From Deltaproteobacteria bacterium (GTDB lineage Bacteria > Desulfobacterota > Deferrimicrobia > Deferrimicrobiales > Deferrimicrobiaceae), in contig JACRCO010000009.1 in NCBI GenBank assembly GCA_016218975.1, forward strand, positions 1-64,000: 64,000 bases of DNA, given 5' to 3'. A model generated the notes under the pieces. That model worked only from the letters and a program-made list of their open reading frames with translations, was not told the DNA's origin and did not search any database. Shown here one piece after another: positions 1 to 64,000 of this stretch (position 1 is its first letter; every line of letters begins with the position of its first letter). Both the position numbers and the translations under genes were made by a program.

Positions 1-43
1 AATAACCAGACTCCGTTTCCGCCAAAGAGAGACCGAGCTCAGG
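1..43. repeat. Truncated copy of the 97-bp repeat (right half)
   Basis: Bases 1-43 repeat bases 99-141 of the next element without a mismatch. The copy stops just after the CTCAGG of the right end, before the terminal inverted repeat is complete, and runs into CAACGCAAAA. Its left half lies outside the window, so it may be a broken element or the end of a tandem array. Confidence 0.85.
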
Positions 44-53
44 CAACGCAAAA

Positions 54-150
54 CAGGGACGGTCCTGATAACTCCTGTCAATCTATACACCCCAGTTGAA
101 TAACCAGACTCCGTTTCCGCCAAAGAGAGACCGAGCTCAGGACCGTCCCT
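54..150. repeat. 97-bp dispersed repeat with 14-bp terminal inverted repeats, copy A
   Basis: The element starts CAGGGACGGTCCTGA and ends TCAGGACCGTCCCT, so 55-68 and 137-150 form a perfect 14-bp inverted repeat. A second copy of the same length, about three quarters identical and alignable without gaps, lies at 20051-20147. The last two bases are part of the TAG stop codon of rny (149-151). The form resembles REP or MITE-like elements. No transposase is visible in the window. Confidence 0.85.
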
Positions 151-1720
151 ATTTAGCGTACTCCACGGCGCGGGTCTCGCGGATCACCGTGACGCGGATC
201 TGGCCGGGGTAGGACAGTTCCCCTTCGATCTTCTTTGCGATGTCCCGCGCGAGGATCGTGGCAGCGTCGTCGCCGATCTTCTGGTTGTCGACGATGATGC
301 GCACTTCGCGCCCCGCCTGGATGGCGTATGACTTCTCGACACCCGAGAACGATTTCGCGATACGCTCCAGGTCCTCGAGGCGCTTGAGGTAATTCGCCAG
401 CATCTCCCGGCGCGCCCCGGGCCGCGCCCCGGAAAGTGCGTCAGCCGCCTGCACGAGGATCGGAAGGATGTCGTGCGGAGACTCGTCCTCGTGGTGCGCC
501 GCTATGGCATGGATGACGCGGCTGGATTCGCCGTACTTCTTCGCGAGGTCCGCCCCTATGAGGGCGTGCGGCCCTTCAACCTCGTGGTCCACCGCCTTCC
601 CGATGTCGTGCAACAGCCCAGCGCGCTTGGCGACTTTCGCGCTCAATCCCAGCTCGGAAGCGATCATCCCGCAGAGGAACGCCACTTCGAGCGAATGGGT
701 ATAAATGTTCTGCCCGTAGGACGTCCGGTATTTCAGTTTGCCGATCAGTTTGACCATTTCGGGATGGATCCCGTGAAGTCCGAGATCGAACAGGGCCTGC
801 TCTCCCGCCTCGCGTACGAGATCGTCGACCTCCTTGGTCACCCGCTCGACCGTCTCCTCTATCCGCGCAGGGTGGATGCGGCCGTCCTGGACGAGGCGCG
901 TCAAGGCGATTCGCGCCACCTCCCTGCGCACCGGGTTGAAGCCGGACAGGATCACGGCCTCGGGCGTGTCGTCGATGATGATGTCGATTCCCGTCGCCGC
1001 CTCGAACGCGCGGATGTTGCGTCCTTCCCTCCCGATGATCCTTCCCTTCATCTCCTCGGAGGGCAGAGGCACCGCGGTCACCACGTGCTCCGCCACGTAG
1101 TCCGCAGCGTACCGCTGCACGGAGAGGGAGATCATCTTTCTCGCCTTCTGGGCGGCCTCCTCCTTGAATTCCTCGTCCATGGCGCGGATCTTCTTGCCGG
1201 CCTCGAGGCGCGCCTCCTCCGTCACCATATCTACCAGCTCGGCCTTCGCCTGATCGGCGGAAATTCCCGCAATCCGCTCCAGGTCCTCCCTCGCCTTACG
1301 TAGATCTTCCTGCAACGCCGCCTGCTTCGCATCGAGGCTCCTGGAAAAATCCGAGAGCTCCTTTTCCTTCCTGCCGAACTCCTGGGAACGGGTTTCCAGC
1401 GCTTCCGTCTTCCTGTCGAGAATGTCTTCCTTCTGCAGGAGCCGCTTCTCCAGCTGGCCGATCTCGTTCTTCCGGTCCCTCGTTTCCCGCTCGAAGTCCA
1501 GCTTGACCTGGAGCTGGTAGTCCTTTGCCTGAAGCGACGATTCCTTGAGGATGTTCTCCGCTTCCTTTTTCGCGCTCTGAAGAATTTCGTCGGCCTTCGC
1601 CGCGCCGGCCCGCGCCTCCTCTTCGGCCGAGCGTTTTTTCAGCAACAGGAACACCACGTACAGCCCGAGCGCCGCCGCGATGACGGCCAGCGCCGCAATG
1701 ACCGCAAGATTGGTATTCAA
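149..1720 (-). CDS. rny: Ribonuclease Y (membrane-anchored endoribonuclease)
   Basis: RNase Y starts bulk mRNA decay by endonucleolytic cleavage from the inner face of the membrane. The 523-residue protein is usual family length. It has one N-terminal transmembrane helix (about residues 5-27), a long charged coiled coil (about 30-200), a KH RNA-binding domain with [12 protein letters not shown] near residue 226, and an HD phosphodiesterase domain with [10 protein letters not shown] near residue 370. The start is a TTG with GGGAGG six bases upstream. It is the last gene of a zapB-zapA-6S-fau-rny run on the minus strand, and its TAG stop overlaps the end of the 97-bp repeat. The assignment is secure. 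Confidence 0.97.
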
Positions 1721-1743
1721 AATGAGCCTCCCGGGTACCGCAT

Positions 1744-2352
1744 CTATTTTATTTGACCGCCGGCGCCATCCCTTTCAACGCGGATCACGCCGTCTTCCGT
1801 TACGACCGCATCCACCGGTACATCCCAAGGATCCACCGGGACCTCCGGCACCACCTGCCGGGAAAACGCCAGGCCGACCGTTACCGCGCTCCCGGCAAGC
1901 CCCGACAGGAACCGATCGTAATATCCGTAACCCTTGCCCAGGCGCCTTCCCATGGGATCGAACGCGACCCCGGGGACGACCACCAGGTCGAGCCCGTTCC
2001 GTATGCCTGACATTCCCTTTGTAACGCGCGGCTCCAGAAGCCCATATTTCCCACGGACCCAGCCGCCGCTGCCGCCGTCCGGATAGAACAGGAGCGTCCC
2101 GTCTTCCATGACCTTGGGATAATAAAGCAGCGCTCCCCCTTCGAGATAGCGCGCGCGGATCACCTCTGTTCCCACTTCTCCGGCGACGGCCATGTAAAGG
2201 GCCGCTTTTCCTCCCGGCCCGGGAGGAAACGCCGAAAGAAAATGCAGTTGCGCCGCCCGGCTTTTTTCGGCCTGCTCCTCGCCGCCCGTCTTTTCGCGGC
2301 TGCGCTTGCGCGCATTGCGGCGAAGCTGCGCTTTCCGCTCTGACATCAACAT
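1744..2352 (-). CDS. fau: 5-formyltetrahydrofolate cyclo-ligase
   Basis: This enzyme converts 5-formyl-THF to 5,10-methenyl-THF with ATP and so recycles an inhibitory folate. About 202 residues, a typical length. The ATP and substrate signature [15 protein letters not shown] is present around residues 158-172, preceded by [10 protein letters not shown]. The N terminus is rich in Lys and Arg, as usual. Several in-frame starts are packed together (TTG, ATG, ATG); I chose the ATG at 2352 because AGG lies about six bases upstream. Its position downstream of 6S RNA and zapA matches the widely conserved zapA-ssrS-fau arrangement. Only 23 bases separate it from rny. Confidence 0.93.
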
Positions 2353-2393
2353 CAACTACCTGCCGGAATTGGGGAATGCGGGGTGGACAGGAT

Positions 2394-2482
2394 CCACGAA
2401 TAAGCCTTTGCGACGGTACGGAAATATCCCGTACCGCTACGGAGGAACCGTTATGGCAAACCAGGCCGGACCTTATTCGTGG
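2394..2482. other. Nested inverted repeat that could fold as a branched RNA
   Basis: An 11-bp perfect outer stem (CCACGAATAAG at 2394-2404 with CTTATTCGTGG at 2472-2482) encloses TTTGC (2407-2411) paired with GCAAA (2456-2460). Inside that are two hairpins: CGGTACGG/CCGTACCG (2414-2421 and 2429-2436) and ACGG/CCGT (2439-2442 and 2448-2451). It lies between the 6S RNA gene and fau. It lacks the GGTTCGA T-arm of a tRNA. Strand and function are unknown. Confidence 0.6.
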
Positions 2483-2528
2483 TAGAACTTCATGAATCCC
2501 TTTAACCTGCCGCCCCAATCTATATAAA

Positions 2529-2542
2529 CGCGGTCTCCCGCG
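2529..2542 (-). terminator. Hairpin with T-rich tail downstream of 6S RNA
   Basis: On the minus strand CGCGG-GAGA-CCGCG forms a 5-bp stem with a tetraloop, followed by TTTATATAG. It could be the actual transcription end of 6S RNA, or a backup to the U-run at the end of the mature RNA. The stem is short, so this is tentative. Confidence 0.35.
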
Positions 2543-2555
2543 GGTGTAACAGTAT

Positions 2556-2736
2556 AAAAACCCCTGCTCTGTGCCGTGTCGACGATAGAGTCGAACCTGG
2601 CTCTCACCAGGTGGGATCCCTGGTTATGGCGGCTTCAGGCTTCCCCCGTGGGGGCATGCTCACCGCCGCCAGGAAGGGACCCCGTTCTACATGTGTTGGC
2701 TCAAACTCTCCCGCCAATCACGCGCACGGCAGGGGT
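2556..2736 (-). ncRNA. ssrS: 6S RNA (ssrS)
   Basis: 6S RNA mimics an open promoter and sequesters housekeeping RNA polymerase holoenzyme in slow growth. Read on the minus strand, the region starts CCCCTGCCGTGC and ends GCAGGGG followed by TTTTT, giving a closing stem and a length of about 180 nt as in Escherichia coli. The conserved core GGTGAGCATGCCC followed by GGGAAGCCTGAAG matches the E. coli segment GGTGAGCATGC...GAAGCCT. Location between zapA and fau is the classical ssrS locus. Ends are estimated from the closing stem and U-run. Confidence 0.9.
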
Positions 2737-2756
2737 AATACCGCCCTTCCGTTCCC

Positions 2757-3038
2757 TCACTTCAGCGCGCTGTCCAGCGCGTCCAGCAGGTCCCGGCTCT
2801 TCTGCTCCAGAAGCTTCTTCTCTTCGTCCTGCTTCCCGCGAAGCTCCAGGACCTCATCCGCCAATTTCATCGCCGCCAGCATGACGACGTTCAGGTAATT
2901 CGTCGTCACGCCCGACTTCTGAACCTCGCGAACCCGTTCGTTCAGGAGTTCGCTCAGCCTCGCCATGTGGTCCGCCGACCGGTCGGTCTTAACGGTCAGC
3001 GTGTACCCGGCGATGTTCACGTCATACCGGTCACTCAT
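2757..3038 (-). CDS. zapA: Cell division protein ZapA
   Basis: ZapA binds FtsZ and promotes bundling of protofilaments at the division ring. The protein is about 93 residues: an N-terminal beta segment (YDVNIAGYTLTVKTD) and a long C-terminal coiled coil (about 45-90) ending in EEKKLLEQKSRDLLDALDSALK, which is the family architecture. An upstream in-frame GTG at 3047 would fall at the predicted transcription start, so I prefer the ATG at 3038. It lies directly upstream of 6S RNA and downstream of a ZapB-like gene. Confidence 0.9.
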   Translation of the reverse strand: MSDRYDVNIAGYTLTVKTDRSADHMARLSELLNERVREVQKSGVTTNYLNVVMLAAMKLADEVLELRGKQDEEKKLLEQKSRDLLDALDSALK

Positions 3039-3052
3039 CCCTTCCACTACCC

Positions 3053-3080
3053 ATTATACATTCGACGGGTTACAACTCAA
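3053..3080 (-). promoter_or_regulatory. Predicted sigma70 promoter for zapA-ssrS-fau-rny
   Basis: On the minus strand: -35 TTGAGT (3075-3080, within the last codons of the zapB-like gene), a 16-bp spacer, and a consensus -10 TATAAT (3053-3058). The transcription start would fall near 3046, giving zapA a leader of only about 8 nt. Confidence 0.55.
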
Positions 3081-3294
3081 TGTTTTCCAGGCGCGAGAGG
3101 ACTTTCTCAACCCGCTCGCGGATCTCGTTCCGCTCATTGGTCAATTCGGCGACCTTGCGGGCGAGGTCTTTGGCCTCGGCCTTCTTTTGCTCGAGCTGGG
3201 CGGACAACTCGGCATTCTGCCCCTTTAGCGCAGACACCAGCCCGACGAGATCGCTGATCTTTTTTTCTATAAGGACGAACGATTCATCCGCCAT
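3070..3294 (-). CDS. zapB: ZapB-like coiled-coil cell division protein
   Basis: From the ATG at 3294 the product is 74 residues (starting MADESFVLIEKK). It is predicted almost entirely coiled coil, with heptads such as LVGLVSALKGQNAELSAQL and a charged second half ending in VLSRLENIEL. ZapB proteins link the Z-ring, through ZapA, to chromosome-anchoring factors. Composition, length and direct linkage to zapA support the call, but short coiled coils are hard to assign by sequence alone. An in-frame ATG at about 3330 gives a 12-residue longer variant; GGGGAGA precedes the chosen start. Confidence 0.7.
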   Translation of the reverse strand: MADESFVLIEKKISDLVGLVSALKGQNAELSAQLEQKKAEAKDLARKVAELTNERNEIRERVEKVLSRLENIEL

Positions 3295-3418
3295 TTTCCC
3301 GGTTCTCCCCTCGATGTGCTCGATGTTCATGATCGGACAGCTTAAATTAACCCGTCCCGGCCGCAGGGTCAATCGTGAACAGGATCGGATGAGCCGTCCC
3401 GAACCATTCCCGTGAATT

Positions 3419-5053
3419 TCAGCGGTTGGGTTCCCTCTCTTCTATCTGAAGGACGCTGTAGGCGATCGCCGCGCAATGCGAAGCGATGACCTTCCATGCC
3501 GAAAGGATATCGAGGTGGGCGGCGCTGGACTCGAGCGATTCCGGCGTCCCCTTCCTCAGCCTGCGGATGTGGGCGAGCCGAAGATCCCGTTCCATGCGTC
3601 CCACCGTATCCTTGCGCGCGATGACGATTTCGGCAGCCTTCCGGTCCCGCGTGACGAACGCCGAGACCGCCTCGCGGTACATCGCCTCCACCTCCGACAG
3701 AAAGGACTCCAGCTCCTTCGCCCCCTCCTCCGAAAATCGCTGCTCCCTCTCCGCCATCCGGCGCACATGGTCTCCCAGCGTCTTGTCGATGAAGTCGCCG
3801 ATGTTCTCAAGGTCGGATGCTATGGCGATATATGCCACCGCGCGGTTCGTCTGTTCCGAATCGAGGGAGCCTTCCCCAAGCGCCGACAGGAACACCTTGA
3901 TCTCGCGCGTCAGCTCGTCCACGTCGTCATCCATCCGCCGGATGCGCTCGGCCAGCGCTTCTCCATCCGCACCGCGGATAGCCTGCAGCGCCGCGCCGTG
4001 CATTTCCTGTATCATGTCCGCGATCCGCATGATCTCACGGGCCACCTGGCCGAGGGCGGCCCCGGCTATCGGAAGGTGCTCCCGGTCAAGGTACATCGGC
4101 TTTCCCCGGGGAGCCGCCTCCTTCTTTTCCGGAATGATCCCGGAGAGCCACGAGGCGATTTTCGGCGCCAGCGGGAAAAAGAGAACTGCGAGCGTAAGGT
4201 TGAACAGCGTGTGCGCGTTCGCGACGATCCGGGAGGGATCGGGGGATACGGAGGCGAGCATATCCCGGACGTACGGGAAAAACGGCAGGAACAGGAGCGC
4301 TCCCGCGGTCTTCATCGCCACGTGCCCCCAGGCTATCCTCTTCCCCTCGGCGGCCAGCCCGGAGGCGGCGACGAACGCAACCGACGATCCGCCGACGTTC
4401 GCTCCAAGCACCAGCGGAAGGACCGCGGACACGGGGAGAACCCCTTCCTGGACGAAAGCGATCAGCAGGATCATCACCGCGGTGCCGCTCTGGAACAGCG
4501 CGCTCAGGGCCACTCCCCATGCAAAGGCAACAAGGGGAGCTCCGCCCAGGTCCGTCATCAGGGAACGGAGGCTGGCCACCTGGCCTACCTCGCCTGCCGC
4601 GCCCGCAAGAAATCGGAGCGAAAGGAGGATGAACCCGATTCCGAGCAGGCCCTGGCCTGCGGCATGGATCCTGGTCTTTCTTCCCCAAAGGTACAAAAGG
4701 ACGCCTGCGGAAAGGATCGGAAAGGCGTAACGGTAGATCCGGAACGAGAGCACCTGGACGATCAGGGTGCTTCCGAGATCGGCTCCGAGCACGACGGAAA
4801 GCGACTGGACAAGCGGCAGCGGAGCGATTTCCGCAAATGATACGAGGAGCGTGACGACCGCGCCGGAGCTCTGGAGAAGCGCCGTTCCGGCGACCCCCGC
4901 CCCGAACCCTCCCAGCCGGCTCCTGCCCGGGGCGCCCCACCAGCTTTTGAGACGCGCCCCGAAGGAAAGCTCGAAGCCCTGGCCGGTGATCCTCACTCCG
5001 TACAGGAGGAGGAACGCCCCTCCGATCACCTGGAGAAAAAGGGTGTCGATCAT
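3419..5053 (-). CDS. Na/Pi-cotransporter family protein with PhoU-like C-terminal domain
   Basis: About 544 residues. The N-terminal two thirds is hydrophobic with the inverted duplication of the NptA/PNaS family: the repeat motif appears as LLQSSGAVVTLLVSFA near residue 70 and LFQSGTAVMILLIAF near residue 200. The C-terminal third (about 340-540) is helical and charged, resembling PhoU, which is common in bacterial members. Probable role is sodium-coupled phosphate uptake or a related transport. The start MIDTLFLQVIGG at 5053 places it 13 bp after ftsY; an upstream ATG at 5098 would overlap ftsY. The linkage to ftsY and smc is probably only transcriptional. Substrate is unproven. Confidence 0.85.
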   Translation of the reverse strand: MIDTLFLQVIGGAFLLLYGVRITGQGFELSFGARLKSWWGAPGRSRLGGFGAGVAGTALLQSSGAVVTLLVSFAEIAPLPLVQSLSVVLGADLGSTLIVQVLSFRIYRYAFPILSAGVLLYLWGRKTRIHAAGQGLLGIGFILLSLRFLAGAAGEVGQVASLRSLMTDLGGAPLVAFAWGVALSALFQSGTAVMILLIAFVQEGVLPVSAVLPLVLGANVGGSSVAFVAASGLAAEGKRIAWGHVAMKTAGALLFLPFFPYVRDMLASVSPDPSRIVANAHTLFNLTLAVLFFPLAPKIASWLSGIIPEKKEAAPRGKPMYLDREHLPIAGAALGQVAREIMRIADMIQEMHGAALQAIRGADGEALAERIRRMDDDVDELTREIKVFLSALGEGSLDSEQTNRAVAYIAIASDLENIGDFIDKTLGDHVRRMAEREQRFSEEGAKELESFLSEVEAMYREAVSAFVTRDRKAAEIVIARKDTVGRMERDLRLAHIRRLRKGTPESLESSAAHLDILSAWKVIASHCAAIAYSVLQIEEREPNR

Positions 5054-5066
5054 ATGGATTAAATGC

Positions 5067-5990
5067 TCAGAAAAGCGCTTCGGCGAACGCCGAAGCATCG
5101 AAGGGGCGCAGGTCCTCGACGGACTCGCCGACGCCGATGAACCGGATCGGGGCGCCGATTTCCCGGGTGACCGAGAGCACTACGCCGCCCTTCGCCGTGC
5201 CGTCCAGCTTCGTAAGGACAAGCCCCGTCACGCCGGTGAACTCCTGGAAGGTCTTCGCCTGCGCGATGGCGTTGCGCCCGTTCGTGGCGTCGAGCACGAG
5301 CAGCACTTCGTGCGGCGCCCCCGGCATTTCCCTTCCGATCACGCGGACCGCTTTCCGCATCTCCTCCATGAGAGAGGACTTCGTGTGGAGCCGCCCGGCG
5401 GTGTCGATGAGGACCGCGTGGGCGCCCCTTGCCTTTCCGGCGCGCACGGCGTCGAACGCGACCGCCGAGGAGTCGGAGCCTTCCTTGTGCTGGACGAACT
5501 CGGCCCCGACCCGGTCCGCCCAGATCTTCAGCTGCCCTATGGCCGCCGCGCGGAAGGTGTCGCCCGCGGCCAGAAGAACCGGATGCCCCTCTTCCTTCAG
5601 CCAGTGGGCGACCTTGCCGATCGTGGTCGTCTTTCCGACGCCGTTCACGCCGACGACAAGGACGACGAAGGGATAAGGGGGAACGACCTTCAGGGGGACC
5701 ATCCTGGGGGCGAGGGTTTCCGCGATCATTCCCCGGAGGGCCGAACGCAGGGCGTCCGTATCGGGGAGCTCGCCGCGCCGCCACTTCGCCCGGAGCGCCT
5801 CCGAGTACTCATGCGCCAGGGGCGCCCCCGCATCGGCGAGGATGAGCGCCTCCTCGAGATCGGCGAGGACGTTTTCATCCACCGGGCCGATGCCGCGGGC
5901 GACCGCCTCGACGTTCATGAACAGCAGTTCGCGGGTCTTGGAAAGCCCCGCCTTCAGGCGGGAGAAGAATGAATCGTTCGATTTAGCCAC
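5067..5990 (-). CDS. ftsY: Signal recognition particle receptor FtsY
   Basis: FtsY is the membrane-associated GTPase that receives SRP-ribosome complexes for co-translational insertion. The 307 residues comprise an N domain and the GTPase domain: G1 GVNGVGKTTT near residues 114-123, DTAGRLHTKSSLMEEM, and TKLDGTAKGG near the C terminus. The long acidic A domain of enterobacterial FtsY is absent, as in many bacteria. The start is a GTG at 5990 (MAKSNDSFFSRLK), 15 bp after smc, with no clear Shine-Dalgarno. The 3' end contains a perfect 20-bp palindrome (5077-5096). Confidence 0.96.
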   Translation of the reverse strand: MAKSNDSFFSRLKAGLSKTRELLFMNVEAVARGIGPVDENVLADLEEALILADAGAPLAHEYSEALRAKWRRGELPDTDALRSALRGMIAETLAPRMVPLKVVPPYPFVVLVVGVNGVGKTTTIGKVAHWLKEEGHPVLLAAGDTFRAAAIGQLKIWADRVGAEFVQHKEGSDSSAVAFDAVRAGKARGAHAVLIDTAGRLHTKSSLMEEMRKAVRVIGREMPGAPHEVLLVLDATNGRNAIAQAKTFQEFTGVTGLVLTKLDGTAKGGVVLSVTREIGAPIRFIGVGESVEDLRPFDASAFAEALF

Positions 5991-6005
5991 GCCCGGAGGG
6001 ATGAA

Positions 6006-9000
6006 TCACGCGTTGAATTTTACGGAGACGACTTTGGAGATCCCAGGCTTTTCCATCGTTATCCCGTAGAGGCTGTCCGCAAGTTCCATCGTTCGCTTGT
6101 TGTGCGTTATGAGGAGGAACTGGTAGCGCCCCGACATCTCCCTGACGAGGGAATTGAACCGGTCGATATTGGCATCGTCGAGCGCTGCGTCCGCCTCGTC
6201 GAGAAGGCAGAACGGAGACGGCTTCACGAGGAAGATCGAAAAGATAAGGCAGGCGGCGGCAAGCGATTTTTCCCCGCCCGACAGGGAAGACAGCGGCAGC
6301 AGCTTCTTTCCGGGAAGCTGGACTACGAGCTCCACTCCGGTTTCGAGGAGGTTTTCCTCGTCGATAAGCGTCAGGAACGCCCGCCCGCCAAGGAACAGCC
6401 GGGGGAACACCTCCGTAAGCTTCTCGTTGATTTTCCCGAATGTGTCGGAAAAACGCTCCCGCGTGGTCCGGTTGATCCGCTGGATCGCCCTGGAAAGGTC
6501 GTCGAGCGATTTCTCGAGATCTTCCTTCTCGCCCGCAAGGAAGGAGTGTCGTTCGGTCTGTTCGCGGTATTCCTCGATCGAGGCGAGGTTGACATCCCCC
6601 ATTCCGGAGATCCTGTCGCGCAATTCGGCGGCGCGGGATTCCCATCCGGAGATTTCAGCCGCCTCCCCTTCGGGATCGGCGGCTTCCTCCGGCACAGGGA
6701 GATCCGCCGGGTGCGCCTCATACCGCTGATACGTCAGGACATCGAGGTTCGACAAATCGTTTTCGATCCGCTGCACGGACAGGCGAAGGTCGGTGAGCCG
6801 ATCGGAAGCTTCCTGCGCGCCGCGGCGCGTTTCTTTCATCGATCCTCCAAGGGAATCGATCTTCGCGGCGATCGCCGCCTTCTCGTCGATGAGCCTGTCG
6901 ATCGCCTCCTGCCGCCGCGAGAGCTCGGCGGCGCCTTCCTCGACGGCGGTGCGCCCGGATTCGATCGCCTCTTCCAGCGCGCGGACCCTTCCCGCGTAAT
7001 CCGTCTTCCTTCGGCTCCAATCTCCGGCCAGTACGCGTTTCTCCTCCAAAGCCGCTTCAAGTCCCTCGAGTGCCTTACGTTCGGCGTCGTCCTTCCCTGC
7101 AAGCTCCGCCAGCTCGATCTCCGCCGCATGGCACCGTTTCCGGGCGTCTTCGGCGGAAAGACGCTTTTCCTCGAGCGCTTCGATCAGCCGGCGGACGCGC
7201 TCCTCCTCTTCGCCCTTGGCCTGCCCGGAAAGCTGAGCCGCCTCCTGCGACGCCTTGTGCTCGGTCCGGATCCTTGCCAGGTCGGCCTTCTGGTATTCCA
7301 GATCCCGCACCAGGTCCTCGTGCCTTTCCACCGCCTGCGAGCGCGCCGCTTCGAGCCCCGCCCGCAACTGCTCCACCCGGCGAAGCTCGTTCGTGCATTC
7401 CTCCCTGCGGCGGAACATGAGGTTTCTCCGCTCTTCCAGCTCCGCCTTCGTGCGGCGGGACTCCTCCTCCGCCTCACGGAGCCGTGCGGCCTCGCAGGCG
7501 ATCACGGCGATCTCCTTTTCCAGGTCGCGCATTTCCCGCTTCACCGCAAGGATGCCGGACTCGCTTTCACCGAGGGAGCCGCCGACCAGCGCACCTTCCG
7601 CGGTGACCACGTCCCCTTCAAGTGTGACGTAGGTGTTCCACACTCCGTTGCGGTTCCAAAGCCTCAGCGCGCAATCCATGTCGCGCACAAGCAGCGCTCC
7701 TCCGAGCAGGCCGCGCACAAGGTCCCCGCACTCCGAAGACGCCCGGACGACGTCGGCAAGCGGGGCGATCACCCCTTCCTCGCCGAGATACGCGGGCGCA
7801 TCTTCCCGGGAACGCAGGGAAACCGGCACGAAAGTACCACGGCCTTCGCGTGTTTCCTTGAGGAACCTGAGCGCTGAAAGCCCCTCGGTGTGGTCGCGGA
7901 CGACGATGGATTGCATTCTTTCTCCGAGCACAGCCTCGACGGCCTTCTCGTAAGGGGCGTCCGTCTCCACGAGGTCCCCGATCACGCCGAAGATCCCCTT
8001 GTCCCCCTCGGCGCCGCCGCTTTTCCCGTGCCCGTTGAAATGCCGGAGAACGGCGCGCACGCCGGAAGTGGCCCAATCCTTCTGCTCGTATACGCGGGAC
8101 AGGGTGTCCAGCCGGGAGGATGACGCCTGGAGGAGGCCCTCGGCCTCGGCGCGCGTCTTCACGGCATCGTCGATCCGGACTGTGGATTCATCGAGGAGGC
8201 GGCCCGTCTCTTCCCAGGATGTTTCCGCGCCGGCGACCGCGTCCCTGGACACATCCTCACGCGCCCGGACTTCCGCAAGCTCCCGTTCCGCCTTCCCGGA
8301 TTCCGCCAAAGCCGCTCCGACCTGTTCCTCGAGGCGGACGAGTTTCCGCTCGTTGTCATCGATCGTGCGCTGATACGACCCCGCGCTTGAAAGTGCGGTG
8401 GAGTGATGATTCACGCGAACCATCAGGTCGTACTTTGCGCGGTCGGACAGCTCCCGGTGGAGACGGTATTCCTCTTCCGCCCCGCCGGCCTCGGCCGAAA
8501 GGGCGGCAAACCGGCCCCTGGCCGAATCGACGCTTTCCCGCCGCAGCGATGCGCCTTCGCGCGCATCCCCGATTCGGACCGCAAGGGCGGAAATCTCCTG
8601 CCCGATAACCTCCGCCCGCGCCGCGGCTTCATCGATCAGCCCGCGCAGCTCCCCGGCCTGCCTGACGTTCCCTTTCCATTCCTCCTCACGACGGGCGACT
8701 TCCTCCTTCAGTGCGCCGTGGGCGGCCCCAAGGTCCCGCTCTTCGCTTTCCGCCTCGGCGTGGCGGATCTTCATGGATTCCATCTCCGCTTCGAGCCGGG
8801 AGATCTCCCCGCGGATACCGAGAAGCGAATCCTCGAGCGAGTGAAGCTCCACGCCCGCGGACGACCGAAGCTGCGTGAACTCCCGGAATTTCCGCGCCGC
8901 GATCCGCAGATCCAGATCGCGCAGCTCCTCCTTCAAGGCCTTGTACTTTTCCGCCTTGCGGACCTGCCGGTCGAGGCTGCCTATCTGCCGCTTCACCTCG

Positions 9001-9596
9001 TCGAGGATGTCCTTCACGCGCGCAAGGTTCTGCCGCGTGCTCTCCATCTTCCGTTCCGCTTCCTTTTTACGGACGCGGAACTTCGCCACCCCTGCCGCTT
9101 CCTCGACGATCAGGCGCTTCTCGTCGGGCTTCGCGTTGACGATCGTTGATATCCTGCCCTGCTCGATGATGGCGTAACCGCGGGCGCCCGCCCCCGTGTC
9201 GAGGAAGAGCTCTGCGATATCCTTCAGGCGGCAAGGGACCCGGTTGATGTAAAATTCGCTCTCGCCGTTCCGGAAGGTGCGGCGGGTGACCTGTATCTCC
9301 GCGTAGGACTCGTACCCGGGGGGACCGCCACCTTCTTCATTGCCGAAAGTAAGCGATACCTCGGCCATCCCCAACGGCCCGGCCGCATCGGAGCCCGCGA
9401 AGATCACGTCTTCGAGGGCCTTGCTCCGCAAATAGGTCGGAGCGTGTTCTCCCAGGACCCATCGGATGGCGTCGACGATATTGGATTTGCCGCAGCCGTT
9501 CGGGCCGACGATTGCGGTGATTCCCTCGGAAAATTCGAAAATCGTCTTGTCGTAGAAGGATTTAAAGCCGAAGAGTTCGAGTTTTTTGAGTTTCAT
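6006..9596 (-). CDS. smc: Chromosome segregation protein SMC
   Basis: SMC is the ATPase arm of condensin and, with ScpA and ScpB, compacts and aligns sister chromosomes. The 1196-residue length is typical. The N-terminal head has Walker A GPNGCGKSN at about 32-40. Two long coiled coils flank a hinge at about 500-680. The C-terminal head has the ABC signature LSGGEKSLAAACLIFSIF and Walker B PFCLLDEADAALDD. Start ATG with AAGGGG just upstream. smc leads a short unit with ftsY and the Na/Pi transporter; scpAB are not nearby. Confidence 0.97.
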   Translation of the reverse strand: MKLKKLELFGFKSFYDKTIFEFSEGITAIVGPNGCGKSNIVDAIRWVLGEHAPTYLRSKALEDVIFAGSDAAGPLGMAEVSLTFGNEEGGGPPGYESYAEIQVTRRTFRNGESEFYINRVPCRLKDIAELFLDTGAGARGYAIIEQGRISTIVNAKPDEKRLIVEEAAGVAKFRVRKKEAERKMESTRQNLARVKDILDEVKRQIGSLDRQVRKAEKYKALKEELRDLDLRIAARKFREFTQLRSSAGVELHSLEDSLLGIRGEISRLEAEMESMKIRHAEAESEERDLGAAHGALKEEVARREEEWKGNVRQAGELRGLIDEAAARAEVIGQEISALAVRIGDAREGASLRRESVDSARGRFAALSAEAGGAEEEYRLHRELSDRAKYDLMVRVNHHSTALSSAGSYQRTIDDNERKLVRLEEQVGAALAESGKAERELAEVRAREDVSRDAVAGAETSWEETGRLLDESTVRIDDAVKTRAEAEGLLQASSSRLDTLSRVYEQKDWATSGVRAVLRHFNGHGKSGGAEGDKGIFGVIGDLVETDAPYEKAVEAVLGERMQSIVVRDHTEGLSALRFLKETREGRGTFVPVSLRSREDAPAYLGEEGVIAPLADVVRASSECGDLVRGLLGGALLVRDMDCALRLWNRNGVWNTYVTLEGDVVTAEGALVGGSLGESESGILAVKREMRDLEKEIAVIACEAARLREAEEESRRTKAELEERRNLMFRRREECTNELRRVEQLRAGLEAARSQAVERHEDLVRDLEYQKADLARIRTEHKASQEAAQLSGQAKGEEEERVRRLIEALEEKRLSAEDARKRCHAAEIELAELAGKDDAERKALEGLEAALEEKRVLAGDWSRRKTDYAGRVRALEEAIESGRTAVEEGAAELSRRQEAIDRLIDEKAAIAAKIDSLGGSMKETRRGAQEASDRLTDLRLSVQRIENDLSNLDVLTYQRYEAHPADLPVPEEAADPEGEAAEISGWESRAAELRDRISGMGDVNLASIEEYREQTERHSFLAGEKEDLEKSLDDLSRAIQRINRTTRERFSDTFGKINEKLTEVFPRLFLGGRAFLTLIDEENLLETGVELVVQLPGKKLLPLSSLSGGEKSLAAACLIFSIFLVKPSPFCLLDEADAALDDANIDRFNSLVREMSGRYQFLLITHNKRTMELADSLYGITMEKPGISKVVSVKFNA

Positions 9597-9659
9597 TGTC
9601 CCCTTGCTGCCTGAGGCACGGAATACCTCGACATATTATCAAGATAGTGTATATGCCGC

Positions 9660-9692
9660 CCCCCCTGGACGCAATATATTGTGTTTGGGGGG
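9660..9692. promoter_or_regulatory. Imperfect dyad upstream of smc
   Basis: A perfect 10-bp palindrome CAATATATTG (about 9672-9681) sits in the middle of a longer imperfect dyad with C-rich and G-rich outer arms, between the ppdK terminator and the smc start. A weak promoter can be drawn on the minus strand (TTGCGT, 17 bp, TACACT). This is a plausible regulator site; no regulator is known. Confidence 0.3.
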
Positions 9693-9705
9693 AAATGTAA
9701 AGCCG

Positions 9706-9740
9706 AAAAAAACGGCGGCCCCCGGGAGGGCCGCCGTTTT
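9706..9740 (-). terminator. Intrinsic terminator after ppdK
   Basis: AAAACGGCGGCCC (9709-9721) pairs perfectly with GGGCCGCCGTTTT (9728-9740) around a 6-nt loop. On the minus strand the hairpin is followed by a run of seven Ts. It ends the glyQ-glyS-ppdK unit and isolates smc. Confidence 0.92.
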
Positions 9741-9757
9741 GATGGGAGTAAATATTC

Positions 9758-12514
9758 CTATTTTCTGGGTTGGGCGGTCTTTTCCCTCAACACAGCCTGC
9801 GCCGCCGCCAGCCGCGCGATGGGGACGCGATAGGGCGAGCAGGAAACGTAATCCAGCCCAACGCGGTGGCAGAATTCAACCGACTTCGGGTCCCCGCCGT
9901 GCTCGCCGCAGATCCCGACCTTCAGGTTCGGCCGCACCGACCTGCCCTTCTCCACGCCCATGCGGACGAGTTGACCGACGCCTGTCTGGTCGATGGTGGC
10001 GAACACGTCGGCCTCGAGGATGTTCTCGGGCCGCCTCGGATAGACGACCTTGCAGGATGCGCAGGAAAGGTCCTTCTCGAGCTTGGTGCCGCACCGCGGG
10101 CAAAGCTCGGATCGCGACATGTAGTACTGGATGAACTTGCCGGAGTCGTCACGAGAGAATCCGAACGTCGTCTGCGTGAGATCGTTCGTGCCGAATGAGA
10201 AGAATTCCGCCTCACTCGCGATCTCGTCGGCGGTGACCGCCGCGCGTGGGAGCTCGATCATCGTTCCCACCGTGTAGGGAAACTTCTTCTTGTAGCGTTT
10301 CATCGTCTCTTCCGCGACTTCGACCACCAGCTCCTTCTGCGCCTTCATCTCCTGGACCATGCTGACAAGCGGAATCATCACTTCCGGCACCACGCGGATG
10401 CCTTCGCGGGTGACCTCGGAGGCGGCCTCGAAAATGGCGCGGGCCTGCATGCGGCTTATCTCGGGATAATAGATCCCCAGCCGGCATCCGCGCAGCCCCA
10501 GCATCGGGTTGAACTCGTGAAGTTCTTCCACACGGTCGAGCAGCCTGCGCTTCTCGTCGACGATCGTGCGGTCCGCACGCACGAGATCGAGTTTCGTGAC
10601 CTCGACCATCAATTCCTCCCGCTTGGGAAGGAACTCGTGCAAAGGCGGGTCCAGGAGCCGGATCGTGACCGGGTAGCCCTTCATCTCCTTGTAGAGCCCC
10701 TTGAAGTCCTCGCGCTGCAGGGGAAGGAGCTTCGCGAGGGCCGCCTCGCGCTCCTCCTTCGTGCGGGCGAGGATCATCTCCCGCATCAGCGGTATGCGGT
10801 CCTCCGCGAAGAACATGTGCTCGGTCCGGCAGAGCCCGATCCCCTGCGCTCCGAACTCCCGTGCGGTGCGGGCGTCGCGCGGCGTGTCGGCGTTCGCGCG
10901 GACCTTCAGGCGCCGTATCGCATCGGCCCAGGACATGAGCGTGCCGAACGAGCCGGTCATCTTCGGCGCGATCAGCGGCACCTGCCCCAAAATCACTTCT
11001 CCGGTGCTTCCGTTAAGGGAGATGAATTCACCTTCGCGGACCGCCCGGCCGCCGACGACGAAACGGTGCGTCGATTCGTCCACGTCGATCGCCTCGCAGC
11101 CGGCCACGCAGGTCTTCCCCATCTGGCGGGCGACCACCGCGGCGTGGGAGGTCATGCCGCCCTTGGCGGTAAGGATTCCGCGCGCCACGTCCATTCCGTG
11201 GATGTCGTCGGGGCTCGTCTCCTTGCGTACCAGGATCACCGCCTTACCTTCCATCGCCCACTCCACCGCGCGGTCGGCGGTGAACACGGCGGCGCCGGTC
11301 GCCGCGCCCGGAGAAGCGGGAAGGCCCCGGGCGATGACCTCCAACTTCGCCTTGGGGTCGATAACGGGGTGAAGGAGCTGGTCTATCTGCTGCGGCTCGA
11401 GCCGCATCACCGCCTCTTCGCGGGTGATGAGCTTCTCCTTGACCATGTCGACGGCGATCTTCACCGCAGCGGCCGCCGTGCGCTTCCCGTTCCTCGTCTG
11501 GAGCATGAAGAGCACGTTGTTCTCGACGGTGAACTCGAAGTCCTGGACGTCCTTGTAATGCTTTTCCAGCTTGTCCGTGATCTTCACGAGCTGCGCGAAG
11601 ACCTTGGGCATCTCCTTCTTCAGCGCGGCGATCGGCTTCGGCGTGCGGATCCCCGCCACCACGTCTTCTCCCTGCGCGTTCGTGAGGTATTCCCCATAGA
11701 ACTCCGTGGCCCCCGTGGCCGGGTTACGGGTGAATCCGACGCCCGTCGCGCAGTCGTCGCCCATGTTTCCGAACACCATCGCCTGGACGTTGACGGCGGT
11801 GCCGAGGTTGTCCGGAATACCGTGCGCCTTGCGGTAATACTTCGCGCGGTCGTTGTTCCAGGACTTGAACACGGCGTCGCGGGCCAGGTCGAGCTGCGTC
11901 TCCGGGTCCTGCGGGAACTCCTTGCGAAGGCGAGCCTTGACGAGAGCCTTGAACTTCCCGCACACATCCTTCAGGTCCGCCGCGGCGAGCTCAACATCGC
12001 TTTCAATGTCGCGCTCCCGCTTTTTCCGCTCGAAGATCTCCTCGAAATGCTCCTTGTCGATCCCGAGAACAACGTCGGAGAACATCATCAGGAATCGGCG
12101 GTAGGAGTCGTAGGCGAACCGCGGGTTCTTCGATTTTCCGGCGATGCCCTCGACGCTTTTGTCGTTCAGCCCCAGGTTGAGGATCGTGTCCATCATCCCG
12201 GGCATGGAGAACTTCGATCCGGACCGCACCGAAACGAGGAGGGGGTTCTTCGGATCGCCCAGCTTCTTGCCTGTCATCTTCTCGAGGCGTGCAAGCTGCG
12301 CGGATATTTCCTTCCTTACGTCCGCGGAGATCTTTCCGCGGTTCGCATAAAAGAGGTTGCAGACTTCCGTGCTGATCGTGAAGCCGGGAGGTACGGGCAC
12401 TCCCAGGTTGGTCATCTCCGCCAGCCCGGCTCCCTTGCCTCCGAGAATGTCCTTCATCTCCCCGTGCCCTTCGGCCTTGCCGCCGCCGAAGAAATAGACG
12501 CGCCTGGTGGCCAT
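9758..12514 (-). CDS. ppdK: Pyruvate, phosphate dikinase
   Basis: Interconverts pyruvate + ATP + Pi with PEP + AMP + PPi, so it can serve gluconeogenesis or glycolysis. The 918 residues cover the nucleotide-binding domain (about 1-340), the swivelling phosphohistidine domain with GGMTSHAAVVARQMGKTCVAGC near residue 450, and the C-terminal PEP/pyruvate barrel with FGTNDLTQTTFGFSRDD and CGEHGGDP. A Cys-rich insertion (CPRCG...CASC) precedes the last motifs, as in many bacterial PPDKs. Start ATG is preceded by GGGAGG. It follows glyS by 27 bp and is probably co-transcribed with it. Confidence 0.97.
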   Translation of the reverse strand: MATRRVYFFGGGKAEGHGEMKDILGGKGAGLAEMTNLGVPVPPGFTISTEVCNLFYANRGKISADVRKEISAQLARLEKMTGKKLGDPKNPLLVSVRSGSKFSMPGMMDTILNLGLNDKSVEGIAGKSKNPRFAYDSYRRFLMMFSDVVLGIDKEHFEEIFERKKRERDIESDVELAAADLKDVCGKFKALVKARLRKEFPQDPETQLDLARDAVFKSWNNDRAKYYRKAHGIPDNLGTAVNVQAMVFGNMGDDCATGVGFTRNPATGATEFYGEYLTNAQGEDVVAGIRTPKPIAALKKEMPKVFAQLVKITDKLEKHYKDVQDFEFTVENNVLFMLQTRNGKRTAAAAVKIAVDMVKEKLITREEAVMRLEPQQIDQLLHPVIDPKAKLEVIARGLPASPGAATGAAVFTADRAVEWAMEGKAVILVRKETSPDDIHGMDVARGILTAKGGMTSHAAVVARQMGKTCVAGCEAIDVDESTHRFVVGGRAVREGEFISLNGSTGEVILGQVPLIAPKMTGSFGTLMSWADAIRRLKVRANADTPRDARTAREFGAQGIGLCRTEHMFFAEDRIPLMREMILARTKEEREAALAKLLPLQREDFKGLYKEMKGYPVTIRLLDPPLHEFLPKREELMVEVTKLDLVRADRTIVDEKRRLLDRVEELHEFNPMLGLRGCRLGIYYPEISRMQARAIFEAASEVTREGIRVVPEVMIPLVSMVQEMKAQKELVVEVAEETMKRYKKKFPYTVGTMIELPRAAVTADEIASEAEFFSFGTNDLTQTTFGFSRDDSGKFIQYYMSRSELCPRCGTKLEKDLSCASCKVVYPRRPENILEADVFATIDQTGVGQLVRMGVEKGRSVRPNLKVGICGEHGGDPKSVEFCHRVGLDYVSCSPYRVPIARLAAAQAVLREKTAQPRK

Positions 12515-12541
12515 TCCCTTTTCCTCCCGGTCCGCTTTTTT

Positions 12542-14620
12542 TTACGCCTTGGACGCGCTTACCTTAGAAAAATCCGCCACGCCGGCAAACAGGTTGGAGA
12601 GATTCTTCAGGAGCGCCAGGCGGTTGGTTTTCACCTTTTCGTCCTTCGCCATCACCAGCACCTTCTCGAAGAAAGCGGACACCAGCGGCTGGAGCCGCGC
12701 CATCTCCCGGAACGCTTCCGAGTACCGGCCGTCCTTCGCAGCGGCCGAGACCCTGCCGGAAACATCGTTCGCGGCCGTGTGCAGCGCCCTCTCCTCGTTG
12801 TGCTCGAAGAGGATTTCCGATATCGCGAGCTGTCCCGAATATGCCTTGGTGATGTTTATCGCCCGCTTGAATACCTCGGCGAGCGGCTCGAATGCGGGGT
12901 CGGAGCGGAACGCGACGAGCGCATTCAGTTTCGACCGAAGGTCCGTCATGTCGGTCAGTCCGGCGGAAATCACTGCATCTGCCAGGTCTCCCGGTGTGCC
13001 CTGCGCGGTCCAGAGGTTGAACAGCCGGCCCTGGATGAATTCCATCACTTTCCGCTTCACTTCGTCCTTGGGGGATTTCAGCTTTCCCGTCAGTGTGGAT
13101 AGCGAAAGGTCCACCAACCCCTCGATGGGAACGCGCAACCCCCGCGCTTCCAGGATGGAGAGGATCCCCAGCGTGTGACGGCGCAGCCCGTACGGGTCCG
13201 CGGTGCCGGAAGGGATAAGACCCACGCCGAAGCAACCGCACACCATGTCGATCTTGTCCGCAACGGCGACTGCGGCCCCCACGTCGGTCGACGGGAGGTC
13301 GTCGGACTGGCCCTTGGGCAGGTAGTGCTCGTAGACGGACTGCGCTACCTCCTGCTTCTCTCCGGTCTTGAGCGCATAGTGCCGTCCCATTACACCCTGC
13401 AATTCGGGGAATTCCTTGATAACGCCCGTCGTCAGGTCCGCCTTGGCGAGGTACGCAGCCCTCCGGCAGTCCTTCTCCTTCGCGGGGAACCCTATCGAGG
13501 CGACGTATCCGGAGATATCCGCCATCCGCTCGATCTTCTCCCAGTACATGCCGAGGTCAGCCTGGAACAGGACGTTCTTCAGCTTTTCCGCCCGGTCGAA
13601 CAGGGTTTTTTTCAGGTCGTCCCCGTAGTAGAACTCCGCGTCGGAAAGGCGGGCGCGGATTACGCGCTCGTTACCGGCGATCACCACGCGGTTGTCCGGG
13701 ACGCGCATGTTCGATACGAAGGCGAAACCGGGGAACAGGTTCCCCTTATCGTCCTCGAACACGAAATATTTCTGGTTGACGCGCATTGAGGTGATGAGGA
13801 CCTCCCGCGGCAGGGACAGGTACTTTTCCTCGAACCGGCCCACCATCACCACGGGGTACTCAACCAGGTTCGCCACGATCTCCACCAGCGGCTCGTCTTC
13901 CACCCACTTCCTGCCTGTCTGCGCTTCAGCCTCCTTGATGCCCGCGCGGATCTTCTCCTTGCGGACTTCCAGGTCCACGAACACGTCGGCCGCAGCCAGC
14001 TTGTCTAAATATTCATCGGTCTTCGACAGGTCGATGGAACCCGGGGAAAGAAAACGGTGCCCGTATGTCGTGCGGCCCGCGGTGACGTTTCCGAAGGACA
14101 GGGGCAGCACCTGATCACCGTAAAGCGAAACGATCCAATGGACGGGCCGCACGAACCTCACGTCCAGGTCCGCCCAGCGCATCGACTTCTTGAACGGTAT
14201 CGTGGGAATCCACCCCGCCACCACCTCGGGGAGGACCTCTGCTACCGGCCGGGCGGCCTGCGCCTTCACGATTCCCAGGTATTCTCCGCGGTCGGTGGGG
14301 AACAAGCCGAGATCGGACAGCTCCACACCCTGCGCCTTCGCGAACCCGAGCGCAGCCTTGGTGGGTTTTCCTTCCTTGTCGTAGGCAACGCTTTTCGGCG
14401 GGCCCAGGACCTTTTCCTCGGAAGCCCTCTGCCGGTCCGAAAGGTTTCGGATGACGTAGGCGAGCCGCCTGGGGGTTCCGTAGATGTCGACCCGGTCGAA
14501 GACGAAGCGGGCTTTTTTCAATATCTCGGCGAACTGCTGGCCGCCGAACCACAGTGCGGGTCCCACCAGCCCGGCCGGGATCTCTTCGCATCCTATTTCC
14601 AACAGGTAATCGCGTTCCAT
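12542..14620 (-). CDS. glyS: Glycyl-tRNA synthetase beta subunit
   Basis: Beta subunit of the bacterial alpha2beta2 glycyl-tRNA synthetase, responsible mainly for tRNA recognition. It is 692 residues, the normal length. The N terminus MERDYLLEIGCEEIPAG and the segment FPKSMRWADLD-like (here PFKKSMRWADLDVRFVRP) are family signatures. The C-terminal third contains the HD-like and DALR-type anticodon-binding region. glyQ lies 25 bp upstream, so both chains are made from one mRNA. Confidence 0.96.
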   Translation of the reverse strand: MERDYLLEIGCEEIPAGLVGPALWFGGQQFAEILKKARFVFDRVDIYGTPRRLAYVIRNLSDRQRASEEKVLGPPKSVAYDKEGKPTKAALGFAKAQGVELSDLGLFPTDRGEYLGIVKAQAARPVAEVLPEVVAGWIPTIPFKKSMRWADLDVRFVRPVHWIVSLYGDQVLPLSFGNVTAGRTTYGHRFLSPGSIDLSKTDEYLDKLAAADVFVDLEVRKEKIRAGIKEAEAQTGRKWVEDEPLVEIVANLVEYPVVMVGRFEEKYLSLPREVLITSMRVNQKYFVFEDDKGNLFPGFAFVSNMRVPDNRVVIAGNERVIRARLSDAEFYYGDDLKKTLFDRAEKLKNVLFQADLGMYWEKIERMADISGYVASIGFPAKEKDCRRAAYLAKADLTTGVIKEFPELQGVMGRHYALKTGEKQEVAQSVYEHYLPKGQSDDLPSTDVGAAVAVADKIDMVCGCFGVGLIPSGTADPYGLRRHTLGILSILEARGLRVPIEGLVDLSLSTLTGKLKSPKDEVKRKVMEFIQGRLFNLWTAQGTPGDLADAVISAGLTDMTDLRSKLNALVAFRSDPAFEPLAEVFKRAINITKAYSGQLAISEILFEHNEERALHTAANDVSGRVSAAAKDGRYSEAFREMARLQPLVSAFFEKVLVMAKDEKVKTNRLALLKNLSNLFAGVADFSKVSASKA

Positions 14621-14645
14621 AATCCCTCTTCTTCGTGATGGATTG

Positions 14646-15524
14646 TCAGCGGGGGAACTTCTTCATCAGCGGGAAGCCCATCTCCTCGCGGGACTTCAGG
14701 TACCCTTCCGCGCAAAGCCGGGCCAGGTTGCGGACCCTGCCTATGTACGACGTGCGCTCGGTGACGGAAATGGCGCCGCGGGCATCCAGCATGTTGAACG
14801 TGTGGGAGCACTTAAGGCAGTAATCGTAAGCCGGAAGGACGAGTTTCCTGTCGATCAGCTGCAGGCATTCCTTCTCGAACATGTTGAAAAGGGAAAAGAG
14901 CATCTGTATGTCGGCGGCTTCGAAGTTGTACTTGGAGAACTCCACCTCCCCGCGGTGATGCACGTCTCCGTAGGTGACGTTCCCCACCCACTTCAGGTCG
15001 AATACGTTCTCCACGTTCTGGAGATACATCGCGATCCGCTCGATGCCGTAGGTGATCTCTCCCGAGACGGGCTTGAGATCTATACCTCCGCACTGCTGGA
15101 AGTAGGTGAACTGGGTGATTTCCATCCCGTCCAGCCATACTTCCCATCCGAGGCCCCACGCGCCGAGCGTCGGGGACTCCCAGTCGTCTTCGACGAGCCG
15201 TATGTCGTGTTTCAACGGGTCTATCCCGACGGCCTTAAGCGAATCCAGGTACATCTCCACGTAATTGTACGGGCATGGCTTCATAATAACCTGGTACTGG
15301 TAATAGTGCTGGAGGCGGTTCGGATTCTCGCCGTACCTGCCGTCCGTAGGCCTGCGTGAAGGCTCGACGTATGCCGTGTTCCACGGTTCGGGCCCGAGGG
15401 CCCGCAGGAATGTCGCCGGATTGAAGGTTCCCGCGCCCACTTCGATATCGTAGGGCTGGTGGATTACGCACCCTTTGTCCGCCCAGAAGCGTTCCAGGGC
15501 AAGAACAAGGTCCTGGTATAGCAA
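14646..15524 (-). CDS. glyQ: Glycyl-tRNA synthetase alpha subunit
   Basis: Catalytic subunit that makes glycyl-adenylate and charges tRNA-Gly. 292 residues. It carries the strongly conserved block [20 protein letters not shown] and [19 protein letters not shown], which are diagnostic. The start is TTG at 15524 with GGGGAGG five bases upstream. The promoter lies just upstream and overlaps a large dyad (15533-15579). First gene of glyQ-glyS-ppdK. Confidence 0.97.
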
Positions 15525-15532
15525 GGTGTCCT

Positions 15533-15585
15533 CCCCGTTCGGAAAGTGATAGGGTTACATATCACTCCGCCGAACGGGGTGTCAA
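15533..15585 (-). promoter_or_regulatory. glyQ promoter overlapped by a two-part dyad
   Basis: On the minus strand TTGACA (15580-15585) is followed after 18 bp by TATGTA (15556-15561). An inverted repeat CCCCGTTCGG/CCGAACGGGG (15533-15542 and 15570-15579) with an inner AGTGAT/ATCACT pair (15545-15550 and 15561-15566) spans the spacer, -10 and start site. Because the upstream arm would not be transcribed, an operator fits better than an RNA hairpin. No T-box features are present. Confidence 0.5.
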
Positions 15586-15602
15586 GATAAATCACTATAA
15601 AT

Positions 15603-15623
15603 ACAGGGGGTTTGCGACCCCTA
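15603..15623 (-). terminator. Weak hairpin after recO
   Basis: On the minus strand GGGGT-CGCAA-ACCCC directly after the recO stop is followed by TGTATTTA. The T-tract is poor, so read-through is likely. Confidence 0.3.
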
Positions 15624-16394
15624 TCACTGTTTGCCGCCTCCGAGGCTGCGGAATGATTTCCCAAGGTGTAACTCGAGATATCCAGGTATAACAGCCTGCA
15701 ATTCCTCAAGAATGTTATTGGGGATGCGCAGCCGGCGCAGAATGGAGGGGGAGGAGGACTGGAGCGCTTTCCATGTTCTCACCGCTCCGAGAGACATTGG
15801 AAGACCGCCGGAAGAGGCGCAATTCCCGCAGATAAACCTCCCCTCGGAGAGTATGAACCGAACCGATCTTGCATCTTTTCGCTCGAGGCTGTCCGCAGGA
15901 AGCCCGCATCGGCGGCATCCTCCAAGGTCCGGCCCCCATCCTCCCAGTGAAAGAAATGCCGCCTCCGCCTTTCTCGCCGCCGCCGAGGGGGGCTCTCCCG
16001 ATGCAAGGGAACGCATCTCATCGTGGAGGATGCGAAACGCCTTGGGCTTGGGGCCCGGTTGGGGAAAGATCGAAGCCGCGAGTTCGAGCAGGTAATCGGC
16101 GTGCCGCACCCTCTCCCAATCCGCCACGATTTCCCAGTAACTCGAAAGCAGGGAGCAGGAATTCAGGATCGCCATCCTGCCCGGGATCTCGGTCCATTCC
16201 GTCTGTAAAAGGAAATATTTCTGGAGGCTGCCGCCGAATCGCTTCCTGCTTCGAAGCGCCGCCTTCGCCATCATGGGAACCAAGCCGTCGGATTCGGTGA
16301 AGAAGGATAGCCGCAGGTCCGCCTCGCCCCGATCCGCGGAGCGGACGAGAAACGCGCGGGATGACTTGAATGAACGCGTCCCTTGGGACGGCAA
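15624..16394 (-). CDS. recO: DNA repair protein RecO
   Basis: RecO helps RecR and RecF load RecA on SSB-coated gaps. The 256-residue protein has the N-terminal OB-fold (SSRAFLVRSADRGEADLRLSFFT-like start, about 10-85), a helical middle, and a zinc-binding C-terminal region with CRRCG and CGNC cysteine pairs. It starts 6 bp after the rodZ-like gene, indicating co-transcription. Overall divergence is normal for RecO. The call rests on domain order and the cysteine pairs. Confidence 0.88.
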   Translation of the reverse strand: MPSQGTRSFKSSRAFLVRSADRGEADLRLSFFTESDGLVPMMAKAALRSRKRFGGSLQKYFLLQTEWTEIPGRMAILNSCSLLSSYWEIVADWERVRHADYLLELAASIFPQPGPKPKAFRILHDEMRSLASGEPPSAAARKAEAAFLSLGGWGPDLGGCRRCGLPADSLERKDARSVRFILSEGRFICGNCASSGGLPMSLGAVRTWKALQSSSPSILRRLRIPNNILEELQAVIPGYLELHLGKSFRSLGGGKQ

Positions 16395-16400
16395 GCCCCG

Positions 16401-17231
16401 TTACTCCCCGAGCCGGATTTCCTTCACCTGCCCCCTGGCCCCGAATGGCGGCAGCAGCTTGCCATTGAGGGTCCCCACCACGCCGCCTGCGTTTCCCAGC
16501 TTCAGGAAGATCTTCTTCCTGGCTTGAATGCTGATCTTGTCCCCCGGATAAAGCATGACGTCCACGGGTTCCTGATCGTCCAGTCCGTACATCAGCCAGG
16601 TCATTTCGCTCGCTTCCAGGAAAAGCTGGTAGGGAGATTTCACCGGTCCGACGCCTCCGACGGACGTCACCACGCTCTGGGGAGCCGGCGCATTGTTATC
16701 CGCCGGGACGGCAGCGGTTTCGGGAGCAGGCTGCTGTGCCGTGTTGTCGGCGATCTTAGGCTCAGCCGCAGCCGTCGCCGCGTTCTCGGCCGGCATGGGA
16801 GAGGGAGGGGAAACCGCCGTGACCGGCGGAGGGGGAACCTTCCGCATGGAGGTCCTGGTGCTTACCCACGCAAGCACGAGGCCTATGAAAAGGACCACGA
16901 CGGCGGCCAGGGCATAAGTCGTCCTTCGACTCCCGCGCTGGCGCTCCCGTTCCACCCACGTGGGGATGGAATATCCCGGTGAAGGCGTGGATTCCGGCGA
17001 TGCTTCCAGCGAACGGAGATATTCCGAAAGGACCGGCTCGGGATCCTGCCCGAGCAGTTTCGCGTAGGAACGGATATATCCGGAAGAAAACACTCTCGCG
17101 GGCCATCCGCTGTAATCCCCGTTCTCGATGCCCTGGAGGTATTTCCCCGCTATGCGGAGCCGCGTGGCGGCCTCTTCGATGGTGATCCCCCTCGCTTCCC
17201 GCTCCGCCTTCCATGCGGCTCCGGAGTTCAT
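16401..17231 (-). CDS. rodZ: RodZ-like helix-turn-helix membrane protein
   Basis: The 276-residue protein has an N-terminal Xre-type HTH (GITIEEAATRLRIAGKYLQGIENGDY, about residues 15-45), the YIRSYAKLLGQDP segment typical of RodZ, a single transmembrane helix (about 110-130), a Pro/Ala-rich periplasmic linker, and a C-terminal beta domain (DUF4115-like) ending in GQVKEIRLGE. RodZ couples MreB filaments to cell-wall synthesis and rod shape. No mreB is nearby. In related bacteria the gene often lies beside a TPR lipoprotein, as here (8 bp downstream of it). The role is inferred from architecture. Confidence 0.83.
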   Translation of the reverse strand: MNSGAAWKAEREARGITIEEAATRLRIAGKYLQGIENGDYSGWPARVFSSGYIRSYAKLLGQDPEPVLSEYLRSLEASPESTPSPGYSIPTWVERERQRGSRRTTYALAAVVVLFIGLVLAWVSTRTSMRKVPPPPVTAVSPPSPMPAENAATAAAEPKIADNTAQQPAPETAAVPADNNAPAPQSVVTSVGGVGPVKSPYQLFLEASEMTWLMYGLDDQEPVDVMLYPGDKISIQARKKIFLKLGNAGGVVGTLNGKLLPPFGARGQVKEIRLGE

Positions 17232-17239
17232 GGGGCAGG

Positions 17240-17998
17240 TTACCTGTTTTCCTTCCCGGCGGCGTTCAGGAAATCCGAAACCTGCTTCCGGAGCACGGGA
17301 TCCGAAGAATTCGCGAGTACGTTCCGGAATGCGTTCTCCGCATCCTGCCGCCGCCCGAACGAGAGGAACAATTTACCGAGATCCATCCAGGCCGGGACAG
17401 CATCGGGAGACAGCGCGACGCATACCTCGAGCGTCCGCACCGCGTCCTCGGTGCGCCCACGGTCCGCCTGCAGCATCGCCAGCCGCAGATACGCGTTCAC
17501 GTACCGGTCGTTCATGCCGATCGCCCGCCGATACATCGCCTCGGCCTTTTCCCGGTCGCGCCTGCGCCGGTACTCCTCTCCCATGTTGTAATAAGCCCAT
17601 TCCGGCGTGGGATACAGCACGTTCGACGCCGCGGCCTGGAATTCCCGGATAGCCTCTTCTCCCTTGCCCTGCCGGCTCAGCACTATGCCGAGGTTGTTGT
17701 GCGCTTCCGCGTAATCGGATTTCTTTCCGATCGCTTCGCGGAAATATTTCCCGGCCTTTTCCAGATCCCCCCTCGTCTGGTAGGCCAGCCCGAGCGCCAC
17801 GTCGACCTCCGGATTCCCGGGGTCGAGCTCCGAGGCCTTCGTCAGCTCTCGCATCGCCGACGGCAGGTTCCGCTGCTCCATGTAGGTTATCCCCATCTCC
17901 ATGCGGGCGGATGCCTCCATTTTCCGCTCGGGCGAAACGGGGGCGCAGGCCAGCAACGCCGCGCACGCGGCGATCGGCACAAGGACGAAGCGTTTCAC
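17240..17998 (-). CDS. TPR lipoprotein, PilF/PilW-like type IV pilus biogenesis factor
   Basis: From the GTG at 17998 the product is 252 residues. It has a signal peptide with lipobox (ACAALLAC, acylated Cys at about residue 17), then about five tetratricopeptide repeats (for example PEVDVALGLAYQTRGDLEKAGKYFREAIG and AEAHNNLGIVLSRQGKGEEAIREFQ). PilF/PilW pilotins help PilQ secretin assembly, and this length and layout fit; other outer-membrane TPR lipoproteins are possible. The GTG start overlaps the mtnP TGA stop as GTGA, showing translational coupling. The rodZ-like gene follows after 8 bp. Confidence 0.8.
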   Translation of the reverse strand: MKRFVLVPIAACAALLACAPVSPERKMEASARMEMGITYMEQRNLPSAMRELTKASELDPGNPEVDVALGLAYQTRGDLEKAGKYFREAIGKKSDYAEAHNNLGIVLSRQGKGEEAIREFQAAASNVLYPTPEWAYYNMGEEYRRRRDREKAEAMYRRAIGMNDRYVNAYLRLAMLQADRGRTEDAVRTLEVCVALSPDAVPAWMDLGKLFLSFGRRQDAENAFRNVLANSSDPVLRKQVSDFLNAAGKENR

Positions 17999-18852
17999 GA
18001 ATATTTCCCCAGGAAAATATCGAGACGCTTCCTGGTCGCTGCCGGGATTCTTTTCCTTTCCGTGATAACGGCGTACCGGAGCGCTTCGCCGCATACGCAT
18101 GAATCGTTCCCGGGAAGCTTGCGGGCCACTTCCCTTATGATCCGTTTCGAGTTCTCCACGTTCTTCCTGATGATCGCGAGGATCGCCTCTATCGATACGT
18201 CCTCTTCCGACTCGTGCCAGCAATCGTAGTCGGTCGCGAGGGCCAGGGTTGCATAGCACATCTCGGCTTCCCGGGCGAGTTTCGCTTCCGGCATGTTGGT
18301 CATCCCGATCACGTCGACTCCCCATTTCCTGTAGATCCTGGACTCGGCGCGGGTGGAAAACTGGGGCCCCTCCATGCAGAGGTAGGTGCCTCCCTTGTGC
18401 GTCCGTTTCACCACCTTCTTCGACGCTGCGTACGCCAGGCCCGCCATGTTCGGGCAGACAGGATCCGCGAACGGAATGTGCCCGACGATGCCGTCCCCGA
18501 AAAACGTGGTCGGGCGGAATCGCGTGTGGTCATAGAACTGGTCGACCACGACGATGTCTCCCGGACGAATATGCTCCTTCATGCTTCCCACGGCGGAAAT
18601 GGAAAGGACCCACTTCGCGCCGATTTTTTTCAGCGCGTAGATGTTGGCTCGATAATTGATCTGGGTGGGGAGGAACCGGTGCCCGCGCCCGTGCCGCGGA
18701 AGAAAAGCCAGCGTACGCCCCTCTATCTCCCCCACGACCAAAGCATCCGAGGGATCTCCGAACGGCGTCCGCACGGACACGCTGCGGACGTTCTTCATCC
18801 CCTCCATCTCGTAGAGGCCGGAGCCCCCGATCACGCCCAGTATGTCGGCCAT
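17995..18852 (-). CDS. mtnP: S-methyl-5'-thioadenosine phosphorylase
   Basis: Cleaves methylthioadenosine to adenine and methylthioribose-1-phosphate in polyamine and SAM by-product salvage. 285 residues from the ATG at 18852. Phosphate-binding start GVIGGSGLYEMEG, FLPRHGRGHRFLPTQINYRANIYALK, DQFYDHTRFRPTTFF and MTNMPEAKLAREAEMCYATLALATDYDCWHE are family hallmarks. A longer reading to 18951 would translate a structured leader and is rejected. It has its own likely promoter overlapping the rlmN stop, and its Shine-Dalgarno may be masked by leader structure. A purine nucleoside phosphorylase of the same fold is the alternative. Confidence 0.92.
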   Translation of the reverse strand: MADILGVIGGSGLYEMEGMKNVRSVSVRTPFGDPSDALVVGEIEGRTLAFLPRHGRGHRFLPTQINYRANIYALKKIGAKWVLSISAVGSMKEHIRPGDIVVVDQFYDHTRFRPTTFFGDGIVGHIPFADPVCPNMAGLAYAASKKVVKRTHKGGTYLCMEGPQFSTRAESRIYRKWGVDVIGMTNMPEAKLAREAEMCYATLALATDYDCWHESEEDVSIEAILAIIRKNVENSKRIIREVARKLPGNDSCVCGEALRYAVITERKRIPAATRKRLDIFLGKYS

Positions 18853-18856
18853 CCTG

Positions 18857-18957
18857 TTCGCGGTCTCCTTATAAGAAATTCTATCGCGACCGGGCGAGAC
18901 ACTCCTCACGTGGTACCCCTCGCGGGGGCTCGCCCGGGAAGATAGCAACATTCAATA
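18857..18957 (-). promoter_or_regulatory. Structured mtnP leader with switch-like alternative pairing
   Basis: On the minus strand CCGGGCGAG and CTCGCCCGG (18937-18929 and 18898-18890) form a perfect 9-bp stem. It encloses a CCCC/GGGG hairpin (18928-18925 with 18919-18916) and a short CAC/GTG hairpin. A second helix, CGGTC (18892-18888) with GACCG (18865-18861), shares three bases with the first stem and folds back over the AAGGAG Shine-Dalgarno (18870-18865). The two are mutually exclusive, as in riboswitches. It matches no SAM, SAH or other consensus I recall. Confidence 0.5.
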
Positions 18958-18963
18958 AAGATA

Positions 18964-18993
18964 GATATAAGGTAGAACCTCTCGTCGGCTCAA
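18964..18993 (-). promoter_or_regulatory. Predicted mtnP promoter
   Basis: Minus strand: -35 TTGAGC (18988-18993), which includes the TGA stop of rlmN, an 18-bp spacer, and -10 TATATC (18964-18969). Transcription would start near 18957 and give a leader of about 105 nt containing the structured element. Confidence 0.45.
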
Positions 18994-20042
18994 GGGATTT
19001 TTCGTCCGGCGGATGCGCCGCGGAGCTGGCCGCAGGCCGCGCGGATGTCCGCCCCTCGCCTCTCCCGCGTGATGGTTTGTATCCCGGCTGCGAGGAGGAC
19101 GTCGCGGAACCGGTCCGCGACTTCAAGGAGCGGAGATTCGAAACCGCCGCATTCGTGCACGTTGAAGGGAATCAGGTTGACCTTCACTCTCGCCCCTTTC
19201 AGAAGCCGCGCCAGTTCCGCTGCATCCCGTTCCGAATCGTTGACGCCCGCCAGGAGAACGTATTCCGCGGTCACCTTCCGGCCGCTCCGGAGAGGTATCC
19301 TCTTCATCGCAGCGACGAGTTCCCTGAGCGGATATTTCCGGTTGATGGGCATAAGCGACGTTCGCACGCCGTCCCGCGGCGCATTGATCGAAACGGCGAA
19401 ACTCACCGGGAATTCCTTCGCCATCGCGAGCATGGCCGGGATCACTCCGGCAGTGGAAACGGTCACCCGCTTTCCCGACAGCCCGAAACCGAACTGCGAA
19501 AGGAGGATCGCGACGGCGCGGGAAACCTCCCGCGGGTTATCCAGCGGCTCCCCCATTCCCATGAAGACGACGTTGCTAAGCCTTTCTCCCTTTTCCGCGA
19601 GCCGCCTTGCGGCGAAACACACCTGTTGGACGATCTCGGTGGATGCAAGGTTCCTGCGGAACCCCGCTGCGCCCGTTGCGCAGAATCCGCACTTCAAGGC
19701 GCACCCTGCCTGCGAAGAGATGCAAAGTGTCCTGCGGTCCTCCTCCGGTATGAGAACGCTCTCTATCGCTTCTCCGTCTTCGAGCCGGAACAGATACTTC
19801 TCCGTTCCGTCGAGGGACGATTCCACCATTTCCGCAGGGGGCGAGGAAATGCGGCATTCGCCGGCGAGCTGTTCGCGGAACTTCATAGAGAGGTCGCTCA
19901 TTGGAGCGAAATCCTCCGCGAACCTTTGGTAGATCCAGCGTGAGATCTGCCGTGCGCGGTAACGCTCCTTCCCCCACCGGGAAAGCAGCGATTCCAGTTC
20001 GGGAAGCGTGAGGCCTTTCAGGTCGGTGCGCGGGTCGATCAT
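18990..20042 (-). CDS. rlmN: Dual-specificity 23S rRNA/tRNA adenine C2 methyltransferase RlmN
   Basis: Radical SAM enzyme that methylates A2503 of 23S rRNA and A37 of some tRNAs. About 350 residues from the ATG at 20042 (MIDPRTDLKGLTLPELESLL). The radical SAM cluster motif is in SQAGCALKCGFCATG (CxxxCxxC), followed by NVVFMGMGEPLDN and the SAM-binding segment VSTAGVIPAM. A catalytic Cys near the C terminus (RGADIRAACGQL) is present. The longer reading starting at 20087 would be translated from the inserted 97-bp repeat, so I reject it. No good Shine-Dalgarno precedes the ATG. Confidence 0.95.
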   Translation of the reverse strand: MIDPRTDLKGLTLPELESLLSRWGKERYRARQISRWIYQRFAEDFAPMSDLSMKFREQLAGECRISSPPAEMVESSLDGTEKYLFRLEDGEAIESVLIPEEDRRTLCISSQAGCALKCGFCATGAAGFRRNLASTEIVQQVCFAARRLAEKGERLSNVVFMGMGEPLDNPREVSRAVAILLSQFGFGLSGKRVTVSTAGVIPAMLAMAKEFPVSFAVSINAPRDGVRTSLMPINRKYPLRELVAAMKRIPLRSGRKVTAEYVLLAGVNDSERDAAELARLLKGARVKVNLIPFNVHECGGFESPLLEVADRFRDVLLAAGIQTITRERRGADIRAACGQLRGASAGRKIP

Positions 20043-20050
20043 AGAAAATT

Positions 20051-20147
20051 CAGGGACGGTCCTGATGCCTCCTGTTGATTTATACATGCCGGTTGGATAA
20101 CCAGTATACTACTCTACTGAAGAGAGTCCTCACTCAGGACCGTCCCT
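20051..20147. repeat. 97-bp dispersed repeat with 14-bp terminal inverted repeats, copy B
   Basis: Same ends as copy A (perfect inverted repeat 20052-20065 with 20134-20147) and the same total length. The conserved middle includes GTTGxATAACCAG and AGAGAG. It fills almost the whole space between the ndk terminator and the rlmN start, so the rlmN promoter and leader must lie in or beside it. Confidence 0.85.
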
Positions 20148-20157
20148 ATAACATAAC

Positions 20158-20196
20158 AAAAAACCCCGGCGCGTCATGGATCGACGCGCCGGGGTT
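20158..20196 (-). terminator. Intrinsic terminator after ndk
   Basis: AACCCCGGCGCGTC (20162-20175) pairs perfectly with GACGCGCCGGGGTT (20183-20196) over a 7-nt loop. On the minus strand it is followed by six Ts. It ends the mdh-to-ndk unit. Confidence 0.93.
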
Positions 20197-20221
20197 GTTG
20201 CATCGGATATGATGTATTGCT

Positions 20222-20656
20222 TTACGATACTATATCCAATCTACTGAAAAAATAGCATATTTCTGTCGCAGCCGTTTCCGGGGCGTCGGAGCCGTGCACA
20301 ATATTACGCTCGATGCTTCCGGCGAAGTCGGCGCGTATCGTCCCCTTGTCCGCCTTCGAGGGATCGGTCGCTCCCATGATCTTGCGGTTCCTGGCGATCA
20401 CGTCCTCCCCTTCGAGCACCATCACCACGATAGGTCCCGAAGACATGAAATCGGTCAGGGAGGAGAAGAACGGGCGCTCCCGGTGGACCGCATAGAACCC
20501 TTCCGCCTGTTTCCTGCTCAGATGGAGCATCCTCATGGCGACGATCCGGATGCCTTCCTTCTCGAACCGGCGGATCACCTCTCCGACGATGCCATCAGCG
20601 ACCCCGTCAGGCTTGACGATGGAGAGGGTGCGTTCTTTAGCCGTTACTTTCGTCAT
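20222..20656 (-). CDS. ndk: Nucleoside diphosphate kinase
   Basis: Transfers phosphate between nucleoside tri- and diphosphates through a phosphohistidine. 144 residues with the full family pattern: [12 protein letters not shown] at the N terminus, [17 protein letters not shown] with the catalytic His in NIVHGSD, and EICYFF near the C terminus. It closes the mdh-sucCD-kor cluster 11 bp after korC. The location is sensible because succinyl-CoA synthetase generates NTP that Ndk redistributes. Confidence 0.97.
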
Positions 20657-20667
20657 GTGGTACGTCC

Positions 20668-21216
20668 TCAGTTCATCTTCGTCTTGGCCATGTCGTAGCC
20701 GGCCCGGAGGGCTTTCTTGTTCATCTCCTCGGTTCCTTTCGGAACCCGCGACAGAACCGCCTTTTCCACCGATTCGATCGTCACTTTACCCGTCAGGGCC
20801 GTGATGGCTCCCAAGGCGACGATGTTGGCGACGAAAGCCTTCCCTATCTCCTCGGATGCCGTCCGGATGATAGGCATCTTGATCACCTTGAAGCTACCCG
20901 CAGGGATAGTTTTGACGAAATCCTCGTCTACGAGCAGCGTTCCGTCGGCCTTTATGTCCTTGTAATATTTGGTGCACGACTCCTGCGTAAGCGAAAGCTG
21001 GAGGTCGATCGCCTGGGCCTTCGGGAAGTCGATCGTCTGGTCGGAAATGATGACTTCCGACTTGGACGCGCCGCCGCGGGCCTCGGGGCCGTATGATTGG
21101 CTCTGGACCGCGTTGATCTTGTCGTAGATCGTCGCGGCCTCGGCGAATATGACACCAGCCAGGATCAGGCCCTGGCCTCCCGAACCGGAAAAACGGATTT
21201 CGTAACGTTCGCTCAT
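20668..21216 (-). CDS. korC: 2-oxoacid:ferredoxin oxidoreductase gamma subunit
   Basis: Gamma chain of the four-subunit CoA-dependent 2-oxoacid:ferredoxin oxidoreductase. 182 residues, with the characteristic [20 protein letters not shown] start, [18 protein letters not shown], and the central [13 protein letters not shown]. It follows korB with a 6-bp gap. In this gene context the substrate is most probably 2-oxoglutarate, making succinyl-CoA and reduced ferredoxin, or the reverse for CO2 fixation. Confidence 0.93.
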
Positions 21217-21222
21217 GACCTT

Positions 21223-22053
21223 TTAGGCCCTCCCCTCTTTCGGTTTCTTCAGCTTCTCCACGAGACCGTAGTAGGTTTCGCAGTATTCCGGCGCCTCCTT
21301 CTTGAAGAGGACGCCCGTGGGGAACTTGCCCGCGGTCTTTTCCGGCGGAAGCTTGTCGAACGCGGTGATCGGCAGCGAATTGTCCTTCATCCAAAGGAGC
21401 ATGTCGGTCGGGTTCTTGAACTTGTTCCGCCGGCCGTGCGTCGTGGGACAGGCGTTGATGATCTCGAGCACCGACAAACCCTTGTGATTCATGGCCTCGA
21501 TAATCAGCTTGTCGAGCGCCGGGACATGGTATGCCGTCCCACGCCCCACCCAGGAGGCCCCCGCCCCCTTGGCCAGATCAGGGATATTGAAGTTCGGGTC
21601 CACGTTTCCGTAGGGCATCGTGGTCGCGATGTGACCCGACGGGGTGGTCGGCGAATGCTGGCCTCCGGTCATCCCGTAAATGAAGTTATTGAGCACGATG
21701 ACGGTGATGTCTATATTGCGCCGGCAGGCATGTATGAAATGGTTCCCGCCGATCGCAGTGGCATCGCCGTCCCCGCTGACCACCAGGACCTTCTTGTCCG
21801 GCTTGGCCATCTTGAGGCCCGTGGCGAAAGGCAGGGCTCGCCCATGCGTCGTGTGCAGCGTGTTCCAGTCGACGTACCCCGGAAGCCTCGAGGCGCACCC
21901 GATCCCGGAGACAAGCGCGATGTCGTCCTTGGGGATCTTAAGCGAATCGACCGCCCGCAAAAGCGACTTGAAGACGATCCCGTAAGTGCAGCCGGGGCAC
22001 CAGATGTGAGGGAGCTTCCCCCCCCGGATATATTGGTCGTAGTCGAAGGACAT
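21223..22053 (-). CDS. korB: 2-oxoacid:ferredoxin oxidoreductase beta subunit (TPP-binding)
   Basis: The beta chain binds thiamine diphosphate. 276 residues. WCPGCTYGIVFKSLLRA at the N terminus, GIGCASRLPGYVDWNTLHTTHGRALPFATG, the TPP motif GDGDATAIGGNHFIHACRRN, and NNFIYGMTGGQ are the family landmarks. Its ATG abuts the korA stop. Substrate 2-oxoglutarate is inferred from neighbours sucCD and mdh. Confidence 0.94.
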   Translation of the reverse strand: MSFDYDQYIRGGKLPHIWCPGCTYGIVFKSLLRAVDSLKIPKDDIALVSGIGCASRLPGYVDWNTLHTTHGRALPFATGLKMAKPDKKVLVVSGDGDATAIGGNHFIHACRRNIDITVIVLNNFIYGMTGGQHSPTTPSGHIATTMPYGNVDPNFNIPDLAKGAGASWVGRGTAYHVPALDKLIIEAMNHKGLSVLEIINACPTTHGRRNKFKNPTDMLLWMKDNSLPITAFDKLPPEKTAGKFPTGVLFKKEAPEYCETYYGLVEKLKKPKEGRA

Positions 22054-23184
22054 CTACTTGACCTCCTTGATCTTGTCGAGAATCTGGGTGGGGTTGATGG
22101 GGTCGCCGTCGACCCGGTAGATCCCCTCCACCTTGCACCTGCCCTTTGTGCACCGCTCCACTTCGAGAATGATCTGGCCGAGGGAGAGCTCCGGCACGAT
22201 GATCGCGCGGACGCGGGATGCCAGCGCCGCCACCTGCTCCTCCGGGAACGGCCACATCGTCAGCGGACGGAAAAGCCCCGCCTTGATCCCCGCGGCGCGG
22301 GCCTGTTCCACGGCGTTCTTGCCGGACCGCCCCGAAACGCCGTAGGCGAACACCGCGACTTCCGCGTCATCGAGCAGGTACTCCTCGTTGCGGATGATGT
22401 CCTTCTTGTTGGCCTCGATCTTGCGCAGCAGCCTCAGTTCGTCGGTGTGGATCCGGGGGCTCGCGTTGACCGGGAAGCCGTCGGACGCATGGTTCAGGCC
22501 GGTGATGTGCTGCCGGTAGCCGCTGAAGAAGTCGGCCATCGGGGGGACGTCACCCTTTGTCTCGTCGAACGGCATGTATTCCGCCGGCGGGACCGTCGGA
22601 CGCTTCCGGTTCTCGATGGGAATGACCCCCTTGTCGGGAATCTCGATCTTCTCCCGCATGTGGCCGATGATCTCGTCAAAGGCGACGATTACCGGTGTGC
22701 GGTACTTCTCCGCGAGATTGAACGCCCGCACCGTCTCGGAAAAGATCTCCTGCACGTATCCGGGGGTCAGGCAGATCACAGGGTGGTCGCCGTGCGTCCC
22801 CCACTTGCACTGCATGATGTCGCTCTGGCTGGGACCGGTGGGAACACCGGTCGAAGGGCCGCCGCGCATGACGTCGATGACGACGCAGGGGACCTCGCAG
22901 AGCATCCCGAAGCCGAGGTTCTCCTGCTTGAGCGAAAAGCCGGGCCCCGAAGTCGCCGTGAGCGTCTTGGCCCCGGCCAGCGACCCGCCGATCACCGCCG
23001 CCATCGCCGCGATCTCGTCTTCCATCTGAAGGAAGGCCCCGCCGATCTGCGGAAGCCTCCGCGCCATGAACTCCGCCACCTCCGTCGAGGGGGTGATGGG
23101 ATACCCGGCAAAGAAGGTGCACCCCGCGTAGAGCGCCCCTTCCGCACACGCCTCGTTTCCTTGAAGCAGTTTTAACGTGCCCAC
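22054..23184 (-). CDS. korA: 2-oxoacid:ferredoxin oxidoreductase alpha subunit
   Basis: Alpha chain of the oxidoreductase, 376 residues. GNEACAEGALYAGCTFFAGYPITPSTEVAEF and TATSGPGFSLKQENLGFGMLCEVPCVVIDVMRGGPSTGVPT-type segments, plus QSDIMQCKWGTHGDHPVICL, are diagnostic of the KorA/VorB group rather than pyruvate oxidoreductase. The protein lacks the fused gamma domain seen in some archaeal forms, consistent with a separate korC. No spacer separates it from korB. Confidence 0.94.
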   Translation of the reverse strand: MGTLKLLQGNEACAEGALYAGCTFFAGYPITPSTEVAEFMARRLPQIGGAFLQMEDEIAAMAAVIGGSLAGAKTLTATSGPGFSLKQENLGFGMLCEVPCVVIDVMRGGPSTGVPTGPSQSDIMQCKWGTHGDHPVICLTPGYVQEIFSETVRAFNLAEKYRTPVIVAFDEIIGHMREKIEIPDKGVIPIENRKRPTVPPAEYMPFDETKGDVPPMADFFSGYRQHITGLNHASDGFPVNASPRIHTDELRLLRKIEANKKDIIRNEEYLLDDAEVAVFAYGVSGRSGKNAVEQARAAGIKAGLFRPLTMWPFPEEQVAALASRVRAIIVPELSLGQIILEVERCTKGRCKVEGIYRVDGDPINPTQILDKIKEVK

Positions 23185-23219
23185 CGTGTCTCTCCTTTTG
23201 GAATTTCTCGTGGTTTACG

Positions 23220-23459
23220 TCATTTCTTGTCGATGAAGATGGCGAAATCGGGACACCGCAGCTCGCACGCCGCGCAGGCGTTGCACTTGTCGATGTCAAC
23301 CACCTTCACGACGAACATTTCCATGCCCAGCACCTGCGTGGGGCAGAGCTTCACGCAGATCTCGCACCCCTTGCAGTAACGCGGGACGATGCTGATCTTC
23401 ACCTTCTGGTTTTCGGTCGATTCTATCTTCTCCGCCGTCTGCACCTGCGCGTTTGCCAT
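23220..23459 (-). CDS. korD: 2-oxoacid:ferredoxin oxidoreductase delta subunit (2x[4Fe-4S])
   Basis: Small ferredoxin-like subunit, 79 residues, with two cluster motifs CKGCEICVKLCP and CNACAACELRCP. It carries electrons between the catalytic subunits and soluble ferredoxin. A 20-residue polar N-terminal extension precedes the clusters. Gene order korD-A-B-C is the same as in Geobacter-type clusters. Confidence 0.93.
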   Translation of the reverse strand: MANAQVQTAEKIESTENQKVKISIVPRYCKGCEICVKLCPTQVLGMEMFVVKVVDIDKCNACAACELRCPDFAIFIDKK

Positions 23460-23483
23460 TGCCTTGGTCCCTTCCTTTGCGGA

Positions 23484-24365
23484 TTAATGTACTTTCAGTC
23501 CGAGCCGTTTCGCCAGCGTGATCCCAAGGTCGGATGGCGCCTCGGAGACCGAGATTCCCGCCGCCTTGAACGCTTCGATCTTTTCCGCGGCAGTCCCTTT
23601 GCCGCCTGATATGATGGCTCCTGCGTGGCCCATCCGCTTCCCCTTGGGAGCGGTCTGGCCCGCCACGAAGCCGACGACCGGCTTGTTCATCTTCGTTTTC
23701 ACGAACGTCGCAGCCTCTTCCTCCGCAGTACCGCCGATTTCCCCGATCAGGATGACGGCCTCGGTCTTCGGGTCGTTCTGGAAGGCAGACAGGACGTCGA
23801 TGAAATTCGTTCCGTTCACCGGGTCGCCGCCGATGCCGATGCACGTGGACTGGCCCAGCCCCAGCGTCGTCACCTGGTGGACGGCTTCATAGGTGAGGGT
23901 TCCGGAGCGTGAGACGATCCCGATCGTCCCCGGCCGGTGGATGTATCCCGGCATGATGCCGATCTTGCACTCGCCCGGCGTGATGACGCCCGGGCAGTTC
24001 GGCCCGACGAGGCGGGTCTTCTTCCCTTCCATGTACCGCTTCACCTTCACCATGTCGATGATGGGGATGCCCTCGGTGATACAGACTGCGATATCCACCT
24101 TCGCATCCACCGCTTCGCAGATGGCGTCCGCCGAGAAGGCAGGCGGAACGTAGATGACCGTGGCGTTGGCGCCGGTCGCCTTGACGGCGTCGGCCACCGT
24201 GTTGAACACGGGAACACCCTCGATCCTGGCGCCGGCCTTGCCGGGCGTGACTCCCCCGACGATATTCGTGCCGTACTCCAGCATCTGCTTCGTGTGGAAC
24301 GCTCCGACCGCCCCGGTGATGCCCTGGACAAGTACCTTCGTGTCTTTATTGATCCAGATGCTCAT
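23484..24365 (-). CDS. sucD: Succinyl-CoA synthetase alpha subunit
   Basis: Reversibly couples succinyl-CoA cleavage to NTP formation. 293 residues: N-terminal CoA-binding Rossmann domain ([29 protein letters not shown]), [21 protein letters not shown], and the catalytic His segment [19 protein letters not shown]. Co-encoded with sucC (10 bp apart) and the kor genes, so substrate passes directly from 2-oxoglutarate oxidation. Confidence 0.97.
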
Positions 24366-24375
24366 GTTCGCCCCC

Positions 24376-25542
<1,167 letters not shown>

Positions 25543-25625
25543 ATCCCTACCGTCCCTCCTGAAGAATGAAATTGGCGGATGATCTGCAACGCTGCGAACG
25601 ACGCGGCAGGACCCAAATACGAATT

Positions 25626-25634
25626 ATTATAACA
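25626..25634 (-). promoter_or_regulatory. Extended -10 promoter element upstream of sucC
   Basis: The minus strand reads TGTTATAAT, a full consensus extended -10 (TGnTATAAT), about 85 bp before the sucC start. A recognisable -35 is not obvious, which is acceptable for extended -10 promoters. Confidence 0.5.
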
Positions 25635-25700
25635 GAATGGGCCTCCAGCAATCGGCGCGGGGCAGGCCCGGGCCGGCATCCGCCGTAATGAACCCTATCG

Positions 25701-26765
<1,065 letters not shown>

Positions 26766-26811
26766 TTATGGGATGATTTCAGGCGGGATGGGGTGATCTC
26801 GCCCTAAACCG

Positions 26812-26845
26812 AGCATACAGTATACAAAGGTCCGCGGCATGTCAA
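26812..26845 (-). promoter_or_regulatory. mdh operon promoter with tandem GTATACT-GTATGCT motif
   Basis: Minus strand: -35 TTGACA (26840-26845), a 15-bp spacer, -10 TATACT (26819-26824). Two 7-bp repeats, GTATACT (26819-26825) and GTATGCT (26812-26818), overlap the -10 and start region. The icd promoter has the same arrangement. A shared repressor or activator site is likely. Confidence 0.6.
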
Positions 26846-26890
26846 GGAAAAACCGGGAATTGCGCCAATAGGCCGCGGCTGCGATCCGTC

Positions 26891-29401
26891 TTATCTTCGC
26901 CCCGTTCCGCCCTTGCGCAGGGCTTCCAGGATTCCCGGCACGTCGACGTTTTCCCTCACCAGGTCCACGCCCCGCCTGATTTTTTCCGCTTCCCGGATGC
27001 GAAGCCGCCCCAGGAGGTTTTCGAATTTCTCCACCGCGAAGAGCGTGTCTTCCTGGACGACCAGTATCGGCACCCCTTTTTCCCTTGCGCGAGCCAGTAT
27101 CAGGTCGTTGGGCCGGACTCCGCCGGTCAGGACGAGGCAACGGGTGTCGGTCTCCAATGCCGCCAACTGGATGTCCGTCCTGTGGCCGCCTGTGATCACG
27201 GCTTTTCGGGGAACGCGCCGGAAGACGCGAAGCGCGCCGTCCATGTCCATAGCCCCCACGCAAAACCGCTCGATCAACGTTTCCATGCGGTCTTCCCCAT
27301 ATGCCGTTTCCGCGCCGAGGGCTTCCGCCAGCGCCTTTACGCTCACGCTTTCCAGCACCGGATCCGCCGGATTGATATCCAATTCCTGTATCTCGGGGAA
27401 GTCCATCGACAGGCGGGATATCCGCAGCAGCGCGTCGACGATTCCCCCCTCGTCCGCCGGCAAGCTCCCGCGGAAGGAGGACAACAGCGGGTAGGCGCGG
27501 ATCTCGCGGACCATTTCCACGGCCTCGTCGCGGGACAGGGGGGCGAGCCGGAACGACACGTCCTTCAGCACTTCCACGTAAATCCCTCCGAGGCCGAACA
27601 TGAGCAGGGGGCCGAACTGCGGGTCGCGGCTCATCCCGAGGATCAGTTCCCGCCCTCCGGACACCATCTCCTGCACGGAGACGCCGGAGATCCACGCCTC
27701 GGGAACCATCCTCCGAGCCGAGGAAGTGATCTCCACGAAAGCGTCCGCCACCGCTTCACGGTCCGTCAGGTTCAGCCGGACGCCCCCGACGTCCGTCTTG
27801 TGAAGGATGTCCGGGGAAACGATCTTCATGGCCACGGGGCGCCTCATCTCCTCGGACGCGCGCACGGCTTCCTCGCTCGTCTGCGCCAGGACATGCCTCG
27901 GGAACCAGAAACCGTAAGCCGAAAGGATCTCCCTGCTCTCTTCCTCGCCCAGGGTCTTCCTGCCTTTCGCAAGGGCTGCGTCTAGCGCGGTGCGCGCCTG
28001 CGCCGTGCGGATCCCGCCCGGCGCCGCTTCCGACTGCGGCGATCCTCCCCGGATTCTCACGTAGCGAAGCATCGCCTGGAACGAGCGGACGGCCCGCTCG
28101 GGAACCGGATACTGCGGGATTCCTCCTTCGGACAGGATCTTCCTGGCTTCCCGGACGGATGACTCGCCGAGAAAGGATGCGAACGCGGTCTTTCCCGAAT
28201 CGGCCAGCGCACGGACGGCGGCCCGGGCGGTTCCTTCCGGCTCCGTCATCGCCTGCGGGGTCAGCAGCACCAGGACGGCGTCAAGCGAAGGATCGTTCCG
28301 GATCTCGGAGAGGGCGTCCCGGTACCGGTCGGCCTGCGCATCCCCGATGATGTCCACCGGGTTGCCGAGGCTTGCCGTGGCGGGCATCCTGGCCGCAAGC
28401 CGCGAGCGAAGCTCCGGCGAGACTTCGGCGAGCCGGATGCCGAGTTTCTCGGCGGTGTCGGCCGCAAGGATCCCGGGGCCTCCCGCGTTGGTCAGGATCA
28501 GCAGCCGGTCGCCTCGCGGCATGGGCTGCATGGCGAATCCGAGCGCAAGGTCGAACAGGTCCTCGACGGTCTCCGCGCGCAGAATCCCGCCCTGGCGAAA
28601 CGCGGCGGAATAGGCGCGGTCCGAACCCGCAAGACTCCCCGTGTGCGATGATGCGGCCCGGGCGCCGGCGGCGGTCGATCCCGCCTTGACGAGGATTACC
28701 GGTTTTCTCGCCGTCACCTCGCGTGAAACGCGAAGGAACCGCATGCCGTCTTCGATGCTCTCGACGTAACCCAGGATGACGCGCGTATCCGGGTCGTTCG
28801 CGAGGTATTCCATGACGTCCGATTGCGAGATATCGGCCTGATTGCCGAGGCTGACGAACTTTGAAAACCCGACGTTCTCGCCGATGGCCCAGTCCAGTAT
28901 GGCGGTGCACAGCGCGCCCGATTGCGAGAAGAACGAGATCGCGCCCGATGGGGGAGTCCCCGCGGAGAACGAAGCGTTCAGCCTGGCGTGGGTATTGATC
29001 AAGCCGAGACAGTTGGGGCCGAGCACCCGGACCGAAGCATTGCGCGCGACATCCCGAAGCTCGCGTTCCCTGCCCGCTCCCGCTCCGCCGACTTCCTTGA
29101 AGCCGGCGGAGATTACGATGGCGGCGCGCATCCCCTTCGCCGCCAGCAGGGGGATTCCATCGATTACAGCGTCCGGGGGAACGACGAATACTCCGAGATC
29201 GACCTTGCCGGGGATTTCCTTGATCGAAGGATAAACCGGCTTGCCTGAGATTTCCCCGCCGGAAGGATTGACGCCCAGGACCTCTCCCTGGAAACCGGCC
29301 TGGACGAGATTGGCGAACACCCCGTATCCGACCTTCTCGGGTTTCCGGGAGGCGCCGACGACGACGATCGATTCCGGGCGAAATAACGCGTCCAGGCTCA
29401 T
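26891..29401 (-). CDS. NDP-forming acyl-CoA (acetyl-CoA) synthetase with C-terminal DRTGG domain
   Basis: The 836-residue protein joins the alpha and beta parts of the ADP-forming acetyl-CoA synthetase family. It has an N-terminal CoA-binding domain (about 1-135, ESIVVVGASRKPEKVGYGVF), succinyl-CoA-ligase-like domains with the catalytic His in SSHTGSLAGSD, and an ATP-grasp domain (about 480-700, including KTDVGGVRLNL and GMSRDPQFGPLLMFG). It should interconvert acyl-CoA + ADP + Pi with acid + CoA + ATP. The last 110-120 residues (VITGGHRTDIQLAALET, CLVLTGG) look like a DRTGG domain, which is better known from phosphotransacetylases and CBS proteins. An acyltransferase-type (Pat) relative is excluded because no GNAT domain is seen. 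Confidence 0.88.
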   Translation of the reverse strand: MSLDALFRPESIVVVGASRKPEKVGYGVFANLVQAGFQGEVLGVNPSGGEISGKPVYPSIKEIPGKVDLGVFVVPPDAVIDGIPLLAAKGMRAAIVISAGFKEVGGAGAGRERELRDVARNASVRVLGPNCLGLINTHARLNASFSAGTPPSGAISFFSQSGALCTAILDWAIGENVGFSKFVSLGNQADISQSDVMEYLANDPDTRVILGYVESIEDGMRFLRVSREVTARKPVILVKAGSTAAGARAASSHTGSLAGSDRAYSAAFRQGGILRAETVEDLFDLALGFAMQPMPRGDRLLILTNAGGPGILAADTAEKLGIRLAEVSPELRSRLAARMPATASLGNPVDIIGDAQADRYRDALSEIRNDPSLDAVLVLLTPQAMTEPEGTARAAVRALADSGKTAFASFLGESSVREARKILSEGGIPQYPVPERAVRSFQAMLRYVRIRGGSPQSEAAPGGIRTAQARTALDAALAKGRKTLGEEESREILSAYGFWFPRHVLAQTSEEAVRASEEMRRPVAMKIVSPDILHKTDVGGVRLNLTDREAVADAFVEITSSARRMVPEAWISGVSVQEMVSGGRELILGMSRDPQFGPLLMFGLGGIYVEVLKDVSFRLAPLSRDEAVEMVREIRAYPLLSSFRGSLPADEGGIVDALLRISRLSMDFPEIQELDINPADPVLESVSVKALAEALGAETAYGEDRMETLIERFCVGAMDMDGALRVFRRVPRKAVITGGHRTDIQLAALETDTRCLVLTGGVRPNDLILARAREKGVPILVVQEDTLFAVEKFENLLGRLRIREAEKIRRGVDLVRENVDVPGILEALRKGGTGRR

Positions 29402-29409
29402 AGCCTGTC

Positions 29410-31212
29410 CTAATTCATTTTTTTCTCCGGCGTGGTCACCCGGATGTGCAGCTCGCGGAGCTGCTTGTTGTCCACGGGAGAGGGAGCGTCGGTCATGAGA
29501 CAGGTCGCCTTCTGCGTCTTGGGGAAAGCGATCACGTCCCGCAGCGACTTCGCATCGGAAAGTATCATCGACAGCCGGTCCAGCCCGAAAGCGATCCCGC
29601 CGTGCGGCGGGGCCCCGAACTCGAGCGCTTCCAGCAGGAACCCGAACTTGACCATCGCCTCTTCCGGCCCGATGTTCAGCAGCCGGAACATCTTCGACTG
29701 GACGTCCTGGCGGTGGATACGGATGCTACCGCCGCCGATCTCGGAGCCGTTCAGCACCATGTCGTACGCCTTTGCGCGCGCCTTCCCGGGATCGGTATCG
29801 AGCAGGGGCAGATCCTCGTCGAGGGGCGCCGTGAACGGATGGTGCATCGCTCCCCAGCGCTTCTCCTCCTTGTCCCACTCCAGAAGAGGGAAATCGACCA
29901 CCCACAGGAAATCGAACCGGGTTTTGTCGATCAGGCCCAGTTTCTCTCCCAGGTGGAGCCGCAGCCTTCCGAGGGAATCGCACGCGGTGAGATACTCGTC
30001 CGCGATCATCAGGATCAGGTCTCCCGGCTTCGCCCCGACGCGGGCGGCGAGGCTTTTGAGCTGCTCTTCCTTGTAGAATTTCGCAAGGGACGACGAAAGC
30101 CCCTGGGGCGTGACCTTCCACGTGGCCAGTCCGCGGGCGCCGCCGATCTTCGCCACTTCTTCCAGCGCCGCTATTTCGGAGCGGCTGGATTCCCCCAGCC
30201 CAGGCGCGACAAGAGCGCGGATCACTCCCCCCTTGGCCGCCGCTTCGGAGAACACGCGGAACTCGGTGTTCTTCATCAGGTCGGTGCAATCGAAGATTTC
30301 CAGGCCGAAACGGGTGTCCGGCTTGTCGACGCCGAAACGGTCCATCGCTTCCTTGTAGCTCAACCGGCGGAAGGGCCATGGAACGTCGATGCCGCGCACG
30401 TCCTTGAATGCCCTCGCCATCAGCCCTTCCATCATCGCGAAGATGTCCTCGCGGTCGATGAACGACATCTCCACGTCGATCTGCGTGAACTCCGGCTGGC
30501 GGTCGGCGCGGAGGTCCTCGTCCCTGAAACACTTCACGATCTGCGCGTACCGGTCGTACCCGGAGATCATGAGGATCTGCTTGAAGAGCTGCGGCGACTG
30601 CGGCAGCGCGAAGAACATGCCCGCGTTGACCCGCGAAGGCACCAGGTAATCCCTCGCGCCTTCCGGGGTGCTCTTCGTCAGCACGGGCGTTTCGATCTCC
30701 ACGAAGCCATTCTCGTAAAAATATTCCCGGACGGACCGGGCGAGAGCGGCGCGGGACCGGAAAACGTTCTGGATCGCCGGGCGCCTCAGGTCGAGGTACC
30801 GGTATTTCAGGCGGACGTTCTCCGCGACGTCGGTGTCGTCCTCGAGAGCGAACGGGATCGGCTTCGACTCGTTCAGGACGGCGAGATCCGATACCGCAAC
30901 CTCGACTTCGCCTGTCGGCAGGTTCGGGTTCTCCGTTCCCTGGGGCCGTTTCCGCACCGTTCCGCGGACTGACAGCACGTATTCCACCCTCAGCGCATCG
31001 GCCTTAGCATGCGACTCCGGCGAATCGCCCGGGTTGAAAACCGCCTGGACGAGCCCTTCCCGGTCGCGCAGGTCGACGAACACGAGCCCGCCGTGGTCCC
31101 TCCGGCGATGCACCCATCCGCAAAGTACGACTTCCTTCCCGACGTGCTCAAGGCGAACCTGGCCGCAATAAAGGGTCCGTTTATGTTTCGGAAGAAACGC
31201 GTCCACCGTCAT
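29410..31212 (-). CDS. aspS: Aspartyl-tRNA synthetase
   Basis: Class II synthetase, 600 residues, the bacterial-type length with the GAD insertion domain. It has an N-terminal OB anticodon domain ([23 protein letters not shown]), motif 2 around [23 protein letters not shown], and motif 3 [13 protein letters not shown]. The insertion at about 300-420 is characteristic of bacterial AspRS. Because no glutaminyl/asparaginyl system is visible here, I cannot say whether it also charges tRNA-Asn. It overlaps hisS by 4 bp (ATGA). Confidence 0.97.
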
Positions 31213-32474
31213 ACCTCCTTATTTTCAAGGCTCATGAGCCTCCTCAGCGCTTCGTTCCTGGACACTTCCTCTTGCCGGGCGGCTGCCATGTCACGGAACA
31301 TGACGGCCCCGCGGGAATCCTCCGCCTCGCCGAAGACGACGACCGCCTTCGCCCCCGATTTGTCGGCCCGCCGGAACTGCGACTTGACGCTGCGTCCCTC
31401 GTAATCCATATCCGCCCGAACGCCCTTCGAGATCAGGTCCATCTTCCACCTGAACGCCTCGTCGAGAAAACGCCTGTGGGACGTCACCAGGAACACGTCC
31501 GCCGACGGCTGCGCGGCGGCGCCTTCCCCAAGGAGCATCAGGAGCCTCTCCACACCGATGGCGAACCCTATGGCGGGGATCCGCTCCTTTCCTCCCAGCA
31601 TCTCGGCGAGCCCGTCGTACCTGCCCCCGGCGGCAACAGTGTTCTGCGCCCCCATCCCGGGTATGACGAATTCGAAGGTGGTCCTTCGATAGTAATCCAG
31701 GCCTCTCACCATCCGCGGGTTCCGCGAGAAGGGGACCCCGCTCGCCTCAAGCCCTGCTTCCACGGCCTCGAAGTGCCTCCGGCAGTCGTCGCACAGGAAT
31801 TCGAGGATCGACGGGGCGTCTTTCGTGGCCTCCATGCACCGCTCGGACTTGCAGTCCAGCACACGCAACGGGTTCTGCCCTCGCCTGCGGCGGCAGTCGT
31901 CGCAGAAGCGGTCCTCGCGCGAGGCGAGGAATTCGGACAGCTTGCGATGATACTCCGGCCGGCATGCGGGATCACCCAGGGAATTGATTTCCAGGGAAAC
32001 GCCGGCAAGCCCGGCCAGCTTAAGGAAGCCAGAGAGAAACACAAGGATTTCGACATCCGCATACGGCGATTCGGTGCCGAAGAGCTCGGCCCCGAGCTGG
32101 TGGAACTGGCGAAGGCGCCCCTTCTGCGGGCGTTCGTGCCGGAACATCGGCCCGGCATACGACAAGCGTACCGGCCACTCGCCCAACTCCGACCGGTTCA
32201 TCAGAAGCGAGCGCACCACCGGGGCCGTCCCTTCCGGCCTCATCGTCAGGCTCTCCCCGGAGCGGTCGGCGAACGTGTACATCTCTTTTTCGACGATATC
32301 CGTCGTCTCTCCCACCGCGCGGGAGAACAGCTCGGTCTTTTCGAGTATGGGGGTACGGATCTCCCGGAAGCCGAATCGCGCAGCGTGCGCAAGGAACGCG
32401 GACTCGAGGGCGGACCACCTTGCCGATTCGGGGGGCAGAACGTCCTTCATCCCCCGCACGGAGGGAACGGTCAT
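31209..32474 (-). CDS. hisS: Histidyl-tRNA synthetase
   Basis: Class II synthetase, 421 residues. Start [18 protein letters not shown], motif 2 [25 protein letters not shown]-type, the histidine motifs [14 protein letters not shown] and a C-terminal anticodon domain ([10 protein letters not shown] onward) are present. A Cys-rich insertion ([18 protein letters not shown]) near residue 195 resembles zinc-ribbon-like insertions seen in some bacterial HisRS. It overlaps aspS and the diguanylate cyclase gene by 4 bp each. Confidence 0.97.
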
Positions 32475-33862
32475 GGCACGTTTTGCGGAGTGGCGAGATA
32501 GACCACGTTGCGCGTGGAGTCTTTTCCCCTGTACATAGCCTGGTCGGCCATGCTGAGGAGGTGCTGCTTGGTTGAAGCGTGCTCCGGGAAAGCCGCGATC
32601 CCGATGGATATCGTAAGACGGAGGGAAAGACCGAAATCCTGCCCGAACGATTTTCCTTCGATCATCCTGCGCATGCGTTCCGCGACCAGGAGCGCATCGT
32701 CCGCGTTCGTTTCCACAAGAAGGACGACGAACTCGTCTCCGCCGTAGCGCACGACGGTGTCCGTTTCGCGGACGCAGGAACGGAGAACCCCTCCGACCTC
32801 CACGAGGACCCGGCTGCCGACGAGGTGGCCATAGGCGTCGTTCACGCGCTTGAAGAAATCGACGTCCATGAAGAGCACCGAAAAGAAGTTCCGATACCGC
32901 TCGGACCTCTTCAGCTCCCGGTCCAGAACGACGTTCAGGTACCTGCTGTTGTACAGCTTCGTGAGATCGTCAATGTAGATCAGGTTTTGCGTCTGCGCGC
33001 TTCGCTCGGCGTTCAGCAGCGAGAACCGCGCCTGCCGATAGAAGAAATTCAGGAACGGGCTGTCGAGTACGCCGACGCCCGGGACGCCCCGCATGGTAAG
33101 CACAACGTACATCTGCGAGCCCGGCGACAGGTCGAAACGAAGCGTAAAGAACGTTCGGTTTTCACCGAGCAGGGCTTCGTCCTCCGGCCGGACCGCACCC
33201 AGCTCATCCACGGTGACGATCGCCGGAACGGGCTTGCTTTTCCTGACCAGCGCACCGCCGAATCGAAGCAGGAACACACCCGCAAGCGAATCGTCCGGAA
33301 ATCCTGCGGCCGCGATGACGGAATAGCCCGATCCTCTCCCCTCCTGCTCGCGGAACAGGATCCCGAAGGAGCTGCCCAACGATTCCTTGAACATCTCCAC
33401 CACCGTCAGCGAAAGAAGATCCATGTCGGTGGTGGTGATGACGGGAAAGCAGTAGTCGAACAATTCATCGAGGGAGGTTTTCCGCAGCAGGCCGTATCCC
33501 TGGAAGAGGTATTTCTCGAGGGTGGACGTCAGCTCGCTGCCCAGGTCCTCCTCGAACAGGATCTCCGAGGCGCCTCCCCGAAGCGCGCCCAGCACGGAGG
33601 GGCCGCCTTTCTTGGGCAGGACCAGCACAAGTGGGGTTTTCGGCGCAAGCGATATGATGCTGCGGACGAATTCCTCAGCGCTCTGCCTTTTCGAAAATTT
33701 CCGGGCGACGATGACCGAGAAGTTTTCCTTCGCCAGGACGGAAACGCCCTTTTCCCAGTCGGACAGCTCCTTCATGGGGATGTCGGCGAAGGAAGATTGC
33801 CTGATTTTCAGTGCGATGGCCCCCGGGTCGGGGGAGATGATCAATATGCGTTGCTTCGCCAT
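32471..33862 (-). CDS. Diguanylate cyclase with pseudo-receiver and GAF-like sensor region
   Basis: 463 residues. The first 120 resemble a degenerate response-regulator receiver (RILIISPDPGAIALKIRQ). A middle region (about 140-290) looks GAF-like. The C-terminal GGDEF domain (about 295-455) is complete, with active site YGGDEFVVL and an RxxD inhibitory site (RETD) exactly five residues before GGDEF. It should make c-di-GMP and be product-inhibited. The N-terminal receiver lacks a clear phosphorylation Asp. It lies in the comEC-hisS-aspS run, overlapping hisS by 4 bp. Confidence 0.9.
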   Translation of the reverse strand: MAKQRILIISPDPGAIALKIRQSSFADIPMKELSDWEKGVSVLAKENFSVIVARKFSKRQSAEEFVRSIISLAPKTPLVLVLPKKGGPSVLGALRGGASEILFEEDLGSELTSTLEKYLFQGYGLLRKTSLDELFDYCFPVITTTDMDLLSLTVVEMFKESLGSSFGILFREQEGRGSGYSVIAAAGFPDDSLAGVFLLRFGGALVRKSKPVPAIVTVDELGAVRPEDEALLGENRTFFTLRFDLSPGSQMYVVLTMRGVPGVGVLDSPFLNFFYRQARFSLLNAERSAQTQNLIYIDDLTKLYNSRYLNVVLDRELKRSERYRNFFSVLFMDVDFFKRVNDAYGHLVGSRVLVEVGGVLRSCVRETDTVVRYGGDEFVVLLVETNADDALLVAERMRRMIEGKSFGQDFGLSLRLTISIGIAAFPEHASTKQHLLSMADQAMYRGKDSTRNVVYLATPQNVP

Positions 33863-33908
33863 GGGTGCAGTCGGGTCGAATAACCGCCTGGATTTACCTT
33901 CCCTATGA

Positions 33909-36281
33909 TCAGGGGAGGCGCCATAACAGCTTCCAAATCGATGAACCGCCTTCTCTCCCGCAGTATATCCTATCCCCGTTCGACCTCACGGTAAAAGCCC
34001 CGTTTTCCAAGAGAAAAGACTCAGCCGAGTGTACCGGATTTTCTCCCGCGAAACAATTTCTATTTTGGCTTATAACTACGGCCGGTTTGGCCGCGCCGAC
34101 CCATTCGAGCGGTTTCGCGCCGGCGGAACCATGATGCGGAAGGAACAAAAACCGTTTGCCTTCTTCAGGGGTTTCCGCACTGCCCCACGCGGCGGGCCCG
34201 GTCTCAACGTCTCCCGGCAACCATACGGAAAGTTTCCCGTGGCGGACCTCCAACTGAAGGCTCTGCTCGTTGGGAGAACGCCGGTTTCCGTCTCCTGCTC
34301 CCCTGACGAAAACATCCGCTCCTCCCGCGGAAAAAACATCTCCTCCGCGTTTCCTGCGCACGAGGTGTTCCCTTTGCGCCACCGCCTCCCCGAATGCGGA
34401 CGGGGACGGCCCCTCGGGGATCCATATTTCTCCGACCGCGAACCCTTCCAGGATCGCTTTCGCACCCCCGTAATGGTCTTCATGGGGATGGGTAAGGACC
34501 AGCACATCGACCTTCCGGATCCCCCTGCTTCTTAAAAACGGGGCCACGATTTTCCCCCCCGCATCTCCCTGCGCCGATCCGCCGCAGTCGATCACCATGT
34601 GCTTCCCTCCCGGAAAGGAAACGACATGGGCGGCTCCCTTGCCCACGTTCAATGCCGTAAAGGACAACCGGTTGTCGGGAAGAGCGGCATATGGAAGGTG
34701 GATCCACGCAAGGAAAAGCACCGCGCCCGCGAGCGCCGCCGGCCACGGAGACTTCCCTGACCGGCGGAGACGGATCGTCCCCCAGGCGGCCGCCGCAAAG
34801 CAGCAGAACGGCGCGATCGTGCCGGACGGCGGCAGCGGCAGATACCCCCATCCATCCCCGGAAGCGCGGGCCAGCAGCGAAAGCGCCGCTGTGAGCCCCT
34901 GCGCCACGAACCGGACGGGAGGACCGAGGAAGTCGATCGAGAAGGCCCCGCCCACGGCGGCGAGGAAAGCGCCGGCCACTCCCGCTGTTCCCAAAACAGG
35001 GCCGAACAGAAGGTTCCACAGGACTGCTCCGGCGGGAAAGGCGCCGAAGAAAGCGGAGCTGACCGGCAGCGTACCGAGGAACGCCACCGTGGAAGCGAGG
35101 ACGGCGCCCTTCCCCCAGCGCAGAAACCGATGTTCGACACCCCCGGAGCCGGTTTCCGGTTTTTTCCCGGCGAAGGCGGCGATCAGGAAGAACGTCGCTC
35201 CGTAGGAAAGCAGGAATGACGGAGAAAAGATCAGGAAAGGCGAAGCGATAACCGTAACGAAACACAGGATCGTCCAGCAGAGGTCCGACCTTCGGAGGCC
35301 GATCGTGTTCCAAAGGGCGACGGCAAGAGTGATCATCCCCGCCGATCGAACCGCGGGGACGGGAGCGCCTGCCATCAGGACATAAGCCCAACAGACGGGA
35401 ACGGAAACGAGCGAGGCGGCGCGATTGAGGTCCGGTGTCCCGTGCCTTCTGCGAAATATCCATAGCACGCACCTCGCGAGAAAGGAATGCACGGTGAAGA
35501 AGATCGCCACGTTGACGCCGGAAATGGCCAACAGGTGCGCAAGCCCGGTTTTACGGAGCAGCGCCACCATGGGATGCGAAAAGGAAGGGACCTCGCCGGT
35601 CGTGAGGGATCGAAGATAAAGCGCGCCGTCGGACCGCCCCGCATGCCCGTCCATCCAGAGCGACGTCCTTTCCCGGGCACGCCGGAATACATCGAGTACC
35701 CCTCTTCCGTCCGGACGATCCAGGAACACCGCGCGCGAAGCGTCGGTGGAAAAAACGTACTGGACGCCCATCGCCATTGCGCCCCATTCGCGGGGGATCT
35801 CCTCGGGGTTGCCCCGGCTTTGAACCGGGTGGAGACGCCCCGTGGCACGAATTTCGGCCGGCAAGCGGACAGTACCGTCCGATGTCCGGACGTACAGAAG
35901 CGCTTTCCCCAATTCCATGGATGCGGAGCCGTCGATGGAAGCGACCCTTGCATGTTCCGCCACGCCCTTCCAGCCAGTGTCCATGGGGGCCGATTCCTCC
36001 ACGACCCCTTGCAGGACCACCTCATCGCCGAGGAAACGACGCGCCGCATCGGGATCGGCGAGCGGTATCCTCCCGCCCGCAAGTACGCCGCAAAGGACCA
36101 TGACCGCCAGCGCGGTGTGATACGGCGGCAGTCGAAATGTAAGGCAAAGAAGGGATAGGAGCAGCGCTCCCGCTGCCGCGCCCGGCCAAGCCACGCCCGC
36201 GCCGAGCGCAACGAACACCCCCGCCAGGTAGACGGGAAGCAGGAGAAGGAATGCGCCGTGCCCCTTGAACGGATAGTCCAT
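33909..36281 (-). CDS. comEC: ComEC/Rec2 DNA-internalisation protein
   Basis: Inner-membrane channel for single-stranded DNA uptake. 790 residues with three expected parts: an N-terminal DUF4131 region with OB fold (about 40-200), the multi-spanning competence domain (about 220-500, with LLAISGVNVAIFFTVHSFLARC), and a C-terminal metallo-beta-lactamase-like domain with LTHPHEDHYGGAKAIL and FLPHHGS. Complete ComEC suggests possible natural transformation, though no other com gene is in the window. Begins the unit with the cyclase, hisS, aspS and the acyl-CoA synthetase. Confidence 0.93.
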   Translation of the reverse strand: MDYPFKGHGAFLLLLPVYLAGVFVALGAGVAWPGAAAGALLLSLLCLTFRLPPYHTALAVMVLCGVLAGGRIPLADPDAARRFLGDEVVLQGVVEESAPMDTGWKGVAEHARVASIDGSASMELGKALLYVRTSDGTVRLPAEIRATGRLHPVQSRGNPEEIPREWGAMAMGVQYVFSTDASRAVFLDRPDGRGVLDVFRRARERTSLWMDGHAGRSDGALYLRSLTTGEVPSFSHPMVALLRKTGLAHLLAISGVNVAIFFTVHSFLARCVLWIFRRRHGTPDLNRAASLVSVPVCWAYVLMAGAPVPAVRSAGMITLAVALWNTIGLRRSDLCWTILCFVTVIASPFLIFSPSFLLSYGATFFLIAAFAGKKPETGSGGVEHRFLRWGKGAVLASTVAFLGTLPVSSAFFGAFPAGAVLWNLLFGPVLGTAGVAGAFLAAVGGAFSIDFLGPPVRFVAQGLTAALSLLARASGDGWGYLPLPPSGTIAPFCCFAAAAWGTIRLRRSGKSPWPAALAGAVLFLAWIHLPYAALPDNRLSFTALNVGKGAAHVVSFPGGKHMVIDCGGSAQGDAGGKIVAPFLRSRGIRKVDVLVLTHPHEDHYGGAKAILEGFAVGEIWIPEGPSPSAFGEAVAQREHLVRRKRGGDVFSAGGADVFVRGAGDGNRRSPNEQSLQLEVRHGKLSVWLPGDVETGPAAWGSAETPEEGKRFLFLPHHGSAGAKPLEWVGAAKPAVVISQNRNCFAGENPVHSAESFLLENGAFTVRSNGDRIYCGREGGSSIWKLLWRLP

Positions 36282-36335
36282 TCACCGCAGATGTGCAACC
36301 TGCGTTCCGCTTGCGTTGATGTGACAGGAATGGAT

Positions 36336-36369
36336 GGACGGACGGCCGCGTGTGTGCGGCCGCCCGTCC
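36336..36369 (-). terminator. Strong hairpin after icd
   Basis: GGACGGxCGGCCGC-like arms around GTGTGT form a GC-rich stem of about 13 bp just beyond the icd stop. No T-run follows on the minus strand, so it may act as an mRNA 3' end protector or a factor-dependent terminator. Confidence 0.45.
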
Positions 36370-36380
36370 GGGAGAGTTAC

Positions 36381-38705
<2,325 letters not shown>

Positions 38706-38750
38706 TCATTCCGGCCGACATAAGCCCGCAATCCGCGCCGGGCTTGAACA

Positions 38751-38784
38751 TGTATTCTGTATACAAAACCCTTTGAGCTGTCAA
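38751..38784 (-). promoter_or_regulatory. icd promoter with tandem GTATACA-GAATACA motif
   Basis: Minus strand: -35 TTGACA (38779-38784), a 15-bp spacer, -10 TATACA (38758-38763). The repeats GTATACA (38758-38764) and GAATACA (38751-38757) overlap the -10. Spacing and sequence match the mdh promoter at 26812-26845. Confidence 0.6.
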
Positions 38785-38820
38785 ACAAAAAAACCCGTCC
38801 CCGGACCGCGTTACGCTTTG

Positions 38821-39000
38821 GTGCCCGTCTCACGGGCTACGCACGCCTCACGGAGTGCCCATTGCGGGGGACGCCTTGTCCGGCCGTCCATGGCCGGGCT
38901 GCGGCTCCACGCTCCTCGCTCACGCCATCCCTGGCTTCCGCGTCGTCGCGTAGGCCCCCGCAATGTGCACTCCGTATCGGCGGCTCGCCCGCGAAATAAT
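38821..39000. repeat. Inverted-repeat element between icd and uvrC
   Basis: Arms CGGAGTGCCCATTGCGGGGG (38851-38870) and CCCCCGCAATGTGCACTCCG (38955-38974) are inverted repeats with one mismatch, enclosing 84 bp. Further small hairpins are GCCCGT/ACGGGC (from 38823) and CCGGCC/GGCCGG (around 38880-38896). No plausible gene is present on either strand between 38785 and 39056. The look is of a non-autonomous mobile element or a structured RNA. It directly follows the shortened uvrC. Confidence 0.6.
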
Positions 39001-39056
39001 CCTCGACGCAATCTATTGGAGTTCTTGGGAACGTTCCGGTTCTTGGGTCCCGTCTC

Positions 39057-40703
39057 TCAGGAAAAGGTTTTCCGGGTGCGGCGGGCGCGGTGGAAGGAAA
39101 GGGCAAACCGGTGGGCCTCGTCGCGTACGCGCATCAGGAGGAGGAGCGCGGGGTCGTTGGGCGCCAGGAACAGCGGGTTCACCCTCCCCGGCAGGAAGAT
39201 CCTCTCCCGGAATTCGGTCTCCCCTCCGCGCACCCGTTCCTTGGCAAGGGCGATCACGGGGATTGAGCCGGCCCCCGCCTCCTTCATCGCCGCCATGGCC
39301 TTGGAGAGCTGCCCCCTTCCCCCGTCGATGAGAACCAGGTCCGGCATCCCGCCGAAATCCTCGTCATGCCCGAACCGGCGGCGGACCACCTGCTCGATCA
39401 TCGCAAAGTCGTCCTGACCGTCGATTCCGCGCACCGCGAATTTCCGGTACCATTTCTTCGCGGCCTTCCCTCCGACGAACGTCGCCATCGAACCCACAGG
39501 TTCGGTTCCGGACAGGTTCGAGATATCGAATCCCTCGATCCGCGCGGGCGCCCTCGGCAGGCGGCAAATGGACGCGAGCCGGGACGACACCTCCTCGTAG
39601 GCCGCCTCCTTCTCTTTCCGCATCCTGTGGAACTCCGCGGCGTTTTTCGAGGCAAGGGCCACGAGGCGCTCCCGTTCGCCCGCCCGAGGGGCCTTGACCC
39701 GCACTGCCCTCCCCGCGCGGTCGGACAGGAGCGAGGCGAGCGGGGCGGCGTCCGGCATCTCCATCGGCAGAAGGATTTCTTCCGGAAAGAACGCCCCCTC
39801 CGCGAAATGCTGGACCAGAAACGAGGAGAGGGCTTCGGCGTGATCCCCTTCAACGCGGAAGTGGTAGTTATGCGCGTCGGAAAGCCGCCCGGCCCGGACG
39901 TGAAGCACCGCTACCGCCGCTTCCGTCTCCTCAAGGAACCAACCGACTGCGTCCACGTCTCCGGGGACCGAACGGATTACGCGCTGCCGGACGAGCGTAC
40001 GCTCCACCGTCGCTATCCGGTCCCTCAGTTTGGCGGCATCCTCGAAACGCATCTCCTTCGCAAGCCGCGCCATTGCCTCTTTCCATCCCCTTGCCAGCTC
40101 CCTGTAATCCCCTTTAAGGAAACGGACGGCGTTGTCCACGTACGGCAGGTAATCCTCACGGGTGATTTTCCCCACGCATGCCCCGCCGCACCGGCCCATC
40201 TGGTAGTTGAGGCACGCCCTTCGCCGCGAGGCGAACTTTTTCCGGGAACAGGAGCACAGGGAGAAAAGCCGGTAGAGAATGCGCAGCGTCTCGCGGATCC
40301 CCCGCGCGGAAGAGTACGGCCCGAAGTAGGAGGCGCCGTCCCTGGCAACGCGCCGTACCAGCTCGGGGCGGGGATACTCCTCGCCCCGGTCGATCCGCAG
40401 CAGCAGGTACTCCTTGTCGTCCCTTAAAAAAACGTTGAAATGGGGCCGGTGCTCCTTGATGAGGGTGTTTTCGAGAAGAAGCGCCTCCTTTTCCGTGGCG
40501 GTCACGATGCAGCGGACGTCCGCCACGCGGGGCAGCAGGTGCGGGATCTGCGGGCGGCCGTCGCCCCCCGGTGCGGTATAGTTATGGAGCCGCGCCCTCA
40601 GGCTCTTCGCCTTCCCCACATACAGGATTTTTCCCCGCACATCCGACATCAGGTAGACGCCGGGCTCGCGAGGAAAGGTCTTCCAGTCGGACAGGGTCGC
40701 CAT
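39057..40703 (-). CDS. uvrC: Excinuclease ABC subunit C, lacking the C-terminal HhH domain
   Basis: UvrC makes both incisions in nucleotide excision repair. 548 residues. The N-terminal GIY-YIG nuclease domain (GVYLMSDVRGKILYVGKAKSLRARL) makes the 3' cut, the UVR motif (ARLAKEMRFEDAAKLRDRI, about 205-235) binds UvrB, and the RNase H-like domain (DLVLIDGGRGQLSKAM, about 430-520) makes the 5' cut. The protein stops right after RDEAHRFALSFHRARRTRKTFS. Standard UvrC continues here with about 60 residues of tandem helix-hairpin-helix. That part is missing and the sequence turns into a repeat element. It follows uvrB by 6 bp. Confidence 0.94.
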   Translation of the reverse strand: MATLSDWKTFPREPGVYLMSDVRGKILYVGKAKSLRARLHNYTAPGGDGRPQIPHLLPRVADVRCIVTATEKEALLLENTLIKEHRPHFNVFLRDDKEYLLLRIDRGEEYPRPELVRRVARDGASYFGPYSSARGIRETLRILYRLFSLCSCSRKKFASRRRACLNYQMGRCGGACVGKITREDYLPYVDNAVRFLKGDYRELARGWKEAMARLAKEMRFEDAAKLRDRIATVERTLVRQRVIRSVPGDVDAVGWFLEETEAAVAVLHVRAGRLSDAHNYHFRVEGDHAEALSSFLVQHFAEGAFFPEEILLPMEMPDAAPLASLLSDRAGRAVRVKAPRAGERERLVALASKNAAEFHRMRKEKEAAYEEVSSRLASICRLPRAPARIEGFDISNLSGTEPVGSMATFVGGKAAKKWYRKFAVRGIDGQDDFAMIEQVVRRRFGHDEDFGGMPDLVLIDGGRGQLSKAMAAMKEAGAGSIPVIALAKERVRGGETEFRERIFLPGRVNPLFLAPNDPALLLLMRVRDEAHRFALSFHRARRTRKTFS

Positions 40704-40709
40704 TCCCGG

Positions 40710-42701
40710 TTACCTTGCGGACAGTTCTATCTTTTCGAGCGCCAACAGACGGTCGCGAATCTCCGCCGCGCGCTCGAAATCCAGTTTCTTCGCCGCCCGG
40801 TCCATTTCCTTTCGCAGCTTGCGGAGCATCTTCGACAACTCTTCGGGAGAGGAGAAATCCCACCCTTCCTGCGCGGCCACGGTGACGTAATCCGCATCGC
40901 AGATCTGCCCGATGGGGGCGGCGATGTTCTTCTTCACCGTCTCGGGCGTGATTCCGTTGCGCTCGTTGTAAATCCGCTGCTTTTCGCGGCGGCGTTCGGT
41001 CTCCGAGATCGCCTCCCGCATCGAATCGGTGAGCTTGTCGGCGTACAGGATCACCTTTCCGGATACATTGCGGGCGGCGCGTCCGAACGTCTGGATGAGG
41101 GAGCGGGCCGATCGGAGGAATCCTTCCTTGTCGGCATCGAGAATGGCCACGAGCGACACTTCCGGAAGATCCAGCCCCTCCCGCAGCAGATTGATTCCGA
41201 TCAGGACGTCGAACTGCCCCAGGCGCAGATTACGGATGATGTTCACACGCTCCACCGTGTCGATGTCGGAGTGCAGGTACTGAACGCGGACCCCCTGCTC
41301 CTCGTAGTGCTCCGTGAGGTCCTCCGCCATGCGCTTGGTCAAGGTCGTGACCAGCACGCGCTCCCCCGCCTCGGCTCGTGCGCGGATCTCGGCAAGGAGG
41401 TCGTCCACCTGCCTGCTCGCGGGCCGCACTTCCACCTCCGGGTCGACGAGCCCCGTCGGCCGGATGATCTGCTCGGCGACCGCCTGCCTGCCCTCCCGCA
41501 GCTCGTATGTCCCCGGTGTCGCGGAAACGTAAATGGTCTGCCCCACGCTCCCGCAGAACTCCTCGAACCGTAGCGGCCGGTTGTCGAGGGCCGACGGCAG
41601 CCGGAACCCGAAATCGACCAGCGTCTCCTTCCGGGAGCGGTCGCCGTTGTACATCCCGTTGAGCTGCGGGACGGTTATGTGCGACTCGTCGATGAAGGTA
41701 AGGTAGCCCTGCGGAAAGTAGGAAAGGAGCGTGTGCGGCGGCTGTCCGGGCTTTCGCCCGTCGAGGTGGCGGGAGTAGTTCTCGATCCCGCTGCAGAAGC
41801 CCATCTGTTGGATCATCTCGAGATCGTAGGTGGTCCGCTGCTTGAGGCGCTCCGCCTCCAGGATCTTCCCCTGCGCCGACAGGGCCGCCAGCCGCTCCGC
41901 CAGCTCGGCCTCGATGCCCTTGACGGCTCGCTCCAGGTGGTCCTCGGGCGTCACGTAATGGCTCGCGGGAAAGATGACGGTTTCCCGTACGTCGTAGAGG
42001 CGAGTTCCGCGAAGCGGGTCCGTGTATCGGATTCGCGATATCGCGTCCTCGTCGAACTCTATCCTTAATACCCGGTCCTCCTCGTATGCGGGAAAAAGTT
42101 CCACGGCATCGCCGCGCACGCGGAAGGTCCCGCGGTGGAAATCGATGTCGTTCCGTTCGTACTGTATGTCCACCAACCGGCGGAGCAGCGCGTTCCGTGG
42201 GAACTCCGCGCCTTCGGTGACACGCACGGTCATCCGGTTGTAAAACTCGGGAGAGCCCAGCCCGTAAATGCAGGAAACGGATGCGACCACCACTACGTCG
42301 GTCCGCGTCATCACGGAGCGGGTCGCGCTGTGCCGCATCTTGTCGATCTGCTCGTTGATCGCCGAGTCTTTTTCGATGTACGTGTCCGTCTGCGGGATGT
42401 ACGCCTCGGGCTGGTAGTAGTCGTAATAGGAGACGAAATATTCGACGGCGTTCTCCGGGAACAACTCCTTGAACTCCGCGAAGAGCTGGGCGGCGAGCGT
42501 CTTGTTGGGGGCTATGACGAGGGCGGGGCGGTTCGTTTCGGCGATGACGTTCGCCACCGTGTACGTCTTGCCGGAGCCGGTCACGCCGAGCAGAACCTGC
42601 CGCAGCGTTCCGCCGGCAAGACCTTCGACAAGCGATCGGATCGCTTCCGGCTGGTCCCCCGAGGGAGGGAAAGGCGATTTCAGGCGGAACCGGTTCTCCA
42701 A
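40710..42701 (-). CDS. uvrB: Excinuclease ABC subunit B
   Basis: Damage-verification helicase of nucleotide excision repair. 663 residues. Walker [15 protein letters not shown] near residue 38, the beta-hairpin region [21 protein letters not shown], helicase motifs including [23 protein letters not shown], and a C-terminal UVR motif (about 622-655) that pairs with UvrC. The start is a TTG. Operon uvrB-uvrC. Confidence 0.97.
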
Positions 42702-42721
42702 CGCGATGACCCCCTCATCCG

Positions 42722-42727
42722 ATTATA
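42722..42727 (-). promoter_or_regulatory. -10 element upstream of uvrB
   Basis: A consensus TATAAT on the minus strand 21 bp before the uvrB start codon. The best -35 candidate, TTGGCA, sits 20 bp upstream, which is too far for a good match. No LexA box was recognised. Confidence 0.35.
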
Positions 42728-42858
42728 CGGTGAGGCGCCGGGAGACTTGCCAAAGTCCCGGCCGGAAAACGTTATGCGCCGTTCGAATGGAAGTAACGCT
42801 CGTTAATCTACTTGGAGTTACTCGATCCCGGGATTCGTCCGTGCGGTTTATGGCGCCC

Positions 42859-44361
42859 CTAAGACTTGTATTTCCAGGTGGTTCCGCTTTTGGAGTCCTC
42901 GAGGAGGACACCGAGGGCATCGAGTTCCTTCCTGATCCGGTCGGCTTCGGCGAAGTCCTTGCGGGCGCGGGCGGCCTTCCGTTCCTCGATCCGGCGGAGG
43001 ATCTCCGCCTCCTCCAACATGGCCGTTGCGCCCGACGCGTCGGCAATTTCAACAGCATCTGCGATGCTTCTGCGGATCACTCTGCCCTCCCCGCGGAAGT
43101 ACTCGCCGGACGGCATCCGCAGCAAACCCAATACGCCGAACAGCGGATCGAGGATGGCATATCCTCCGAGGAACTTCGACGCTTTCTCCGGTTCGGCGGT
43201 GGGGTCTTCCGGGGCCAGCCGATTGAGCGCGCGCACGGCGTCGAAAAGGCGCCCCAGCGCCGCGGCCGTGTTGAAATCGTCGTCCATCGCCTCTGCGAAC
43301 TGCGCGGGCGCTTCCCGAAGCGCGGCAATGTCATCCCCTTCCGGTACCGAACCGGCCCGCGCCCCCGCATCGGAGCACTTTTCGGCCTTCTCCTTCACGC
43401 GATAAAGACGGTCGAGACCCGCCTTCGCCTCCGAAAGGCTCTTGTCGGAATAGTCGATCGGGCTACGGTAGTGGCTCGACGCGAAGAAGAACCGGAGCAC
43501 GTCGGGGTTCACCTTCTCCAGCACTTCACGCAGCGTGAAGAAATTCCCGAGCGACTTGCTCATCTTCTCGTTGTCGATGTTCACGAACCCGTTGTGGATC
43601 CAGTACCGGGCGAACGGTTCGCCGGTCAGCCCCTCCGACTGGGCGATCTCGTTCTCGTGGTGGGGGAAGACGAGGTCTTTCCCGCCGCCGTGGATGTCGA
43701 GCGTCGTCCCCAGGTGTTTCATCGCCATCGCCGAGCACTCGATATGCCATCCGGGGCGTCCCGGCCCCCAGGGGCTGTTCCAGGCGGGCTCCCCGGGCTT
43801 CGACGACTTCCACAACGCGAAGTCGAGCGGGTCCTGCTTCCGCTCGTCCACGTCCACACGCGCGCCGGACAATAGATCGTCTGTATTCTTCCCCGACAGT
43901 TTTCCGTAACCGGCGAAACCCTTGACGGAATAGTAGACGTCCCCGGCGACCGCATACGCCTTCCCCGCTGCCACCAGCCTGCTTACAAGGTCCACGATCT
44001 CCGGGATGTGCTCCGTCGCGCGCGGCTCCACGTCCGGGCGCAGCAGCCCCATCCGGTCGAAGTCGCGGTAGAACTCGGCTATAAATCTCTTCGCGATCTC
44101 CTCGCTTGTTACCCCTTCACGGTTCGCCCGCTTGATGATCTTGTCGTCGATGTCGGTGAAGTTCCGCGCGAAGGTGACCCCGTATCCGCGGAACCGCAGG
44201 TAGCGCACGATGATGTCGAACACGACGTTGGCGCGCGCGTGCCCGATGTGGCATAGGTCGTAAACCGTAACACCGCAGACGTACATCTTCACATTTCCCG
44301 GCGTAAGAGGCTCGAACGGCTCCTTCCGGTTTCCCATCGTGTTGAAGACGGTCAGCGCCAT
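42859..44361 (-). CDS. cysS: Cysteinyl-tRNA synthetase
   Basis: Class I synthetase. 500 residues with HIGH as CHIGHARANVVFDIIVRY, the zinc ligand Cys in the first strand (YVCGVTVYDL), GWHIECSAMAMKHLG, HHENEIAQSEG, and the KMSKS loop NEKMSKSLGNF. The C-terminal anticodon region ends in a basic KSGTTWKYKS. The ATG directly follows the ispDF stop. The position after ispDF and carD is common in delta- and firmicute-type genomes. Confidence 0.97.
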   Translation of the reverse strand: MALTVFNTMGNRKEPFEPLTPGNVKMYVCGVTVYDLCHIGHARANVVFDIIVRYLRFRGYGVTFARNFTDIDDKIIKRANREGVTSEEIAKRFIAEFYRDFDRMGLLRPDVEPRATEHIPEIVDLVSRLVAAGKAYAVAGDVYYSVKGFAGYGKLSGKNTDDLLSGARVDVDERKQDPLDFALWKSSKPGEPAWNSPWGPGRPGWHIECSAMAMKHLGTTLDIHGGGKDLVFPHHENEIAQSEGLTGEPFARYWIHNGFVNIDNEKMSKSLGNFFTLREVLEKVNPDVLRFFFASSHYRSPIDYSDKSLSEAKAGLDRLYRVKEKAEKCSDAGARAGSVPEGDDIAALREAPAQFAEAMDDDFNTAAALGRLFDAVRALNRLAPEDPTAEPEKASKFLGGYAILDPLFGVLGLLRMPSGEYFRGEGRVIRRSIADAVEIADASGATAMLEEAEILRRIEERKAARARKDFAEADRIRKELDALGVLLEDSKSGTTWKYKS

Positions 44362-45552
44362 TTACCCGATAGTCCCTTCGGATGTTTGTTGCGGCGCGGT
44401 TCCCTGAAGGAGCGCCACCGCCCACGCCGAAATACCTTCCTTCCTTCCTTCGAAACCCATACCCTCCGTGGTCTTGCCCTTAAGACTTATCCTTTCGCCG
44501 GAAACGGAAAGCATCCCGGCGATGGATTCCCGCAGCGCTGATGCGATCGGAGCGATCTTCGGTTCCTCGCAGACCACGACCGCGTCGAGCCCCACGAGCG
44601 AAAAGCCGAGTTCGTCCATCCTTCCGCGCGCATGTTCCAGGATGGTGCGGCTGGATATCCCTTTCGTCTCATCCCTGCCGGGCGGAAAGTGGTGGCCGAT
44701 GTCCCGGTCGCCCAGGGCGCCGTAAATCGCGTCTGCGATCGCGTGCAGCAGGACGTCCCCGTCCGAGTGGCCCAGGAGCCCCCTGGGATATTCGACGCGG
44801 ATTCCACCCAGCCACAGTTCGCGCCCCTCCACGAGCCGATGAGCGTCCCCTCCGAGCCCGATGCGGAAATCCGGCGATTCTCCGAGCAGTCCCCTCGCCA
44901 TCCGGAGATCCTCGGGGACTGTGATCTTGATATTCCCTTCCTCCCCGGGAATCGGCGTCACCTGGTACCCTGCCGCTTCCACGATCGAAGCATCGTCGGT
45001 CGCCTTGCGGCCGCAAGCCTTCGCTTTTTCGAATGCATTCCGCAGAATATCGGCCCGGAACGCCTGCGGGGTCTGGGCGCGGAAGAGGAGCGACCGGTCC
45101 ACGGTGGCGAGGGTTTTTCCTCCCAGGTCCCACATCTTGACCGTGTCGCGCAGAGGGACGACCGGAACGACCGCGCCGTGCTCCCTGGCGCGGGTTACGC
45201 AAAGTTCCAGCAATTCCCGGGAGGCGAAAGGGCGGACCGCGTCGTGGACGAGTATTATTTCGGTCTCGGGCGGTACGGCGGCAAGGGCGTTTTCGACCGA
45301 ATCCTGCCGCTCCTCACCGCCGTCGATAACTTGGAGAACTTTCGGGCGTGCGCGATACGACTCCTTCACCTCTTCGGACTGCGAATGAGGTAGGGCCAGG
45401 ACGATCCCATCAATGAGAGGCGACGCCGCAATGGCCGAAATAGCAAGGTCCAGTATCGGGCGCCCACCGATGCGGAGAAACTGCTTCGGCGCATCACCGC
45501 CCATCCGCTTCCCCGCCCCGCCGGCGACGATAATGGCTACGACTTCAGCCAT
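44362..45552 (-). CDS. ispDF: Bifunctional IspD/IspF isoprenoid enzyme
   Basis: Fusion of MEP-cytidylyltransferase (IspD, about residues 1-230: AIIVAGGAGKRMGGDAPKQFL, VHDAVRPFAS) and MECDP synthase (IspF, about 236-390: RIGLGGDAHRLVEGRELWLGG, LLGHSDGDVLLHAIADAIYGALGDRDIGHHFP, with DxH metal ligands). It performs the third and fifth steps of the MEP pathway. The two domains join without a long linker. Fusions of this type are known in alpha-, epsilon- and some deltaproteobacteria. It lies between carD and cysS. Confidence 0.96.
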   Translation of the reverse strand: MAEVVAIIVAGGAGKRMGGDAPKQFLRIGGRPILDLAISAIAASPLIDGIVLALPHSQSEEVKESYRARPKVLQVIDGGEERQDSVENALAAVPPETEIILVHDAVRPFASRELLELCVTRAREHGAVVPVVPLRDTVKMWDLGGKTLATVDRSLLFRAQTPQAFRADILRNAFEKAKACGRKATDDASIVEAAGYQVTPIPGEEGNIKITVPEDLRMARGLLGESPDFRIGLGGDAHRLVEGRELWLGGIRVEYPRGLLGHSDGDVLLHAIADAIYGALGDRDIGHHFPPGRDETKGISSRTILEHARGRMDELGFSLVGLDAVVVCEEPKIAPIASALRESIAGMLSVSGERISLKGKTTEGMGFEGRKEGISAWAVALLQGTAPQQTSEGTIG

Positions 45553-45610
45553 CGCGCCCCCGGAGAGCAGGCAACCGGTGAATCCTCATGCGCCAAAGTT
45601 TGTTTCGGGC

Positions 45611-46099
45611 CTACAGGTTCAGGAAGCGGCGCAAGTCCGCCTCCACGGCTTCCTCCGTCGTGGCCTTGGCGAGGGAAATTTCCTTGACGAGGAGGGATCG
45701 GGCCGTGTCCAGCATCTTCCGCTCCCCGAACGAGAGGGCTTTTTCCCCCTTGAGGAGCAGCAGGTTGCGAAGGACCTCGGCGATTTCGAACGGGGAGCCG
45801 GATTTCAGCTTGTCCATGTACTGGCGGTAGCGCCGGTTCCAGGGCTTGGGCTCGACGTCGATCTCCCGGTCTTTCAATATCTTGTAGACCGAGGTGACCG
45901 CACGGGCGTCCATGATGCGGCGCAGGCCCACCTGGTCCGTGTTGTTCACCGGGACCAAGATGGTGATGCCGGTGTCCAGAATGCGCAGAACGAAAAAGGA
46001 TTCTTTCGTTCCCCCGGAAATCGACTTCGTCTCTATGGATTGGATGACACCGACGCCGTGGGCCGGATAAACGGCCATATCCCCCACCTTGAAACTCAT
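45611..46099 (-). CDS. carD: CarD/CdnL-family RNA polymerase-binding regulator
   Basis: 162 residues from the ATG at 46099. The N-terminal Tudor-like RNAP-interaction domain starts MSFKVGDMAVYPAHGVGVIQSIE, followed by LVPVNNTDQVGLRRIM and the helical C-terminal DNA-binding domain (about 70-160, with RRYRQYMDKLKSGSPFEIAEVLRNL). CarD/CdnL stabilises open complexes at many promoters, including rRNA promoters. A longer reading upstream would run through its own promoter and is rejected. GGAGGG precedes the start. Confidence 0.95.
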   Translation of the reverse strand: MSFKVGDMAVYPAHGVGVIQSIETKSISGGTKESFFVLRILDTGITILVPVNNTDQVGLRRIMDARAVTSVYKILKDREIDVEPKPWNRRYRQYMDKLKSGSPFEIAEVLRNLLLLKGEKALSFGERKMLDTARSLLVKEISLAKATTEEAVEADLRRFLNL

Positions 46100-46156
46100 A
46101 GGACGCAGCCCTCCGAGGAGTATCGGGAAGTGTCGTGATGCATCATTGAATAATGT

Positions 46157-46185
46157 ATTATAATGCCCGATTGCCGATCCGTCAA
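46157..46185 (-). promoter_or_regulatory. Near-consensus sigma70 promoter for carD
   Basis: Minus strand: -35 TTGACG (46180-46185), 17-bp spacer, -10 TATAAT (46157-46162), start near 46150. This is the best sigma70 match seen in the window. It overlaps the 5' end of the divergent DUF362 gene. Confidence 0.85.
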
Positions 46186-46199
46186 TGCGGGGGTTCTGC

Positions 46200-47267
46200 A
46201 TGCAGTCGACAGTATGGTTCACGGACCTCTCCACGAAGCCGGGCAGGAACCTTCTCGACAAGACGGGGGAGTTGCTGCGCGCAGCCGGTCTTGCCGAACG
46301 AATCGCGCCCGGTGACTTGACGGCGGTCAAACTCCATTTCGGCGAAAAGGGAAACACCGCGTTTCTGCGGCCGATTTTTGTGCGCAAGGCTGTCGAGGAA
46401 ATCGCCGCGACCGGAGCGAAGCCATTCCTTACCGATACGAACACTCTTTATCTTGGGGGAAGGAGCAACGCTGTAGATCACTTGAGGACCGCTATCGCGA
46501 ACGGCTTCGCTTACTCCGTCGCCGATGCGCCGATCGTCATCGCCGACGGCCTGCGGGGGGAAAGCGCCATAAAGGTTCCCATCGAGGGGGGCATGCTTCG
46601 CGAGGTATCCATCGGGACGGAAATCGTGAACGCGGACTCCATGGTCACGCTGACGCATTTCAAGGGACACGAACTCTGCGGCTTCGGCGGAGCGATCAAA
46701 AACCTGGGTATGGGCTGCGCCTCCAGGTCGGGCAAGCTCGTCCAGCACTCAACCGTCGCTCCTTTCGTCGATCCCTCGGGTTGCTCAGCATGCGGCACAT
46801 GCGTGGCGCATTGCCCGTCCGGGGCCGTCACTGTCGTCTCGGAAAAAGCCCTCATCGATCCTAAAGAGTGCATCGGATGCGCGGACTGCATCGTCGTCTG
46901 TCCGGAGCACACCGTTAAGATCGACTGGGACGAGGCGGCGCCTTTGGTGCAGAAGAAAACCGTGGAACACGCCCTGGGAGCCATGCGGGGTAAAAGGGAC
47001 TCCTCCCTGTTCCTTTCGTTCATAACCCAGATCTCCCCGTTCTGCGACTGCTACGGCAACAGCGACCGGCCGATCGCCCCGGATGTGGGAATCCTGGCCT
47101 CCGCCGACCCGGTCGCCATCGACCAGGCGTGCGCGGACCTCGTGCTGAAGACGGCCGGCAGGGACCCCTTCCGGGAAACCCATCCGTTGATCGACTGGAC
47201 GGTCCAGCTTTCCTACGGAGAAGAGTTGGGGCTCGGCTGCCGGAAGTACGTGTTAAGGACGCTGTGA
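46200..47267 (+). CDS. DUF362-family iron-sulfur protein
   Basis: 355 residues from the ATG at 46200 (GGGGG lies 6-10 bases upstream; an ATG at 46185 is possible). Residues 1-185 and 265-355 form a DUF362 domain (AVKLHFGEKGNTAFLRP, FKGHELCGFGGAIKNLGMGCASRSGK). Two [4Fe-4S] motifs, CSACGTCVAHCPSGAV and CIGCADCIVVCPEHTV, lie at about 195-240. Function is unknown for the family; an electron-transfer or metallocentre assembly role is likely. Its stop overlaps the activase start (GTGA), so the two are translated together. Divergent from carD. Confidence 0.88.
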   Translation: MQSTVWFTDLSTKPGRNLLDKTGELLRAAGLAERIAPGDLTAVKLHFGEKGNTAFLRPIFVRKAVEEIAATGAKPFLTDTNTLYLGGRSNAVDHLRTAIANGFAYSVADAPIVIADGLRGESAIKVPIEGGMLREVSIGTEIVNADSMVTLTHFKGHELCGFGGAIKNLGMGCASRSGKLVQHSTVAPFVDPSGCSACGTCVAHCPSGAVTVVSEKALIDPKECIGCADCIVVCPEHTVKIDWDEAAPLVQKKTVEHALGAMRGKRDSSLFLSFITQISPFCDCYGNSDRPIAPDVGILASADPVAIDQACADLVLKTAGRDPFRETHPLIDWTVQLSYGEELGLGCRKYVLRTL

Positions 47268-48070
47268 AATCGGGAAAAACTCTTTTCGGGGGGATCGATG
47301 TAGGATCCCTCTCCACCGACGTCGTCCTCCTCGACGGAAAAGGGAAGGTAGCGGGCCAATCCATCATCGCCACGGGCGCCTCTACGCGCAAAGCTGTCGA
47401 GGAATCGCTTACCCGCGCGCTTGCAGCTGCCGGGGGAACACGGAAGAACATCGCCTTCCTCGTATCGACGGGCTACGGCCGGGATTCGGTCGAGGGCGCA
47501 GACACGGCGGTCACCGAAATAACATGCCATGCGCGCGGCGCCCGGCGCCTCTTCCCCAAAGCGGCCACGGTGCTGGACATCGGCGGGCAGGACAGCAAGG
47601 TCATCCGCATCGCACCCGATGGAAAGGTGGCCGACTTCGCGATGAACGACAAGTGCGCCGCGGGCACAGGCAGGTTCCTGGAAGTTATGGCGCGCACGCT
47701 GGAGATGGACCTGGAAGAGATGGGCGCCCGGTCGCTCAAATCCCGCAAGGCGCTGTCCGTAAGTTCCATGTGCACGGTGTTCGCGGAGTCGGAGGTGATC
47801 TCGCTCATCGCGTCCGGCGCCGCCCCGGAGGACATCGCGTGGGGAGTTCACCTTGCCATTGCGGACCGGATCGCCGCGCTCGCCGAACGGGTCGGTTGCG
47901 TTTCACCCGCCGTCATGACGGGAGGCGTCGCGAAAAATCCCGCTGCCAGAAAAGCGCTCGAAGCAAGGTTCGGCTTGAAGTTGCTCGTTCCCCGGGAACC
48001 TCAACTTGCAGGCGCGCTCGGCGCCGCCCTTATCGCACGGGAAAGCAACCGGCCTGTGCAGGTTCGCTGA
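47264..48070 (+). CDS. BadF/BadG/HgdC-type ATPase (acyl-CoA dehydratase activase)
   Basis: 268 residues from the GTG at 47264. ASKHA-fold ATPase: GGIDVGSLSTDVVLLD (phosphate 1), STGYGRD, DIGGQDSKVIRI, the [4Fe-4S] cysteine motif NDKCAAGTGRFLEVMA, SSMCTVFAESEV and MTGGVAKN. Family members use ATP hydrolysis to inject a low-potential electron into 2-hydroxyacyl-CoA dehydratases or benzoyl-CoA reductases. No such partner is adjacent; instead the gene is coupled to a DUF362 ferredoxin-like protein. A role in activating another enzyme is possible. Confidence 0.92.
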   Translation: MKSGKTLFGGIDVGSLSTDVVLLDGKGKVAGQSIIATGASTRKAVEESLTRALAAAGGTRKNIAFLVSTGYGRDSVEGADTAVTEITCHARGARRLFPKAATVLDIGGQDSKVIRIAPDGKVADFAMNDKCAAGTGRFLEVMARTLEMDLEEMGARSLKSRKALSVSSMCTVFAESEVISLIASGAAPEDIAWGVHLAIADRIAALAERVGCVSPAVMTGGVAKNPAARKALEARFGLKLLVPREPQLAGALGAALIARESNRPVQVR

Positions 48071-48088
48071 CGCTCCCTGCAGGGAGCG
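48071..48088. terminator. Palindrome between convergent genes
   Basis: CGCTCCCTGCAGGGAGCG is a perfect 18-bp palindrome in the 29-bp gap between the activase (+) and the HD-GYP gene (-). No T-runs flank it, so its role as a bidirectional terminator is only suggested by position. Confidence 0.4.
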
Positions 48089-48099
48089 GGGAAATCCAT

Positions 48100-49161
48100 T
48101 TACAACCCCGGGTTTTCCTCGAAGATCGCGCGGAATTTGTCAGCGCAGCGAATGAAGGCCTGGCGGAGCTTAGGGTCGATGTGCTCGGGCCGAATGACGG
48201 GTCCGTTGCCGGAGACGAGGTGTACGGCGTTTTCGTGATTGAAGGAAGGCTTGTACGGCCGCTTGCTCCGCAAGGCGTCGTACATGTCGACGAGGTTGAC
48301 GATACGGCCTTCGATCGGGATTTCCTCCCCTTTCAGTCCCTGCGGATACCCGCTGCCGTCCCAATGTTCGTGGTGTGTCAGTGCGATAATCTCGGCCATC
48401 TTGAGGTAGGGGCTGCTCGACCCGCGCAATATCCGCGCACCGATCGTGGTGTGCGTCTTGATGACCTCGAATTCCTCTTTCGTCAGCTCCCCTTTTTTGA
48501 GGAGGATCGAATCGGAGATGCCGACCTTTCCTATGTCGTGCATCGGGCTGGCGTTTGCGATGATCTCCGCCGCCTCGTCGTTGAATCCGAGCTCCCTGGC
48601 GACCACCTCGGAATAGATGCCGATCCGCTTTACATGATTGTACGTGTCTACGTCCCGGTACTCGGAGGCCAGCGTCAGCCGCTGGGCGGTATCGAGGACC
48701 GCCGCCTTTAATTGCCTTGTCCTCTCCTCGATCCGCGATTCGAGGATCCTGCTGTGCTCCTCGAGGAAATCCTGGTACTTCTTGACTTTCAGTATGTTTT
48801 CCACGCGCACGAGAAGCTCGGTGAAATCCACCGGTTTCCCGAGGAAGTCGGCGGCGCCCGCCTGGAGCGCCTTGATCTTCGAATCCCTGTCCGCGTACGC
48901 AGTGAACACGACCACGGGTATCCGTGCGGTGGAAGGATCGTTTTTCAGCAAGGCGCATGTCTCCACGCCGTCGATGCCGGGCATCTGGAGGTCGAGAATC
49001 ACGAGATCCGGCCGCAGTTCCTTCGCCTTCTTGACGCCTTCCTCTCCGTTGAAAGTTCCCGTGAACCGGAACCCCTTCTCCTTGAGATAAACTCCCACCG
49101 CGTCGACGACCCGCGGATCGTCGTCGACCATCAGGATCTTTTCGCGGGGCTCTGTACTCAT
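48100..49161 (-). CDS. Response regulator with HD-GYP c-di-GMP phosphodiesterase domain
   Basis: 353 residues. The N-terminal receiver (about 1-125) has acidic DDD near residue 13, phosphoacceptor Asp in PDLVILDLQMPGIDG, and the Thr/Ser and Lys switch residues (VFTAYAD, GKPVDF). A coiled linker leads to the HD-GYP domain (about 170-350) with HDIGKVGISDSILLKKGELTKEEFEVIKTHTTIGARIL and HHEHWDGSGYPQGL. It should hydrolyse c-di-GMP when phosphorylated. No histidine kinase is adjacent. It opposes the two GGDEF proteins at 32.5 and 55.5 kb. Confidence 0.95.
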   Translation of the reverse strand: MSTEPREKILMVDDDPRVVDAVGVYLKEKGFRFTGTFNGEEGVKKAKELRPDLVILDLQMPGIDGVETCALLKNDPSTARIPVVVFTAYADRDSKIKALQAGAADFLGKPVDFTELLVRVENILKVKKYQDFLEEHSRILESRIEERTRQLKAAVLDTAQRLTLASEYRDVDTYNHVKRIGIYSEVVARELGFNDEAAEIIANASPMHDIGKVGISDSILLKKGELTKEEFEVIKTHTTIGARILRGSSSPYLKMAEIIALTHHEHWDGSGYPQGLKGEEIPIEGRIVNLVDMYDALRSKRPYKPSFNHENAVHLVSGNGPVIRPEHIDPKLRQAFIRCADKFRAIFEENPGL

Positions 49162-49192
49162 GTCCCTGCGGCGCCTCCCTGGGTCCGCGCCG

Positions 49193-50371
49193 TCACGCGC
49201 GGGCCGTTTCCTCCCGGATCATCTCGAAAAACCGCGAGATCTCCTCGGGTGTGTTGTAGAAGTGCGGCGAAACCCTGATTCCTCCCGCTCTCGGCGAGCA
49301 CACGGCGTTCCTGGCGTGCAGCGATTTCCAGAGGGCTTGCGGGTCTGCACCCGGAATTCTGAAGGTAACGATGCCGGATCGTTCCTCCGGATTCCGCGGG
49401 GAGAGGATCTCGTATCCGAGCCGAAGGGCGTTTTCGATTGTCCCGTCCGTCAGCCTGCGGACCCGCTCCCATATCCTGTCGGTGCCGACGGAGAGCAGCA
49501 GGTCGAGCGACGCATTGAACGCCGCGATCCCTACCGTGTTGAAGCTGCCCGGCTCGAAACGGCGCGCATCCATCGCGAGGCGGAAATCGTAGTTCTCGAA
49601 ATCGAACCGGTTCTGCACGGAATGCCATCCCAGCACGACCGGCTCCACCATCTCCATCACTTCCTTCGAGATATAGAACCCCCCGACTCCCTCCGGCGCA
49701 AGCAACCACTTGTGCCCGTCGGCGGAAAGGGAGTCGATCCCGTAGGACCGGACGTCGATCGGCAGGACGCCCAGGCTCTGGATCGCATCCACGCAAAAGA
49801 AGATCCCCTTCTTCTGGCAGAACTCCCCGATGGAAGGAAGGTCGTTCCGGTAGCCGTTGGCGAACTCGACGGACGATATGGAGATCAGCCTCGTCTTGCC
49901 GTCGCATGCGGCGAAAAGGTCCTCCTTGCGGATACGCCCTTCCCGGGCGGCGACCATCCGCACCTCCACGTTCCGCGAGCGCAGGCGGAGCCACGGGTAG
50001 ACGTTCGAGGGGAATTCGACGTTCGCGATGACCAGGTTGTCCCCTTCCTTCCAGGGGAACCCGGCCGCGATGAAGGAAAGGCCTTCCGAAGTGTTCTTGA
50101 TGAAGGCGATCTCTTCCGGAGACGCGCCGATCAGCCGTGCGAAACGGCTGCGGGTCTCCTCCGCGATATCCTGCCACTGCCGTAGGCGGAACGCACCCTC
50201 GTCGCGAAACCGGAAGAGAATTCGCGCGCCCGCTTCCGCGGTGCGCGCAGGTATGGGAGAAACCCCTGCGTGATTCAGGTAAATGAACTTCTCCGTCACC
50301 GGAAACTCGGCCTTCCGGATGGGAGCGACATCGATCGGCAACGGACCCCCCCTTTGGCGGCGATACCCCAT
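49193..50371 (-). CDS. PLP-dependent class V aminotransferase (cysteine desulfurase-like fold)
   Basis: 392 residues from the ATG at 50371. YLNHAGVSPIPART, NTSEGLSFIAAG, NVEFPSNVYPW, CVDAIQSLGVLPIDV and the Schiff-base Lys in SADGHKWLLAPEGVGG define a class V fold-type I enzyme. The active-site Cys loop of SufS/IscS is not evident (GIRVSPHFYNTPEEI at the C terminus), so isopenicillin-N-epimerase-like or selenocysteine-lyase-like activity is possible. It is divergent from the E1-like sulfur-transfer cluster, which hints at a link. AGGAGG is very close (2 bp) to the ATG. Confidence 0.85.
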   Translation of the reverse strand: MGYRRQRGGPLPIDVAPIRKAEFPVTEKFIYLNHAGVSPIPARTAEAGARILFRFRDEGAFRLRQWQDIAEETRSRFARLIGASPEEIAFIKNTSEGLSFIAAGFPWKEGDNLVIANVEFPSNVYPWLRLRSRNVEVRMVAAREGRIRKEDLFAACDGKTRLISISSVEFANGYRNDLPSIGEFCQKKGIFFCVDAIQSLGVLPIDVRSYGIDSLSADGHKWLLAPEGVGGFYISKEVMEMVEPVVLGWHSVQNRFDFENYDFRLAMDARRFEPGSFNTVGIAAFNASLDLLLSVGTDRIWERVRRLTDGTIENALRLGYEILSPRNPEERSGIVTFRIPGADPQALWKSLHARNAVCSPRAGGIRVSPHFYNTPEEISRFFEMIREETARA

Positions 50372-50423
50372 GGCCTCCTCTTTAAACGAACTTCCGCTGC
50401 GAGGGGCGCCGGGCAAATTAAGA

Positions 50424-50429
50424 TATAAT
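50424..50429 (+). promoter_or_regulatory. -10 element placing the transcript start at the MoeB-like ATG
   Basis: TATAAT ends six bases before the ATG at 50436, so transcription should start at or beside the start codon and give a leaderless mRNA. No -35 match is evident. Confidence 0.5.
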
Positions 50430-50435
50430 AGCGCG

Positions 50436-51248
50436 ATGGCGTGGACAGACCAAGACATCCTTCGATACAGCCGTAATATCCTCCTGGAGGAGATCGGTCC
50501 GTCCGGTCAGGAAAAGCTTTTCTCGTCCTCGGCGCTCGTGGTCGGCGCCGGCGGCCTCGGCTCGCCCGCTCTTCTCTATCTCGCGTCGGCCGGAGTGGGC
50601 CGTATCGGAATCATCGACGGAGACAGGGTGGATCTGTCGAACCTGAACCGCCAGTGGATCCATCGGGAAACCGCGGTGGGGCGGGCGAAAACTGCATCAG
50701 CCGCGGAATCGTTGCGGGAGTTCCGATCCGATCTCCGGGTGGAAACGCATGAAGAGGCGTTGACGCCGGCGAACGCCCTGGACATTTTTACGCGCTACGA
50801 CGTGGCTATCGACGGCAGCGACAATTTCCCGACGAAATACCTTTGCAACGACGCCGCCCTTCTTTCGAAGGTCCCCCTCGTCCACGCGGGAGCATTGAGG
50901 TTCGGCGGGCAGATCCTTTCCGTGATCCCCGGGCGCGGTCCGTGCCTTCGTTGCCTTCTCCCCGAAATACCTCCCCGCAAGGACGCGCCTAACTGCTCCG
51001 AATCGGGAATCCTCGGCGCGGCGGCGGGAGTCATCGGCTCCTGGCAGGCGGCGGAGGCGCTGAAAATCCTGCTCGGAATCGGCGACCCGCTGTCCGGAAG
51101 ACTGCTGGTCATCGATACGCTCGAAGCGACCGTAACGAAACTTTCGGTGCACAGGGACCCGGCCTGTCCCTCCTGCGGCGATTCCCCCCGGATCCGCGCA
51201 CCGCTTTCGGCACTTGACTACTCGCTGGAACGGAGCTGCGCGACATGA
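50436..51248 (+). CDS. MoeB/ThiF-family E1-like adenylyltransferase
   Basis: 270 residues. Rossmann start VVGAGGLGSPALLYLASAGVGRIGIIDGDRVDLSNLNRQWIH, the adenylation Asp in DGSDNFPTKYLCND, and zinc-binding CLRC and CPSC pairs. E1-like proteins adenylate the C terminus of a ubiquitin-like sulfur carrier (MoaD, ThiS or similar). No carrier gene is adjacent. Overlap with the next gene is ATGA, and a PP-loop protein and LarE follow, so this is a sulfur-activation unit. The N-terminal start is set by the promoter at 50424 and the family start DILRYSRNI. Confidence 0.92.
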   Translation: MAWTDQDILRYSRNILLEEIGPSGQEKLFSSSALVVGAGGLGSPALLYLASAGVGRIGIIDGDRVDLSNLNRQWIHRETAVGRAKTASAAESLREFRSDLRVETHEEALTPANALDIFTRYDVAIDGSDNFPTKYLCNDAALLSKVPLVHAGALRFGGQILSVIPGRGPCLRCLLPEIPPRKDAPNCSESGILGAAAGVIGSWQAAEALKILLGIGDPLSGRLLVIDTLEATVTKLSVHRDPACPSCGDSPRIRAPLSALDYSLERSCAT

Positions 51249-52279
51249 GCATGGCCGCAGAACGTAAAAACTCACGCGGGGTGATGCTGCTGTCGGGAGG
51301 ACTGGACAGCACGCTCGCCGCGAAGATGATGGTCGACCAGGGAATCGAGCTGTTCGCGATCCATTTCACCTCGCCCTTCTGCACTTGCACGCGGGGCGCG
51401 GCATCGGCCGGTTGTCATTCACAGGCGCAGATTGCGGCTGCACGGATGGGGATGCCCGTACGTACCGTCTCCAAGGGTACGGAGTACATCGAAATCGTCA
51501 GGAACCCGAAGCATGGGCGCGGATCGGCCATGAACCCGTGCGTCGACTGCCGCATATTCACCTTCCGGAAAAGCCGGGAATACATGGAGGAGATCGGCGC
51601 ATCGTTCCTCGTTACGGGCGAGGTCGTGGGACAGCGCCCGATGTCCCAGCGCTCCGACGCCATGCGGGTCATCGAGAAATACAGCGGATGTGCGGATATC
51701 GTCCTCCGCCCCTTGTCGGCCCGCCAACTGGAGCCGACTCTTCCGGAACGGGAAGGATGGGTCGACCGTGAGAAGCTCCTCGCGATCGTGGGCCGTTCCA
51801 GGAAGGAGCAAATCCGGCTCGCGGAGGAATGGCGCATCTCCGATTACCCCTGCCCGGCGGGAGGCTGCCTCCTGACCGACAAGACCTTTTCCATCAAGGT
51901 AAGGGACTTGCTCGAACACTCCCCTTCGCCGGACATGACTGACCTGAACCTGCTGAAGGTCGGGCGCCATTTCCGGATGCCCGGCGGAGAGAAGGTCATC
52001 GTGGGGAGGGACGAGGCGGAAAACCGGAAACTGGAAGCGCTCGGACGGGGGAAGCTGCGCGTCTACATCGCGGAAGGTTTCCCGGGGCCGTCCGTAGGGG
52101 TTAACGGCAAGGGCGGGGAAGCGCCCCTGGGCATTCTCTCCCGAATCTTCACGAGGTACTGCAAGCCGGGATCGCAGCCGCCATTCCGCGTGCGCGAAGT
52201 GGCAGGCGGAACTGAACGCGAGATATTCCTGCCCGCCGATCCCGACTTCTCCGGGATGGAAAATGCGCTCCTCTCCTGA
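51245..52279 (+). CDS. PP-loop tRNA-thiolation-like sulfurtransferase (MnmA/ThiI-related)
   Basis: 344 residues. PP-loop SGGLDSTLAAKMM near residue 16 binds ATP. NPCVDCRIFTF resembles the NPC-containing motif of MnmA, and SDYPCPAGGCLLTDKTFS is characteristic of this subfamily. It probably adenylates a tRNA uridine (or another substrate) and inserts sulfur. The C-terminal part (about 215-344) differs from MnmA and has no recognised domain. It is coupled to the E1-like gene upstream (ATGA) and overlaps larE by 17 bp. The exact tRNA position or substrate is unknown. Confidence 0.83.
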   Translation: MSMAAERKNSRGVMLLSGGLDSTLAAKMMVDQGIELFAIHFTSPFCTCTRGAASAGCHSQAQIAAARMGMPVRTVSKGTEYIEIVRNPKHGRGSAMNPCVDCRIFTFRKSREYMEEIGASFLVTGEVVGQRPMSQRSDAMRVIEKYSGCADIVLRPLSARQLEPTLPEREGWVDREKLLAIVGRSRKEQIRLAEEWRISDYPCPAGGCLLTDKTFSIKVRDLLEHSPSPDMTDLNLLKVGRHFRMPGGEKVIVGRDEAENRKLEALGRGKLRVYIAEGFPGPSVGVNGKGGEAPLGILSRIFTRYCKPGSQPPFRVREVAGGTEREIFLPADPDFSGMENALLS

Positions 52280-53144
52280 AAATCCGCAGAAAGAGACCCC
52301 GGCCGGGACCCCGGAAGCGAAGTGGGAATCGCTGCTCGCATCTCTGCGGGAGATGGGCTCCGCAGTGATCGCCTTCAGCGGCGGCGTCGACAGCACGTTT
52401 CTCCTGCACGCCGCCCGCACCGCGCTCGGAAACCGCGTATTGGCCGTAACCGCCACTTCCCCGACTTACCCGAAATCGGAGCGGGACGAGGCGGAAAGGA
52501 TCGCCCTGGAATGGGATGTCCCACATCGGTTCGTGGAATCGAACGAACTGGAGATACCCGGTTTTTCCTCCAACCCGCCGGACCGGTGCTACCACTGCAA
52601 GAAGGAACTGTTCGGGATCCTCGCCGGGATCGCGCGCGAGGAAGGGCTCGCCGTCGTTTGCGACGGCTCCAACACCGACGACCTGAACGACTACCGTCCC
52701 GGCCGCCGTGCCGCGAAGGAGCTGGGCGTCCGCAGCCCATTGCTGGAGAACGGGATCGGGAAGGAGGAGATCCGGACCTTAAGCCGCCGGTTCGACCTTC
52801 CGACCGCGTCGAAAGGGTCGTTCGCATGCCTCTCTTCCCGCTTCCCTTACGGGACCGGGATCACAGGTGAAGCGTTGCAACGCGTCGAGGCGTGCGAGGA
52901 GATCCTGCGCGGCTTCGGTTTCCGCCAGTTCCGCGTCCGTGTCCACGGGACGGTCGCCCGAATCGAGGTGGGAACGGACGAGATCCCTCGCCTGTTCGAG
53001 GAGAAAATATCTAACGCCGTACATGAGGGTTTCCGCCGGAACGGCTTCCTCTACGTCTCCGTGGACCTCAAAGGTTATCGTACCGGTTCTATGAACGAAG
53101 GCGGAATCGCAAGCGGCCAACTGCCCGATTCGGAACTCCTTTAA
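52263..53144 (+). CDS. larE: ATP-dependent sacrificial sulfur transferase LarE
   Basis: 293 residues. PP-loop FSGGVDSTFLLHAART near residue 38, DRCYHCKKELF, CDGSNTDDLNDYRPGRRAAKE, and the conserved SKGSFACLSSRFPYG with the sulfur-donor-position cysteine. LarE normally adds sulfur to the pyridinium dinucleotide of the lactate racemase cofactor together with LarB and LarC. Neither larB, larC nor larA is in the window, so another substrate is possible. Last gene of the sulfur cluster on the plus strand. Confidence 0.92.
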   Translation: MRSSPENPQKETPAGTPEAKWESLLASLREMGSAVIAFSGGVDSTFLLHAARTALGNRVLAVTATSPTYPKSERDEAERIALEWDVPHRFVESNELEIPGFSSNPPDRCYHCKKELFGILAGIAREEGLAVVCDGSNTDDLNDYRPGRRAAKELGVRSPLLENGIGKEEIRTLSRRFDLPTASKGSFACLSSRFPYGTGITGEALQRVEACEEILRGFGFRQFRVRVHGTVARIEVGTDEIPRLFEEKISNAVHEGFRRNGFLYVSVDLKGYRTGSMNEGGIASGQLPDSELL

Positions 53145-53439
53145 CAAATACCAATTTCATTTCCCCCTGGCAATGGTCGCCGCCGTCGCCGCGGATCCGC
53201 ATCGATGAATGGACTCCCCTTATTCCGGCAGGAGCAGTGAGTGACTGGTTCTGCGGCCACGGCAGTATTTGTTATATAACCAACCGAACCTAAAACAACT
53301 GTAACCTTATCAACTCCTTGCCTATCCACGTAGTGCACCGAGTCGTTTCTGGAATATACATACAAATTAAACTCGTTACCCTTTAAGGAGGAAGATGGAA
53401 GTTCTCAACGTAACGGCGCACCGGCCGGCGACAGGCGTG
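53145..53439. other. Intergenic block with direct-repeat edge and an orphan translation start
   Basis: No complete gene seen in this 295-bp stretch, which is visibly AT-richer than its surroundings. It contains a 22-bp sequence (53176-53197) repeated at 54628-54649 in the end of mogA. At 53395 there is an ATG preceded by TAAGGAGGAAG, an excellent ribosome-binding site. Its 70-codon frame runs antisense into higA and looks meaningless beyond the first 15 codons, so it may be the stump of a gene cut by insertion. Confidence 0.45.
53176..53197. repeat. 22-bp direct repeat, left copy
   Basis: Starts GTCGCCGCCGTCGCC and ends GCGGATC. Identical to 54628-54649. The two copies bracket the HigBA block and its non-coding flanks. 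Confidence 0.7.
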
Positions 53440-53814
53440 TCACGCCGCCCTGTAATCCGCTGGTGGCCGAATCAGGCTCTCGGCCGGAATGCCAAGTTCG
53501 CAGTGGAGTCGCCAGGCCATCTTCATCGTCAACGGACGCTTCCGGTTCAACACCTCGTACACGCGGTTGCGCCGGCCGATCATCGGCTCCAGGTCTTTGG
53601 GGGTTAGTCCCAGCTGCTCCATCCGGAACTTGATCGCCTCGACCGGATCGGGTAGCTCCAGCGGGTAATGCTTCCTCTCATACGCCTCGACCAGTGCGAC
53701 CAGAACGTCGAGACGCTCCCCCTTCACGCTGTGCGGAGCGGCGTCCATGAGCGTCTCTATTTCTTTTAACGTCCGCCGGTAGTCCGCTTTGGTCCTGATA
53801 GGCCGGATGTCCAT
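53440..53814 (-). CDS. higA: HigA-type antitoxin (HTH)
   Basis: 124 residues from the ATG at 53814. The N-terminal part (about 5-60) is a HigA-like dimerisation region (IRTKADYRRTLKEIETLMDAAP). The C-terminal Xre HTH (about 65-115) includes QLGLTPKDLEPMIGRRNRVYEVLNRKRPLTM. It binds and neutralises HigB and represses the operon. GGGAG lies upstream. A GTG at 53832 overlapping the toxin stop is a possible longer start. Toxin-first order is typical of higBA. Confidence 0.92.
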   Translation of the reverse strand: MDIRPIRTKADYRRTLKEIETLMDAAPHSVKGERLDVLVALVEAYERKHYPLELPDPVEAIKFRMEQLGLTPKDLEPMIGRRNRVYEVLNRKRPLTMKMAWRLHCELGIPAESLIRPPADYRAA

Positions 53815-53828
53815 GGCTCCTTCTCCCT

Positions 53829-54131
53829 TCACACCGTTTGCGCGTCGATCGCGTCGTACTGTGCGTGCGTCCCGATGAACCGTACATAGACGATCCGGTA
53901 CGGGTAGTTGATCCAGACAACGACCCGGTACTTGTTACCGGCGATGTTGAAGACGACCCGCCCGCTCTTGAGGATGCTCGCCTTCGCGAAGTCCCTCTTC
54001 ACGTCCGCCGGGGAAGCCCAGTCCGCCTTCAGGACATGCCGGTACCACGCCAAGGCCGGCTCTCGGGCGTCCATGAAGGCCGGGGCATCGTCCCAGAACT
54101 TCTTCAGCGTCGAGAGAGCGATGACCCGCAT
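53829..54131 (-). CDS. higB: HigB-type mRNA interferase toxin
   Basis: 100 residues, HigB toxin family (RelE fold). It has the N-terminal MRVIALSTLKKFWDDAP and the catalytic-core region GNKYRVVVWINYPYRIVYVRFIGTHAQYDAIDAQTV, which is diagnostic. Expected to cleave ribosome-bound mRNA. The ATG coincides with the predicted transcript start, so it is probably leaderless. Stop overlaps the upstream GTG of higA (GTGA). Confidence 0.93.
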   Translation of the reverse strand: MRVIALSTLKKFWDDAPAFMDAREPALAWYRHVLKADWASPADVKRDFAKASILKSGRVVFNIAGNKYRVVVWINYPYRIVYVRFIGTHAQYDAIDAQTV

Positions 54132-54137
54132 GAACGG

Positions 54138-54166
54138 AGTATAGTCCCATTTTGGGACTTACGCAA
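54138..54166 (-). promoter_or_regulatory. higBA promoter with operator filling the spacer
   Basis: Minus strand: -35 TTGCGT (54161-54166), 17-bp spacer, -10 TATACT (54138-54143). A perfect palindrome AGTCCCA-N3-TGGGACT (54143-54159) occupies the spacer. HigA is expected to bind it for autoregulation. Six bases separate the -10 from the higB ATG. Confidence 0.75.
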
Positions 54167-54615
54167 GAAGGCTGCGCAGAAGGCTGCGCGGGCCCCGCGC
54201 GCAGTATGCGGAGCCCCCCGACAGAGGGGCCTTATCCCGCATTTCTCACCACGGTTCGTCGCGAGGCGGTGGAGACGGGTATGGCTACAAGGCGTCGCGA
54301 CCGAGGGTGACGCAGGCGTAGTTGACACTACGTCGAGGAGCCCGACCGAGCGCAACGCAGTAGACATGGCCGGATCCGCAGCAGCAGCAGAAGCGTGGTG
54401 AGAATTGCGGGTTAAGCGCGAGCACGGAGACCGGTGCTGCGCACGGCGAAGCACGCGGCGTTGGCGTAGTCTGTTCTGAAGCATCGCCCGCCCTGGATGA
54501 TCGCGGGATCAACTGTGTTATTGCCAGCCCGGTTCCCGTTAGTGACGTTCTGGGTGAATGTCCCATCCAGAGAAAGAAACGAAAAAGATTGGTTATGGGG
54601 CTTTCATGTGGAGTG
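54167..54615. other. Non-coding block upstream of higB
   Basis: No credible gene is seen in this roughly 450-bp stretch. It contains a 12-bp tandem repeat (AGAAGGCTGCGC at 54166-54177 and 54178-54189), a GCGCGGG/CCCGCGC hairpin (54186-54200), and two imperfect copies of a CGACCGAG...GACGCAG-like segment (about 54298-54330 and 54342-54370). It may be a remnant of a mobile cassette or hold an unidentified RNA. Confidence 0.4.
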
Positions 54616-55104
54616 TTAACGCGCGCAGTCGCCGCCGTCGCCGCGGATCTTGCCGATGGCGTGGGGAATGGCGGGCATGATGGACTCGAGGTTTTCCCTG
54701 GCGCCGCCGGGGCTGCCGGGCAGGTTGACGATCAGGGTCTTGCCGCGTATGCCGGCCAGCGCGCGCGAAAGCATTGCTGTTGGCACTTTTTTCTGACTTT
54801 CGGCCCGCATGACCTCCGACATCCCGGGTATTTCGCGATCTATCACGCCGCGCGTCGCATCGGGTGTGACGTCGCGGGGATCGACGCCGGTTCCTCCCGT
54901 GGTGACCACCAGGTCCAATCCGAGGGCATCGGCGAAATGGCAGAGAGCCCTGCGGATGTACGGCTGCTCGTCGGGGATGACGACCCGCTGCACGATCGTC
55001 GCCGGCATGCGCGCCAGGATCTCGGCGACCACAGGCCCGGAAGCGTCGGCCCTCTCTTTACGGAAGGACCTGTCGGATACGGTCACCACTGCGGCGCGGA
55101 TCAC
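54616..55104 (-). CDS. mogA: Molybdopterin adenylyltransferase MogA/MoaB
   Basis: 162 residues. Activates molybdopterin with ATP before molybdate insertion. VVTVSDRSFRKERADASGPVVAEIL, TTGGTGVDPRDVTPDATRGVIDREIPGM and LIVNLPGSPGGARENLESIMPAIPHAI are family signatures. The last codons contain the right copy of the 22-bp repeat. ATGA overlap with the MOSC gene upstream. This points to molybdenum or tungsten cofactor enzymes elsewhere in the genome. Confidence 0.95.
   Translation of the reverse strand: MIRAAVVTVSDRSFRKERADASGPVVAEILARMPATIVQRVVIPDEQPYIRRALCHFADALGLDLVVTTGGTGVDPRDVTPDATRGVIDREIPGMSEVMRAESQKKVPTAMLSRALAGIRGKTLIVNLPGSPGGARENLESIMPAIPHAIGKIRGDGGDCAR
54628..54649. repeat. 22-bp direct repeat, right copy (in 3' end of mogA)
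   Basis: Identical to 53176-53197 and located 10 bp inside the mogA stop. A repeat of a gene's 3' end at the far side of a cassette is what site-specific integration would leave. Confidence 0.7.
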
Positions 55105-55550
55105 GGCTCCTCCTCCTTCCGCACTTCATCGCCGGGGGCTACCTTTCCTCCCCGGATCACCCGCGCGAACACGCCTTCGCGGGGCATAACACAGTCTCCC
55201 GCCTGGAAGTAGATCGCGCAGCGCGTATGGCATTCCTTCCCGATCTGCGAAATTTCGAGCAGGGCCTCGCCTACGCGGATCCTGTCCCCCACCTTGGCCT
55301 GGAGCAGGTCGAAACCTTCCACCGTGATGTTCTCCGCGAAATCTCCCGGCCCTACGGATAATCCCTTCGCACGCATCTTCCCGATGCTCTCCGAGGCCAG
55401 CAGGCTCACCTGGCGATGGCCCGGGCCGGCGTGGGCATCGTCCCTCACGCCGTGTTCTTCTACCAGGACCACCGAGGAGACCGGTGACTTCTTCTCCCCT
55501 TTGCGGGAGCTCACCGAAACCGCCGCTACCATGCCTCGATTCGTTTCCAT
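55101..55550 (-). CDS. MOSC-domain protein
   Basis: 149 residues, a stand-alone MOSC domain as found at the C terminus of molybdenum-cofactor sulfurases. EEHGVRDDAHAGPGHRQVSLLASESI, GDFAENITVEGFD, VGDRIRVGEALLEISQIGKECHTRCAIYF with the conserved Cys, and REGVFARVIRGG are present. A role in sulfur or metal-sulfur transfer for Moco is likely. The start overlaps the upstream stop (TAATG), and the mogA gene overlaps downstream, so both belong to one unit. Confidence 0.92.
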   Translation of the reverse strand: METNRGMVAAVSVSSRKGEKKSPVSSVVLVEEHGVRDDAHAGPGHRQVSLLASESIGKMRAKGLSVGPGDFAENITVEGFDLLQAKVGDRIRVGEALLEISQIGKECHTRCAIYFQAGDCVMPREGVFARVIRGGKVAPGDEVRKEEEP

Positions 55551-56989
55551 TACATTTTGAGGAGATTCGACCGGAAGATCAGCTTCTCGTGGTCGTCTCC
55601 GTCTTCCGGATAGGAGGCGTGCCCGAATCGAAGGTCGACGCGGATGTCCGGGACGCGTTTGCGGATCTCATCCACCTCTGCGTGCATGGCCTTCTTGATG
55701 CGGGGGATGGCGCTCATCCTGCCGTCCTCGGCTTCGGGAAGGATCATCGCGAACTTCCACTCGCTGATCCGGGCAACCACGTCGTACTCCCGGAGGGTTT
55801 TTTTCAAAACCGACGCCAGACGTATTGCGATCGGCTCTCCACCGTACGGCTCCGCGGACTTCCTGCCGGGAACCAGGGGCGCCGCTTCGCATATCATCAG
55901 CACGAGCCTGCGCTTGAAACGCTTCGCGCGGGAAAGCTCGTGAAGAAGCCGATCCTGGAAATATTTCAGGGTCGGCAATCCGGTGACGTCATCGAGGTTC
56001 CTCAGGCGGTCGTTCCGTTCGAAGACGATGGCGTTGTTTACCGCCTTCTCGACGTACCGCATGAACTTCCCGAGCGTCCCGACGTCGTCGCCGTTGAACG
56101 ACGCGGGGTAGAACGTCTTGTGCGGGAACTTGTCGAAAATGGACAAGGTGCCGATCACGGTCCCGTCGCAGCGCAGGGGGAAGCAGACAAGCGTGCGGGC
56201 GATCCCGGCGAACTCCTTCCACTTGTCGTCCGCCGCCACATCCCTGACGAGCAGCGATGGAGCCCCTTTCAGGATCTCGGTGACCGCCTTCGTGTCCATC
56301 CGGAATAGATCCCGCTGGTCGCTTTCCTCCTTCATCCCGTAAAACTCGCGGATGGCGTACTTGCCGGTTTGCGGATCCCTCAACCTTATGACGCACGATT
56401 CGGCCTCCATGATGAGGCACGCAGAAGTCGCGACAAGTTTCAGCAGCCGCTGGAGGTCCAGCGTGGAAATGATGTTGATGCCCGCCTCGTTGATGGCCGC
56501 GATTTTCGTCATCCGGAGGGCGGCCGATTCCTCGCGCAATGAAACGCCTACCGCGTCCGCAAGGAGAGTCGCCGCCTCGCCCAATATCTGCGCCTGCGCC
56601 GGAGCGATTCCGCCGGCCGACGCCGACTGGACCGCAAGGACGCCCTGCGGCTCGTCCGCGTAGATCAGTGGAAAGAGGATCAGGTCGCCTCGCAGGCGGC
56701 TCTCCGACGACCGGCCGATCTCCGAAAGGGAAACGACACGCCGCTCCCGGAGGGCCAGCTCTTCGAGCGTGCCGGCCGAAGAGAAATGTACGATTTCGGG
56801 CGACGGCGCGTAGCGGAGGGTCGTCGCCCTCAGGAAAAAGTCCTCGGAATCCCTGTCGAACAGGAGCACGGAGGCCACGGCGCCGGACAAGTGGGATGCG
56901 GTCTCCGCCGTGAACTCCCGAAGCCGGTCCTCGATCGGCTTTCCGGACCGCAGGATCTCTCCCGCCTTCTTCACGAAGCCGTCCGGCAT
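55550..56989 (-). CDS. GAF-domain protein with degenerate GGDEF domain
   Basis: 479 residues. Two GAF-like regions (about 20-150 and 165-310) precede a GGDEF-fold domain (about 325-475, LDDVTGLPTLKYFQDRLLHEL). The catalytic GGDEF motif is replaced: where RYGGDEF is expected the sequence reads ARISEWKFAMILPEA. It is therefore probably not a cyclase, and could bind GTP or c-di-GMP or act as a signalling scaffold. It overlaps the MOSC gene by one base and follows the MglA-like gene by 1 bp. Confidence 0.85.
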   Translation of the reverse strand: MPDGFVKKAGEILRSGKPIEDRLREFTAETASHLSGAVASVLLFDRDSEDFFLRATTLRYAPSPEIVHFSSAGTLEELALRERRVVSLSEIGRSSESRLRGDLILFPLIYADEPQGVLAVQSASAGGIAPAQAQILGEAATLLADAVGVSLREESAALRMTKIAAINEAGINIISTLDLQRLLKLVATSACLIMEAESCVIRLRDPQTGKYAIREFYGMKEESDQRDLFRMDTKAVTEILKGAPSLLVRDVAADDKWKEFAGIARTLVCFPLRCDGTVIGTLSIFDKFPHKTFYPASFNGDDVGTLGKFMRYVEKAVNNAIVFERNDRLRNLDDVTGLPTLKYFQDRLLHELSRAKRFKRRLVLMICEAAPLVPGRKSAEPYGGEPIAIRLASVLKKTLREYDVVARISEWKFAMILPEAEDGRMSAIPRIKKAMHAEVDEIRKRVPDIRVDLRFGHASYPEDGDDHEKLIFRSNLLKM

Positions 56990-56990
56990 C

Positions 56991-58118
56991 CTATTTCCGC
57001 TCCTCCATGGCTATGCGAATGCGCACACGCACGATATTCCCGGAATCGTCCATGAACGCCGCGGGGATAACGGCATGTCCTTCCGGCGAAAGGAACGGCG
57101 TTTCGAAATTCAGGAATGTCAGCGAACCGCCTTCCGGCTCGACGGAAATCCGGGCCGCCATCTCATTCGAAGGGGCCGCCTCCTGCGCCCGCTCGGGGAT
57201 CTCGATCTCGATCTCTTCCGGGACGGCTGCGGAAGCCTCCTCCTCGGCCGGGGCTTCCTCTTCGACGACCGGGGGCGCGGTCGGCAGAATCACGAATTCC
57301 TCCGGTAACGATTCCACGGGTTCCGGCATTACCGCCTCATCGTGTTCCACGGTCTCCCGGGTCTCGGCGGTTTCCGTCGTTACTGCCGTCTCCCTTTCCG
57401 CCTGGACCTCCTGGATCTCCTCCACTTCGGAAATCTCCTCCAGGGGTTCCTCCTTCGGTTGGAAAGATTTCCCGATGCCTGCTTCGGTAATCTTACCGGA
57501 CTCTTCCTTCTCCGCCGCCTCGCCCGGAAGGAGCAGCGTCTTCCGAAGGTGGGAAAAGACCATCCGCGAGATCGCCACCAGCGTCTCCGACACTCCCACT
57601 CCGTCCTTCGCGATGCCCTCGACCACCGGAACGTTCATGGCGTTGAGCCTGGCGTTCATCTCCGCCACCGAAGAGATGTTGCGGAGGTCGCGCTTGTTGT
57701 ACTGCATTACGAAGGGGATGTCCTCGATCTTCCTGCCGTAGCCGACAAGGTTTTCGACCAGGTTCTTCAGGCTCTCCTCGTTGCTCTGCGCCATCTCGGC
57801 CTGGGAGTCCGCCACGAAGACGATGCCGTCCACTCCCTGCAGGACGAGGCGGCGCGTCGCGTTGTAGAACACCTGACCCGGAACCGTATAGAGGTGAAAC
57901 CTCACCTTGAACCCCCGGATCTGCCCGAGGTCCACCGGGAGGAAATCGAAGAACAGCGTCCTGTCGGTTTCCGTCGGCAGGGAGATGAGCCTTCCCTTCT
58001 GCTCGGGGCGGAGAAGGCGGTGCACCATGTCGATATTGGTGGTCTTGCCGGAGAGGCCGGGCCCGTAATAGACGATCTTCGCGCTCAATTCCCTGGTAGC
58101 GTAATTGAAGAGTGCCAT
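56991..58118 (-). CDS. MglA-like small GTPase with acidic C-terminal extension
   Basis: 375 residues. Residues 1-195 form a Ras-like MglA GTPase: P-loop YYGPGLSGKTTNID, TETDRTLFFDFLPVDLG, YTVPGQVFYNATRRLVLQGVDGIVFVADSQ and QYNKRDLRN. MglA proteins set front-rear polarity for gliding and type IV pilus switching. The usual family ends here, but this protein continues with about 120 residues rich in Glu, Val and Pro and a final 55-residue beta-rich segment (LTFLNFETPFLSPEGHAVIPA). The extension has no motif I recognise. Neighbours are a HEAT-like protein and a degenerate GGDEF protein. Confidence 0.9.
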   Translation of the reverse strand: MALFNYATRELSAKIVYYGPGLSGKTTNIDMVHRLLRPEQKGRLISLPTETDRTLFFDFLPVDLGQIRGFKVRFHLYTVPGQVFYNATRRLVLQGVDGIVFVADSQAEMAQSNEESLKNLVENLVGYGRKIEDIPFVMQYNKRDLRNISSVAEMNARLNAMNVPVVEGIAKDGVGVSETLVAISRMVFSHLRKTLLLPGEAAEKEESGKITEAGIGKSFQPKEEPLEEISEVEEIQEVQAERETAVTTETAETRETVEHDEAVMPEPVESLPEEFVILPTAPPVVEEEAPAEEEASAAVPEEIEIEIPERAQEAAPSNEMAARISVEPEGGSLTFLNFETPFLSPEGHAVIPAAFMDDSGNIVRVRIRIAMEERK

Positions 58119-58139
58119 GCCGTCTCTCCGGTCCTTCCG

Positions 58140-58616
58140 TCAGCGGTGGCGAACGGCCAGCCGCTTCGCCTCTCTGCGCACCAACGCGTGGACATTACGG
58201 TTCCTGGTAAGCAGGTTCAGTTCCTGCACCGAAAGGCGGGGCAGGTGCCGCATCGCAACCGGCACGGGCGTCCGGGGATTCGAGACGATGGCCCTGAGAA
58301 CCAGCGGGTTGCTCATCCATTCCTTGTGCTGGCCGATTTCCCGAAGCAGGTCTTCGTTCGTCAACGGCGATTGTACATACTCCACCACGTCGGGTTGGGA
58401 CAGCCGCGGGCTGCCGAAGACCGCCCTTGCGACGAGTTTGTTCGGATCCCGCGAAAGAATCTGCCTTACCTCCTTGTTCCCCTTGACCGCGAGTTCGACC
58501 TTTTTCGGGACGGGAAGCCCCGAGATGTAGAGCTGGAGCGATTGACGCACGGTCTCCGTGACGGGATGGTCTTCCGTCAGGCTCCCGGCTCCGCTCCAGC
58601 CCTCGCCTTCCATCAC
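58140..58616 (-). CDS. Conserved hypothetical protein, helical (HEAT-like) repeats
   Basis: 158 residues, no signal peptide. The sequence reads as a run of short helices with repeating A-[VL]-x-[GSN]-[NP]-[RP] type turns (VKGNKEVRQILSRDP, VFGSPRLSQPDVV, IVSNPRTPVPVAMRHLP), suggesting HEAT-like or leucine-rich-variant repeats for protein binding. It ends in a basic tail RRNVHALVRREAKRLAVRHR-like. It overlaps the EF-G gene by 4 bp and precedes the MglA-like GTPase by 21 bp. A scaffold role beside the GTPase is a guess. Confidence 0.7.
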   Translation of the reverse strand: MMEGEGWSGAGSLTEDHPVTETVRQSLQLYISGLPVPKKVELAVKGNKEVRQILSRDPNKLVARAVFGSPRLSQPDVVEYVQSPLTNEDLLREIGQHKEWMSNPLVLRAIVSNPRTPVPVAMRHLPRLSVQELNLLTRNRNVHALVRREAKRLAVRHR

Positions 58617-60700
58617 TCCTCTTCTTCTTCTTTACCCAGTTCCTTCTTCGCTTCGGCTATGACCTTGTCCGCTATGACCGCCGGGATTTCCTCGTAGTGG
58701 GAAACCGCCATGGTGAACTGCCCGCGCCCGGATGTGATCGAACGCAGGTCGGAGGAATACCGCAGCACTTCCGCCAGCGGGACCTGCACCTTGACGACCT
58801 GGCTCTTCCCGTGGGCCTCCACGCCCAGCACGCGCCCCCGCCGTCCGTTCAGGTCGCCGATAATGTCCCCTACGTTCTCCTCGGGGACCACGACCTCCAT
58901 TTCGACGATGGGCTCCAGGAGAATCGGCTTCGCGTCGAGCGCCGCCTTTTTGAACGCCATCGATCCGGCGATCTTGAACGCCATTTCCGAGGAGTCGACC
59001 GTGTGGAACGATCCGTCGAATACCGTGACCTTGACATCGACCACCGGATATCCGGCGATGACCCCCTTGCTCAGCCGATCCACGACCCCCTTTTCCACCG
59101 CGGGGATGTACTGGCGGGGAATCGAGCCTCCGACGATCGCGTCGACGTACTCGAACCCCTTCCCCCGGGGCTGCGGCTCTATCCGTATCCAGCAGTCGCC
59201 GTACTGCCCGCGCCCGCCGGTCTGCTTCTTGTGCTTCCCCTGCGCTTCCGCCTTCCCCTTGATCGTTTCGAGGTACGGGATCTTCGGCGTGCGCAGCTCC
59301 ACCTCCACGCCGTACTGGCGCTTCAGCTTCTCCACGGCCACTTCGAGATGAGTCTCCCCCATCCCCGCCAGGATGAACTCGCGGGTCTGCGCTTCCTTGC
59401 GGAACCGGATCGTGGGGTCCTCCTCGATCATCCTCGCCAGGGACGTCCCCAGCTTGTCCTCGTCGTTGCGGGTCTTCGGCCGGATCGCGAAGGAGATGAC
59501 CGGCTCCACCACGGAGGGGCGGGGGAACACAACCGGGTTTTTCGGATCGCAGAGCGTATCGCCGGTGACCGTTTCCTTGAACTTCGCGACCGCCACGATC
59601 TCTCCCGCGGAAGCCGAGCCGACGGGCTTCTGCTTCTTCCCCTCGATCCGCAGGATCTGCCCGATGCGCTCCGACGCATCCTTGCTGGAGTTCAGCGGCG
59701 CCATTTCCGGGGTCAGGGTCCCGGAAAAGATCTTGAAGATGGAAAGCTTCCCGGCGTAAGGGTCGGCCAGCGTCTTGAAAACCTGCGCCGAGAAAGGAGC
59801 CTTCTCCGCGATGGGACGTGAGGCCGCTTCCTTGTTCCTGGGGTTGGTGCCCTTCACCTCCTTGCGGTAGGAGGGATCAGGCAGCGCGTAATTGATCATG
59901 TCCAGCAGCGGCTGTATCGCGATATTGCGGATGGCGGAGCCGCAGAGCACCGGGAGGAACTTCCTCGTCCGCACCCCTTCGGCGAACCCTTTCCGGATCT
60001 CCTCTTCGGTGAGATCCGTTCCTTCGAGGTACTTCTCGAGCAGCGCGTCGTCGGATTCCGTCGAGGCCTCGACCAGCTTCTCGCGCGCCTTTGCGGCGGC
60101 ATCCTTCATGTCCCCCGGAATATCGGCAACCTCGAACTCGCCGGAGTCTCCCCGGTACGCGAGCGCCTTCATCCGGAACAGGTCCACCACGCCCTTGAAC
60201 CCGGCCTCCTTGCCGATCGGAAGCTGAACCGGGACCGCGTTGACCTTCAGGATGCCGGAGATTTCTTCCAGCGCCTTGTCGAAATCCGCGCGCTCCCGGT
60301 CCATCCTCGAAACGAACGCAATGACCGGCACGTCAAGCTCGCTCGCGAACTTCCACATTTTCTCGGTCTGCACCTCGACGCCCGAAACGGCGTTCACCAG
60401 CAGGACCGCGCCGTCCAGCACGCGCAGGCAGGCGCGCGTGTCGGCCTCGAAATTGATGTACCCCGGCGTGTCCGCTACCGTAACCTCCACCTTGTTCCAT
60501 GAATAATGGTGGAAGGAGGTGCTGATGGTGATCTTCCGGCGGATTTCTTCGGGGTCGTAGTCGAAGTTGGAGCTGCCGTCGTCCACGCGCCCCATCCGGT
60601 CGGTGGCTTTCGCGTTGAAAAGGAGCGCCTCCGCCAGACTGGTCTTCCCCGCGCCTCCGTGCGCGATGATGCCGATGTTTCGCAGTTGATGGATGTCCAA
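58613..60700 (-). CDS. fusA: Elongation factor G, second-type (EF-G2-like)
   Basis: 695 residues with all five EF-G domains. The G1 motif is AHGGAGKTSLAEAL rather than the AHIDAGKT of canonical EF-G, G3 VADTPGYINF, and G4 SRMDRE in place of NKxD. This pattern marks the EF-G2/EF-G-like paralogue group. Function is translocation or ribosome recycling, or a specialised role. tufA, rpsL and rpsG are not adjacent, also unlike the main fusA. It leads the operon with the HEAT-like, MglA-like, GAF, MOSC and MogA genes. Confidence 0.9.
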   Translation of the reverse strand: MDIHQLRNIGIIAHGGAGKTSLAEALLFNAKATDRMGRVDDGSSNFDYDPEEIRRKITISTSFHHYSWNKVEVTVADTPGYINFEADTRACLRVLDGAVLLVNAVSGVEVQTEKMWKFASELDVPVIAFVSRMDRERADFDKALEEISGILKVNAVPVQLPIGKEAGFKGVVDLFRMKALAYRGDSGEFEVADIPGDMKDAAAKAREKLVEASTESDDALLEKYLEGTDLTEEEIRKGFAEGVRTRKFLPVLCGSAIRNIAIQPLLDMINYALPDPSYRKEVKGTNPRNKEAASRPIAEKAPFSAQVFKTLADPYAGKLSIFKIFSGTLTPEMAPLNSSKDASERIGQILRIEGKKQKPVGSASAGEIVAVAKFKETVTGDTLCDPKNPVVFPRPSVVEPVISFAIRPKTRNDEDKLGTSLARMIEEDPTIRFRKEAQTREFILAGMGETHLEVAVEKLKRQYGVEVELRTPKIPYLETIKGKAEAQGKHKKQTGGRGQYGDCWIRIEPQPRGKGFEYVDAIVGGSIPRQYIPAVEKGVVDRLSKGVIAGYPVVDVKVTVFDGSFHTVDSSEMAFKIAGSMAFKKAALDAKPILLEPIVEMEVVVPEENVGDIIGDLNGRRGRVLGVEAHGKSQVVKVQVPLAEVLRYSSDLRSITSGRGQFTMAVSHYEEIPAVIADKVIAEAKKELGKEEEEE

Positions 60701-60742
60701 TTCCCCTGGTACCTCCTCCCTGGCGATCGTTTCCCCGCCCGC

Positions 60743-61519
60743 TCAGCCGCCGGGCGCAAGGTTTCTTTCGTATATTATACGCAGGCCGTCGAGCGTCAAA
60801 TTCTCGTCGATAACGTGGATTTTGGAGGACTCGGACGCGATGGTCCGTGCCAGCCCCCCCGTGGCGAGAACGAGGGTATCCTGCCGGATTTCCCGTTTCA
60901 TGCGGTCTATTATCCCCTCGACGAGCGAGACGTATCCGAAGAAGATCCCCGACTGCATCGCAGCCACGGTGTTCTTCCCGATCACCGTCTGTGGTTTGGC
61001 GATCTCGACCCTCGGCAGCTTCGACGCCTGCCGGAAGAGCGCCTCCGCGGAGATGTTCGCACCGGGAGCGATGACGCCTCCCATGTAATCGCCCGTTTCC
61101 GAAACGTAGTCGAACGTCGTCGCCGTCCCGAAATCCACCACTATGCACGCTTTCCGGTGCCTCGCGAACGCCGCCACGGCGTTCACGATCCGGTCCGCCC
61201 CCACTTCCTTCGGGTTGTCCATCTTGATCGAGATTCCCGTCTTTACGCCGGGCCCGACGACGAGCGGGGTGATCCCGAAATATTGGACGCAGAGTTCGAT
61301 AATCGTAGGCGTAAGGGGGGGCACGACCGAAGCGATGGCGATCGCGTGGATTTCCCTGGAAGAGAAGTGACTGCCGTCGTAGAGGTTCCGGATCATTATC
61401 CCGTACTCGTCGCTGGTCTTTTCACGGTCCGTCCAAACGCGCCAGTGGTGGAGGAGATTGTCGCCTTCGTATACGCCGAGGACCGTGTGGGTATTGCCGA
61501 CGTCGATGACGAGGAGCAA
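60743..61519 (-). CDS. coaX: Type III pantothenate kinase
   Basis: First step of CoA synthesis. 258 residues. LLVIDVGNTHTVLGVYEGD, VGPGVKTGISIKMDNPKEVGADRIVNAVAAF, CIVVDFGTATTFDYVSETGDYMGGVIAPG and LVLATGGLA are diagnostic of CoaX, which needs K+ and is not inhibited by CoA. It follows birA by 6 bp, a common pairing. Confidence 0.97.
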   Translation of the reverse strand: MLLVIDVGNTHTVLGVYEGDNLLHHWRVWTDREKTSDEYGIMIRNLYDGSHFSSREIHAIAIASVVPPLTPTIIELCVQYFGITPLVVGPGVKTGISIKMDNPKEVGADRIVNAVAAFARHRKACIVVDFGTATTFDYVSETGDYMGGVIAPGANISAEALFRQASKLPRVEIAKPQTVIGKNTVAAMQSGIFFGYVSLVEGIIDRMKREIRQDTLVLATGGLARTIASESSKIHVIDENLTLDGLRIIYERNLAPGG

Positions 61520-61525
61520 GCTGCG

Positions 61526-62503
61526 TTACCTCCCGAATTCCATCACTTCCCCGCTGGGTACCTTCTCCGCGCGGCTTTCCCCGTCCCGCCGGAAGAGGAG
61601 CATGCCGGAGCCGTCCACGCCGACGGCGGTCCCGCGAACCGCGCGTTCGCCGATCCGTAAAACGGCTTTCTTCCCTTTCAGGATATCCCTACGGGACCAC
61701 TCCGGCAGCAACGCCTCGAAGCCGCGGGAGAGGAACATACCGTAACACCTGGAGAAGGAATCGAGGAAGCTCGCAAGAACCGCCACCCGCCGGAATACCC
61801 GGCCCGAAGCGATACGCATGGAGGTCGCCCTCGCCCGCAGATCCTCGGAAAAAGAGGATCGTTCCGCATTGACGTTCAGCCCGACGCCGATAACCACGTG
61901 GCGCAAACGATCGGGCTCGGCGGTCGTTTCGGCCAGGATCCCCGCCGCCTTCCGCCCTTCGAGGTAAAGGTCGTTCGGCCATTTCAGCTCCGCCGCAAGA
62001 GACGCGGCCTCTTCCACCGCCATCGCCAGCGCCACGGCGGTCACGAGGGTGAGGCATGGAGCATGCGCCGGTTCGACAGGGGGACGCAGCAGGAGGGAAA
62101 GGTAAAGGTTGGTCCCGGGCGGAGACTCCCATTTGCGTCCGAGCCGGCCCCGTCCCGCGGTCTGCGCGTCGGCGCACACGACTGTGCCGTGCGGCGCGTC
62201 CTTGCCGGCGAGGTCAAGCGCCCGGCTGTTCGTGCTGTCGGTGGTGGAAAAGAATTGGAAAGCCTTCCAGAATTGAGGGTGGGACAGGCGGGAAACGAGC
62301 TCCCGTTCCTCGATTTCATCGGGTCGCCCGAGAAGCCGGTAACCGGCTCCCCGGGCCCCTTCAATGCCGAAGCCTCGCCGCCTAAGCCCCTGTACCTGTT
62401 TCCAGATGGCCGCCCGGGACATCCCGAGCCTGCGCCCGATATCCTGTCCGGATACGAACCTTCCTTCGCTTTCTTCCAGGATCCGCTGGAGCCGTTCCGC
62501 CAT
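61526..62503 (-). CDS. birA: Biotin-protein ligase / biotin operon repressor BirA
   Basis: 325 residues. The N-terminal winged HTH (RLGMSRAAIWKQVQGLRRRGFGIEGARGAGYRL, about 15-60) makes it a bifunctional repressor-type BirA. The ligase domain has the biotinyl-AMP loop GRGRLGRKWESPPGTNLYLSLLLRP and KWPNDLYLEGRKAAGIL. The C-terminal SH3-like domain (about 270-320) is present. Biotinylates carboxyl carrier proteins. Operon with coaX. Confidence 0.97.
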   Translation of the reverse strand: MAERLQRILEESEGRFVSGQDIGRRLGMSRAAIWKQVQGLRRRGFGIEGARGAGYRLLGRPDEIEERELVSRLSHPQFWKAFQFFSTTDSTNSRALDLAGKDAPHGTVVCADAQTAGRGRLGRKWESPPGTNLYLSLLLRPPVEPAHAPCLTLVTAVALAMAVEEAASLAAELKWPNDLYLEGRKAAGILAETTAEPDRLRHVVIGVGLNVNAERSSFSEDLRARATSMRIASGRVFRRVAVLASFLDSFSRCYGMFLSRGFEALLPEWSRRDILKGKKAVLRIGERAVRGTAVGVDGSGMLLFRRDGESRAEKVPSGEVMEFGR

Positions 62504-62607
62504 CCATCTCCCGTTCGTGAAAACGGCTTAAAATCGCTTCTGGCGCGTTCACTCTATTAAGCCTTTCAAGCGCCCGGAAATCAATCGAAAGATGGCGCCG
62601 GTACGGG

Positions 62608-63189
62608 TTACAACGGAATCGCGGCATAAGGTTCGGCCCGACGCGTCCACTCGCTCTGAGGATATTTCGCCTTCAATGTTTCGTAGGCCTGGCGCAGTTC
62701 CTTCGCCTCATGGGAGTGCTTGTACCCGGCGACACCGAGATGGAACACCGCTTCCGGCGCCGGACCCGCGTCCGGGTGGCGTTCGATGACGGTCTTGAAC
62801 TGCATGATCGCTTCCGCCATCCGGTCGGTGTCGAAAAATATCTTTCCGAGTCCGAGTCCGAGGTTGGATATTAGATCGTCGGTCGGCACGTACCCCATGA
62901 ACCGGTGATGTTCCTTGCCGTCGGCATCGAGAACGACGAACGTCGGCGTCCATTTGATACCGAACCTCTCCATAGGCCCGGTAGGCTTGTCCCAGAAACA
63001 CTGGCTTCGTAAAGGGATGAACTGTTCCTGGATGAACTTCTGGACCTTCGCGTCGGAATACGGACCCGTATTCATCCTGGCGCAGCCGAGTCAGCCGTCG
63101 AACCAGAAATCCAGGAAAACCGGGGTCCCCGTTTGCCGCGCCCTGGCGAGCGCGGAGTCGAAATCACGTTCCCAGGCGATCTCCCCCAT
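62608..63189 (-). CDS. Candidate selenoprotein: thioredoxin-like (U-x-x-C) with TPR-like C-terminal region
   Basis: The frame starts at the ATG at 63189, with AAGGAGG five bases upstream, and reads MGEIAWERDFDSALARARQ through TPVFLDFWFDG to a TGA (63091-63093, codon 33). The same frame then continues as LGCARMNTGPYSDAKV to a stop at 62608. If the TGA is selenocysteine the product is 193 residues, with U-L-G-C exactly where the thioredoxin CxxC belongs, after the LDFW strand. cis-Pro loop WTPTFVVLDADG is present. Residues about 120-193 are helical TPR-like. A SECIS-like hairpin follows the TGA. Without read-through the N-terminal 32 codons are useless and the rest lacks its first redox residue. 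Confidence 0.8.
63056..63093 (-). promoter_or_regulatory. Putative bacterial SECIS element after the in-frame UGA
   Basis: On the minus strand, 17 nt after the UGA (63091-63093), GAATACGGGTCCGTATTC (63073-63056) folds into a 6-7 bp stem with GGUC in the apical loop. The E. coli fdhF SECIS has AGGUCU in its loop. The distance from UGA to loop (about 23 nt) is in the known bacterial range. Confidence 0.7.
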
Positions 63190-63309
63190 CGCACCCTCCT
63201 TTTCGCAAATTTTTTAGCAATGCGAAAAGGTATGATGCGAAACCGAGGTCGGTTGTTTCCTGGTGGATCTGCGCCTCTCACCCAGGTCCGGATGGCGGGA
63301 CAAGCCGAC

Positions 63310-64000
63310 TTATACCGTGACTTTTCCCCGGTAGGCTCCGAAAACGCCGCGCATTACGTCGGAGATCTCTCCGATGGTGGCGTATGCCTTAACCGCGGAA
63401 AGTATCGGCGTCATGACGTTTTCCTTCCCGAGGCACGCTTTTTCGAGCGAGGCGAGCGCGGACGAAACCGCCTTGCCGTCCCTCTTCCTGCGCAGGCCGG
63501 CGAGGCGCTTCCGCTGATTCTTCTCGATCTTCGGGTCGACGGTCAGGAGCTTGTCGGGCCGCTCCTCCTTGATCCCGAACTCGTTAAGTCCGACAATTAT
63601 CCTTTCCTTCCGCTCGATCTCCTGCTGGTACCGGTAGGCGGCATCCTGGATCTCCTTCTGGATGTAGCCGGCGTCGATAGCCCGGATCACCCCGCCCATG
63701 CGGTCTATTTTCCCGATGTACTCCTGCGCCTGCCGCTCCAGCCCGGAGGTGAGCGCCTCGATGCAGTAGGACCCGGCGAGAGGGTCTACCGTATCCCCCG
63801 CCCCGCTCTCGTGCGCGATCACCTGTTGCGTCCTGAGGGCGATCCGTACGGAGTCCTCCGTGGGGAGGGAAAGCGCCTCGTCCCTGGAATTGGTGTGCAG
63901 CGACTGTGTGCCGCCCAGAACGGCGGAGAGCGCCTGGATGGTAACACGGACGATGTTGTTGTCGGGCTGCTGCGCCGTGAGGGAGGAGCCGGCGGTCTGC
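63310..64000 (-). CDS. Methylmalonyl-CoA mutase large-subunit catalytic domain (partial, 3' end)
   Basis: The coding frame enters from the right window edge (first full codon at 63999) and ends at 63310. About 229 residues are visible, starting QTAGSSLTAQQPDNNIVRVTIQ and ALSAVLGGTQSLHTNSRDEALSLPTE, followed by VIAHESGAGDTVDPLAGSY. These are TIM-barrel C-terminal signatures of methylmalonyl-CoA mutase. The sequence ends in VMRGVFGAYRGKVTV, with no B12-binding domain, so the cobalamin domain must be a separate protein. It would interconvert succinyl-CoA and methylmalonyl-CoA. The 5' part is outside the window. Confidence 0.93.
   Translation of the reverse strand, partial: QTAGSSLTAQQPDNNIVRVTIQALSAVLGGTQSLHTNSRDEALSLPTEDSVRIALRTQQVIAHESGAGDTVDPLAGSYCIEALTSGLERQAQEYIGKIDRMGGVIRAIDAGYIQKEIQDAAYRYQQEIERKERIIVGLNEFGIKEERPDKLLTVDPKIEKNQRKRLAGLRRKRDGKAVSSALASLEKACLGKENVMTPILSAVKAYATIGEISDVMRGVFGAYRGKVTV

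Follow-up and report, generated by a model that had tools for sequence, protein, structure and literature searches.

A thioredoxin-like protein with a TPR-like tail from a deltaproteobacterium, very probably carrying a UGA-encoded selenocysteine ahead of a covarying SECIS hairpin

A selenocysteine (Sec)-containing 'thiol:disulfide interchange protein' was predicted in Syntrophus aciditrophicus, Geobacter metallireducens and G. uraniireducens (Zhang et al., 2006; PMC1794560). A 2026 review (PMC13188914, citing its reference 12) assigns this Sec family to PF13098, with the active-site motif UxxC and WP_011366075.1 as representative. From short metagenomic reads, the GOS study (PMC2398784) described, at the level of domains, a UxxC class named 'Trx-like 2 (Thiol disulfide interchange protein)' (cd02953). 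Another relative in layout is the cytosolic protein CnoX/YbbN, with an N-terminal thioredoxin domain and a C-terminal TPR domain; according to the available part of the source (PMC8129009), EcCnoX has SxxC and CcCnoX has CxxC in place of UxxC, and that part of the text does not describe Sec for CnoX. Sec-bearing or related thioredoxin-7-like domains also occur in the VPGUxxT proteins, the Trx7/PDZ (seleno)proteins and TsoB (NF041383, NF041199 and NF045694).

We compared these systems with a gene in the window, by which we mean the whole 64,000-nucleotide stretch of deltaproteobacterial DNA analyzed here. The features of the locus, all on the minus strand, are as follows.

62608..63189, minus strand: selenoprotein coding sequence, 193 amino acids with Sec at position 33, open but for the TGA; DsbD-gamma/Thioredoxin_7-like domain and short TPR-like tail
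63195..63202, minus strand: Shine-Dalgarno sequence, a AAAGGAGG-type ribosome binding site, with AAGGAGG a short way upstream of the ATG
63091..63093, minus strand: TGA codon 33, read as Sec, first residue of U-x-x-C; the column is conserved, with TGC or TGT in Cys orthologues
63082..63084, minus strand: codon of the resolving Cys36, second conserved residue of U-x-x-C, invariant in 50 aligned sequences
63056..63073, minus strand: bSECIS hairpin, 7-bp stem and GGUC apical loop (loop 63066-63063), a covarying helix that Cys forms have lost or keep in degraded form
62869..63177, minus strand: thioredoxin-fold domain, residues 5-107, WTP/cis-Pro motif at 80-82 (PF13899, 42.6 bits; PF13098, 42.3 bits; 1vrs_E)
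62620..62883, minus strand: C-terminal TPR-like tail, helical throughout, at residues 103-190 (TPR_6 at 24.3 bits, under the cut-off; helix prediction)

The original prediction, a U-x-x-C selenoprotein, rested on a frame open on both sides of a TGA at codon 33, at the first Cys of a CxxC, and on a strong AAGGAGG. Sequence and translation agree with it: the minus-strand frame from 63189 to 62608 reads LDFWFDG-U-LGCARM around the TGA, which occupies the position of the first, nucleophilic Cys in the CxxC of thioredoxins, and AAGGAGG is present just 5' of the ATG. The selenoprotein reading was further supported by the conserved TGA column, Cys homologues, a covarying hairpin and the sel genes of the host.

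The coding sequence aligned with its relatives over its entire length at 33-83% identity. A search of 99 genomes of relatives returned full-length homologues, from 82% identity at the top to about 35% at the bottom, and almost every one has a single TGA; on alignment, the TGA codons fell in a single column and C36 was invariant. Scanning GTDB genomes gave 169 relatives, 80 of which were kept (80 named loci on 80 contigs), and every one of these 80 loci from other genomes carries TGA in the codon-33 column. They come from Desulfobacterota and Geobacteraceae, among other groups, and their sources include deltaproteobacterial MAGs, Geobacter sp. AOG1 and Geomobilimonas luticola, as well as MAGs labelled Nitrospirota, Poribacteria and Planctomycetota. 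Across the phylum (395 genomes), TGA was present in about 79 of 90 full-length matches, as counted from the listing, and the single TAG among the phylum matches is a terminal stop. The family comprises more than 100 loci from anaerobes. The in-frame UGA aligns with the Cys of homologues, as expected of a bacterial selenoprotein. Viral contigs encoded no relative and plasmids gave only distant thioredoxin-domain matches, so that no sign of mobility was seen.

Downstream of the TGA, a hairpin that begins after 17 nt and has a GGUC loop had been proposed, and it is there: GAATACGGGTCCGTATTC starts 17 nt past the TGA, pairs as GAAUACG-GGUC-CGUAUUC with a 7-bp stem at 63073-63056, and places the start of its apical loop 24 nt past the TGA. 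Stem length, loop and distance from the UGA agree with the published bSECIS model. For the accompanying argument, that such an arrangement is unlikely by chance, the evidence is comparative. The hairpin alone is ordinary, with a single-sequence folding energy of -7.0 kcal/mol versus -6.27 for shuffles (z = -0.35), and the case was therefore decided by comparison of homologues, in which the TGA column, covariation and a freeze of synonymous sites all bore the argument out.

In an alignment of 68 distinct sequences, 98.5% of the cells of the helix (columns 21-26 with 33-38) are paired and 26 cells are changed on both sides, mainly from G-C to A-U and from A-U to G-C, a result reached by none of 500 shuffles. 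Pairing stayed below 64% of cells in every slid control, and RNAalifold recovered the same helix unaided. Loop positions 1-2 carry a G in all 103 distinct sequences. In ten close relatives, the five variable hairpin codons (40-44) showed synonymous differences in 0 of 225 comparisons, versus 38.9% elsewhere, whereas codon 45, whose third base lies one base beyond the stem, varied freely at that base (24/45). The frozen codons beside a free one tell RNA constraint apart from protein constraint. A whole-genome search with Rfam SECIS_1 (RF00031) gave no match; control genomes likewise gave none, and the search is hence uninformative.

The genome that holds the window has the Sec machinery. We found selA (E 4.6e-171), selB (544 amino acids seen, the gene running off the contig end), tRNA-Sec (selC) with anticodon UCA (tca), and a Sec-type selD with its own in-frame TGA in LSSCAGUASK. 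The SelD locus (L154; G000:C3, about 20088-20882, minus strand) has its TGA in the active-site motif LTHLSSCAGUASKLGQG, and SelD is a probable second selenoprotein of this genome. Each of the 75 TGA genomes tested has selB, tRNA-Sec or both. Four genomes have neither (G011, G216, G388 and G298), and all four carry non-Sec forms; three of them belong to one genus, and about two independent losses underlie the correlation. Some genomes of the phylum have a second selB adjoining a second, divergent tRNA-Sec (G025:C163:452-2344 and 2399-2487; G053:C11:19880-21882; G123:C1:1461214-1463225).

On this evidence we put the probability that UGA codon 33 of the window gene encodes Sec at about 96%. An altered code, with UGA decoded as Trp, Cys or Gly, would also put in-frame UGA codons within conserved proteins, but adjacent ORFs in the window terminate normally, TGA occurs at only one codon of the gene, the full set of Sec factors is present and the SECIS-like helix covaries; we consider a code change very improbable and set it aside on the normal stops nearby and the Sec machinery. 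Most improbable is a genuine stop or a sequencing error at the TGA, leaving a pseudogene or a gene that begins at ATG 63075 (155 amino acids, the TPR part only): a mechanical ORF does start at this in-frame internal ATG (62608-63075), and the window protein stays below the cut-off of every NCBIfam model, but the identical TGA recurs across dozens of independent assemblies, the sequence ahead of it has conserved residues (W6, D27 and F28), clean Cys orthologues read through the same site, and the hairpin covaries.

Orthologues with Cys aligned at the TGA also show what becomes of the hairpin. In L023, from the same family (genome G011), the codon is TGC and the helix is broken; in L034 it is TGC and the helix is absent. 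In one Geobacteraceae genus, 14 Cys rows have TGC or TGT and retain 2-4 of 6 stem pairs, whereas their Sec relatives mostly have 6/6. A quick tree, with weak support for its deep branches and an uncertain root, calls for four or more switches between Sec and non-Sec. Three non-Sec groups (L023, L034 and the 14-row clade) are nested in Sec branches, which suggests replacement in the direction from Sec to Cys.

Two further groups of relatives were noted. Family f59 (L161-L169) consists of distant Trx-TPR relatives, mostly with C-x-x-S or with degenerate or lost motifs (L164 has CGGC), and the Sec machinery is retained in some of their genomes; its members were treated as a distant non-Sec branch and not counted among the clean Cys orthologues. 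One Geobacteraceae genome holds a copy of the window gene's subtype (L189, G438:C43:35782-36351; FLDFWFKGULGCQAMNTGPYSE) with 20 nt of SECIS identical to that of the window gene, next to a TGA-bearing member of the other subtype elsewhere in the same genome (G438:C42), and this pair is likely to reflect horizontal transfer or an old paralogue.

With respect to the known families, the window protein combines a PF13098 domain with UxxC, and it shares Pfam domain, motif and clade with the Sec family described above. Genome G435, which we take to be Geobacter uraniireducens Rf4, has 11 PF13098 matches, and the sole TGA-bearing one is the orthologue of the window gene. The family is therefore very probably the 'thiol:disulfide interchange protein' Sec family already predicted in three species some twenty years ago, the likeness being drawn through the domain, the motif and the G. 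uraniireducens gene. The original prediction had called the selenoprotein new. For the family as a whole this does not hold, as it very probably equals the PF13098 UxxC family of Zhang et al. (2006); the window gene is a new member. The TPR tail, the covarying SECIS and the breadth of the family are not mentioned in the descriptions of the PF13098 UxxC family (PMC1794560, PMC13188914).

The GOS class is likened to the window protein by its name and its UxxC motif; its domain, cd02953, is that of DsbD-gamma, which is also the solved fold closest to the window protein. The similarity to NF041383, NF041199 and NF045694 is weak (20-37 bits versus cut-offs of 275-805), and motif context and architecture differ. 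No NCBIfam model reached its cut-off for the window protein or other members; as no curated model recognizes the family, its members are probably truncated or missed in annotation.

The window protein looks cytosolic and consists of a DsbD-gamma-like thioredoxin domain followed by a short TPR tail. Thioredoxin_7 and Thioredoxin_2 of Pfam score above cut-off (PF13098, 42.3 bits versus a cut-off of 27). The ordinary thioredoxin model TIGR01068 (18.7 bits versus 96.8) and the DsbD model (32.2 bits versus 330) fall short of theirs; we therefore rejected classification as either, only the gamma-like domain being common to the window protein and DsbD. DsbD sits in the membrane and has its gamma domain in the periplasm, whereas inspection of the window protein revealed no evident signal peptide or transmembrane part. 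The C-terminal extension, predicted earlier as TPR-like, is real: TPR_6 scores just under the Pfam cut-off here (24.3 versus 26.3 bits) and is matched by 16 of 22 members, and helices are placed at 103-120, 124-137, 144-159, 163-175 and 180-190. The AlphaFold model (mean pLDDT 97.2) shows a thioredoxin fold followed by five to six C-terminal helices. Among PDB structures, the thioredoxin domain matched DsbD-gamma (1vrs_E) with a TM-score of 0.81 normalized by target. The top Foldseek match by E-value was YbbN/CnoX (3qdn, 3qou), with the same two-domain order, although the whole-chain superposition was poor (rmsd 11-12 A, TM-score 0.43 normalized by query).

Near the window gene, methylmalonyl-CoA mutase is encoded on the upstream side, and BirA and CoaX on the downstream side; the mutase and BirA are not redox proteins. 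Other lineages differ. In eight Desulfobulbales-type loci (L062, L068, L071, L072, L074, L081, L088 and L093) a same-strand gene for a TrxR-like flavoprotein with a CxxC, motif FTC(V/I)DCDGY, follows the selenoprotein gene at a distance of 40-120 bp; in L058 and L066 such a gene is close by but convergent, and in L114 and L121 a desulfoferrodoxin gene is adjacent to the selenoprotein gene. The TrxR-like and desulfoferrodoxin neighbours suggest a role in redox or oxygen-stress housekeeping. A search of the window's genome for the TrxR-like gene gave no match at E <= 1e-20, and with local neighbours that are not redox genes, we infer partner and substrate from other lineages. The TrxR-like neighbour itself, of about 296 amino acids with CVDCDGY (L062:2807-3679, L072:5670-6560 and equivalents), scores 112-130 bits versus 343 for TrxR and is possibly a divergent reductase family of its own.

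Under the proposed mechanism, SelB bound to the hairpin would deliver Sec-tRNA at the UGA. In the protein, the Sec selenolate would attack a disulfide or oxidized thiol of a partner, Cys36 would resolve the selenenyl-sulfide, and an NAD(P)H-dependent reductase would recycle the protein; the TPR-like tail probably docks the partner protein. The physiological role, much less certain than Sec coding, may be that of a general, thioredoxin-like thiol reductase, to which we give about an even chance.

Given Sec, a somewhat less probable role is that of a reductase dedicated to one specific partner, for example a peroxiredoxin-like enzyme or desulfoferrodoxin, with the reductase itself being recycled by the adjacent TrxR-like flavoprotein. 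The same-strand and convergent TrxR-like genes and the desulfoferrodoxin genes adjoining two members are consistent with it, but only part of the family has such neighbours, none of them lies near the window gene, and the window's genome yielded no TrxR-like protein.

Less likely again, given Sec, is a seleno-chaperedoxin of the CnoX/YbbN type, whose tail would hold unfolded clients or pass them to GroEL while Sec protects or repairs the oxidized cysteines of these clients. The analogy draws on the YbbN/CnoX fold match with its N-Trx and C-TPR order, on the desulfoferrodoxin neighbours in L114 and L121, and on Caulobacter CnoX, which joins CxxC redox activity with holdase function (PMC8129009, available part). 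The poor whole-chain superposition and the DsbD-gamma-like character of the thioredoxin domain itself argue against it, and so does the tail: the CnoX TPR domain is larger, with two five-helix subdomains in EcCnoX according to the same part of that source, against one short helical block here. Equally doubtful, in our estimate, is the fuller version in which a cytosolic Trx-TPR seleno-chaperedoxin of anaerobes has Sec where CnoX has Ser or Cys and is served by a lineage-specific flavoprotein reductase, with Sec ancestral and repeatedly replaced by Cys as the SECIS decays.

Returning to the selenoprotein reading, the locus is a solid case of Sec coding with unusually clear SECIS covariation. 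What is new here, relative to the sources cited, is the window's member, the scale of the family, the TPR tail, the covarying and evolving SECIS and the repeated Cys replacement. The Sec and Cys sister clades of the Geobacteraceae form a natural experiment on Sec replacement. The Trx-TPR layout, with TrxR-like and desulfoferrodoxin neighbours, makes the function directly testable, and our best guess is that the protein serves reductive, oxygen-stress-related housekeeping in anaerobes.
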